Under the pieces are notes generated by a model, which had not been told where the DNA came from, ran no database searches, and saw only the letters and a list, made by a program, of their open reading frames with translations. The position numbers were made by a program, and so were the translations under genes. From positions 1-35,492 of the IMG/VR virus record IMGVR_UViG_3300033388_003543: 35,492 nt of DNA. One strand, given 5' to 3'. Below, in pieces: positions 1 through 35,492 of this stretch. The stretch comes from a virus. Within the stretch, counting starts at the first letter, position 1; each line of letters begins with the position of its first letter.

Positions 1-56
1 TGGATGTGTGCCAGGGCCTCTGCGCGGGCAGTAGCGGCTGCCTCCTGAATTAACAC
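1..56 (-). CDS. Start of an unrecognised early phage gene (partial, runs off the left edge)
   Basis: Only the first 18 codons are present. The gene begins at a GTG (54-56) preceded at 63-70 by a textbook Shine-Dalgarno AGGAGGTGA, which makes the start convincing. The visible product begins MLIQEAAATARAEALAHI, alanine-rich and probably helical. It lies 21 nt beyond the stop of the frameshifted HNH/HTH gene on the same strand, so it is probably the next gene of the leftward early operon that starts at the promoter near 1074-1102. Too little is visible to name a family; genes in this place in Bacillota phages often belong to recombination or replication functions, but that is context only. Confidence 0.6.
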   Translation of the reverse strand, partial: MLIQEAAATARAEALAHI

Positions 57-77
57 GGGTATCACCTCCTTGCACTA

Positions 78-575
78 CTAGTTCACGGCCTCGGAGGCGG
101 CAGATTGTTTGTTGTTTATTCCAGGAATTTTCCATTGGTTAATAAACTCGATTGCTTCGCTAACACGTTCTTTGGGAATATCAAAGTAAGACTTAACTCC
201 AAAGTGTCTCCTTATATCATTAGCAATCCAAATGTGGTAGCGTTTATGGAGAACAGGGTCTTTAACCTTTCCCAATTTGGATTCAATAGTTAGCTTGATA
301 ATATTGATTGTTGTTGCTTTATTCTCAAGTTGTCTGAGTTTGGAAGCCGCTTCTGGCAGCAGGAAGGCTTCAACTGGATACCCCAAGATGTCAGCAATGC
401 GTTTCATGGTGCTATTCTTGGTTAAGCCCGTTTTTAACAACCTGGTTATGGTCTGGCGAGTAATACCTGCTCGATCTGCCAAATCGCCTTTGTCTAATCC
501 GCGCTGCATCATGGCAACTAAAATCATTTCGGTGTCCCATCGGGGGCCTTTGTTTTTGGCTGCGTGAATTTTCAT
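78..575 (-). CDS. XRE-type HTH protein with ORF6C-like C-terminal domain (downstream part of a frameshifted gene)
   Basis: This 165-residue open frame holds a helix-turn-helix of the XRE type at about residues 20-70 (DLADRAGITRQTITRLLKTG) and, near the C terminus, a segment resembling the ORF6C domain of phage antirepressors (HFGVKSYFDIP...EAIEFINQW, about residues 125-148). It is therefore likely to be a DNA-binding regulator of the early operon. The ATG at 575 has no Shine-Dalgarno. The same frame continues upstream without a stop through a complete HNH nuclease motif to 695, so this ATG is probably not the true start; see the 78-762 entry. Neighbours are a Cro-like gene upstream and a short partial gene downstream, all leftward. 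Moderately sure of the domain calls, unsure whether the shorter protein is made. Confidence 0.6.
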   Translation of the reverse strand: MKIHAAKNKGPRWDTEMILVAMMQRGLDKGDLADRAGITRQTITRLLKTGLTKNSTMKRIADILGYPVEAFLLPEAASKLRQLENKATTINIIKLTIESKLGKVKDPVLHKRYHIWIANDIRRHFGVKSYFDIPKERVSEAIEFINQWKIPGINNKQSAASEAVN

Positions 576-762
576 ATGGCATCTGTGGCATACTGGAACT
601 AGATTTTCCGGTGCGTGGTTACTTTTAGATCCGTCTTTATGATGAACTTCTGTAGCAGTTTCGCCACAGTATCGGCATGTAAAGTCGTTTTTTTTCTAAC
701 ACTTTGATACGGTTCTTTTTCATCGCGTAGTGGTTCTCGTACTCAAACATATTGTCGTGCAC
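78..762 (-). pseudogene. HNH endonuclease-HTH-ORF6C fusion gene interrupted at an A8 tract
   Basis: Reading leftward from a GTG at 760-762, with GGGGGTG (769-775) at ideal spacing, gives MHDNMFEYENHYAMKKNRIK and then VLEK up to an eight-A run (coding strand; T8 at 688-695). The next frame then reads NDFTCRYCGE, a paired HH (TEVHHKDGS), an Asn (PENL) and CHRCHMKIH. Together these form the CxxC...HH...N...CxxCH pattern of zinc-bound HNH nucleases, and the frame runs straight into the HTH/ORF6C part. Removing one A joins both halves perfectly. In the HNH frame a TAG lies just upstream of the tract and there is no start codon before 575. The gene is therefore a one-base frameshift mutant, a sequencing error, or expressed through slippage on A8. 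It follows the Cro-like gene's stop (778) closely. Confidence 0.7.
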
Positions 763-777
763 TATTTACACCCCCAA

Positions 778-1029
778 TCATTCGGTTCCAGTAGCATTCA
801 GGATGTCCGAATCTTTGCTTTGTTCTTGGCGTTCCGCAAAGTTACTGGGTAAAAAAATATCGTTCGGTGTTTTTTTCAAAATAGCTGCAATGTCTAAGGC
901 TATCTGTAGAGACATTCGTCTCTTGTTGTTTTCGAGCTGGCAATAGTAACTTTCTGAAACACCGAGTTTTTCGGCCATTTGCTTCTGTGTCAAACCAGCT
1001 TCTTCGCGGAATTGTTTTAACTTATTCAT
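778..1029 (-). CDS. Cro-like XRE-family transcriptional regulator
   Basis: An 83-residue protein that is almost entirely one XRE/Cro-C1 helix-turn-helix: LKQFREEAGLTQKQMAEKLG then VSESYYCQLENNKRRMSLQI, ending in a short acidic tail. The start is the ATG at 1027-1029 because GGAGGTGA sits just before it; an upstream in-frame start at 1062 would lie ahead of the Shine-Dalgarno. It is the first gene of the leftward early operon, read from a consensus sigma-A promoter at 1074-1102, and is divergent from the CI-like repressor at 1190. This is the usual Cro position of a lambdoid-type switch in Bacillota phages. One ACTTTGC operator-like site (1045-1052) lies in its own leader. The role as lytic-switch regulator is inferred from position; the DNA-binding fold is clear. 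Confidence 0.85.
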   Translation of the reverse strand: MNKLKQFREEAGLTQKQMAEKLGVSESYYCQLENNKRRMSLQIALDIAAILKKTPNDIFLPSNFAERQEQSKDSDILNATGTE

Positions 1030-1044
1030 ATCCTCACCTCCGTC

Positions 1045-1152
1045 AACTTTGCTGATCGCCAAGTTCTGATTTAATTATAAACTTGACTTTGCATTTTGTC
1101 AAGAGAAAATTTCGTTTTTGCAAAGTTTGTTCTTGCCATCTGTAAACTTTGC
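1045..1152. promoter_or_regulatory. Operator-like repeats of the lysis-lysogeny switch
   Basis: Four copies of the octamer AACTTTGC, one with a single mismatch, lie in the divergent region: 1045-1052 (plus), GACTTTGC 1085-1092 (plus), 1120-1127 (minus orientation) and 1145-1152 (plus). The copies at 1120-1128 and 1144-1152 form an inverted pair, GCAAAGTTT / AAACTTTGC, with 9-bp arms 15 nt apart. One copy sits in the spacer of the leftward promoter and one just ahead of the rightward -10. This is what binding sites for the two flanking XRE proteins should look like; which protein binds which site cannot be told from sequence. Confidence 0.65.
1074..1102 (-). promoter_or_regulatory. Consensus sigma-A promoter for the leftward early operon
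   Basis: On the minus strand a perfect -35 TTGACA (1097-1102) is separated by exactly 17 bp from a perfect -10 TATAAT (1074-1079). It faces the Cro-like gene, whose ATG is at 1029. A GACTTTGC operator-like copy (1085-1092) lies inside the spacer, which is where a repressor would block polymerase. Confidence 0.88.
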
Positions 1153-1169
1153 TATTTGCAAGGTATAAT
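1141..1169 (+). promoter_or_regulatory. Probable promoter of the CI-like repressor operon
   Basis: A perfect -10 TATAAT at 1164-1169 lies 21 nt before the TTG start of the repressor gene. The -35 is weak (TGTAAA, 1141-1146, at 17 bp spacing), as is common for promoters that need activation or are autoregulated. An AACTTTGC operator-like site (1145-1152) overlaps the region just downstream of the -35. Confidence 0.55.
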
Positions 1170-1189
1170 ATTATTAGGTGGTGATAATC

Positions 1190-1573
1190 TTGAATTTTGG
1201 GAATCGATTGCGACAGCTAAGAAAAGAAAAAGGGTTAACTCAGGCGGAACTAGCAAAATTATTATCGATAGGGGAATCGACAATATCTTTTTATGAATCT
1301 GGCAAGCGTCAGCCTGATTACGAAACATTAATCCGTATAGCTGATCTTTTTAATGTTTCAGTTGATTATCTCCTTGGTCGCACCGTATTAGACGGCACCA
1401 AGAAAATAGACGGAAGTTATAAGCTCAACAAGGAAAAATCTAATAAAGGTATTGAGACCATCGCCGCCCACCGAACAGATGACCCGATGTCCGAACTCCC
1501 CGAGGAAGCCAGGAAGTCCCTCGAAGAATTTAAGGAATTCATCTTAAGGAAGTACGGTAAAGGAAGGGAATAA
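1190..1573 (+). CDS. CI-like XRE-family phage repressor
   Basis: The product has an N-terminal XRE helix-turn-helix (NRLRQLRKEKGLTQAELAKL, then SIGESTISFYESGKRQPDYE) followed by NVSVDYLLGRT, a typical ending of this domain, and a charged linker and tail of about 60 residues. The start is taken as the TTG at 1190-1192, since GGTGGTGA (1177-1184) is the Shine-Dalgarno and the product then begins MNFGNRLRQLRK like many relatives; the upstream GTG at 1178 lies inside that site. About 127 residues. There is no LexA-type peptidase domain, so induction would rely on the neighbouring ImmA-like protein as in ICEBs1 and phi105, where ImmA cuts the repressor. First gene of a rightward operon with immA, an unknown gene and int. 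Confidence 0.85.
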   Translation: MNFGNRLRQLRKEKGLTQAELAKLLSIGESTISFYESGKRQPDYETLIRIADLFNVSVDYLLGRTVLDGTKKIDGSYKLNKEKSNKGIETIAAHRTDDPMSELPEEARKSLEEFKEFILRKYGKGRE

Positions 1574-1575
1574 CC

Positions 1576-2022
1576 ATGCCGTTCTCGCTGCTGAAAATGG
1601 CGGACGAGCATGGAATCGTCGTTGAGTATTGGGACTTTCGGCCGCCTTTAGAGGCGGTTTATTGGTCTTTCCCCGGGTTGCCTCCGGTTATCGGACTAGC
1701 AAACTCTCTTTTTGGGCGCAGGGCGCATTTTCGCTGCGTGTTGGCTGAAGAATTAGGACACCATTTCACCAGCGCAGGGACGGCCATCCCCAGAACTTTC
1801 TTCCACTACCGCGACCGTCTGGAGGTCAGTCGAGTGGAATACCGCGCTATGCGCTGGGCCGCTTTGCACCTGATGCCCCTGGACAAGCTCCGTCTTGCCT
1901 TTAGAAAAGGCATTTACGAGCGTTGGGAACTGGCTGACTTTTTCGACGTGACAGAGGACATGGTGGACTTCCGCATGTCCTTGCCGGATATCCGGGATAA
2001 ACTACAGACGATGGTTATGTGA
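1576..2022 (+). CDS. ImmA/IrrE-family protein (anti-repressor metallopeptidase-like)
   Basis: The 148-residue protein matches the small ImmA/IrrE proteins that sit beside XRE repressors in Bacillota mobile elements: a hydrophobic N-terminal half with PPVIGLANSLFGRRAHFRCV, then LAEELGHHFTSAG, then EYRAMRWAALHLMP and a C-terminal ELADFFDVTEDMVDFR segment. In ImmA the zinc motif is HExxH; here the corresponding stretch is EELGHH, so the first histidine is a glutamate. The 'EYRAMRWA' helix supplies the usual third-ligand region. It starts 2 nt after the repressor stop, so the two are co-translated. Expected role: cleavage of the CI-like repressor on induction, as shown for ICEBs1 ImmA. The altered motif leaves catalysis uncertain. 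Confidence 0.75.
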   Translation: MPFSLLKMADEHGIVVEYWDFRPPLEAVYWSFPGLPPVIGLANSLFGRRAHFRCVLAEELGHHFTSAGTAIPRTFFHYRDRLEVSRVEYRAMRWAALHLMPLDKLRLAFRKGIYERWELADFFDVTEDMVDFRMSLPDIRDKLQTMVM

Positions 2023-2023
2023 T

Positions 2024-2620
2024 ATGGGCATGCAAAATTCTTTAATTCTGGATGGGGACTTTGAACGAAAGTTCAAGGTCTTATTGTCTGATCCTGTGTG
2101 GCCATCTGTTCAATGGCTCGTAATGGCCACACGAGATTACGAGAACGCGCTTAATACCGTGGGCATGTTGCTTTATTACCTCGAAACTAAAAAAGCTGCT
2201 TTTGACAGAGAAACCTATGAGCAATACGAAATGAAGCTGCTTGATTTTCTTTTGAGACTACTGGATAAGGCTGATCACTGGGAAGAATATGTCAATATTT
2301 ACAACCGCATTCTTGAGGACCGCCCTTTCTATTGCCTGACATATAACCGCGAGCGCAATGATCCAGTCTTTAACAGGTTCATTCGATGGACGGATAAAAA
2401 ATTCCACCATGTCCATTTCCTTTATGTTCACCATCATCGTTATGAGGTTATCTGTAGGAAGCTGGACAAGGTGCGGAGTGGCAAGCGCACTGGGAATTTA
2501 TATCACGCCACACAGTGCAATTTGAGCGATGAAGAACTGCAGCAAAGATATGACCAGACTAAACAATGGATCGAACAGATTTTATCGGAATACCTGAAAT
2601 ACAAGGGGGTGAAAAAATGA
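2024..2620 (+). CDS. Conserved-looking phage protein of unknown function between immA and int
   Basis: I do not recognise a family. The 198-residue product is rich in aromatic and charged residues and is probably all-helical, with TPR-like spacing in the middle (NALNTVGMLLYYLETKKAAF, then LDKADHWEEYVNIYNRIL). A His-rich stretch HHVHFLYVHHHRYE lies near residue 130. There is no signal peptide or membrane segment. The ATG at 2024 directly follows the ImmA-like gene's stop at 2022, and the TGA overlaps the integrase ATG (ATGA at 2617-2620), so it is translationally coupled on both sides. Its place in the repressor-integrase operon suggests a role in lysogeny control or integration, but this is context only. 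Confidence 0.7.
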   Translation: MGMQNSLILDGDFERKFKVLLSDPVWPSVQWLVMATRDYENALNTVGMLLYYLETKKAAFDRETYEQYEMKLLDFLLRLLDKADHWEEYVNIYNRILEDRPFYCLTYNRERNDPVFNRFIRWTDKKFHHVHFLYVHHHRYEVICRKLDKVRSGKRTGNLYHATQCNLSDEELQQRYDQTKQWIEQILSEYLKYKGVKK

Positions 2621-4677
2621 GGGTAGCGGTCTATGCCCGCGTAAGCAGCGAGGACCAGGCTGAGCGCGGGACCATTGAGAACCAGCTAGAGTTTGCCCGG
2701 AAATACTGTGACCTTCATGAGTTGGACGTTGTGGAATGGTATCAGGATGACGGTGTGACAGGAACCATCCCGCTGGAGATGCGGGATGAAGGACGTCGCC
2801 TCCTGGAAGACGCCAAGGCTGGCCGGTTTGAGCTGCTCCTGATATACCGACTTGACCGCTTAGGACGATCTGCTCGCATTATCCTCAATGCCGTCTATGA
2901 GCTGGAGCAGTATGGTGTAAAAATCCGTAGCATGACAGAACCTTTTGACACTGGCGACCCTAACGGTCGTTTTCTTTTGACGGTCTTGGCTGGCGTAGCC
3001 GACCTGGAGCGCGAGACTATCCTCGAACGCATGTGGTACGGCGCCAACCGTGCTGCCCGCGCCGGGAAATGGCTGGGTGGAATCGTGCCATATGGATACC
3101 GGGTTAATGATGAGGGCTATTTGGAAGTCAATGAGGACCCCCTCCCTGGCATGGACATGAGCGAGGCTGGCGTGGTGCGGTTGATATACCACCTCATTGC
3201 TGACCAAGGATATTCCACCATTAAGGTGGCAGATTACCTGAATGCCCTTGGTGTGCCACCCTCTTACACCAAGGACGGCCGGCAAATAAAGAGAGGAAAG
3301 CGAAAGGTCAACACTGCTGGCATCTGGAGGCCAGGGAGAATTAGGAATATGGTAGTAAACACCACATATAAGGGAATCCACTACTATGGCAAGCGTACCA
3401 AAAAGAAACGCGAGTTGATACCCAGGGAGGTCCCTGCCATCGTAACCAAGGACATCTGGGAAAGGGCCCAGAAGGTCCTCCGGGATAACCAGCTGGAGGC
3501 CATGAAGAATGCCAAGCGGCAATACCTGCTACGTGGGCTTATCAAGTGCGGGGTCTGCGGCCTGACCTACCACGGCACAGCCTACAGTGGCCCTGGAGGC
3601 AAACCTAAGGCTTACTACGTCTGCGGCGGCAAAACGGCCTACCGTGGCCCTCTGGGCGGGAAGTGTACATCAAAGAACGTCCCTCAGGACTGGATCGAGG
3701 ACTTGGTGTGGCAGGCCTGCGTGGATTTTATTAATAACCCTGGCGATGCGATTAAAGAACTGGCTGCCAGTATGGAGGAAAGGAAGTCGCAAAAGGCAGC
3801 CCTGACCGCAGAACTGGAAATGGTCAAGAACGCCGCCAAAGAAAAAGAGGCCGAGAAGCAAAGCATCCTCGACCTTTACAGAAAGCGCATTATTGGAAGT
3901 GTGGACGTAGAACAGCAGCTGCAGCAGATTGCCCGAGAAAAGGCATCTCTGAACCAGCGAGCCCGTGACCTGGAAAAGCAAATCGAGGCCGAGGAAGGGC
4001 TAGCCCGACAGTTTGACACCGCCGAGGAACTACTGGCTGACCTTAAAGCGAAACTGGAGGCTAATCCGCCATTTGAAGTGCGTCGGGAAATCGTCCGAGC
4101 ACTGGTGAAGGAAATAATCGTAGACACAAAACCCGGAGACAATGGGCGTCCCCGGGCAGTAGTTACCGCTCGATATACTTTCTCCAAGGTTGTTACACGA
4201 ACCGCCAAGCGTGCAGAGAATATCCTTGACCTTTCTGTTGTTCGACGGGCAAAGATGCCGCCATGGTTATTGGGCCACCAATGGTCAGGAGATAGTCCTG
4301 GTGCTCGTTTAAGGCAGGCCAGGGTGGCGAAGAATATGACCATCCGCGACCTGTCTGCGGCCACTGGCCTATCCGTTACAGCCTTAAGCCGCCTGGAGGC
4401 GGATAAATTCAATGCTGCGTTGCCCAACTTACGAACACTGGCTAAGGCCCTGGGCGTCTCTATAGCTTACCTTGGCTGTTTTGAGAAACTGCCAGAGAAC
4501 ACTCTGGGCCAGCGGATTACCAAAGCCCGCCTATATCATGGCCTCACGAAGAAGGAAATGGCCCAGGCCATAGGTGTGGATCCGAAAACACTCCGCAGCT
4601 GGGAACAAGATAAACACCAACCCCTTAATCGATATTTTACCGTACTTAACTCGTATTTGGCAATTTTGGATGAGTAA
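2617..4677 (+). CDS. int: Large serine recombinase (phage integrase) with two C-terminal XRE domains
   Basis: The start is the ATG at 2617, four bases into the previous gene's stop, after GGGGGTG; 686 residues. Order of parts: serine-recombinase catalytic domain (1-145; YARVSSEDQ with catalytic Ser10, YRLDRLGRS near 77-85), recombinase domain (150-290; GKWLGGIVPYGY), zinc ribbon with C311, C314, C336 and C350, a long coiled coil (385-475) and the integrase end (to about 550). Two further helix-turn-helix units then follow: ARLRQARVAKNMTIRDLSAA to about 622, and GQRITKARLYHGLTKKEMAQ to the C terminus. The first 550 residues match ordinary large serine integrases, which recombine attP and attB without a supercoiling requirement; the tandem XRE tail is unusual. 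The gene shares an operon with the repressor. Confidence 0.93.
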   Translation: MRVAVYARVSSEDQAERGTIENQLEFARKYCDLHELDVVEWYQDDGVTGTIPLEMRDEGRRLLEDAKAGRFELLLIYRLDRLGRSARIILNAVYELEQYGVKIRSMTEPFDTGDPNGRFLLTVLAGVADLERETILERMWYGANRAARAGKWLGGIVPYGYRVNDEGYLEVNEDPLPGMDMSEAGVVRLIYHLIADQGYSTIKVADYLNALGVPPSYTKDGRQIKRGKRKVNTAGIWRPGRIRNMVVNTTYKGIHYYGKRTKKKRELIPREVPAIVTKDIWERAQKVLRDNQLEAMKNAKRQYLLRGLIKCGVCGLTYHGTAYSGPGGKPKAYYVCGGKTAYRGPLGGKCTSKNVPQDWIEDLVWQACVDFINNPGDAIKELAASMEERKSQKAALTAELEMVKNAAKEKEAEKQSILDLYRKRIIGSVDVEQQLQQIAREKASLNQRARDLEKQIEAEEGLARQFDTAEELLADLKAKLEANPPFEVRREIVRALVKEIIVDTKPGDNGRPRAVVTARYTFSKVVTRTAKRAENILDLSVVRRAKMPPWLLGHQWSGDSPGARLRQARVAKNMTIRDLSAATGLSVTALSRLEADKFNAALPNLRTLAKALGVSIAYLGCFEKLPENTLGQRITKARLYHGLTKKEMAQAIGVDPKTLRSWEQDKHQPLNRYFTVLNSYLAILDE

Positions 4678-4691
4678 AAGTTGCAGCTCAA

Positions 4692-4720
4692 TAAAAAAGC
4701 CCTGGGGATATCCCCAGGGC
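4692..4720 (-). terminator. Rho-independent terminator of the late (lysis) operon
   Basis: A perfect 9-bp stem GCCCTGGGG / CCCCAGGGC (4699-4707, 4712-4720) with an ATAT loop is followed on the minus strand by a TTTTTTATT tract (4690-4698). It lies 20 nt beyond the endolysin stop and stops leftward late transcription before it enters the convergent integrase gene. On the plus strand no T-run follows, so it is mainly one-directional. Confidence 0.92.
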
Positions 4721-4739
4721 AGTTGATACGCCGTTCCTA

Positions 4740-5978
4740 TCATTCTATTCTTTCTTTTGCTATGCTAATGATTTGCTCTAATGTACTGCGCAATTGACTG
4801 TTTTCAGCCACAGTAGCCTCAAGTTGCTTTCTCAGTTGCTGATTTTCGGCTTTCAGTACAGCCAATCTCTCGCTATCATGTGGTCCAATTGGCAGTTCTG
4901 TTTTTAATAAATCCGCTAAATAGTCCTGTACTATACTTTTTCCATACCCGTGTCCTGGATATGCCCAGCCTACACCTGTCGGGTTCTCTGCAGCTCCCAA
5001 ATGTTCTACGTAAGATGCACTTCCCCGATGCACCAAATCGAAGCGGGGGTCCACTTTCTGCATTCCCATTGGCAGCGGCTCTGTAGTAGCGTATGCATAG
5101 AGATGCTGAATATGGGCTTCAACGCCGGTAGCTCTATCTACAAAAATAGCCCCATGAACACCTTTTTCAAAGCGGACCCTTTCAGGGTCGGCACCACGAA
5201 GAGGTTCATTACCCGTTGCGGCTTTTCCGGTTGCGCCTAAGCCACAAAAATTATTTTGCTCAGGCTTAACAAGACCGCCAAACCTGAAGAAACCAGTTTC
5301 CTTGCATGCTTGGCACAAAGCCACATCGGGCCTGATATTGTACCTGGGAGCAATTGACCAGTACAGGTCGGCCATCAATACCCAGTCCGGGGCTTTATGT
5401 TGAAGCCAGACGCGAGCCTGTTCTTTTGTTGCCTCGGGTTCACCCATGATGGGCGTAAGAGCCTCTCTCTCTTTCCTGGTTTCAGGCATATACGATTTCA
5501 CAGCAGCCAGGAAGCCTTCCCATCCGCCGGGTCGGCCGCGGAGAATATGAGGACAGTTTTTGTTGTACCAATGATGGTGCTGAACCACCCTGTCAATACT
5601 CAGATTTAACTTCTGGAGTAAATGTGCCACCAATTCAGCTGCGTTGCTCTCTGCCTTGGCGCGATTGCCGTCGCTGTTCTCGCAAATCTCCACTCCGATG
5701 CTGGTGCGGTTCCCGGGTCCGTCGTGGCCATCGGTACAGTGCCAGCCGTTTTCGTTAAGTGGTAAGTGCTGTATGGCCTGGTGGTCGTCTACCGTAAAGT
5801 GCCAGCTTACCGGGGCGCGGGCAGCAGCATTACTTTTTAGGTACCTGGCATGAGCTTCGGCATCGGCTCCTTTGTTTGGGTTAGCCGTGTCATGAATGGT
5901 AATATAGGCCGGTTTCATGAAGTATCCCGGCCTGTTACGGCGTCCTTGAGGTATAAAATCCTGTTTAATCCTAACCAT
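4740..5978 (-). CDS. Endolysin: N-terminal amidase_2 plus C-terminal glucosaminidase domain
   Basis: Two peptidoglycan hydrolase modules are visible. Residues about 1-165 are an N-acetylmuramoyl-L-alanine amidase of the T7-lysozyme/amidase_2 type, with zinc ligands in ITIHDTANP, VVQHHHWYNKNCPH and a conserved GVEICEN. Residues about 190-370 resemble a glucosaminidase (PF01832-like) domain: ALCQACKETGFFRFGG, NNFCGLGATG, GVEAHIQHLYAYA. The last 45 residues form a leucine-heptad coiled coil (LKAENQQLRKQLEA). The start at ATG 5978 follows GCGGGGATG; the ATG at 6002 would overlap the holin gene by 23 nt. With the two holin-like genes just upstream it forms the lysis cassette at the end of the late operon. 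Two cleavage specificities in one lysin would speed wall breakdown. Confidence 0.9.
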   Translation of the reverse strand: MVRIKQDFIPQGRRNRPGYFMKPAYITIHDTANPNKGADAEAHARYLKSNAAARAPVSWHFTVDDHQAIQHLPLNENGWHCTDGHDGPGNRTSIGVEICENSDGNRAKAESNAAELVAHLLQKLNLSIDRVVQHHHWYNKNCPHILRGRPGGWEGFLAAVKSYMPETRKEREALTPIMGEPEATKEQARVWLQHKAPDWVLMADLYWSIAPRYNIRPDVALCQACKETGFFRFGGLVKPEQNNFCGLGATGKAATGNEPLRGADPERVRFEKGVHGAIFVDRATGVEAHIQHLYAYATTEPLPMGMQKVDPRFDLVHRGSASYVEHLGAAENPTGVGWAYPGHGYGKSIVQDYLADLLKTELPIGPHDSERLAVLKAENQQLRKQLEATVAENSQLRSTLEQIISIAKERIE

Positions 5979-5979
5979 G

Positions 5980-6303
5980 CTACATCCCCGCTTCCGTATC
6001 ATCTATTGGCGGTTTCGGTTTAGGAGGCTTCAATGCTGCATCGTTCAACTTACCTGCGGTAGCCGCTACCAAGAAACCGTTTGCAAGGCTCAACACATAC
6101 ACCCGCCAATCAGCCGGATCTGCTCCGGTAGCCAGTTGAGCCAAAGTCAAGATTAAAGCCCCGATGAATACCGCATAGATGTCCGTAGGAAGCGACAAAA
6201 CCCGGTCAACCAGGGCCTTTGTATATTGCACCACGAGATACGTCAGCAAAGAAGCTCCGGCCAGTGTAGCAAGGGCGTCAAAAGTAAAAAGGCTATCTGG
6301 CAT
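5980..6303 (-). CDS. Holin-like membrane protein
   Basis: The 107-residue protein has two to three hydrophobic helices (about 8-27, 43-62 and 70-86: LATLAGASLLTYLVVQYT, IYAVFIGALILTLAQLA, VYVLSLANGFLVAATAG). It ends in a short proline- and lysine-rich tail (KPPKPKPPIDD), as is typical of holins, whose charged C terminus stays in the cytoplasm. Its stop lies directly before the endolysin start, the classical holin-lysin arrangement. Expected role: pores in the inner membrane that release the amidase. Sequence family not recognised exactly; the call rests on topology and position. Confidence 0.78.
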   Translation of the reverse strand: MPDSLFTFDALATLAGASLLTYLVVQYTKALVDRVLSLPTDIYAVFIGALILTLAQLATGADPADWRVYVLSLANGFLVAATAGKLNDAALKPPKPKPPIDDTEAGM

Positions 6304-6324
6304 AGATTATCACTCCTTCCCATT

Positions 6325-6546
6325 TTAACGCCTTGCCCTTTCCAGGAGTTCGTCAATCTTTGCCTCCTGGCGTGCAAGGTTCACCTGTATTAATGTTGTC
6401 AGGTTCTCAAGGGCCTTGGTGTTATTCTTAACTACCTCGGCCAAGTCATTGTCGCTTTTTTGTTTAATCCACCTATCAACCAAAAAAATCAACCCCGCTA
6501 CTGCAAACATAGCAAGGCCGTATTGTGCAATTTCAGGACCCGGCAT
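6325..6546 (-). CDS. BhlA/UviB-like small membrane protein (second holin candidate)
   Basis: The 73-residue protein has one N-terminal transmembrane helix (QYGLAMFAVAGLIFLVDRWI) followed by a charged coiled coil (LTTLIQVNLARQEAKIDELL). This layout is shared with BhlA/UviB bacteriocin-type holins and with XhlA. The start is the ATG at 6544-6546, seven bases past AGGAGGTGA; that Shine-Dalgarno contains the stop codon of the DGR reverse transcriptase (6552-6554), so translation of the two is likely coupled. Together with the 5980-6303 protein it would form a two-component holin set. It separates the retroelement from the lysin. Confidence 0.75.
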   Translation of the reverse strand: MPGPEIAQYGLAMFAVAGLIFLVDRWIKQKSDNDLAEVVKNNTKALENLTTLIQVNLARQEAKIDELLERARR

Positions 6547-6551
6547 AGACG

Positions 6552-7670
6552 TCACCTCCTGGGGTGACTGTCACTTTCCTCATTTGCATCTCCTCCTTTA
6601 GTCAAAACGAATGCCTCCAGCAGCTTCCGCCGCAAATTATAACTGTCAGCATGACTTACATGGCCTAACCATGACTGGATGGTAGCATTGATCTTTTCAA
6701 GGTCGATCCGGCCTTCGCGGTACTTCCGTTGGAATGCTTTGAGCTTTCGCTTCATCCTCTTGATACTCGACTTCCTGACCAATCGATGCGTGGGCCAGAT
6801 GCGATATCCAAGGAAGTCAATGCCTTGGCTTATTGGCCAGATGCCGGTTTTACTATTCAGCCGCAGGTCGAGCTTATCGGCAAGGAAAGCCTCAATTTCT
6901 CGCTTAACCTGCCACAAGTGGCCCTTGTCCCCGCCCAGGATAACAAAATCGTCCATATAGCGGACGTAATAAGGCTCCTGGAGAACCTCCTTCACGAAGT
7001 GGTCCAATTGGTCCAGGTAGACATTGGCCCACAACTGAGACGTGAGGTTTCCAATCGGCAGGCCTCTCGGGCAGTCGCTACCATCACCCCCGCTATCGAT
7101 GATCTCGTCAATCAACCACAAGGTATCTGAGCAAGCTATGCGCTTCCTTATGATGGCTTTCAGGATTGAGTGGTTAATGCTCGGAAAATATTGTGACACG
7201 TCAGCCTTTAAACAATAAACTTTATCCCATTTCCGTTGAGCTACCCGGAGAAACTGAGTAACCCGATCTGCACCCGCATGAATGCCCCGGCCAACACGAC
7301 AGGCATAACTGTCGTAAATAAACCTTTCCTCAAAAATCGGTTCAATGACGTTGCACAAGGCATGCTGGACCACCCTGTCTTTGAATGGAAGTGCGGCCAC
7401 CAGGCGTTTTTTGGGGTCATTAACCCAGAAATACCGGTATCTCCCCGTTCTGAACGTCTTATAAATGAGCTCGTTCTGTATCTGAATGAGGTTGCTTTCT
7501 AAGTTAAAGGAAAATTTCAGCACCTCATCCTGGAAGCGCTTGCCCCTTCTAGCCTTCATGTAAGCCAGCTCAAGATTTTGAAAGTCGTAAATCCTTGGGT
7601 AAAGGTTCGTATATGTTTTGGCTATTTTTTCACCCCCCCTTATGAGGGCGGCAGCCCATGACGGTCGCAA
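6552..7670 (-). CDS. Diversity-generating retroelement reverse transcriptase
   Basis: The protein copies the template-repeat RNA into an adenine-mutated cDNA that replaces the variable repeat. Seen: the DGR/group II-type RT fold with NLYPRIYDFQNLELAYMKAR, KADVSQYFPSINH (catalytic Asp157), the DGR-specific GLPIGNLTSQLWANVYL in place of the usual QG..xSP/Q motif 4, RYMDDFVIL (Asp240, Asp241) and a thumb domain ending near 350. Its length is normal for the family. There is no maturase or endonuclease domain. The only standard start upstream is TTG 7668-7670, with a poor Shine-Dalgarno; relatives begin at the residue encoded by ATA 7623-7625, which has a perfect GGGGGGGTG five bases ahead. Its stop lies within the Shine-Dalgarno of the holin-like gene. 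Confidence 0.95.
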   Translation of the reverse strand: MRPSWAAALIRGGEKIAKTYTNLYPRIYDFQNLELAYMKARRGKRFQDEVLKFSFNLESNLIQIQNELIYKTFRTGRYRYFWVNDPKKRLVAALPFKDRVVQHALCNVIEPIFEERFIYDSYACRVGRGIHAGADRVTQFLRVAQRKWDKVYCLKADVSQYFPSINHSILKAIIRKRIACSDTLWLIDEIIDSGGDGSDCPRGLPIGNLTSQLWANVYLDQLDHFVKEVLQEPYYVRYMDDFVILGGDKGHLWQVKREIEAFLADKLDLRLNSKTGIWPISQGIDFLGYRIWPTHRLVRKSSIKRMKRKLKAFQRKYREGRIDLEKINATIQSWLGHVSHADSYNLRRKLLEAFVLTKGGDANEESDSHPRR

Positions 7671-7801
7671 ACCTACTGGCCATGAACTGCCTGTTTATGT
7701 TTTTTGCCGGCCGGCTTCCGGCGCGACAGGGACCTGAACTCCTTTGCCTAAAGCACTGGACGTTGTCCCAGTAGGACCCCGCCTTCTGGCACAGTTAGGC
7801 G

Positions 7802-7920
7802 AAGCGGCGCGGAAGCCGATGTTGATGTTCGCGTTCGACGGCAGATTGTTCAGGTTCAACGAGAACCCCGCCCGGGCATTCGAGCCATTGTTCCAGTTCC
7901 CACCACGGAGGGCAGCCCGC
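7802..7920 (-). repeat. DGR template repeat (TR), within a non-coding RNA region
   Basis: A 119-bp direct copy of the variable repeat at 8405-8523 (offset 603). It lies between avd and the RT gene, where DGR template RNAs are found. The coding strand contains ten AAY codons, giving a translation rich in Asn (LNLNNLPSNANINIGF). Within the repeat 97 positions carry no coding-strand adenine and all 97 are identical to the variable repeat; of 22 adenines, 14 differ. An open frame crosses the repeat but has no ribosome site, so I treat it as template RNA. The transcript probably extends from the end of avd to near 7630, including a 130-nt spacer before the RT. Confidence 0.95.
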
Positions 7921-7948
7921 ACATAGTCAGTTCAGGCCCCAAATAAGG

Positions 7949-8317
7949 TTACTTCCTAATAGACTTAAACCAACCACCGATTAGCCGCCCAATTTCCTCG
8001 AGCATACCGGCCCAAATCTCATACTTTTTGGGTGGTAGAAACCCGAGGCGTCTGGAGAGGCGAAGATAAAACATTAAGACGGCCTTCTCTATGTCCAATT
8101 CTTCCAGAGTGTTCTTTTTGTAGTAGCGCATGTTGGCCGTAATAATCAGCCGCTGGAGATTGATCATGCATCTCTTCATCTCAGCGGCAAGGGTGTGCTT
8201 TTCCGACTTGGGAAACTGTTGTAAGGCCTTATACCCGTAAAGGATCATATCCTCGCATTTCTGGGCGAGAATAAATGTTCTGTCCCTTGGCCGACCTTGG
8301 TTCTCTCTTTGTTCCAT
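7949..8317 (-). CDS. avd: Avd, accessory variability determinant of the DGR
   Basis: The 122-residue basic protein sits between the target gene and the template repeat, the standard avd position. Its sequence suits the four-helix bundle of Bordetella phage Avd and the 23S rRNA intervening-sequence protein fold: helices around ILAQKCEDMILYGYKALQQF, EKHTLAAEMKRCMINLQRLI, LDIEKAVLMFYLRLSRRLGF and IWAGMLEEIGRLIGGWFKSI. In Bordetella, a pentameric Avd binds the RT and the template RNA and is required for mutagenic cDNA synthesis. The ATG at 8317 has AAAGGA upstream. The gap to the target stop (8394) holds the DGR hairpin. High confidence from position, length and fold pattern. Confidence 0.9.
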   Translation of the reverse strand: MEQRENQGRPRDRTFILAQKCEDMILYGYKALQQFPKSEKHTLAAEMKRCMINLQRLIITANMRYYKKNTLEELDIEKAVLMFYLRLSRRLGFLPPKKYEIWAGMLEEIGRLIGGWFKSIRK

Positions 8318-8344
8318 ATGCTAACAAAGTCCTTTCAGAGCTGA

Positions 8345-8364
8345 GGCCTCGCTATCGCGAGGCC
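8345..8364 (-). promoter_or_regulatory. DGR target-recognition hairpin/cruciform downstream of the variable repeat
   Basis: A perfect inverted repeat: 8-bp arms GGCCTCGC / GCGAGGCC with the loop GATA on the coding strand. Four more pairs (CTGA/TCAG) can form after a one-base bulge. It lies 40 nt past the 3' end of the variable repeat and 29 nt past the target stop codon. In Bordetella phage and related DGRs a hairpin of 7-10 bp with a GRNA tetraloop downstream of the variable repeat promotes efficient retrohoming; GATA fits GRNA. No U-tract follows, so it is not a normal terminator. Confidence 0.82.
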
Positions 8365-8393
8365 ATCAGATTTTCAGTAATCAGATTTCAGAT

Positions 8394-9941
8394 TTACAGA
8401 GACAAAGCGGCGCGGAAGCCGATGCTGATGCCCGCGTGCGACGGCAGACCGCCCAGGCTCAACGAGAACCCCGCCCGGGCACGCGAGCCATGGGGCCAGT
8501 TCCCACCACGGAGGGCAGCCCGCTGTTTGTAGTTACGTAGCCAGAAACCGTCTTTCCATTCTTCACTGCCGCCAGAGGAAACAGAAGCGGGGAGCGCCAA
8601 TGCCTGCAACTCGGCCTCGGTTCTCATGGTTAGGAATTTCCCATATTGATAAGCACCATAATCACCAGTAGCCGTTGGGTTGCTATTAGACATTTGTGGT
8701 GAAATCCGTGCAATGCCCACACCCTGGGCATGGGCGGCTACAGTAGAGCTATTAGCGCCGCGGCTTACAGTGATACTGTTGCCTTCAACTGCTGTGACGG
8801 TTAATTGCTCGGTTTCACATTGGAGCACATCGCCCACGGCTGGTCCAGTACAGCCAGGTCCATTAACCAGATCCGATATAGTGAATGTGGCTGGGTCTGT
8901 TGTATTATCCAGCCCAGTATCAGCGATTTTGGCCGTCCAGCCACCAGGTATCACGCAGTAATCAGTAAGTTGCTGGACAGGTGTATTGTTGGGGTGTGCA
9001 CCAGCGGTTGTGCCGTTGACGCCCCGCTGACAGTTAGTTAAGGTGACGGTGCCATCACCGTTGTCCACCAGCGACCCATATGTGATATATTCAGCGGGGT
9101 AGGTAGTGGTACCATCGGTACTTTCCTCAATATAAACAAGCCCATTGCTATCCGGCCAATACTCCAGGTCATCTACACTGCCGAGAACGATGGCTGTATC
9201 AGCGGCAGTAATGCCATCAGCATCCGCGATGACCGCGCTCTTAACTGCCTGGTACCTCCCGCAGTCGATCAGGAAGTCTACCCATTCCCAAAGACCGATT
9301 AGGTCAAAAATGCCGTTAGCCATCCCGTTATGGCTCCAGGAGATAGGGCCAGTTCCGGTTAAAACGCGGGAATGTGTTTTATTGTAACTGGCTGTATAAC
9401 TGGCCACCACCGGATCGGCAATACCGTAATACTCCCACGAGTCGGGATCTCGGTAATCCCGGCCCCAGTTATTGTTTCCACGCAGGTCATGACCAAACAG
9501 TTTAACCAGGAAGGCAATGGTAGCCCATTCCTTCATCGTTACCAAGTGGCAGGAACGGCCATTGATTTTCCGGTTCGCACAGGCGATTTTAGCGTTATCC
9601 CAGTTTATATCAGTCCAAGGAACAACCCCTTGCTGAGATACGGCCGCTACTTGACCCGGGCTGTTTGCTGAAGTGCTGCCCCTGCTGGTATTGGTTGCAT
9701 CTGGTTGACTGCAGGGGTATTTGTCAATTAAGAAACCGCCCAGTTTAAGGTCCTGAGATGGAAATGCCCCATTATCCCATAGTCCCGCAGGGATGCGGAA
9801 TTTCGGAACATAAATCATTTTGGAAACGACTGTAGCGCCAGTACCGTCAGCCATGGAATTGTGGACGACGTCCACCTCACGAGTGCCCGCGTTAATCCTG
9901 TCTCTGAGTGCAGCCAGAGATAATTTGCTCACGTTTGCCAT
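8394..9941 (-). CDS. DGR target: C-type-lectin/FGE-sulfatase-fold tail-tip protein with variable C terminus
   Basis: The 515-residue protein is probably the receptor-binding protein of the tail. The N-terminal 45 residues likely anchor it to the tail. A formylglycine-generating-enzyme-like C-type lectin fold runs from about 50 (KLGGFLIDKYPCSQPDATN, VTMKEWATIAFLV, GRDYRDPDSWEYYG, NGIFDLIGLWEWVDF) to the C terminus (ALRGGNW...GFRAA). Residues about 235-415 are an insertion with two similar units, each ending in RG.N..T.A.H....V (306-322 and 394-408). The variable repeat is the last 43 residues, with nine changed sites in the lectin binding surface. The ATG at 9941 immediately follows the previous stop and has GGAGGTGG. 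It lies just after the tail-fibre genes and before avd. Confidence 0.93.
   Translation of the reverse strand: MANVSKLSLAALRDRINAGTREVDVVHNSMADGTGATVVSKMIYVPKFRIPAGLWDNGAFPSQDLKLGGFLIDKYPCSQPDATNTSRGSTSANSPGQVAAVSQQGVVPWTDINWDNAKIACANRKINGRSCHLVTMKEWATIAFLVKLFGHDLRGNNNWGRDYRDPDSWEYYGIADPVVASYTASYNKTHSRVLTGTGPISWSHNGMANGIFDLIGLWEWVDFLIDCGRYQAVKSAVIADADGITAADTAIVLGSVDDLEYWPDSNGLVYIEESTDGTTTYPAEYITYGSLVDNGDGTVTLTNCQRGVNGTTAGAHPNNTPVQQLTDYCVIPGGWTAKIADTGLDNTTDPATFTISDLVNGPGCTGPAVGDVLQCETEQLTVTAVEGNSITVSRGANSSTVAAHAQGVGIARISPQMSNSNPTATGDYGAYQYGKFLTMRTEAELQALALPASVSSGGSEEWKDGFWLRNYKQRAALRGGNWPHGSRARAGFSLSLGGLPSHAGISIGFRAALSL
8405..8523 (-). repeat. DGR variable repeat (VR) at the 3' end of the target gene
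   Basis: A 119-bp copy of the template repeat encoding target residues 473-513. There are fourteen differences from the template, all at template adenines: nine A to G and five A to C. They change nine of ten Asn codons, giving P483, H484, R487, S495, G497, G498, H502, G504 and S506. The GC-rich 3' end, coding GGCTTCCGCGCCGCTT, is adenine-free and identical in both copies, as expected of the site where mutagenic homing initiates. Confidence 0.95.
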
Positions 9942-10316
9942 CTATTCCACCTCCGGTAGAGGAAATACTGTAATATCGATGTTATTAAGGTCCAGCGGTT
10001 GCTCCACAATCATGGTCACCGGCTGACCTTGCTCGTCTACCATACCCGTTTCCTGCTGGTCAAACTGTCGCTCTGGCAAGACGCACTCGGCCAAAAGCCA
10101 ATAGTGGTCGCGGAAAGGGTCGGTCGATAAACTGCCGTCTTTGTCTAGGTATATCCTGGCCGGTCCGCCCTGGAATTGGGTCAGGTCAATTTTGCCCCCG
10201 GTACAGTTTCCTTCCGGGAACGAGAATGGGGATATCACCAAGCATGCAGGATTGGCCCTGTCAATGCTAATAACGCCGTTCGGTTTTTCCGGGTTTTGCT
10301 GAATAATAGCCATCAT
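9942..10316 (-). CDS. Tail-fibre-region protein of unknown function upstream of the DGR target
   Basis: The product of about 124 residues is not assigned to a family. It is Pro- and Asp-rich and has no membrane segment; motifs include GVISIDRANPACLVISPFSF and DLNNIDITVFPLPEVE. Two adjacent ATGs (10316 and 10313) follow AGGAGGTG; either could be used. The stop TAG abuts the ATG of the variable target protein, so the two are translated together. A gene in this place is likely a small structural or chaperone partner of the target (for example an adaptor between the baseplate and the lectin-fold protein), but nothing in the sequence proves this. Confidence 0.7.
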   Translation of the reverse strand: MMAIIQQNPEKPNGVISIDRANPACLVISPFSFPEGNCTGGKIDLTQFQGGPARIYLDKDGSLSTDPFRDHYWLLAECVLPERQFDQQETGMVDEQGQPVTMIVEQPLDLNNIDITVFPLPEVE

Positions 10317-10328
10317 TAACACCTCCTG

Positions 10329-10694
10329 TTAGCTGGCCATCTGCCAACGGAACAACCCTGTGAAGCCTCCCGTGTTGTAAACCGTGAAGGCATTGGCCGC
10401 TTTAGATATAAAGACATCTCCAAGGTCACCACCGGTATCGGTCAACGGAACAATGTTCACCATATAATTTGTGTTCCCAAGATTGTGGGTGATAGTTACT
10501 CCGTTGGTAGAAGCAAAATTGGCCTCACCTTGGGACGTCTGAATTTGAATGCTGTCAATTTGCTGCTTCAGATAGACGTCATTATTGATCAGGTCCTGGT
10601 GGATAGGGTCCCATGTTTCCGGAGCCGCCGGGTCAGTAGGTTCTAACTTTCGCACGTTGTTTTTGAAAGCAGGAGTACCAGTCAGAACTGCCAT
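10329..10694 (-). CDS. Small tail fibre/structural protein
   Basis: The 121-residue product starts MAVLTGTPAFKNNVRKLEPT and has a linker region (NNDVYLKQQIDSIQIQ) that may trimerise as a short coiled coil. A beta-rich C-terminal half follows (VTITHNLGNTNYMVNIVPLT, FTVYNTGGFTGLFRWQMAS). The second half resembles short tail-fibre tip modules of the type with HNLG...Y.V...P. It begins 13 nt after the tail-collar fibre gene with a good AGGAGGT. It is probably part of the host-contact apparatus together with its neighbours. Family assignment is tentative. Confidence 0.7.
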   Translation of the reverse strand: MAVLTGTPAFKNNVRKLEPTDPAAPETWDPIHQDLINNDVYLKQQIDSIQIQTSQGEANFASTNGVTITHNLGNTNYMVNIVPLTDTGGDLGDVFISKAANAFTVYNTGGFTGLFRWQMAS

Positions 10695-10707
10695 AAGCTA
10701 TACCTCC

Positions 10708-11073
10708 TTAAAATTCTTCATCCCAATCGAACCCGACGGTTTCGCCAGGCTCGATGGTTTTAGTGCCGAATGTCTGGATGGCTACAGCCTTGCCGGTTTC
10801 ATCAAGCAATGCTGCTTCATTAATTCCTGCGCCACCTATCTCATCACCGGTAAGGTCCACATGGTAACGAACCGTGGTGGACGTCGGATACGAATGGCTG
10901 GCCACGGGCTTTCTAATAATCTCCGATGTTAACGCAGTAGCATTTGGATTGGGTGTCACCCCGGAACCACCCCCAACGCCAAAGGCAATATGCGTTATCT
11001 TTGGCAATGGAGCGTCACCGGCGTGGGCCTTTGCCATGGCCTCTCGACCGTATACTGTGGTTACAACATTCAA
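10708..11073 (-). CDS. Tail-collar fibre N-terminal-like protein
   Basis: The product begins MNVVTTVYGREAMAKAHAG then PLPKITHIAFGVGG, closely matching the start of phage tail-collar fibre proteins (DUF3751 family, PF12571) that attach fibres to the baseplate. It is about 121 residues long, so it has the attachment domain and little or no fibre shaft; longer fibres usually continue for several hundred residues. The TTG at 11071-11073 is the chosen start: GGGGGTT lies at proper spacing, and the TTGA overlap with the upstream stop gives coupling. A longer version from an ATG at 11112 would overlap its neighbour by 43 nt. The missing shaft suggests that fibre functions are split among this gene, the following small genes and the variable lectin. 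Confidence 0.82.
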   Translation of the reverse strand: MNVVTTVYGREAMAKAHAGDAPLPKITHIAFGVGGGSGVTPNPNATALTSEIIRKPVASHSYPTSTTVRYHVDLTGDEIGGAGINEAALLDETGKAVAIQTFGTKTIEPGETVGFDWDEEF

Positions 11074-12149
11074 CTTGCCAACCCCCTTTCTACTACCATC
11101 CCATCGCGCCATTTGACCCAGGCTGTGCGGTGGACCACTACGGTTTTGCCCAGGAGCCAGGTCCCGTTGATTTGCCTGTGCTCGGTTTCAAGAGGTACGT
11201 GGCCATACCCAGCGAGGAAATGGCGCGGCGTTATAGTAACTTTACCATCTAGGAAACGGGCAAAATTAAGAGACCAGTTTGCGTTTAGAAGCCGGCCTCC
11301 GTCAAGATATCCCTCGTATCCGATTGTAGCTGCACCATCCAAAAACCACCTGGTGTCCTGGATCTGGCAGTCAAGGTTGAATCGCCCATCTAATCTGTAG
11401 CGGGTATCCAAGTAATCCGGAGACACGCCCAAAGCTCTGGACTCACCCATTCTTTGAGACGCCTGGAAGTTATACCACATTGCATGCTCGACTTGACCAT
11501 TTGCCAAAGGCCATCCTGACAGGCCCGGGATTGGCGCAAGGGTAACTGCACTGTTTAACCTGAAATCGCCGTTTATATTCCGGCAATACCTGTCCAATCT
11601 TCGTATGCTGGACGGCATACCGGACCTAACCGGCGTGTACCAGGTTACCCTGCGATCATGGGCAACTAAAAACTGCGACAGAATGGCGAGTATTAGGCTG
11701 AACGCCAGGTGCGCTGGCCGCGCCTCCTCGATGGCCGCCAGAATTCCGGGCACATTGGCCTCCGCTTCAGCCGCTAAGATAGCTACAAACCGATATTCGC
11801 TCTGGTATTCCACCAAATCGACCCGGCCTGACTTTACAAAGGATTTGATTACGTTGAGTATGTCGTAGTGCCTGGCGGAAGGGAAGCTTCGCAGCTTTGC
11901 TAGTACCCGAGCCCGTCTAGTCTCCAGGGGCTCCTGTTCATTGGTCGGGAGACCGCACATTTCTTCCCAGTATCGAAGGCCCCAGGTGGCTGTCGAGGCC
12001 GAGAACTGGGCCTCAATATCGTTCATGATGGAATCCAGGTTATCCAGCTCAATACCTTTGGCCTCTATGTGAGCCTGAAAAACCCGGCTGGTCTGATAAT
12101 ACCTGGGCGAATTCTCCATCATTTCTTTGCCGTGGATAGAAGTGATCAC
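11070..12149 (-). CDS. YmfQ/XkdU-like (DUF2313) tail protein with C-terminal LDG repeats
   Basis: The 359-residue protein follows the baseplate J gene, as XkdU follows XkdT in PBSX. The first 155 residues match YmfQ-like proteins (DUF2313): SIMNDIEAQFSASTATWGLR, YWEEMCGLPTN, ETRRARVLAKLRS. The rest, from about 165, is an extension with RTW/LDG repeats (TRYRLDGRFNLD, TRWFLDGAATIG, GYLDGGRLL, ARFLDGKVTI), which look like short beta-strand repeats and could form an extended tail-tip element. The GTG start at 12149 overlaps the previous stop by GTGA, preceded by GGGGTGGTG. YmfQ proteins are baseplate components that connect to the tail fibres; the repeat extension here is not part of the usual family length (about 190-200 residues). 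Confidence 0.82.
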   Translation of the reverse strand: MITSIHGKEMMENSPRYYQTSRVFQAHIEAKGIELDNLDSIMNDIEAQFSASTATWGLRYWEEMCGLPTNEQEPLETRRARVLAKLRSFPSARHYDILNVIKSFVKSGRVDLVEYQSEYRFVAILAAEAEANVPGILAAIEEARPAHLAFSLILAILSQFLVAHDRRVTWYTPVRSGMPSSIRRLDRYCRNINGDFRLNSAVTLAPIPGLSGWPLANGQVEHAMWYNFQASQRMGESRALGVSPDYLDTRYRLDGRFNLDCQIQDTRWFLDGAATIGYEGYLDGGRLLNANWSLNFARFLDGKVTITPRHFLAGYGHVPLETEHRQINGTWLLGKTVVVHRTAWVKWRDGMVVERGLAS

Positions 12150-13258
12150 GTCAAGTTCACCACCCCTTTAACCGCTTTGGCATCTTCGGCTATCGCTACA
12201 TTGCCTGTCCCGCCATTCACTAACAGGCCGGAGTAGTCAGCCACGCCTGGAGTATCAAAGATGGCGTTGGCGATGGCTGCATAGCGCACATCTTCGCCAA
12301 TTTTCAAGCCCGTGATTAGGGCATCTATGGCCTTCTCCACGTTAGCCCGGACGGTTGCCGGGTCGTATCCTGCAGCATAAGAGAGGGTGGCGCTAATGTC
12401 TATGGTCACCGTCGTCGGTGCTGTCACCGTCACGCTTGCCCCTATGGGTGCTCGGCCCTCGCCAGTCCCGGGAGCTGGGGAAATGTATTCCTGCACTTGC
12501 TGGATCAGAGCCTGGCTTGCTGGTGCCCCAGTGCTGTCCACAATTACCACCTTCACGGTACCAGGACCATCCCAAAGTGGAATGCAGATGGCGTCGCCAA
12601 CCCCGGGCACTTCTTTGGCCCAGCGGATATAGTCATTCTTGTTGCCGGTATCCGGCGGCCGCTGGACCTGTTCAAGGTAGCGAGCGATTAAAGCCTCGTC
12701 GCTTTCTTCTGGCGTTCCGCCACTGGTGGGTGCCGGGTTTGTTACAGCGCTAACGCCAGTAATGGGCACCATGAGTTGGTTAATCGCGCCTGCAGGAACG
12801 TTTCCTTCCGGTCCTGGCTCGACTGCCTCGATATCCACCAGCGCCGTGCCATCGGCCCCGATGGTGGCCTGAGCTGTTGATACAAACTCGATGGCTGCCG
12901 TGCCCGTAGACAGGTCAGCGGTGGTCGAAAACACGGTGCCTGCTGGTATGACTGTGGCCGGCGTGCCCGTAACTTGCACCTGGCCCGTTGCTTTGACCGC
13001 CGGTCTTCTTGTTAACCCACGGTCGGCAACACGGGCATCCACATACTCACCGTAACTAAACTGGATGAATGCCCGCTTTAGGATCTCCCTGGCCTCCATC
13101 TTCATCTGGACAATCTCTGCCGCGACCGGCGCCAAGGCGTCCCAAAGGTAAGACCCCTCAGACACGTCGAGATCTGAAGGCAAGCGCGCAATCATCCTAG
13201 CCATAATCTGTTCTTCGGTTTCATCTTGCAAAAAATCGGGTAGCACAATATCAGCCAA
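12146..13258 (-). CDS. Baseplate J-like protein (XkdT type)
   Basis: The 370-residue protein shows the baseplate J pattern: an N-terminal EEQIMARMIARLPSDLDVSE and GSYLWDALAPVAAEI, a beta-rich middle (GTPATVIPAGTVFSTTADLS; EPGPEGNVPAGAINQLMVPI) and the conserved PESDEALIARYLEQVQRPPDT...NDYIRWAKEVPGVG. The length fits XkdT. These proteins form the wedge of the contractile baseplate and trigger sheath contraction. It is flanked by the XkdS-like gene upstream (stop and start adjacent) and the YmfQ-like gene downstream (4-nt overlap). Confidence 0.93.
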   Translation of the reverse strand: MADIVLPDFLQDETEEQIMARMIARLPSDLDVSEGSYLWDALAPVAAEIVQMKMEAREILKRAFIQFSYGEYVDARVADRGLTRRPAVKATGQVQVTGTPATVIPAGTVFSTTADLSTGTAAIEFVSTAQATIGADGTALVDIEAVEPGPEGNVPAGAINQLMVPITGVSAVTNPAPTSGGTPEESDEALIARYLEQVQRPPDTGNKNDYIRWAKEVPGVGDAICIPLWDGPGTVKVVIVDSTGAPASQALIQQVQEYISPAPGTGEGRAPIGASVTVTAPTTVTIDISATLSYAAGYDPATVRANVEKAIDALITGLKIGEDVRYAAIANAIFDTPGVADYSGLLVNGGTGNVAIAEDAKAVKGVVNLT

Positions 13259-13711
13259 TTAGCTCACCCCCTGCACTTGGCCGGAGACTTGCACCTGCTC
13301 ACCTTGGGCAGTCGTAACCGTGCAGGTGAAATAAACCGCGTCCTCCCGCCAATTGAAAGTAAAATCCCCTACGGAGGCCGTGCGCGGGTCGACCATAAGC
13401 GCCTCGGTAACCATCCGCTTAATCTCGCTTTCGTTCCCGGCCCTGGTAAGGTTGCGACGCAAAAGGTCCTCAAACTCCTGCCCGTAATTGCGGGAGTAGA
13501 TCACATGCCGGTACCTCGGAGTTAGCATGGTTTTGTGCGCCCATTGCCGGTAAGCCTCGACTCCGTCCGCTTCTACCACCTTGCCGGTGGGGGAGAGTAC
13601 AAAATCTCCCTTCTCAAAATCGAAGACCCAGCTTTTGCCGAACTTCACTTGGCTTGCCTGGGTCTCCTCCATGGCGACCTGCGCTTCTTCGGTTGGAAAC
13701 AGATTAGGCAT
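13259..13711 (-). CDS. Baseplate wedge protein, XkdS/DUF2634 family (gp25-like)
   Basis: The 150-residue protein has features of DUF2634/XkdS: KFGKSWVFDFEKGDFVLSPT, a conserved KTMLTPRYRHVIYSRNYGQE segment and FTNWRED-like C-terminal strands, followed by an unmistakable place between XkdR- and XkdT-like genes. It is a structural relative of T4 gp25, which links the sheath to the baseplate. The start overlaps the XkdR-like gene by 8 nt. The stop TAG abuts the next ATG. No unusual features. Confidence 0.9.
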   Translation of the reverse strand: MPNLFPTEEAQVAMEETQASQVKFGKSWVFDFEKGDFVLSPTGKVVEADGVEAYRQWAHKTMLTPRYRHVIYSRNYGQEFEDLLRRNLTRAGNESEIKRMVTEALMVDPRTASVGDFTFNWREDAVYFTCTVTTAQGEQVQVSGQVQGVS

Positions 13712-14141
13712 TTGGGATCACCTTCGCTATTACCACAAAGTCCTGCCCGCCGTTCACCGGGAGAACTAGTACCCGATCTCCGGCTCTAAGGCCTGCCTTT
13801 AGATTTAGGTGGACCTTGACCGTAGTAGTTGGCTCTCCCGTGACCTTGAAGTCCAACCTAGTGAGGCTTGAATAGGTGGTCACGTCAGGTATGTCGCTTC
13901 CGTCGGTCTCCACAGGCGCCGCCGTCTGGATCACCCGGGAGGCCTGCGGCAGTTCGATCTGTAGCTCCCAGTCGGCCACAAGATAATCCTTAATCTCGTG
14001 CCGGAAACGGTCCAGTTTCAGGGCCAAGGTCTGAGTAATGGTGCCCAGTTCAGCCGGCAGGGTGGAGGCAACACGACCGGCGTGGCCAGCAGCCCGTTGT
14101 TCGATAAGTCCCGCGAGTTCCTTATACGGGTCCCTTGGCAT
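13704..14141 (-). CDS. XkdR-like (DUF2577) baseplate protein
   Basis: The 145-residue product has a helical N terminus (DPYKELAGLIEQRAAGHAGR) and a beta-barrel-like C-terminal half (VHLNLKAGLRAGDRVLVLPV, GGQDFVVIAKV). That C-terminal OB-fold-like pattern is found in DUF2577 proteins, which cap the tail tube or hub in PBSX-like phages. The ATG at 14141 lies inside the end of the upstream XkdQ-like gene (20-nt overlap), after GGAGGCGATACT. Moderate to high confidence from order plus family motif. Confidence 0.85.
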   Translation of the reverse strand: MPRDPYKELAGLIEQRAAGHAGRVASTLPAELGTITQTLALKLDRFRHEIKDYLVADWELQIELPQASRVIQTAAPVETDGSDIPDVTTYSSLTRLDFKVTGEPTTTVKVHLNLKAGLRAGDRVLVLPVNGGQDFVVIAKVIPNA

Positions 14142-15117
14142 AGTATCGCCTCCTTACATAACTTTCTGCCGCTAACTCCAGTGTCATGTGGCCCGGACTC
14201 CCGAGGTTATGCCGGGCAGATGTGACCAGGAGGTCCATGCCGTTGAGCTGGACCTTGTCACCGGCGCGAATGGTATTGATGTCCAATGCCGTGACTGTGA
14301 TGGTTTCCTGGATGCCATCCAGCATTTCCCTGGCCGCCTGCTTTGCTGCCGCGACATTGGTGACTTTCGGGTCCTGGATCACCCGCTGGAGAGTACCATA
14401 CTTGGTTTCGCCCTTCTCCAGGGCCAGGACGGGCGACCGGCCTTCCTCTGGCGCAGCCCCCAGGACCTTCACTTGCGTGACGGTTCCTTCCAAGGTCCGG
14501 CGCTGGTTAATTTCCTCGACATTCTGGTCGGCCTCCAAGACCCACACCGTCTTGTTGCTTCCCAGGGGTATCAGGTCAAGGCTGGTACCCGTCATCCTGG
14601 GCCGAAATAGCCCGCCGCCCTTGCTCACAGTCTCCCGCAGGTCGGCGAGCATCATGTTGTAGATTGGCTGCGCCCGGTAAATCGCCTTTGCAAGGGCAAC
14701 GCCGGTGTCGGCTACCTGGCCCAAAGGGATGCCCCAGTCTGCAGCGTAGCGTTTCAGTCTCTGAGTAGCCGTCTGGCCGGCCGGGAATAGGTATTCGTCC
14801 TCGCTTCGTGCCAAATAAATACTTCGGTCGTAAACGGTGACCGTGAGATGTTTCTGCCCCCGGGTGACGGAGTCGCATTCCCAAACCACACCGTCTAGCA
14901 ACACTACCATAGACGTGCCGCCGAAGGGTATTCCCGAGACGCGCATAGCCTGACCAGGAGCGATACCGGGGAAGTCGGGGGTAACCACCATTACAACCGT
15001 GGCTCGTGTTGCAATCTCGTCCAGACTTTCCTCGATGGTGATGCTCTCAACAATTTCCCGGAGGTACCACTCGCCCGCAAGGACTACCTCGTATAGTGTA
15101 AGACCAGGGTTAATCAT
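14122..15117 (-). CDS. XkdQ-like baseplate hub protein (late control D family)
   Basis: The 331-residue protein matches XkdQ, the hub of PBSX-like tails related to phage late-control gene D: GLTLYEVVLAGEWYLREIVE at the N terminus, IPFGGTSMVVLLDGVVWECD, TVYDRSIYLARSEDEYLFPA, LKRYAADWGIPLGQV, and a C-terminal ITVTALDINTIRAGDKVQLN. The ATG overlaps the LysM gene's end by 4 nt. Its role is to form the central hub at the tube tip on which the puncturing device sits. No cell-wall hydrolase domain is fused to it here. Confidence 0.9.
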   Translation of the reverse strand: MINPGLTLYEVVLAGEWYLREIVESITIEESLDEIATRATVVMVVTPDFPGIAPGQAMRVSGIPFGGTSMVVLLDGVVWECDSVTRGQKHLTVTVYDRSIYLARSEDEYLFPAGQTATQRLKRYAADWGIPLGQVADTGVALAKAIYRAQPIYNMMLADLRETVSKGGGLFRPRMTGTSLDLIPLGSNKTVWVLEADQNVEEINQRRTLEGTVTQVKVLGAAPEEGRSPVLALEKGETKYGTLQRVIQDPKVTNVAAAKQAAREMLDGIQETITVTALDINTIRAGDKVQLNGMDLLVTSARHNLGSPGHMTLELAAESYVRRRYYAKGPV

Positions 15118-15761
15118 GCAGGCATCACCAACTTCTGGCCGGGAATAATCAAGTTAGGGTTTGGCCCAATGACTTCTTTGTTATTGTTGTAAATATCTTG
15201 CCACCGCGAACCGTTACCTAACTGGAGTTTGGCAATTTTCCATATAGTGTCGCCTGGCTTGACCACATATACCTTCGGGACCGGTTTGGTGTCGGGCCGT
15301 ATCCTGGTAGGTACTGTTCCGCTCCCCGAGGGAGGGACTTGGGCAGTAGTCCTAACCTTAACTTCTCGCCACTGCCGCATGGCCAGCTCGAAATAAATAT
15401 CCCCGGGCTCCCCGCCCACATAACGGTGTGCGGTACGAGTAATGAGGACTAAAGTATTGATCGACGTCTCCGTGATCAATAGCCGGATCGGCTTTCCCGC
15501 CGTCCGCCAAGCGATAAGACGTCCTATCGCTTCCTCCGGGCTTGGAATACCTGCATACTGGCAATAACTCGGGTCGTAGTCACGGGGGAAAAATGAAGCA
15601 AAAGAAATCCCCGTCCGCTCATCGCCTACGGGGAAATCTACATCGCCGAGGTTAATAATTGAAACCGTCTCAATTTTCTTTGCTCCTTCAACCGTTACCT
15701 CCGACGGATTGACCGGAAAATGAAGGTCTTGACCATCGGGAGATAGGAGGTAGAAATCCAT
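15114..15761 (-). CDS. LysM-containing tail protein (XkdP type)
   Basis: The 215-residue protein ends in a LysM domain (about 168-214: VVKPGDTIWKIAKLQLGNGS, then NLIIPGQKLVMPA), which binds peptidoglycan or connects the tape measure to the hub. The first half (PDGQDLHFPVNPSEVTVEGA, FPVGDERTGISFASFFPRDY) is the XkdP N-terminal domain. The ATG at 15761 is chosen because GGAGTGAT precedes it. In PBSX-like tails this gene directly follows the tape measure; here a membrane-protein gene is inserted between them. It overlaps XkdQ by 4 nt. Confidence 0.9.
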   Translation of the reverse strand: MDFYLLSPDGQDLHFPVNPSEVTVEGAKKIETVSIINLGDVDFPVGDERTGISFASFFPRDYDPSYCQYAGIPSPEEAIGRLIAWRTAGKPIRLLITETSINTLVLITRTAHRYVGGEPGDIYFELAMRQWREVKVRTTAQVPPSGSGTVPTRIRPDTKPVPKVYVVKPGDTIWKIAKLQLGNGSRWQDIYNNNKEVIGPNPNLIIPGQKLVMPA

Positions 15762-15790
15762 ACATATCACTCCGATTATTAAGCCAGGAC

Positions 15791-16621
15791 TCACTTCGTT
15801 TTGATGAGCTTAATATAAACCCAGCTTACTTTTGATGCCTTGCCCTTACTCACAGCTCTCCAATCTTCACTGTTCACTCTGATTTCATATTCCCTCAATG
15901 GCGAACCGTAGTCCACGTATGAAAATAGCCTTTGAGCTGGGGTGGCGCTTTTTCCGGTAACTGAATCTTTGCTAAACCCCAAATCCTGCAGCAGCTGCAG
16001 GACATCATCTGGTACATCAGAGATTGCATAACCAGCAATATCCCTAAACTTGTATTCTTTTAGAGGAGAAACCTCTATGGATATAGGTTTATCCATAAAA
16101 AGCGTTATTTCCAACTCAAAACCGGGCAGGGTATACTTGACTAATCGTTCGTCTGCTTTTTCGGCTTTTTCTGTAGTTGGCTCCCCCAAGAGCCGGACGA
16201 TGCCTTCATAATCCTGTTGCAAAAGCTCTGGTATATTGGGTTTTTGTTCCGACTCTTTATCCGTTTGCTCATTTACGGAAGCCTGAGCATCTTCCTGATC
16301 GGTTGTTGTCTTTACTGGTGTAGGTAACCGTTTCTCTCCTTGGATAGCCTCTTCGGATTCGACGGAAGGGGAATGGACGGAGGGAACTTCAACTGCCTCC
16401 TCGTTACTGGCCGCCTGCCGTCCCGCTTCATATCCATCCTGGACTGACGACAACCCGATAACCATTCCAACCACAAATAGGGCTACTGATACAGCGCCCA
16501 CCGCCCAAATCCTTTTCTTGGCCCACCCACGCTTAAAAATAGACCGGACTACCAGCATGATCAGGGCCACAGCTACCCCGGTCAAACCTAAAAGCATTAG
16601 AAATCCTGCCAATGCAAGCAT
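15791..16621 (-). CDS. Membrane-anchored protein of unknown function inserted in the tail operon (moron candidate)
   Basis: The 276-residue protein has two N-terminal membrane helices (MLALAGFLMLLGLTGVAVAL and IWAVGAVSVALFVVGMVIGL), a polar, Glu/Gln/Ser-rich linker (about 70-130) and a soluble globular C-terminal domain (about 135-275: LLQQDYEGIVRLLGEPTTEK, FRDIAGYAISDVPDDVLQLL, KVSWVYIKL). It is not a known tail component and interrupts the conserved tape-measure to LysM order. The ATG at 16621 has GGAGGTGTG ahead. A two-helix anchor with an extracytoplasmic domain suits a lysogenic-conversion or superinfection-exclusion protein; that is inference. The nucleotide composition looks more AT-rich than neighbouring tail genes. 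Confidence 0.72.
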   Translation of the reverse strand: MLALAGFLMLLGLTGVAVALIMLVVRSIFKRGWAKKRIWAVGAVSVALFVVGMVIGLSSVQDGYEAGRQAASNEEAVEVPSVHSPSVESEEAIQGEKRLPTPVKTTTDQEDAQASVNEQTDKESEQKPNIPELLQQDYEGIVRLLGEPTTEKAEKADERLVKYTLPGFELEITLFMDKPISIEVSPLKEYKFRDIAGYAISDVPDDVLQLLQDLGFSKDSVTGKSATPAQRLFSYVDYGSPLREYEIRVNSEDWRAVSKGKASKVSWVYIKLIKTK

Positions 16622-16683
16622 GCAGCACACCTCCAATAAGTTAGTTATGCTGCAAATTTCGCCATTTGAGCAGGAAAATCCTA

Positions 16684-19518
16684 CTAACCAGGTAAATTGT
16701 AGAAAATGGCCTTCAATTTCTGCGCGATAATGGCTGCAATTTGGTCGGCGGCTTGATCAAGGTCCTCGCGGGCCTGAACCGTTATTTGTCCGACCAGCCC
16801 TGTAAGGTCAAAGTTGAGATTGATCGTCGGGGCACCCATGCCAGCACCAGCCACAGCCACCGGAGCTGTAAACCCGCCGAATTCGAACTGTTGCACGCCT
16901 AACCTGCGGCCGGTCTCCCGCCACAACTCCAGAGCCCGGGAGCGCAAGCGAGCAGAGAGGGGAATAACCGCCTCTGGGCCAGCTTCAGCTACCAGACCCA
17001 GATGGGGCCTGGTGAGGATGCCGCCCAGTGCGTGGGCTTCTACAGGAGTTTTGGCAGCTCGGCGTCCAGCTTCTCTGCCTGCGCTGAAAGACTTGCTTAT
17101 TTCATCCCATTCGCCCTTGATAGTGTCCCAGGTATTTGATGCCCATTTTTTCACGGCATCCCATTTCTCGTCCCACCATTTTTTATTGAAAAGGGTATCA
17201 CTAATGGTGGTCTTAACGGATTCCCATATTTCCGTGGCCGTGCTCCAAGCGTTGCTCGCCCATGTCTTTGTATCCTCCCATTTTGCAAGCCACCAATCAC
17301 CGTTAAAAACAGTGCTACCGATGATTTCTTTAGCACTGTTCCATATATCCACCATGCCAGACCAGGCGTTACTTGCCCACGTTTTGACGCTTTCCCATTT
17401 ACTTTGCCACCAGCTACCGTTGAATATGGTTTCTTCGAGGTAGCCATAGACATAACCGGCTCCTTTGGCAAGGGACTCAAATGTAACATTTGTGGATATC
17501 CATGACCATGCATTGCTTGCTTTTTGCTTTATAGCATCCCACGTATCGCTGCCCCACGAGCGAATCTTATCGAAGTTCTTTACAATCGCCTCGCCGCCGA
17601 TGACCCCGGCAATACCACCGCCAAGGCCGCCGATTGCTCCACCGATAAGTGTCCCAGCACCAGGAGCAATCAGTGTGCCTATGGCAGCCCCTACCTTTGC
17701 CCCCAGAGAGGCCCCGGCCAGGCCACCGGCAATGCGGCCGCCGACTTTGAGACCGGTCTGGACCCTTTCCTCTGGACGGGCGAGAGCGACCTCGGCTGCT
17801 CCGGCGGCAAGTGTAATGGGTAGGGCCCACCTCGAAAGGAAATCCCCGACTTTACCAAACCTGCCGATATAGCGCAAAGGCGCCCATCCTCCGCCCACGG
17901 TCCTGGCCGCCGTCCCCGCTTCCCTGAACGCCTCAACCTCCGGGGCCCCGGGGAGGAAACCCTGATAGCGGAAAATCTGTTCTGGTGTTCCTGGGATTAC
18001 TGTCCGCTTAATCGGCTCTAGCGCCCGCTTACTTGCAGGATTGACAAACAGGTCACGGAGAATCTGACCAATATTTATACCTTTGGCCGCTGCCGTTGCC
18101 GCTGTCTCTGCCGCTGCACCCGCTGATGCTGTAGCTACCTCTGCGCCTGCGCCGCTGCCCAGGGCGGTAATAGCCCTTTTCCCAAAGCTGCCTATCCACT
18201 TACCAGCACGGAATACCGGCCCCAAAAGGGCGCTGCCTGCGCTTATCGCGAGCACGTCTGCCAATGCTGCACTACCGATGTTCTCGGCAGTCGGTTTCCT
18301 GATAGCTTCAAGGTTTAATTTGCCCAAGCCTTTAAGTGCTTCGGTAACACCCATCTTAATGCCCGAGAACAGGAACCCACCGATTTCTCGGCCCACGGAG
18401 ACGATCTTATCCCGCCCACCGGAGTCTAGCCAGTCTTTAATGCTGGTCGAAATATCGTCGATAATAAACTTAACCTTGCCCCAGAAGTCCAGCTTTTGAA
18501 ACTTGGGGTCATCCAGAATGCGACCCAGGCGGGCAAAGTTGCGCTCAAAGAAGCTAAACACTTGCTCTGCACCTTCGCGCCCAAATCTAACCAGGGTGGT
18601 TTTCCATCGCTCCACAGTATCCTCGTTTTTCCCAAACCATTCTACAATCTTATCCAGGCGCGGTTTCATGGCATCGAGAATACCGATGCCGGTCTGCCGG
18701 AAAAGTGTTTTAACTGTGTCTGTGATGGTGGAGAGGCGGCCTATTGCAGTCTGACTAAGTCTTTCAGCGCCACCGGCAAATCTGCTCTCGGCCTCTTTCA
18801 AGAACCCGGTGAAACCGCCAATGGCATCCATCTGCTCCTTTGTAAATTTCATGTTAAATTCTTTCATACGCTCAAATTCGCCCATTTGAGCGTCGGCCAG
18901 TGCTTCCATGGCGTCTTGAACAGTTTTACCTGGAGTAAGGCCAGCCATGTCAGCAGCTAGCTTTACCAAGCGTTCAGCTACCTTAATATCACCATCACTG
19001 ATGCCGATGGCTCTGGTCATGGCAGGGAAAAGGTCCTCCATCTCAAAGGGAGTAGTTGCAGCAAATTGCTCCAGCCAGCCAGTGGCCTCTTGAGCTAGGG
19101 CCTTATTGCCTTTCAGCCAGTGCTCCATGCTCACCGCTTGGGTTTCCCATATCATAGCTGCACCTGCTGTTGCGTCCCATAGCTTGTTAGCTCCTAAAGC
19201 GCCCAGGGCTACCGCGGCCATTCCCTGAAGGGAGAATAGGCTGTTTTTGATTCGACCGATGACTCCACTGGCCATGTCCCGGGCCCGGATGGTCATATTC
19301 CAAGTCCGTGATGAAAGAGAGTGTAGACCGGACCCAATGCGACTAATTGTCTGGCTGGCCCTGTCGATGAGGCGAACCGTGGGGCTGACCGAAACCTTAT
19401 TTAACCGTCTTGTCCTATCCTCGACTTTACGGGCAGCTCCGTCTATCTTCTGGAGCGCCGCGGTCATGCGGTCATGTAATCTTAACACTAGGCTAATTCT
19501 ATAATTGCTTTCGGCCAT
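16684..19518 (-). CDS. Tail tape measure protein
   Basis: The 944-residue protein is the longest in the window and lies just after the frameshifted chaperone genes. Visible features: an N-terminal coiled coil (VLRLHDRMTAALQKIDGAAR), a TIGR-type tape-measure core (MSMEHWLKG-like; ATTPFEMEDLFPAMTRAIGI, AADMAGLTPGKTVQDAMEAL), a hydrophobic glycine-rich region (about 590-660: GAGTLIGGAIGGLGGGIAGV), three 39-residue Trp-rich repeats and a C-terminal EAGPEAVIPLS motif. Chain length sets tail length. The ATG at 19518 follows GGAGGTGA, which contains the stop of the frameshift extension. About 944 residues predict a tail of roughly 140 nm using the usual 1.5 angstroms per residue. Confidence 0.95.
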   Translation of the reverse strand: MAESNYRISLVLRLHDRMTAALQKIDGAARKVEDRTRRLNKVSVSPTVRLIDRASQTISRIGSGLHSLSSRTWNMTIRARDMASGVIGRIKNSLFSLQGMAAVALGALGANKLWDATAGAAMIWETQAVSMEHWLKGNKALAQEATGWLEQFAATTPFEMEDLFPAMTRAIGISDGDIKVAERLVKLAADMAGLTPGKTVQDAMEALADAQMGEFERMKEFNMKFTKEQMDAIGGFTGFLKEAESRFAGGAERLSQTAIGRLSTITDTVKTLFRQTGIGILDAMKPRLDKIVEWFGKNEDTVERWKTTLVRFGREGAEQVFSFFERNFARLGRILDDPKFQKLDFWGKVKFIIDDISTSIKDWLDSGGRDKIVSVGREIGGFLFSGIKMGVTEALKGLGKLNLEAIRKPTAENIGSAALADVLAISAGSALLGPVFRAGKWIGSFGKRAITALGSGAGAEVATASAGAAAETAATAAAKGINIGQILRDLFVNPASKRALEPIKRTVIPGTPEQIFRYQGFLPGAPEVEAFREAGTAARTVGGGWAPLRYIGRFGKVGDFLSRWALPITLAAGAAEVALARPEERVQTGLKVGGRIAGGLAGASLGAKVGAAIGTLIAPGAGTLIGGAIGGLGGGIAGVIGGEAIVKNFDKIRSWGSDTWDAIKQKASNAWSWISTNVTFESLAKGAGYVYGYLEETIFNGSWWQSKWESVKTWASNAWSGMVDIWNSAKEIIGSTVFNGDWWLAKWEDTKTWASNAWSTATEIWESVKTTISDTLFNKKWWDEKWDAVKKWASNTWDTIKGEWDEISKSFSAGREAGRRAAKTPVEAHALGGILTRPHLGLVAEAGPEAVIPLSARLRSRALELWRETGRRLGVQQFEFGGFTAPVAVAGAGMGAPTINLNFDLTGLVGQITVQAREDLDQAADQIAAIIAQKLKAIFYNLPG
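17100..17435 (-). repeat. Three 117-bp (39-residue) tandem repeats inside the tape measure gene
   Basis: The repeats have a consistent 117-bp period (equivalent points at 17173, 17290 and 17407 on the plus strand). The encoded unit is FN..WW..KW...K.WASN.W followed by a helical spacer, giving two to three Trp per unit. Homologous units let a tape measure grow or shrink in fixed steps. Confidence 0.85.
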
Positions 19519-19523
19519 CCCGT

Positions 19524-19709
19524 TCACCTCCTTTGTGCCAGGGCTTCGAGCGCTTTCTCGCGCTGGCGTTCTTCTTCAAGGACGATTTGGGTGCTTGCCA
19601 GCATAAACAGTTGAGCGCCCCGTGGCTTTGCCCAAAATTCATCAGGCGGGAGACCCGTGCGCTGAAAAATCTGGTGCACAAGATGGGCCAGCCCGCCCGA
19701 TTTGATTAG
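19524..19709 (-). CDS. Frameshift extension (gpT part) of the tail assembly chaperone
   Basis: This 61-residue segment lies in the -1 frame relative to the 19706-20113 gene and is reached through the slippery heptamer A AAA AAC. After slippage it reads LIKSGGLAHLVHQIFQRTG, then LPPDEFWAKPRGAQLFMLAS, ending in the Glu-rich coiled coil LEEERQREKALEALAQRR. It has no start codon or Shine-Dalgarno of its own. The product is an alternative C terminus making a 196-residue fusion, the gpGT form of tail chaperones, which binds the tape measure during assembly. Its stop lies inside the tape-measure Shine-Dalgarno. Confidence 0.9.
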   Translation of the reverse strand, partial: LIKSGGLAHLVHQIFQRTGLPPDEFWAKPRGAQLFMLASTQIVLEEERQREKALEALAQRR

Positions 19710-20113
19710 TTTTTTATCTCTTCCAGCTCCTCGTTGAAGCCGGAGATATCCAACACAGCATCACCCAAAGCAGCCAGCTCGCCGGCCAACAAAATCCGCT
19801 TCACAACTTCCTCCGCACCGCTAGCATTATACTTCTCAAGCAGGCGAGGGTGATCCCACTTGGGCGATACTGTTGCTGCAGCAATTAGCCGGCAATTGAA
19901 CTGTTCCTCATCCAGGGTCTCAATGATCCGGCCTCGCTTATTGGTCCGGTGAGTGCACTGCTCCCGAATTTGAAAAACTGCCTTACCGGTTAAACCCCGG
20001 ATGGTTACCGGAATGCCCAGGCGCTCAATTTTGACTGTCCTTTCCGGCACCCGGTCCGCATCCAACAGACGTTCCAGGATTTCTTCTTCAGTCAAGGGTT
20101 TATTGATATCCAT
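19706..20113 (-). CDS. Tail assembly chaperone (XkdN/gpG type)
   Basis: The 135-residue XkdN-like protein (phage TAC family) has an N-terminal EEEILERLLDADRVPERTVK, a central LTGKAVFQIREQCTHRTNKR and a C-terminal ELAALGDAVLDISGFNEELE. It is expressed as the short form, and through a -1 slip as a long form with 61 further residues (19524-19709). In lambda and PBSX-like phages the short:long ratio controls how the chaperones coat the tape measure. It sits between the tail tube gene and the tape measure gene, the invariant location. Confidence 0.93.
   Translation of the reverse strand: MDINKPLTEEEILERLLDADRVPERTVKIERLGIPVTIRGLTGKAVFQIREQCTHRTNKRGRIIETLDEEQFNCRLIAAATVSPKWDHPRLLEKYNASGAEEVVKRILLAGELAALGDAVLDISGFNEELEEIKN
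19709..19715 (-). promoter_or_regulatory. Programmed -1 ribosomal frameshift site (A AAA AAC)
   Basis: The final codons of the 19706-20113 gene are ATA AAA AAC TAA, so the heptamer A AAA AAC is in the correct X XXY YYZ register immediately before the stop. About ten bases downstream a short GC-rich stem GGGC-GGGCTG-GCCC could form; it is weak. The stop codon directly after the heptamer may help pausing. Confidence 0.92.
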
Positions 20114-20126
20114 GATTTACCCTCCT

Positions 20127-20567
20127 TTAACTCTGGATAATTGGGTCGAGAAGCTCGTAGTCCTCGAATGTAAAGGGCCATTCCTCATTGACCGTCTCGC
20201 CAGCTGTCCAGTTAGCCAGCTGAATACGGTCGAACATGACGTGTTTCAGCCTGATGCGCTCGTATCCGTAGGCTTCCGGGTCGGCCAGCTTACTAATGAT
20301 TTCAACCCTTACCGCTGGGTTGGCGCTGTCTGCCATCGGCGTATTAAGCTGGATCAATTCGCTGGTGACCTTGAAACCGGAAATGGTGCCCGTACCATTT
20401 AGGCCGGTAACCTTACGCTTGGTCCAACGGTTACCGGATATTTTAAGCTCGGCTTTCTGAATTTCAACGTTGGCCTCTAAATGATTGAAGTTGCTCAACC
20501 ACTTTCCATCCATCCATACCTCGCCATAAGTGCCGTTGATTACGCGACTAACATCCAGTTCAGGCAT
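20127..20567 (-). CDS. Tail tube protein (XkdM type)
   Basis: The 146-residue protein, starting MPELDVSRVINGTYGEVWMD, resembles XkdM-type tube proteins, with KAELKISGNRWTKRKVTGLN and GTGTISGFKVTSELI as the beta-rich core. It forms the inner tube through which DNA passes. The ATG follows AGGAGGTGG. It is located 13 nt after the sheath gene, as in PBSX. Confidence 0.92.
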   Translation of the reverse strand: MPELDVSRVINGTYGEVWMDGKWLSNFNHLEANVEIQKAELKISGNRWTKRKVTGLNGTGTISGFKVTSELIQLNTPMADSANPAVRVEIISKLADPEAYGYERIRLKHVMFDRIQLANWTAGETVNEEWPFTFEDYELLDPIIQS

Positions 20568-20580
20568 CTATGCCACCTCC

Positions 20581-22029
20581 TTAATGCACCACGAAGGTCC
20601 CGAATATTTTCTCCATGCTATCCACAATCCGGGCGTCCCATTTGATGTATACCTCATCAGGTGCAGCCAGGGCCGGATGATAATCCGGGTCGAGATAGAC
20701 CGAGAAGTCTTTTTCGATAAGCCCGCCATTGACCAAGGTCTCCATATACTGCTTGCAGGCGCTGATTAAAGCCACCTTGCCATCGTCGTTGTTATTAACC
20801 TTGCCAATGTAGTTGTCCTGGGCCGTCTTGAGCAGGTCGTCATTGATTGCATCCATTACCCTGATAGCCCGGATCTTCTTCCACTGGTTATTCTGGCCTT
20901 GGCGGAGGGAGGTCAGGGTATTGATGCCCTGTTCCACGATTACCTTCTCGCCGTCGTGGACCAGCAGCAATGTTCCGGCCTGCAGCCCGGCCACCACCTG
21001 GTTGTGGGTCAGCCTTGGAGTAACATCGTCGAAAGGCGTGACCGCATAGGTCAGGCTTTCGCTCAATGCCTGACCTGCAGCCTTTCCAGCCACCCAGCAG
21101 GCTACCTGGGCACTGGAATAGGTGATACCGTCCATAATAGCGCTCACGCCGACGTTAATCACGCCCTCATAATTAAAACCGGTAGAGCGGCTGTTTGCGG
21201 TAGCTGGCGTCTGGTCATCAGTTACAGAGCCACCCATAACAGCGATTACGCCCTTGCCCTCATTACGTAGACGTTCAATCCATGCCTTGACAGAAGTCTG
21301 GAGGCTGGGATCAGTGGCACCGTCCAGAGCAAAGAAGTTAAATCGCCTGGTCTCGAAAGCGGACATGGCATCCACATAGTCAGTATTCGCGATGCCGTCC
21401 ACCCCGGCGTTGCCGTCAGCAAAGGCTTGGCTTGTCACGTTAGCGATGGTGTCATTTCCATCGGCTACCTTGGTGGCGGTTATCCACTTGTTGTTTGCAT
21501 CATTATTGATGGCCGCGACCGCATTATCCACCACACCGGTGCCCTTGGCAAAGGTAAACACGTAAAGCTGCGTAGTATCCTCATAAAGCACAATGTCCTG
21601 CTTATTGGTGGGATCTACTGGGTTGTCCCGCACCGTGACCTTAAAGGCCCGAGTGGTTTCGTACTTGGTAGTTAGGGTCAAGACGTCAGCCGGAGTCGCC
21701 GCCGTGTCCTTTAGGGTGATTGAGGCCTTTGCAGCCGCGCTGTCTACCAATCGATAACCCAGGACGGTTTTGGCACCACCCAGCAGGGCCAACCGGATAG
21801 AGTTATACGCCGTGAAGCCGCCTGCCACGTCTGCCCCATAGGTGTCAATAAGACCTTTCTCATCGGTAATCTCTACAATTTGCTTGGCCGGTCCCCAGTT
21901 AGCCTTGACAGGGATGGCCACAATACCCCGCGCTCCGGGTTGGATAGCAGCTAGAGCAGCGGCCACAAAATTCATGTAAAAGCCAGGTCTGACTTTCGCT
22001 TCCGTTGGGCTCCAAGTTCCGCCTGCCAT
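20581..22029 (-). CDS. Contractile tail sheath protein (XkdK type)
   Basis: The 482-residue product carries the sheath-family signatures: a conserved N-terminal GARGIVAIPVKANWGPAKQI, VLGYRLVDSAAA, the central EGKGVIAVMGGSVTDDQTPA, VNVGVSAIMDG and AYAVTPF-like segment (TYAVTPFDDVTPRLTHNQVV), and the C-terminal VLEQGINTL-like stretch (VIVEQGINTLTSLRQGQNNQ). It makes the tail a contractile myophage tail. Upstream lies a small gene (stop abuts the sheath ATG), downstream the tail tube gene. Confidence 0.96.
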   Translation of the reverse strand: MAGGTWSPTEAKVRPGFYMNFVAAALAAIQPGARGIVAIPVKANWGPAKQIVEITDEKGLIDTYGADVAGGFTAYNSIRLALLGGAKTVLGYRLVDSAAAKASITLKDTAATPADVLTLTTKYETTRAFKVTVRDNPVDPTNKQDIVLYEDTTQLYVFTFAKGTGVVDNAVAAINNDANNKWITATKVADGNDTIANVTSQAFADGNAGVDGIANTDYVDAMSAFETRRFNFFALDGATDPSLQTSVKAWIERLRNEGKGVIAVMGGSVTDDQTPATANSRSTGFNYEGVINVGVSAIMDGITYSSAQVACWVAGKAAGQALSESLTYAVTPFDDVTPRLTHNQVVAGLQAGTLLLVHDGEKVIVEQGINTLTSLRQGQNNQWKKIRAIRVMDAINDDLLKTAQDNYIGKVNNNDDGKVALISACKQYMETLVNGGLIEKDFSVYLDPDYHPALAAPDEVYIKWDARIVDSMEKIFGTFVVH

Positions 22030-22239
22030 TTAGCTCACCTTCCTTTTTAGAAAATTCTCGATGGCCTTCTTGACTTCGTCCACCGTTAGCTCATCGGCAT
22101 TATTGCCGTGTAAAGCACCAATGACAACCTCCGGCATAACTCCGAAGATGGCCTGCGAATTTGAAATCAGCTCCGCTCGCGGGTATGTGCTCGCGACCGG
22201 GGCACTTACCTTTTCCACTTTGCTCTTGTCTTTAGGCAC
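22030..22239 (-). CDS. Small phage protein upstream of the sheath gene
   Basis: The 69-residue product (MPKDKSKVEKVSAPVASTYP, ending LTVDEVKKAIENFLKRKVS) resembles the short proteins that occur before XkdK in Bacillota myophages; its function is unknown. The GTG at 22237-22239 is the start, because GGAGGTGATAAC lies just ahead; longer in-frame starts would overlap the upstream gene. A C-terminal amphipathic helix (DEVKKAIENFLK) suggests a protein-protein contact. Confidence 0.75.
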   Translation of the reverse strand: MPKDKSKVEKVSAPVASTYPRAELISNSQAIFGVMPEVVIGALHGNNADELTVDEVKKAIENFLKRKVS

Positions 22240-22253
22240 CGTTATCACCTCCA

Positions 22254-22763
22254 TCAGCGTATCTGGCCCGTGCTGCTTACCTTCTGCATGAGCGTGCCCT
22301 CGGTTGGCTGTCCAGGTGCATAAGCGGCCTGGATATCCACCTGCAGTTCGCCCCAAAATACCACACCCACATCCAACGGTGTCCGACCATACTCAACCGC
22401 CGTAATGGTAAGGTCTTTCACTGCACCGGACAGGGTTCTGTCGGTTGCCAGGGCATCATAACAAGCGCCCACCAGGGCCACACCGTCCTGAAACCCCCGG
22501 ACTAGCTCCACATCCCCGTAGGCCGTTCCGCGCACCGTCCGAATAACCGAGACTACTACAGTCAGGGTGTGTTCCTCGAGGAACCTGGTCCCGCGCCTAA
22601 TTACGTCCTTATCCAGCATCACATATGCGGCAGGCATCCTGCCTACGTCCAATTTCCCTGGCTCCGTGATGGCCACCGTTTTTAGTTCCTGGACTGTCTT
22701 CAAGCGGGCCACCAGTGCTTCCAGCGTTTCCTCTACCATAGCCTGATAGCTGGAGTAGCTCAC
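22254..22763 (-). CDS. Tail terminator-like protein (XkdJ-region, DUF6838-like)
   Basis: The 169-residue protein occupies the XkdJ position. It shows an N-terminal helix (SSYQAMVEETLEALVARLKT) and a beta-rich domain with RFLEEHTLTVVVSVI and the C-terminal VGVVFWGELQVDIQAAYAPG, typical of tail-completion proteins that cap the tube and join it to the head (DUF6838-like). It overlaps the upstream gp10-like gene by 4 nt (ATGA). Confidence 0.75.
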   Translation of the reverse strand: MSYSSYQAMVEETLEALVARLKTVQELKTVAITEPGKLDVGRMPAAYVMLDKDVIRRGTRFLEEHTLTVVVSVIRTVRGTAYGDVELVRGFQDGVALVGACYDALATDRTLSGAVKDLTITAVEYGRTPLDVGVVFWGELQVDIQAAYAPGQPTEGTLMQKVSSTGQIR

Positions 22764-23239
22764 TCAGTTGACACCCCCTTCATAAACTCCCTGATGGCGC
22801 TGGCGGCAATCTTGTCTTGCTGCTGGGCCAGCCATTCAGCTGTCCGGCTGATTACCTTGCGGCCACCGGGGTGTCTAACCCATTTCGCATAAGCGGCTAA
22901 ACCCCGCTTCCTGAGGCGGCGCCAACCTTGTGCATCGTCCGAATCAGGCCTAATCTTTTTTGACCCTTTGCCGGGATAAACTACCCAGGCCAGGGCCCGC
23001 GCTCGTTTTACCCTGATGATGTAGGGTTTGGCATCGCTCAAGATATAGGGCGCATACTCGACGTTAGAACCGATCTGAATTTCATCCTTTCCCACCTGGA
23101 CATAACCGATGCTGGAGCGTAGGCGACCCCTGTCCACTGGGGTAAGCAGCTTCATCTTGCGCTCCCCGGCCTTGGCAAAATGCAGCAATAGAAATTCTGG
23201 CAAGCCCTCCAACTTGTTCAGGTCTTCAATTTGCATCAC
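22760..23239 (-). CDS. HK97 gp10-like neck protein (XkdI type)
   Basis: The 159-residue protein has the HK97 gp10 family pattern: LLTPVDRGRLRSSIGYVQVG then IQIGSNVEYAPYIL (the typical 'vdtGrLr.S....v.....vgs.v.YA.y' motif) and a basic C-terminal half (RRLRKRGLAAYAKWVRHPGG). The family forms the head-tail joining neck. It overlaps its neighbours by 4 nt at both ends. Confidence 0.9.
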   Translation of the reverse strand: MMQIEDLNKLEGLPEFLLLHFAKAGERKMKLLTPVDRGRLRSSIGYVQVGKDEIQIGSNVEYAPYILSDAKPYIIRVKRARALAWVVYPGKGSKKIRPDSDDAQGWRRLRKRGLAAYAKWVRHPGGRKVISRTAEWLAQQQDKIAASAIREFMKGVSTE

Positions 23240-23868
23240 ACCACCACCAGTCTGCGGTACCTGTCCAGCACCTGGCGGAGGCGAGGAGGGATATCCTGCT
23301 GGTAGGTAGTTTGATAGTCAGCTTGAGCCCTGGTCACTTTGCCTGCTGCTTCTTCTTGTCGCTGGTTGAATTTCAGCGCCACCAGCTCAATACAGGCATC
23401 CTCCAAATCGTAAGGCAATGTACGAACGATAGGAGGAGAGGCTTGCAGGTCCTCGTCCTTGGGTAAAACATAACCCGCCTCGTAGACCACTCGAATATTC
23501 CAAGTGGACCCGGCCAGGTCGCCGACAAGCCCGGTGAAATATGCACCAGCTGGCCATAAAGCCAATCGATAGAGCATGCCTTCTTCCGGGTAAACCTGGT
23601 AGTCCGTTATTGGATCTCCATTCGCCTCGACTAATGTAACAGCCAGCACAGGATACTGGTTCAGAACGAGGAGCTGCCGCCCGTTGCCGCTGTATAACTC
23701 ATCATAAACCGCACGCTCAAAATGCCGGTTGCAGTAGCCTTCAATAGCCTCCGAGGCAGCATTAATCATGCGCTTCAGCAGCTCGTCATATCGAGTGTCT
23801 TCATCCTCGATTTTCAAGAAACCCTTGACCGCCGCAAGGGTGGTCAAGGCGTGTTTGGAAAGAGCCAT
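23236..23868 (-). CDS. Head-tail connector protein (gp6/XkdH-like)
   Basis: The 210-residue protein begins LTTLAAVKGFLKIEDEDTRY, DELLKRMINAASEAIEGYCN and HFERAVYDELYSGNGRQLLV, the characteristic start of the phage head-tail connector (gp6-like) family that forms the ring under the portal. The C-terminal half ends in basic QDIPPRLRQVLDRYRRLVVV. It is longer than the smallest members (about 100 residues) because of an inserted beta-rich middle. Overlap with the gp10-like gene is 4 nt. Confidence 0.9.
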   Translation of the reverse strand: MALSKHALTTLAAVKGFLKIEDEDTRYDELLKRMINAASEAIEGYCNRHFERAVYDELYSGNGRQLLVLNQYPVLAVTLVEANGDPITDYQVYPEEGMLYRLALWPAGAYFTGLVGDLAGSTWNIRVVYEAGYVLPKDEDLQASPPIVRTLPYDLEDACIELVALKFNQRQEEAAGKVTRAQADYQTTYQQDIPPRLRQVLDRYRRLVVV

Positions 23869-23873
23869 TCACA

Positions 23874-24092
23874 TCACTTCTTTCTGACCCGGCCGTCTTT
23901 GATAGCCTTATCGGCAGGCGGGGCCTTTGGCGCCTTTGCCTGTGCGTCGGTTTTCACTTTGCTTTCCTCCTTATCTAAGCAGTCCACATGCTGCCAGCGG
24001 TCGAAATCCTCCCCTGCATTGAATTCGTCCCCGCTGGTATAAAGCCGGCCGCCATAGTAAAGCGACCGGCTCGGCTTAACTTTTACCCTCAT
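23874..24092 (-). CDS. Small lysine-rich phage protein near the connector genes
   Basis: The 72-residue product starts MRVKVKPSRSLYYGGRLYTS and contains GDEF, resembling the short DUF-type proteins with the pattern 'v....y..G..y..Gd.f' found between capsid and connector genes. The C-terminal half is Lys/Ala-rich (KTDAQAKAPKAPPADKAIKD) and disordered. Function unknown; it is probably an accessory to the connector region. Its start overlaps the upstream stop at 24092. Confidence 0.75.
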   Translation of the reverse strand: MRVKVKPSRSLYYGGRLYTSGDEFNAGEDFDRWQHVDCLDKEESKVKTDAQAKAPKAPPADKAIKDGRVRKK

Positions 24093-24490
24093 TAGACCGG
24101 TTCCACCCGACTCTTACCAAGGGCAATATCCACCGCTAACTGAATGGTGGGAGTAGTGCCCTCGGTAAATGCTACAGTAGCTACAGCTCGAATGTAGCGG
24201 CGCAGGGGAGAGAGGTTGATGCCTAACTCCTTATATGTGTCGCCGGCAGTGATTTGCTCGACAGTCAGCCCTGGTACATCAGCCCAGGTGGTCCCGTCAG
24301 CACTGTCTTGGATTTTTACATCTACAGTCTGAGCAGTTGGCCCGCCGCTTACAGCACCTACAGATACCAAAAGCACCGCATCCTCAAAACCTAAGCGGTC
24401 AATAGAAAGGCCGTTTACGGTGCCTGCTGCGGCCGCTTGGGGGCGGATGGCGGGCTGAAATTTAACACTTTGATGTAGTTTCAGGCTCAT
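24092..24490 (-). CDS. Head decoration-like structural protein
   Basis: The 132-residue product is beta-rich (GLSIDRLGFEDAVLLVSVGA, TAQTVDVKIQDSADGTTWAD, AVATVAFTEGTTPTIQLAVD) with the pattern of small phage head proteins with an immunoglobulin-like or jelly-roll fold found right after the capsid gene. I judge it a decoration or head-surface protein from position and composition only. It starts 15 nt after the capsid stop with GGAGGGATTGAG. Confidence 0.7.
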   Translation of the reverse strand: MSLKLHQSVKFQPAIRPQAAAAGTVNGLSIDRLGFEDAVLLVSVGAVSGGPTAQTVDVKIQDSADGTTWADVPGLTVEQITAGDTYKELGINLSPLRRYIRAVATVAFTEGTTPTIQLAVDIALGKSRVEPV

Positions 24491-24505
24491 CTCAATCCCT
24501 CCTCA

Positions 24506-25651
24506 TTAAACAGTGTAGACATCAGTCAGCACGATAAAGGCTTTAGGCTGCCTGGCCCCGAAGTCGTGCCGCTCGATAGCCCGGATGATGGTCTGGTCAA
24601 GCGAATAGGCGGATACCAGCTTTCCGCCGACCACATATGAGGCCTCAGTGGAAGCATCCACGGTAATTCTCATATTCTCACCGATCATGAACTCCGACCA
24701 ATCACCGAAGAAGATGTCAGTTGTCTTATTGGCATTGTCGGCCACCGGGATCTGATTGCTAACCTGGTATGGATATCCCAGGAGCTTGCCCTGGTTCATC
24801 TCCTCGCGGAACAGATACTGGCCAGTAGAGGTCTTGAGGTTGTAAATCTTGCTCCACATAATTCCGTTGAAAATCCAGCCTGGACGCAGGAATGCCACGT
24901 TTGCCTGCATGAGAGTACCAACTACCGAGGCTAGGATATCGCCATCAATTTGGGCGCCGACGGACCGCAGTTCTACGTCTGGAGTTTTCTTTAAGCCAAG
25001 AGGCTCGTCGCCAGTTCCGGTTCCATACATGGCCGCCCAGTCGCCCTTGAGGGCCAAAGCGGTAATAATATCATCGCGGACGAACTGGTCCGCCTGGGTG
25101 CTGGCATCGCGAATCAGATCATTGCTGATAGGCACCAGAGCGGCCAGCTTTTTAGCGGACAGCTTCAGGTTTCCAAATGCAGGCTGGGTAACCCGAATAT
25201 CAGTGTTCTCGCCGATGTAGCTGGCCATGCTCGCAGCGGTCTGGCGCGGCATGTTCATGACGTTTCCGCTCATGGGTACAACGCGGGCGCCGATTTTGCG
25301 GATGACCGCCTGGGCCTGGAGCAAAGGAATGATCTCCTGACTAAACTCTTCAGGCACTAGGTAACCGCCGTCAGATGGGGTGCCTTCGTCTAAAGCCTTA
25401 ATCAGCACAGGGTCATCATACATGGTTTTAGCAATTTTGGCCGCACGCTCCACATCATTCTTGGCAAGAGCCATAACTTTTGCAAAGCGGGCCAGCCGAA
25501 TACCTGGCTCTAACTCTTTGGGTTGGGTTTGGGTCTGTTGCTGTCCGTTGCCGTCCAGCAGATGGGCATATTTCCGCTGGGTCTCCAATACAGGAGCCAA
25601 CTCTGCCTGCACAGTCTCCTTCATAAGGGCTTTCAATTCCTCTAAAGTCAT
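24506..25651 (-). CDS. Major capsid protein (HK97 fold)
   Basis: The 381-residue protein matches the HK97-type capsid: an N-terminal helical delta region (EELKALMKETVQAELAPVLE, then RKYAHLLDGN), then KALDEGTPSDGGYLVPEEFS, the typical RKIGARVVPMSGNVMNMPRQ and KKLAALVPISNDLIRDAS, the E-loop and P-domain regions and a C-terminal GDWSEFMIGENMRITVD...ERHDFGARQPKAFIVL. The delta domain would be cut off by the protease encoded upstream. The ATG at 25651 has AAAGGAG at nine bases. Confidence 0.95.
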   Translation of the reverse strand: MTLEELKALMKETVQAELAPVLETQRKYAHLLDGNGQQQTQTQPKELEPGIRLARFAKVMALAKNDVERAAKIAKTMYDDPVLIKALDEGTPSDGGYLVPEEFSQEIIPLLQAQAVIRKIGARVVPMSGNVMNMPRQTAASMASYIGENTDIRVTQPAFGNLKLSAKKLAALVPISNDLIRDASTQADQFVRDDIITALALKGDWAAMYGTGTGDEPLGLKKTPDVELRSVGAQIDGDILASVVGTLMQANVAFLRPGWIFNGIMWSKIYNLKTSTGQYLFREEMNQGKLLGYPYQVSNQIPVADNANKTTDIFFGDWSEFMIGENMRITVDASTEASYVVGGKLVSAYSLDQTIIRAIERHDFGARQPKAFIVLTDVYTV

Positions 25652-25673
25652 GAGTTCCATCTCCTTTCTTAAA

Positions 25674-26957
25674 TTAGCTAACTCGCCCGCGAACACGATC
25701 CAATTCTTCCTTGACCACGTTTTTCAGTAATTCCTTCAGTATTTCGGGTTCGACGTTTAGTTCCTGGTCATCGGATTTGGCCGCCGCGGGTAACTGTATA
25801 GCATCCAGATCAATCACCACAGGGGCATTGTCCTGGTTCTCGGATAACACATCTTTAAGGCGCTTGGCAATCTCGCCAGCCACCGCCTCAGCAAGACTGG
25901 CCTGATCAACAACCTGGTCCGCCGCAACCCTCACAAAAATGCCTTTAGGTTCATCATCCTGTCCTTCGCCAGCCTCGGCCAACACCTCGTTAATCAAGTC
26001 CCTGGCCTGGGTAAGGCGGTCCTTGTTCTTGGTGCTCAATACCGCTCCGGCTTTCTGGTTAGGTTCCGACTTAGCCTTCGGTTTGCCCTCGGCATAAGCT
26101 GTAATGATATCATCAGCGTTGTGGAATTCCGGTGGTTCCTTATCAAACTCTGCGTAATGCTTTGCTAGGTGATTATATACGGCCTTGCGGTCTCCGTCGG
26201 GGATATCTACACCGCCACGGGCGCCCAATAGGGAGGCCATAGCAGCGACAACCCCACGCCATACCACCGCATGATTACCGGATGCCTTGTGGTGGGCCAG
26301 TTTATAAGCGCCTTTGTTGTCTGCGTTCTCGCTATCTACCCAGGCACACATTACCTTAAGGTCATCCACGTCGGCAGCCGCCACCTCAGCAGCGCCGTCC
26401 CATTCCTCATCCTCTGGAGCTTTTGGCGTCCCGTCGGGATGTGCCTGCCCAAAACTGATGGCCCCTTTCTCTAGGGCTTCCTCGATGGCTGCGACATGCA
26501 AACCCTTGGCCTTCGCCTCGCTGATAAGAGCGGTGGGGTTTGATGGTACCGGCACAATGCTCCACTCCAGGAGTTCCCACTCATAAATTCGGTGGCCCCA
26601 GGAACCGCTCCCCAAAGGCTCGTATTTGAGCGGGATAAACCCGACAGAAGCTGCTTTGAGGAATCCGGCCTGGCATAGCTGCTTGACTTCCTGAGCAAAC
26701 TGGGTAGGTGCAAATTCTACTTCGGCCACCACCGCATCGGCTGTCACAGAAACAGATTTGCTCCTGCCAATTGGAAGACTTCTGTAGTCATGAGCAAACA
26801 GCACAACAGGGTTTTTCATATAGTTGTCAAGGCGGCAGCCGTTAGGCTCCAGAATGTCCTCGTCCCGGTCCTGGGTCCGGGTGCTGATCGTAAATATCAA
26901 AGTGTCCTGGTCGCCTTGCTTAATACTGATTGGTAACGCCTTATGCTTTAAGTCCAC
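25674..26957 (-). CDS. Prohead protease with C-terminal extension
   Basis: Residues about 1-165 are an HK97-type prohead serine protease (U35): ILEPNGCRLDNYMKNPVVLF, catalytic His in LFAHDYRSLPIGRS, Ser in FLKAASVGFIPLK, then EWELLEWSIVPVPSNPTALI. The remaining 260 residues include a helical module with VCAWVDSENADNKGAYKLAH-like residues (about 205-275; HHKASGNHAVVWRGV) and a disordered acidic C-terminal end with a coiled coil (EILKELLKNVVKEELDRV). In this family the C-terminal part serves as a scaffold removed with the delta domain. Length is well above the usual 200 residues. It is followed by the capsid gene. Confidence 0.93.
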   Translation of the reverse strand: MDLKHKALPISIKQGDQDTLIFTISTRTQDRDEDILEPNGCRLDNYMKNPVVLFAHDYRSLPIGRSKSVSVTADAVVAEVEFAPTQFAQEVKQLCQAGFLKAASVGFIPLKYEPLGSGSWGHRIYEWELLEWSIVPVPSNPTALISEAKAKGLHVAAIEEALEKGAISFGQAHPDGTPKAPEDEEWDGAAEVAAADVDDLKVMCAWVDSENADNKGAYKLAHHKASGNHAVVWRGVVAAMASLLGARGGVDIPDGDRKAVYNHLAKHYAEFDKEPPEFHNADDIITAYAEGKPKAKSEPNQKAGAVLSTKNKDRLTQARDLINEVLAEAGEGQDDEPKGIFVRVAADQVVDQASLAEAVAGEIAKRLKDVLSENQDNAPVVIDLDAIQLPAAAKSDDQELNVEPEILKELLKNVVKEELDRVRGRVS

Positions 26958-26974
26958 GTTTTCACCTCCTCAAT

Positions 26975-29032
26975 TCAATCCTCTACACCTTCAATGACCG
27001 GTAATAGTGCACACCTGCAATTGATGACTTCCTCGGGCGGTCCGGGCGCCCCCGGGTACATCAGGCCGTTGGAAAACTCCTGGTCGATAGGCCTCACCTC
27101 CCGGTCAATGTCAATGTGGCTGTCCCGCACCCTGGAATCGCGAGTGGCCAACCATTCTTTTTGTTCCACCCGGCCAGCACGGTAGGTCTCAAATGTGCCA
27201 ATGCTTACGGCATTGTGGGTCTCTGTTCTAGCAATGGTCTCAGCTCGGACCCCTTTGGCCTGCCGGAATACCTCTGACACCCGGTCCCGCAATTTCGGCA
27301 CACCCTCACCTTGAGCGATACCTTCGGCCAGGGTTTTAGCAAGAGCTCGCTTGGTGGTCTCGGTAATATCTTTAACCTTCTCAGCGCCGTTGGTCTCCAT
27401 CCACTGAACCACCCTGGGGTTAATCAGCTCGTAACTGACCGGAAGGTTAAAGATATCCTGAACAGCCTGCCATCCATCCCGGGCGGATGTATCCCAGAAC
27501 TGCCGCAGCAAATCCAAGAGGGCCTGATATTGCTCCGGCCAATCTACTAACAGTTCCAGTAGATTATCCACATCTTTATGCACAGCCTTTCCGCCCAGCA
27601 ATTCCTCCAGGTTGCGGTTGATTTCGTCCTGTTGTGCCTGGAAATACCGTTTCAGTGCCCTTTGTAGGTTACCTTCTTGGCTTCTTGCTGCTTTATCGAA
27701 CATCCACCAGATAGCGGTTTTCTGCTCGGGCGTCAGTCCCCTGGTCATTTTCTCTTTGAGCTTACCTTTGGCCTGTTTGACTGGCGTGGGCACCGACCCA
27801 ATAGGCACATAAATGACATTGCCGCCTTCTTCCAGGCGACCAAAGCCGTTGTGCTCGCGCCATTCATTCACGGTAAGAGCTCCCTGCTTAAGGCCGTCAT
27901 TGGCTTGCTGTAGGCGAAATTCTTTGTTTGCTGGCACCGGGTCCTCAAACTCAAAAATCAACTTATCGTCGAATTGGGGCACCAAGAAAACCTGTATATG
28001 CTCCTGGATGAGGTCCAGGCATGGTTTTAAGACGTTGGCAGCATAGATGTAATAAGCCGCGTCAATAGTGGCCCTGTTCGAGTTTTCAATTACCCCCATC
28101 AGCTCGGGAGGAACCATGAAATGCTGCATAGCCACATCTCGGATGTAGCGCCTGGACTCCACGAAGTCCATTTCCTTCTGACCCTTGCCCAGCTCGTGGA
28201 TTTTGGCTTGCCAGGGCAGAATAGCCGGTTTGTGGGCATTCCAGTATCCAGCATATCGCTCCATCCATTCCTCCTTGATGCGCTCGGCCTGCTCCTTCTG
28301 GATGTTGGGTGCCTCAAAAACCACTGGTGGAGTGGCATTATTCCAGAAAAACCGTTTCGCCCATTTCGCCATATACTCGTCGGTCTCGACCTCGTCCCCA
28401 ATACCCTCTGCCGATCCCAGGCCACGACTATATGGGTTCACTGGGTCCGGTTCGACCAGCATAATGATATCCTCCGCTGCGATCAGGATCTGGCTGCCGT
28501 TCTGGAAATCAACCCGGTAATACTCCTTGTTCAACGAGGGTGTTTCAATCACCCAGTGAGGAGGAAGGGGCCATAATTCTGTTGGGCTCCCCAGGCCGTT
28601 CCTTTCCTGCAGCCAAAAGGCTTCACCACGCAAGCTCAAATAAACCTGTGTAAGATACATCAAGGCGTTTCCGGTCATTCGAGGATTGGGCCTTTCCAGC
28701 AGACTAATCAAAGGGTGGTCCTGTAACTCGACTTTTTCTTTACCCCGCTCCACATAAAGATGCCACTGGGCCGCCGCTACGTCCTTAGCAATCTTATAGA
28801 CCGGCCTTAAGCGTGGGTTTTTCCCATACATCTCCAGCCACTGTTTGGAGTTGCGCTTGGGTGGCTCGCCCCACCGGGCCTGGATGGCCTCCCAGACCTG
28901 CGATAAGAACGTTCCTGGAGCCTTGCTACCCATCATTACCCGAAAACCCGCTCCAACCAGCCCGAGGCCAGCACGGAGGGATTGTATTCTATCTTTCACC
29001 CCATAAGCAACACCCACTTTAGAAAATCTCAT
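26975..29032 (-). CDS. Portal protein fused to a Mu gpF/SPP1 gp7 head morphogenesis domain
   Basis: The 685-residue protein has an N-terminal HK97-type portal domain (to about 430: HPLISLLERPNPRMTGNALM, WPLPPHWVIE, PDPVNPYSRGLGSAEGIGDE, PELMGVIENSNRATIDAAYY) and a C-terminal MuF domain (about 560-685: RETIARTETHNAVS-like AETIARTETHNAVSIGTFET, WLATRDSRVRDSHI, GAPGPPEEVINCRCALLPVI). The ATG at 29032 lies inside the terminase end (overlap 14 nt). In most phages these are separate genes; the fusion is recurrent in Bacillota phages. No toxin domain follows, in contrast to MuF polymorphic toxins. Forms the DNA entry portal and minor head protein. Confidence 0.92.
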   Translation of the reverse strand: MRFSKVGVAYGVKDRIQSLRAGLGLVGAGFRVMMGSKAPGTFLSQVWEAIQARWGEPPKRNSKQWLEMYGKNPRLRPVYKIAKDVAAAQWHLYVERGKEKVELQDHPLISLLERPNPRMTGNALMYLTQVYLSLRGEAFWLQERNGLGSPTELWPLPPHWVIETPSLNKEYYRVDFQNGSQILIAAEDIIMLVEPDPVNPYSRGLGSAEGIGDEVETDEYMAKWAKRFFWNNATPPVVFEAPNIQKEQAERIKEEWMERYAGYWNAHKPAILPWQAKIHELGKGQKEMDFVESRRYIRDVAMQHFMVPPELMGVIENSNRATIDAAYYIYAANVLKPCLDLIQEHIQVFLVPQFDDKLIFEFEDPVPANKEFRLQQANDGLKQGALTVNEWREHNGFGRLEEGGNVIYVPIGSVPTPVKQAKGKLKEKMTRGLTPEQKTAIWWMFDKAARSQEGNLQRALKRYFQAQQDEINRNLEELLGGKAVHKDVDNLLELLVDWPEQYQALLDLLRQFWDTSARDGWQAVQDIFNLPVSYELINPRVVQWMETNGAEKVKDITETTKRALAKTLAEGIAQGEGVPKLRDRVSEVFRQAKGVRAETIARTETHNAVSIGTFETYRAGRVEQKEWLATRDSRVRDSHIDIDREVRPIDQEFSNGLMYPGAPGPPEEVINCRCALLPVIEGVED

Positions 29033-30494
29033 ATTGTGGCCCGGCCGCCACCTGTTGAGCGGCATAGGCCGTTACGTCCACCTGGTCATCGTGCTCACCA
29101 TTCGGAAAGGCAAGCAACTCGCTCTCATAATCATCCAGCCATGGCGCACCCTCCAGGAAGTAAATCATTCCTGCTTCCATCCTAGCCGCAGCTGGCAATG
29201 CCCTGGTCACCTTATCGCTGTCAGCTTTCAGTTCCCGGATTGGGAGGCCTTCCCGAAGTAACATCTGATACAGGGTAAGGCCCATGTTCTTTGTCTCCAC
29301 CGCTTGGAAGGAGGGAGAGTGCCGTCGATATCCGTCCCTAAATAACCGTGGCTGGTCTGGACCTTCCAACCGCTCCCGAATAAGGTCCAGAAGCAACAGC
29401 TCCCGATCTGGTGTAACCGCCCATGTGCCAAGGACAAAATAGTCTGCCGTTGTCTTGGTGGACCCTGCTGGGTCGCAGGTCTGAAACACCCAGCAGTCTT
29501 TTTTTGGGACCCGCTTGTCTCCCTCTGGGCGGTGTAGGGTATACCATTCAGCATCAACCCGGAAGTAGCGGAAGTTTGACCGTTTGAATAGTCCGCCTTC
29601 CGCTGGCATCGGCCGCTGCTGGTAAAGCGCTGCCCAAACATAACTACCAACAGCCTTCTTGGTTTCCTTCGCCCATGCTGCGTCGTACCCGTATTCTGGC
29701 CACAGCGGTTCCCCTGGCTGGCGGCCAAGTGGGTCGTTTTTTTCTGCCACAGCAGGGAGACGAAGGACATCCCACTGCTCGCCGCCGTTTTTGGCTTCTT
29801 TCAATAGTCGTCCGGCCAAGTCATCCTCGTGCCATCTGGTCAAAACCAGGATGATCGCACCGCCAGGTGCTAAACGCGTCCGCAGAACGGTGCGGTACCA
29901 GTTCCACACCGCGTCCCGGTAAGTCTTAGAATTGGCTTCCTCCCAGTTCTTTATCGGGTCGTCAACGATTGCCACATGGGCGCCGCGGCCTGTGATAGGG
30001 CCTCCAATACCAGCCGCCGTCAGGCCACCTCTGTGACCCTTGATTTCCCATCGCCCGACGGCCGAACTACGAGGCGAAATCTCCAGCCCCCACAACACAG
30101 GGCCCCAGCATTCAAATGTGTCTCGCGCAATCCGGCTAAAATCGAAGGTTAAATCTGCGCCATAGGACGTCAAAATTACCTCTTTGTCTGGGTTCCTGCC
30201 GAGATACCAGGCGGGGAACTTTTTAGAGACTACTTCTGATTTTCCGTGGCGGGGCGGCATCTCCACGATAAGCCGCTTGATTTCGCCACGCTCGACTGCT
30301 TCCAGTTTCGCACACAAAAGATTTAGATGAGCCGCTGGCTTCCACTCACCAGCACTTTCATACTCCAGGAAAAAGGAGAGACTTTCCTTGGCGTCAGCTT
30401 CCCATATCGCGACTAACTCCTTTTCGGTAAAGCCTTCTAGCGATCTCTCTGGCTTCAGGGTCCTCGAGGATGCGCCGGGCAAGATCGTTCTCAT
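29019..30494 (-). CDS. terL: Terminase large subunit
   Basis: The DNA-packaging motor has a Walker A motif PPRHGKSE (80-87), Walker B VAIVDDP (174-180), coupling motif LVLTRWHEDDLAG, and a C-terminal RNase H-like nuclease with QTCDPAGSTKTTADYFVLG and NGEHDDQVDVTAY. The length of 491 is normal. The start is uncertain: the ATG at 30492-30494 overlaps TerS by 101 nt and lacks a clear Shine-Dalgarno; the conserved part begins around ELVAIWEADAKESLSFFLEY. It overlaps the portal by 14 nt. Confidence 0.95.
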   Translation of the reverse strand: MRTILPGASSRTLKPERSLEGFTEKELVAIWEADAKESLSFFLEYESAGEWKPAAHLNLLCAKLEAVERGEIKRLIVEMPPRHGKSEVVSKKFPAWYLGRNPDKEVILTSYGADLTFDFSRIARDTFECWGPVLWGLEISPRSSAVGRWEIKGHRGGLTAAGIGGPITGRGAHVAIVDDPIKNWEEANSKTYRDAVWNWYRTVLRTRLAPGGAIILVLTRWHEDDLAGRLLKEAKNGGEQWDVLRLPAVAEKNDPLGRQPGEPLWPEYGYDAAWAKETKKAVGSYVWAALYQQRPMPAEGGLFKRSNFRYFRVDAEWYTLHRPEGDKRVPKKDCWVFQTCDPAGSTKTTADYFVLGTWAVTPDRELLLLDLIRERLEGPDQPRLFRDGYRRHSPSFQAVETKNMGLTLYQMLLREGLPIRELKADSDKVTRALPAAARMEAGMIYFLEGAPWLDDYESELLAFPNGEHDDQVDVTAYAAQQVAAGPQYEIF

Positions 30495-30951
30495 ATCGCT
30501 GCGTCACCTGCCCTTGCACCTCCTGCTTCACGTTCTCGGTGGGTTCGCCCCGGGCCAGGCGCTCCACCTTAACAGCAATGTCAAACCACTTGACAATGTC
30601 GGAAGGAGAAAGTTCGTCCGGTTCCAATGTCTTGAGCCGTTCCACCACTTTCTGCTGAAACAGCATGGCTTCTTTGATGTGGCGTTCTGCCATCTCGACC
30701 CTGGCTTTTTCCTGCGCTTCTCGGGCTCTGCGGTCAAGCTCTGCGTCCCAGGCCGCCGCCCTTGCCACCCATGACCACTTTTCACTCCAGCGCTTCATCA
30801 ATGTCAGGGATTTGGACAACTGTTGGGCGACTTTTTGTAAACTACGGGCGGCTCCCATATCTCGATATACGGCAAAAGCCTGGAAGGCCTGGCGGCTTTC
30901 TCCTTTCTGACGTTCCCACGGTTCGGGGCTATGGTCACGCGGCCGGGTCAT
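30394..30951 (-). CDS. terS: Terminase small subunit-like protein
   Basis: The 185-residue protein starts with a helix-turn-helix-like domain (QAFAVYRDMGAARSLQKVAQ, SKSLTLMKRWSEKWSWVARA AAWDAEL-type pattern), followed by a long helical coiled coil (AREAQEKARVEMAERHIKEA) and a C-terminal tail that contacts TerL. The pattern RS..KVAQ.L.KS...I..WS..W.W..RA.A.D is common in small terminases of Bacillota phages. It lies upstream of TerL with a 101-nt overlap and overlaps the methyltransferase gene by 17 nt. Confidence 0.85.
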   Translation of the reverse strand: MTRPRDHSPEPWERQKGESRQAFQAFAVYRDMGAARSLQKVAQQLSKSLTLMKRWSEKWSWVARAAAWDAELDRRAREAQEKARVEMAERHIKEAMLFQQKVVERLKTLEPDELSPSDIVKWFDIAVKVERLARGEPTENVKQEVQGQVTQRYENDLARRILEDPEAREIARRLYRKGVSRDMGS

Positions 30952-32284
30952 GGAGCAGCACCGCCTTCTGACCGGTCAGTTCCTCCCAGCGCTGAACAAT
31001 GACGTCGCAATATTTCTCGTCCAGTTCCATCATGTAGCAGGTCCGACCTGTTTTCTCTGCTGCAATCAGGGTGGTGCCCGAGCCACCAAAAAAGTCAACG
31101 ACTATCTGGCCGTATTTAGAGGAGTTCTTTATTGCTCGTTCAACCAGTGCGACCGGCTTCTGTGTGGGATGTACATATTTAACTTCCCGACTGAAATCCC
31201 AAATCGTAGTTAGAGCAGGATCGTCAATCTCAATGTTGGTGACCGCCGGCACCTCGGCAAAATAGGTTTTCTCCCCGTCAAAAAACTTGAGCACTAGGCC
31301 GTCTTTGGTCTTTTCAACCTGGAATGACGGGTCATTTTCATTCCAAACCGTGGTCTGGCGGCGATTGCCGTAAAAGTTAATAGGCTTCCCGGCCTTGCCC
31401 GCGTATAAAATTGGCTCATGGCGCCACTTGTAATTTGCAAACCCAAATGATGATACCGTTTTAACCCAAATAATCTGCGCCCGAACTTCCAGGCCTGCCT
31501 TATTCATGGCCTGTTCAAAGGCAATATGTTCCCTGGATGCATAGCAAACATAGAAGGCAGCCCGATCGCTGGTAACCAGTGCATAATTTGCAAAAGCCCG
31601 CTCCAACAGCTCCCTAAATTGCTCCGGAGATAAGCTATCATTCTTGATGCCTTTACCTTTGCTGTCTTTATAAGCCACGTTATAGGGAGGGTCAGTGAAC
31701 ACCATATCAGCGACGCCCCCCCCCATGAGTTTTTTAACGTCCTCAAAAGACGTGGCGTCACCGCACATTAACCGATGCTGACCCAGGGCATATATCATAC
31801 CTTTTTTGGTCACCGGTTCCACTATTGCCTCGGCCGCTGCGTCAGCGTCAAATTCATCAGGATCCGCTTTTTTCTCAACGTGGAACTGAGTCATTAGGTC
31901 CTCAATTTCGGCTTCGGTAAAACCGGTTAGCTCGATGTCAAAGACCCCAGTATCCAGTTCCTCCAAGAGGTCCTTCAATTTCTCGTTATCCCAATCACCC
32001 GAGATTTTGTTAAGGGCGATGTTCAGGGCCCGCTCCCGCTGGTCGTCCAGGTTAACGACAGAGACCTGGACCTCCTTCGCCCCCTGGGCCAGCAAGATTT
32101 TCAATCGCTGGTGGCCACCCACAAGGTTCCCGGTTCGCTCATTCCAGACCAAGGGCTCAACTAAACCGAATTCCTCGATGGACCGGCGCAGCTTCTCATA
32201 CTCTGGATCGCCTGGTTTAAGGTCTTTCCTCGGGTTGTAGGGAGCCGGGTTGATCAACTCCACAGGCACAGTCCTTATTTCCAT
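30935..32284 (-). CDS. ParB-domain DNA methyltransferase (beta-class N6-adenine/N4-cytosine)
   Basis: The 449-residue protein begins with a ParB/sulfiredoxin-like domain (1-95: INPAPYNPRK, GHQRLKILLAQGAKEVQV; VGGHQR motif) and continues as a beta-class methyltransferase: TDPPYNV at about 197-203, then a target-recognition region, then a C-terminal VVDFFGGSGTTLIAAEKTGR. The order DPPY before FxGxG defines the beta class. ATG 32284 follows GGAGGTGTTCGGGG. No matching restriction gene is nearby, so it is a solitary phage methyltransferase likely protecting against host restriction or marking packaging sequence. It precedes terS. Confidence 0.93.
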   Translation of the reverse strand: MEIRTVPVELINPAPYNPRKDLKPGDPEYEKLRRSIEEFGLVEPLVWNERTGNLVGGHQRLKILLAQGAKEVQVSVVNLDDQRERALNIALNKISGDWDNEKLKDLLEELDTGVFDIELTGFTEAEIEDLMTQFHVEKKADPDEFDADAAAEAIVEPVTKKGMIYALGQHRLMCGDATSFEDVKKLMGGGVADMVFTDPPYNVAYKDSKGKGIKNDSLSPEQFRELLERAFANYALVTSDRAAFYVCYASREHIAFEQAMNKAGLEVRAQIIWVKTVSSFGFANYKWRHEPILYAGKAGKPINFYGNRRQTTVWNENDPSFQVEKTKDGLVLKFFDGEKTYFAEVPAVTNIEIDDPALTTIWDFSREVKYVHPTQKPVALVERAIKNSSKYGQIVVDFFGGSGTTLIAAEKTGRTCYMMELDEKYCDVIVQRWEELTGQKAVLLHDPAA

Positions 32285-32813
32285 CCCCGAACACCTCCTC
32301 CCGAGCAGTAGATGCAGCAGCAATTTCCCCTTCACTTTTATGTTTCAGCTGTATGGCACGACGTTTTGATATTTTGACTTTTGCCCGCTTTACATAGCTT
32401 TGAACCGTTGCACGCTTAACGCCCATCATTTTGGCGACCTCCCCATAGGAAAGGCCTTCACCAACAACCATCAGATATGCCTCCTTTTCCTGGGGGCTTA
32501 ATATATCTAGTGCCGCGAGTATTTTCCGACGCACCTGCTCGACGGGTAGTAGTGGAGGAGGGGGAGGGGATGAAAACCAGACCAGTACCTTCTGTGGGTC
32601 CACCGGAATAGTCCGCCGGTATGGTCCGGTGCTTTGCGGCGGCGGGAATCCAGTAACCATGTACTCGATAGTCCACTGGAGGTCTTGTTCCATCCCGTAG
32701 AGTATCTTCAGATCAGCCTCCCGCCCGTTAGCCCTGGCCTGACGGATCAGTTTCCTGACTGTAGCCAAGGACTTACAATATTCGTCCAGCAGGTCACGCA
32801 TATCCTCGCGCAC
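32217..32813 (-). CDS. ArpU/sigma-70 region 4-like late regulator
   Basis: The 198-residue protein has a C-terminal sigma-70 region-4-like helix-turn-helix (about 115-160: LDILSPQEKEAYLMVVGEGL, YGEVAKMMGVKRATVQSYVK), an N-terminal helical half (LLDEYCKSLATVRKLIRQAR) and a middle Pro-rich stretch (SSPPPPPLLP). The arrangement resembles ArpU/Xpf-type phage transcription regulators, which sit just upstream of the terminase genes and switch on late genes. The GTG at 32811-32813 is chosen because GGGGG lies eight bases ahead. A terminator lies 30 nt upstream and no promoter is evident between. It overlaps the methyltransferase gene by 68 nt. Confidence 0.82.
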   Translation of the reverse strand: MREDMRDLLDEYCKSLATVRKLIRQARANGREADLKILYGMEQDLQWTIEYMVTGFPPPQSTGPYRRTIPVDPQKVLVWFSSPPPPPLLPVEQVRRKILAALDILSPQEKEAYLMVVGEGLSYGEVAKMMGVKRATVQSYVKRAKVKISKRRAIQLKHKSEGEIAAASTAREEVFGDGNKDCACGVDQPGSLQPEERP

Positions 32814-32842
32814 ATTTTCCACCCCCTAATGATCAAGTAAAA

Positions 32843-32883
32843 AGGCCGACACCACTGGTGCTTTCCACCAGTAGCATCGGCCT
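32843..32883 (-). terminator. Rho-independent terminator between the early genes and the late operon
   Basis: Nested hairpin with an outer stem AGGCCGA / TCGGCCT (32843-32849, 32877-32883) and an inner stem ACTGGTG / CACCAGT (32854-32860, 32866-32872). On the minus strand it is followed by TTTTTACTT. It lies 25 nt after the stop of the DUF2292 gene and 30 nt before the ArpU-like start. Confidence 0.85.
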
Positions 32884-32907
32884 CCCGATATACGGGTCAG
32901 CCATGCG

Positions 32908-33078
32908 TTACTTGGCTGTTGTTGTTTTTTCCTTTCTGCTCGCCACCCATCCGTCCTGGACCTCTACCCGAACCAGTTTCCCGTCCTGTATTACGAAAGT
33001 AACTTTACCATAGGTGACGACGTCCATTTTCTCCGGCCTGGACTTGGCCTCTGCGACAATTTGTTCACTTACCCGCAT
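32908..33078 (-). CDS. DUF2292 (YezD-like) small protein
   Basis: The 56-residue product (MRVSEQIVAEAKSRPEKMDV, then VTYGKVTFVIQDGKLVRVEV) matches the small YezD/DUF2292 family: a short helix then a GxVxxxIxdGklvrie beta-hairpin. Its function is unknown; the family is common in sulfur-metabolism neighbourhoods and in phages. The ATG at 33078 follows GGAGTGAAG. It is the last gene of the upstream leftward cluster, ending just before the terminator at 32843-32883. Confidence 0.8.
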   Translation of the reverse strand: MRVSEQIVAEAKSRPEKMDVVTYGKVTFVIQDGKLVRVEVQDGWVASRKEKTTTAK

Positions 33079-33082
33079 GGCT

Positions 33083-33484
33083 TCACTCCTTCCACTCAGT
33101 AATCCAAACCTCTGTCCTTGGCGCCTGTCTGTCCACCCGGAATTCCGGCTGTGGAAGGCGAAGGACCCCGGCATTGTCGTCAGAAATAATTCCGGCTTTC
33201 CGCAAGCCGTCTAAAATAAACTTCCCGGCGTAGTTGTCCGGGTCCCGGCGCCTCTGGTCCTTAAAGTAATAAACCAAACGGACCTCGGCCCGCTCAATTT
33301 TTGGTATATTGGCCGCTAAAGCCAGCAGCCGCAGATTATTTGTCATTTCTTCAACTGCCCGGTGTCGCACCCTCCAGTGCTTCCGTGACCACTCATTCAA
33401 ACTCGGCGGCAGTGTAGGTATGCAAATCCAGACGGAAGGGGGAGAAGTGGACTCCACCCGAGCATCCCATTTCACACCCATCAC
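33083..33484 (-). CDS. rusA: RusA-like Holliday junction resolvase
   Basis: The protein of about 133 residues shows the RusA pattern: IPTLPPSLNEWSRKHWRVRH at the N terminus and RRRDPDNYAGKFILDGLRKA then GIISDDNAG, with the conserved Asp residues (DPDN, DGL, DD) that bind magnesium. RusA resolves Holliday junctions in phage recombination. The start is GTG 33484 (GTGA overlap with the previous stop) or ATG 33481; GGAAGG lies upstream. Its place near packaging genes fits a role in clearing branched DNA before packaging. Confidence 0.88.
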   Translation of the reverse strand: MMGVKWDARVESTSPPSVWICIPTLPPSLNEWSRKHWRVRHRAVEEMTNNLRLLALAANIPKIERAEVRLVYYFKDQRRRDPDNYAGKFILDGLRKAGIISDDNAGVLRLPQPEFRVDRQAPRTEVWITEWKE

Positions 33485-33969
33485 TGTGTATTACCTTCCG
33501 TGCCCGTCGGCAGGAACTCCGCCTGGTCGAATATCGTCAGCTGCTCATGTTCCTGCGCGGCTTTATGTAGCTTCTTAAGCGATGGCCGCCACAAACCATG
33601 CCGCCGAATTACCCCGATAAAGTCCTCAACATCGTGTCCCTGGATGTACCAGGTTGGGTTCCCATTGGGATCGTCGTCACCGCGACAGCAGTGGGAGAGT
33701 TCATGGTCCACCAGCGCGATGCGCTCCTCATTAGTCAGTTGGCTCCAAACATCCCGGTGAATAGTTATCACGAAATCCAGCCCAGTCAAAAAAGCCTGCT
33801 GGCCGGTTATCCTTTGGGCTTTGCCCCATGTTTCCCGTTTCTGGGTTGACCAGTTACCGGTCCTGAACAGGTACTTAATCTTGGCCTCCGCTAGGTGGCT
33901 ATGGATTGTGTTGATCAGGTGCCTGGCCACCTCTTCAACCTCTGGGGCGTCGAAATATTCAGTTGCCAT
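33481..33969 (-). CDS. Putative phage metallopeptidase (zinc-binding HExxH)
   Basis: The 162-residue protein has a complete zinc motif HELSH within ERIALVDHELSHCCRGDDD, preceded by TGLDFVITIHRDVWSQLTNE and followed by a second conserved YIQGHDVEDFIGVIRRHGLW segment. This matches the family often labelled putative metallopeptidase (DUF-type, PF18894-like), common in Bacillota phages between replication and packaging genes. Its target is unknown. The ATG at 33969 has AGGAGG. The stop overlaps the RusA start. Confidence 0.85.
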   Translation of the reverse strand: MATEYFDAPEVEEVARHLINTIHSHLAEAKIKYLFRTGNWSTQKRETWGKAQRITGQQAFLTGLDFVITIHRDVWSQLTNEERIALVDHELSHCCRGDDDPNGNPTWYIQGHDVEDFIGVIRRHGLWRPSLKKLHKAAQEHEQLTIFDQAEFLPTGTEGNTQ

Positions 33970-34195
33970 ATTTGGTTCCTCCTTTCTGGTCACCAGAGCA
34001 CCGCCTCGGCTCCCCGAACAGCGGGCGGTACCAGGTGACCTTTCCTGTTTTAATATCCACGCTTAAAATTGGCGGCTTAAATTGCCACTCCATATCACTT
34101 AAAGCCTTGCGCTGCTCTCGCGCGTCCTTTTCGGCCGACGTCGGCATCGGCCGCGGCGGGAATGGATCTCTTTTCTTTCTTCCCTTGGTCAACAT
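33959..34195 (-). CDS. Small hypothetical phage protein
   Basis: The 78-residue product starts with a basic stretch MLTKGRKKRDPFPPRPMP and ends KPPILSVDIKTGKVTWYRPL and FGEPRRCSGDQKGG; no family is recognised. GGAGGTAGTG precedes the ATG at 34195. It overlaps its neighbours at both ends, by 101 nt with 34095-34367 and 11 nt with the metallopeptidase, which is unusually large for compact phage genes but both starts have Shine-Dalgarno sites. Confidence 0.6.
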   Translation of the reverse strand: MLTKGRKKRDPFPPRPMPTSAEKDAREQRKALSDMEWQFKPPILSVDIKTGKVTWYRPLFGEPRRCSGDQKGGTKYGN

Positions 34196-34367
34196 TCACT
34201 ACCTCCGCCCATATTACCAGGCGGCCCACGTTAAAATCGTCTCTTGCCTCGCCTCTCCTGGGATAGCCCACTATGACTTTCAAGTTTTTTCTGGCTTCCC
34301 GTTCTGCCGCCCGCCGTTTACGTTCCTCTTTGGCCTTGCGCCCCGGCCGCTTATGTTGCGCTGCCAT
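34095..34367 (-). CDS. Small basic hypothetical phage protein
   Basis: The 90-residue product starts MAAQHKRPGRKAKEERKRRA then AEREARKNLKVIVGYPRR, a highly basic N terminus that could bind nucleic acid, and ends in a low-complexity Lys/Ala-rich tail. Unrecognised. The ATG at 34367 is chosen because AGGAGG lies upstream (the GTG at 34373 is inside that site). The C-terminal third overlaps the next gene's start by 101 nt, so the true end may matter little functionally. Confidence 0.6.
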   Translation of the reverse strand: MAAQHKRPGRKAKEERKRRAAEREARKNLKVIVGYPRRGEARDDFNVGRLVIWAEVVNVDQGKKEKRSIPAAADADVGRKGRARAAQGFK

Positions 34368-34369
34368 TA

Positions 34370-34786
34370 TCACCGCCTCCTGGGTTCATACTCGATAACC
34401 CCAATGGTGCACAGGCCTACCTCGCGCACAACCTGGGCGATGGTCTCAAGCGGAATTCCTTTCACGCAGTCATCCATGGCCTTGTAGAGGAAGGTCAAGG
34501 AGGTCTTGGCCCACTTGATGCGTTCCCGTGGCCGATTATGCTTTTCCCAGTTATCAATGACCTCCTCGAGCTTGCCGGCCATAGCCGCCAATATCATGAA
34601 TTCCTCCCGCTCAGCCCGGTTCATATAATCCTTGCGGACCTCCTGTCTGGTCTGCTTTTGCTTTGGTGGCCTGTTTTTCTTTTCGTTCCGTTTTTGGGTT
34701 ATAATCTTTTCCAGCTGCTCAAGGCTCGTCGGGCCTTCGAGAGCTATCTCATTCCTGGCTTCTAATATCTCGCGGATAGTTGCCAT
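34370..34786 (-). CDS. Helical phage protein of unknown function
   Basis: The 138-residue protein is charged and helical: MATIREILEARNEIALEGPT, KNRPPKQKQTRQEVRKDYMN, REEFMILAAMAGKLEEVIDN, then AMDDCVKGIPLETIAQVVRE and a short C terminus. Unrecognised; the middle could be a helix-turn-helix-like bundle (KGIPLETIAQVVREVG). GGGGGTGATC precedes the ATG. It overlaps the DUF4406-like gene by 38 nt. Confidence 0.7.
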   Translation of the reverse strand: MATIREILEARNEIALEGPTSLEQLEKIITQKRNEKKNRPPKQKQTRQEVRKDYMNRAEREEFMILAAMAGKLEEVIDNWEKHNRPRERIKWAKTSLTFLYKAMDDCVKGIPLETIAQVVREVGLCTIGVIEYEPRRR

Positions 34787-35180
34787 TCACGATCACCCCC
34801 AGGGCCTCATCGAGGGTGTCATATATGGCTGAGGTATGATATAGCAGAAAGTAACTCGCGCGGTTAACCGTGCCCCAGCAGATGATTGGCTTTCCTTGTT
34901 CCCAGGCCCGGCGGATTTCAATCGCCGTCCCGATGTAGGCGTGACCCGGGGTATTCATCTCGACCAACAGGATATCGGCCCGGTCCACGTTAGTCAAGTC
35001 GGCCTCGACAATCTCCCGCGGGTCATAGGTTGCCGTCAAATCCTTACCCCAGGTAGGGTCAATCACCTCAAAACCCTCCCGTTGTAACGCCTCGGTTGCC
35101 CGCCGGCGCCACCTCGTTACAGCTTCAGCTGGTTGTCCGTCTATCGCGCCAGCCAGATAAACCTTTGGCCGCTTGCTCAC
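34749..35180 (-). CDS. DUF4406 / nucleoside 2-deoxyribosyltransferase-like protein
   Basis: The 143-residue protein starts MSKRPKVYLAGAIDGQPAEA, contains VIDPTWGKDL and, at about residues 70-90, ADLTNVDRADILLVEMNTPG, then GTAIEIRRAWEQGKPIICWG. These are the sequence features of the nucleoside 2-deoxyribosyltransferase superfamily (DUF4406), which may act in nucleotide salvage or modification in phages. The GTG at 35178-35180 follows GGAGGTGGTCAAAC. A longer frame from 35273 has no Shine-Dalgarno. Confidence 0.85.
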   Translation of the reverse strand: MSKRPKVYLAGAIDGQPAEAVTRWRRRATEALQREGFEVIDPTWGKDLTATYDPREIVEADLTNVDRADILLVEMNTPGHAYIGTAIEIRRAWEQGKPIICWGTVNRASYFLLYHTSAIYDTLDEALGVIVNGNYPRDIRSQE

Positions 35181-35361
35181 GTTTGACCACCTCCTGCAGT
35201 GCAAAATACCGAAACCGCCCCTGGCCGCCGCGCCATTCCGTGGGGCAAATGACCATACACCCCTCCAGGGCATCGTCGTCTAGGTAAAAAACATCAGGGT
35301 TGACGTGCCTCTGTCCACATACCGGGCAAACCTCGATAACTCCGACCATCTTGGTGATCAT
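35125..35361 (-). CDS. Small zinc-ribbon-like phage protein
   Basis: The 78-residue product has EVCPVCGQRHVNPDVFYLDD and a later CMVICP, a CxxC...C...C pattern for one zinc. The rest is basic (QEVVKREQAAKGLSGWRDRR). Function unknown. The ATG at 35361 has GGAAGGATGGG upstream and overlaps the previous gene's stop as ATGA. It overlaps the following DUF4406-like gene by 56 nt. Confidence 0.7.
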   Translation of the reverse strand: MITKMVGVIEVCPVCGQRHVNPDVFYLDDDALEGCMVICPTEWRGGQGRFRYFALQEVVKREQAAKGLSGWRDRRTTS

Positions 35362-35492
35362 GGCCCATCCTTCCCAGAAACGACCCACAGGCGGTCATCG
35401 CCCAGGCCGAGATATCGTCCACGGTCTTGCCCGATAGTGATAACCTCCAGCATGCGGCGTGTTAGGGTTGCATCCCTGATGGTCTCGTCCCA
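35358..35492 (-). CDS. C-terminal end of a gene entering at the right edge (partial)
   Basis: The frame is open from the window edge to a TGA at 35358-35360 that overlaps the next gene's ATG. It reads WDETIRDATLTRRMLEVITI, then GQDRGRYLGLGDDRLWVVSG and KDGP, 44 residues. Unrecognised from this fragment. The 4-nt overlap and shared strand place it in the same operon as the small genes to its left. Confidence 0.6.
   Translation of the reverse strand, partial: WDETIRDATLTRRMLEVITIGQDRGRYLGLGDDRLWVVSGKDGP

Follow-up and report, generated by a model that had tools for sequence, protein, structure and literature searches.

Known systems

Diversity-generating retroelements (DGRs) are broadly known, and a survey of their activity in nature found viral DGRs to be the most active (PMC8144416). 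In the Bordetella phage BPP-1 the cassette runs mtd-avd-TR-brt (TR being the template repeat), mutagenesis is restricted to adenines, the reverse transcriptase (RT) carries IGxxxSQ and YMDD motifs and works with the accessory protein Avd, the target is a lectin-fold protein at the tail tip, and there is a hairpin with a GRNA loop; the spacer beyond the TR recruits the RT-Avd complex, and an adenine within it primes cDNA synthesis (PMC12875486, a study in which the system was rebuilt in laboratory E. coli). A second described system is that of a Thermus aquaticus prophage, for which the structure of the variable protein TaqVP is available (PDB 5vf4); its variable residues are solvent exposed and form a putative binding site (PMC6328139). 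A third case is the Bacillus phage BalMu-1 (KP063903, locus L173), where the sequence record annotates the RT as 'retron-type' and leaves the DGR unannotated; that this locus is a DGR follows from its adenine-biased pair of template and variable repeats together with its RT-14 spacer.

The DNA analysed here, referred to throughout as the window, is an entire IMG/VR virus record of 35,492 bases. Its cassette shares with BPP-1 the gene order, the restriction of mutagenesis to adenines, Avd, the two RT motifs, the lectin-fold target at the tail tip and the GRNA hairpin, the two RTs being 41% identical, but the spacers belong to separate Rfam families (RF03022 in BPP-1, RF02921 in the window), the window target is without the trimerisation domains of the BPP-1 target Mtd while having a β-barrel insert, and the context appears from relatives to be Firmicutes rather than Bordetella. 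TaqVP is a full-length homologue of the window target, which is longer (515 as against 381 residues) mainly through an insert at about 235-415. BalMu-1 resembles the window in its RT (49% identical), in having an adenine-biased repeat pair and in its RT-14 spacer, but is unlike it in being a Mu-like phage. Sister loci (L002, L003, L004, L005, L082, L083 and L182) have the same cassette order, with RTs 81-91% and targets 65-82% identical to those of the window; they differ from it in their variable repeats at adenine sites, in an extra gene at L083, in a partly overwritten TR at L005 and in the hairpin loop of L182. The window DGR is a new and well-preserved case of a known system and not a new kind, its least ordinary points being the link to RT-14 and a target whose lectin fold is split. 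Its value lies in the completeness of this phage DGR and in how cleanly its differences are confined to adenines, and sister loci make activity readable from sequence alone.

Organisation of the cassette

The cassette lies on the minus strand, reading in order target, hairpin, avd, TR, spacer and RT (9941-8394, 8364-8345, 8317-7949, 7920-7802, then the spacer, then the RT ending at 6552). Its features, by ascending coordinate, are:

6552-7670, minus strand: DGR reverse transcriptase, up to 372 aa (PF00078, phrog_1423, PDB 8ub7; IGNLTSQ and YMDD motifs)
7650-7803, minus strand: structured spacer RNA, Rfam RT-14 (RF02921), in the gap between TR and RT (covariance-model match, covariation)
7802-7920, minus strand: template repeat (TR), with ten AAY and two ATC codons and a candidate IMH* at its 3' end
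7949-8317, minus strand: Avd, accessory variability determinant, 122 aa (NF033474, PF22296, phrog_3206)
8345-8364, minus strand: hairpin/cruciform GGCCTCGC-GATA-GCGAGGCC, 8-bp stem and GRNA loop (fold test, sister comparison, rule of PMC3240598)
8394-9941, minus strand: target (variable) protein, 515 aa, FGE-type C-type-lectin fold (PHROG 2889; TaqVP 5vf4; AlphaFold2)
8405-8523, minus strand: variable repeat (VR), lying 3'-terminally in the target gene; candidate IMH at about 8405-8425, the VR 3' end

We put at roughly 96% the probability that this is a complete phage-type DGR, carried by a tailed phage or prophage with an HK97-type capsid. A preliminary description of the same DNA had listed RT, avd, TR and lectin-fold target as all present, and each of these is supported by profile, structure or comparison; its list did, however, miss both the hairpin (8345-8364) and the spacer RNA (7650-7803).

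For Avd the profile evidence is straightforward, the scores being 110.7 bits for NF033474 (cut-off 80) and 111.4 bits for PF22296 (cut-off 40). The RT belongs to the DGR clade by its motifs and by its profile and structure-database matches: its motifs are IGNLTSQ and YMDD, against IGSLTSQ and YMDD in BPP-1 brt, and QGxxxSP is lacking; it matches the DGR-type PHROG family phrog_1423 with E 4e-150; and among solved structures it is closest to 8ub7 (E 7e-72), with a group II intron RT next (E 7e-21). The structure 8ub7, which the database table labels just 'reverse transcriptase', is presumably the BPP-1 RT. Retron, group II intron and DRT identities were considered for this RT and rejected, their NCBIfam scores falling far under the cut-offs. 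The start codon is uncertain, because the final part of the RT-14 RNA match runs over the TTG listed as its start.

If the parts act as their BPP-1 counterparts do, an RNA comprising TR plus spacer would bind the RT/Avd complex through the folded spacer; the TR would then be copied into cDNA with misincorporation opposite template adenines, and the cDNA would replace the VR, guided by IMH and hairpin, leaving the TR unchanged. As many as 9e12 versions of the target, probably a tail protein for receptor binding, could arise in this way, differing on its lectin-fold face. The cassette may thus go on altering about ten codons that encode the tip of this protein, which probably binds the host.

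Template and variable repeats

The TR and VR, whose ends were defined by where identity stops, form the sole long direct repeat found by a repeat search within the window. When they were realigned (7802-7920 against 8405-8523, offset 603) there were 14 mismatches over 119 positions, all 14 falling at the 22 adenines of the TR as read on the coding (minus) strand, nine being A to G and five A to C, while the other 97 positions were identical without exception (97/97; hypergeometric p = 5.4e-13). Realignment thus bore out what the preliminary description had claimed, namely that the repeats differ only at template adenines and that nine of ten Asn codons are changed. In residue numbers the changes are N483P, N484H, N487R, N495S, N497G, N498G, N502H, N504G and N506S, Asn481 being the same in both. 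At the 3' end both repeats are GC-rich and invariant (GGCTTCCGCGCCGC), a pattern fitting a candidate IMH/IMH* pair; the first differences beyond it have C on the TR side and T on the VR side (coding strand), at 7801 and 7799, as would be expected just past an IMH*/IMH boundary.

The template adenines belong to ten AAY and two ATC codons, in which adenine changes cannot yield a stop, and the protein diversity reachable by such changes is 9.2e12 variants. The absence of A to T among the 14 changes is mildly unusual (about 0.003 under equal odds). An altered mutation spectrum was nonetheless rejected as a trait of the group, since many A to T changes occur in relatives: across 33 related TR/VR pairs, adenines had changed to G 147 times, to T 132 times and to C 85 times.

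Since the TR could be taken for a copied 3' terminus of the target gene, one might suppose an ordinary duplication of the gene end followed by drift or selection at Asn codons, with reverse transcription playing no part. This is extremely improbable. The adenine-only pattern (p = 5e-13) already refutes it, a DGR-type RT, an Avd and a spacer RNA all adjoin the TR, and in the sister loci described below the TR adenine sites are constant, the VR differs at most of them, and each VR follows the changes of its own TR.

Sister loci and the direction of copying

Sister cassettes were drawn from viral contigs (IMG/VR) and from Firmicutes genomes (MAGs). For the window and five of the sisters (L002, L003, L082, L083 and L182) the repeats were compared over all 15 pairs. 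At TR adenine sites the TRs showed no differences at all (0/300), whereas the VRs differed at the same sites in 191 of 300 comparisons; at non-adenine sites the corresponding figures were 48/1,425 for the TRs and 77/1,425 for the VRs. The sister comparison proposed in the preliminary description, with its expectation of constant TR adenines and a VR that varies at those sites, therefore came out as anticipated. Furthermore, in the non-adenine columns where TRs differ from one another, each VR agrees with its own TR, 53 times out of 54, from which it follows that the VRs have been recopied from their TRs since the phages diverged. As read from these alignments, transfer is directional, from TR to VR.

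For the window itself the most telling sites are TR positions 59 and 78 (window positions 7862 and 7843), where TR and VR have bases in common that occur in no sister. The surrounding DNA of the window's relatives is about 80% identical, and the shared bases imply that the window VR was rewritten from its own TR after the split from those relatives; it is on this that the earlier suggestion of a DGR active in this lineage now stands. A very unlikely alternative is that the two bases came to be shared by conversion of the TR from the VR, as seems to have happened in the relative L005. A single pasted tract of VR would have removed the TR adenines at 66, 71, 72, 74 and 75, all of which lie between 59 and 78 and are intact in the TR but lost in the VR, making this direction unlikely.

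More recent change can be seen in the near-identical pair L182 (from a bacterial genome) and L002 (from a viral contig), which share 99% identity across the 3,154 nt surrounding the DGR. They differ at 30 sites, with 13 inside the 119-nt VR, 17 in the remaining 3,035 nt and none inside the TR, an enrichment in the VR with odds ratio 22 (p = 1e-11), and 11 of the 13 VR differences are at TR adenines. Judged by comparison, this is a pattern of recent activity, which concerns a sister and not the window. Just one VR sequence is known for this phage, and it could be argued that its DGR once worked and has since fallen silent, the pattern recording an old retrohoming event. We consider this unlikely: no frameshift or stop interrupts the cassette, whose RT, avd, TR, spacer and hairpin are each intact, the TR retains all its template adenines, and the L182/L002 pair shows recent change in the VR but not the TR. 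The window DGR is probably active. When viral contigs were searched with the TR/VR pattern, matched exactly with adenines masked, no sister of the window itself turned up, in a set from which the records nearest to the window may have been left out.

Some individual relatives show peculiarities of their own. At L005 (TR 5735-5855, VR 5166-5286) eight of the 21 template adenines seen in L004, a relative, are gone from the TR, and each of the 13 bases that have changed is the one found in L005's own VR, apparently a VR-to-TR conversion that destroyed part of the template. L083 has an extra small ORF (5395-5709, plus strand) between avd and TR, its TR-VR offset being 897 as against about 600. Finally, L186 and L002 are 99% identical over the DGR block but 89% over 8 kb once the upstream tail genes are included, which suggests that tail tip and DGR are exchanged between phages as a unit.

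The spacer RNA

The gap between TR and RT is occupied by a full-length match to the Rfam family RT-14 (RF02921; 7803-7650, 54.9 bits against a gathering threshold of 48.1). By analogy with BPP-1, it is probably the region that binds RT and Avd and primes cDNA synthesis. Eight sister or related loci have an RF02921 match at the same place, as do more distant loci. In the predicted fold eight pairs show compensatory changes, exceeding both shuffled and slid controls, although helix 4 is nearly invariant and so is not tested by covariation. A spacer model built from 11 spacers (R1) matched 39 places in 71 sources, and in all 33 loci with a detected repeat pair its match starts no more than 7 nt from the TR end. 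The loci at which RT-14 starts at the TR end are the window, L002-L007, L012, L022, L035-L037, L039, L043, L047, L049, L082, L083, L090 and L170-L185.

In order to escape circularity, the RNA family was also searched on its own, without the RT as a query, in 26 and then 398 genomes. This gave 14 RT-14 loci, 13 of them above the cut-off, among which two (L180 and L185) are copies on one contig and four (L171, L179, L182 and L174) are closely related by their RTs to the window. All 14 lie directly upstream of a DGR-type RT, and at 11 of them an adenine-biased TR ends where the RNA starts, for which reasons RT-14 can be taken, with good support from these comparisons, as the DGR spacer RNA of the window's branch. 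One practical consequence is that annotators could find the priming RNA without the RT.

A wider proposition, to which we would give even odds, is that a broad branch of DGRs, mostly from Firmicutes, has RT-14 as its template spacer, which would make RT-14 a second folded priming scaffold, distinct at the level of models from RF03022 of BPP-1. The BPP-1 spacer scores 104.7 bits with RF03022. Homology between the two spacers was considered and is unsupported: RF03022 gave no match on window positions 7550-8000 up to E 10, a result compatible with distant homology, and R1 gave no significant match on BPP-1. If the proposition is true, comparing RT-14 with RF03022 could reveal which parts of a spacer are needed for priming and for infidelity. 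RT-14 gives those studying how DGRs work another natural scaffold, one that apparently comes from Firmicutes hosts. The RT-14 RNA is said to have been described in an earlier paper. Full-text searches for a link between RT-14 and DGRs gave nothing relevant, the original description of RT-14 being outside their scope, and the link may have been published before.

Two further observations concern the number of spacers per locus. On one contig, two RT-14 copies 593 nt apart (G246:C59:7394-7542, L185, and 7987-8135, L180) lie upstream of a single DGR-type RT and are perhaps two template units. At L018 and L088 the RT has its upstream spacer-model match and, on its downstream side, an extra, weak one (7551-7674); a second TR was sought near this downstream match and none was detected.

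The hairpin

Target hairpins of phage DGRs follow a rule: the stem is GC-rich and 7-10 bp long, the loop is 5'-GRNA, and the distance from the VR, 4-34 bp in the published examples, is called flexible (PMC3240598). The window hairpin, which fits this rule, lies 40 nt past the VR, slightly outside that range, and its fold beats all of 200 shuffles (200/200, z -4.2). An identical hairpin is found with the same placement in four sisters (L002, L003, L082 and L083), while in L182 the stem is identical and the loop is GGTA in place of GATA, which still keeps to GRNA.

The target protein

No Pfam or NCBIfam family matches the target above its cut-off. A profile built from an alignment of 34 homologues matches TaqVP (5vf4) over its full length with E 2e-102, and the AlphaFold2 model (mean pLDDT 88) superposes on TaqVP with Z 27.6 over 288 residues in structure comparison, on the Treponema variable protein TvpA with Z 13.9 and on Mtd with about Z 12. 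Using the TaqVP numbering of PMC6328139, the variable positions 348, 351, 354, 361, 364, 368, 370 and 372 were placed by hand from the profile alignment (with one gap) at window residues 481, 484, 487, 495, 498, 502, 504 and 506. These are eight of the nine variable positions of TaqVP, and all eight correspond to TR Asn codons in the window. The preliminary description had expected a structural prediction to place the changed residues on the lectin binding face, and the model agrees with this in that it matches solved DGR variable proteins and the variable residues align to exposed variable positions of TaqVP.

Residues of about 235-415 form an inserted β-barrel module, largely missing from shorter relatives, which resembles parts of phage baseplate or tail-tip proteins (JBD30, Z 11.0; Chi, Z 9.2); a match to Rcc01698_C is weak in the window target and above the cut-off in L005. 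On the model, then, the target would be a TaqVP-type lectin fold split by a β-barrel module like those of phage baseplate proteins, a smaller novelty of this locus, and analogy with BPP-1 makes it probably a receptor-binding tail protein with a role in binding the host.

Genomic setting

Profile searches identified, among the minus-strand genes of the window, an HK97-type major capsid protein, a portal protein, a large terminase, tail and baseplate proteins and an endolysin. The DGR closes the tail module and has genes of tail-fibre type on one side and lysis genes on the other. The capsid protein was searched for in the three genomes carrying sister DGRs and was not found. Relatives suggest a Firmicutes host, which is a guess. 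On the plus strand, at 2566-4677, there is a serine integrase of 703 aa, apparently fused to two C-terminal HTH domains of Cro/C1 type.
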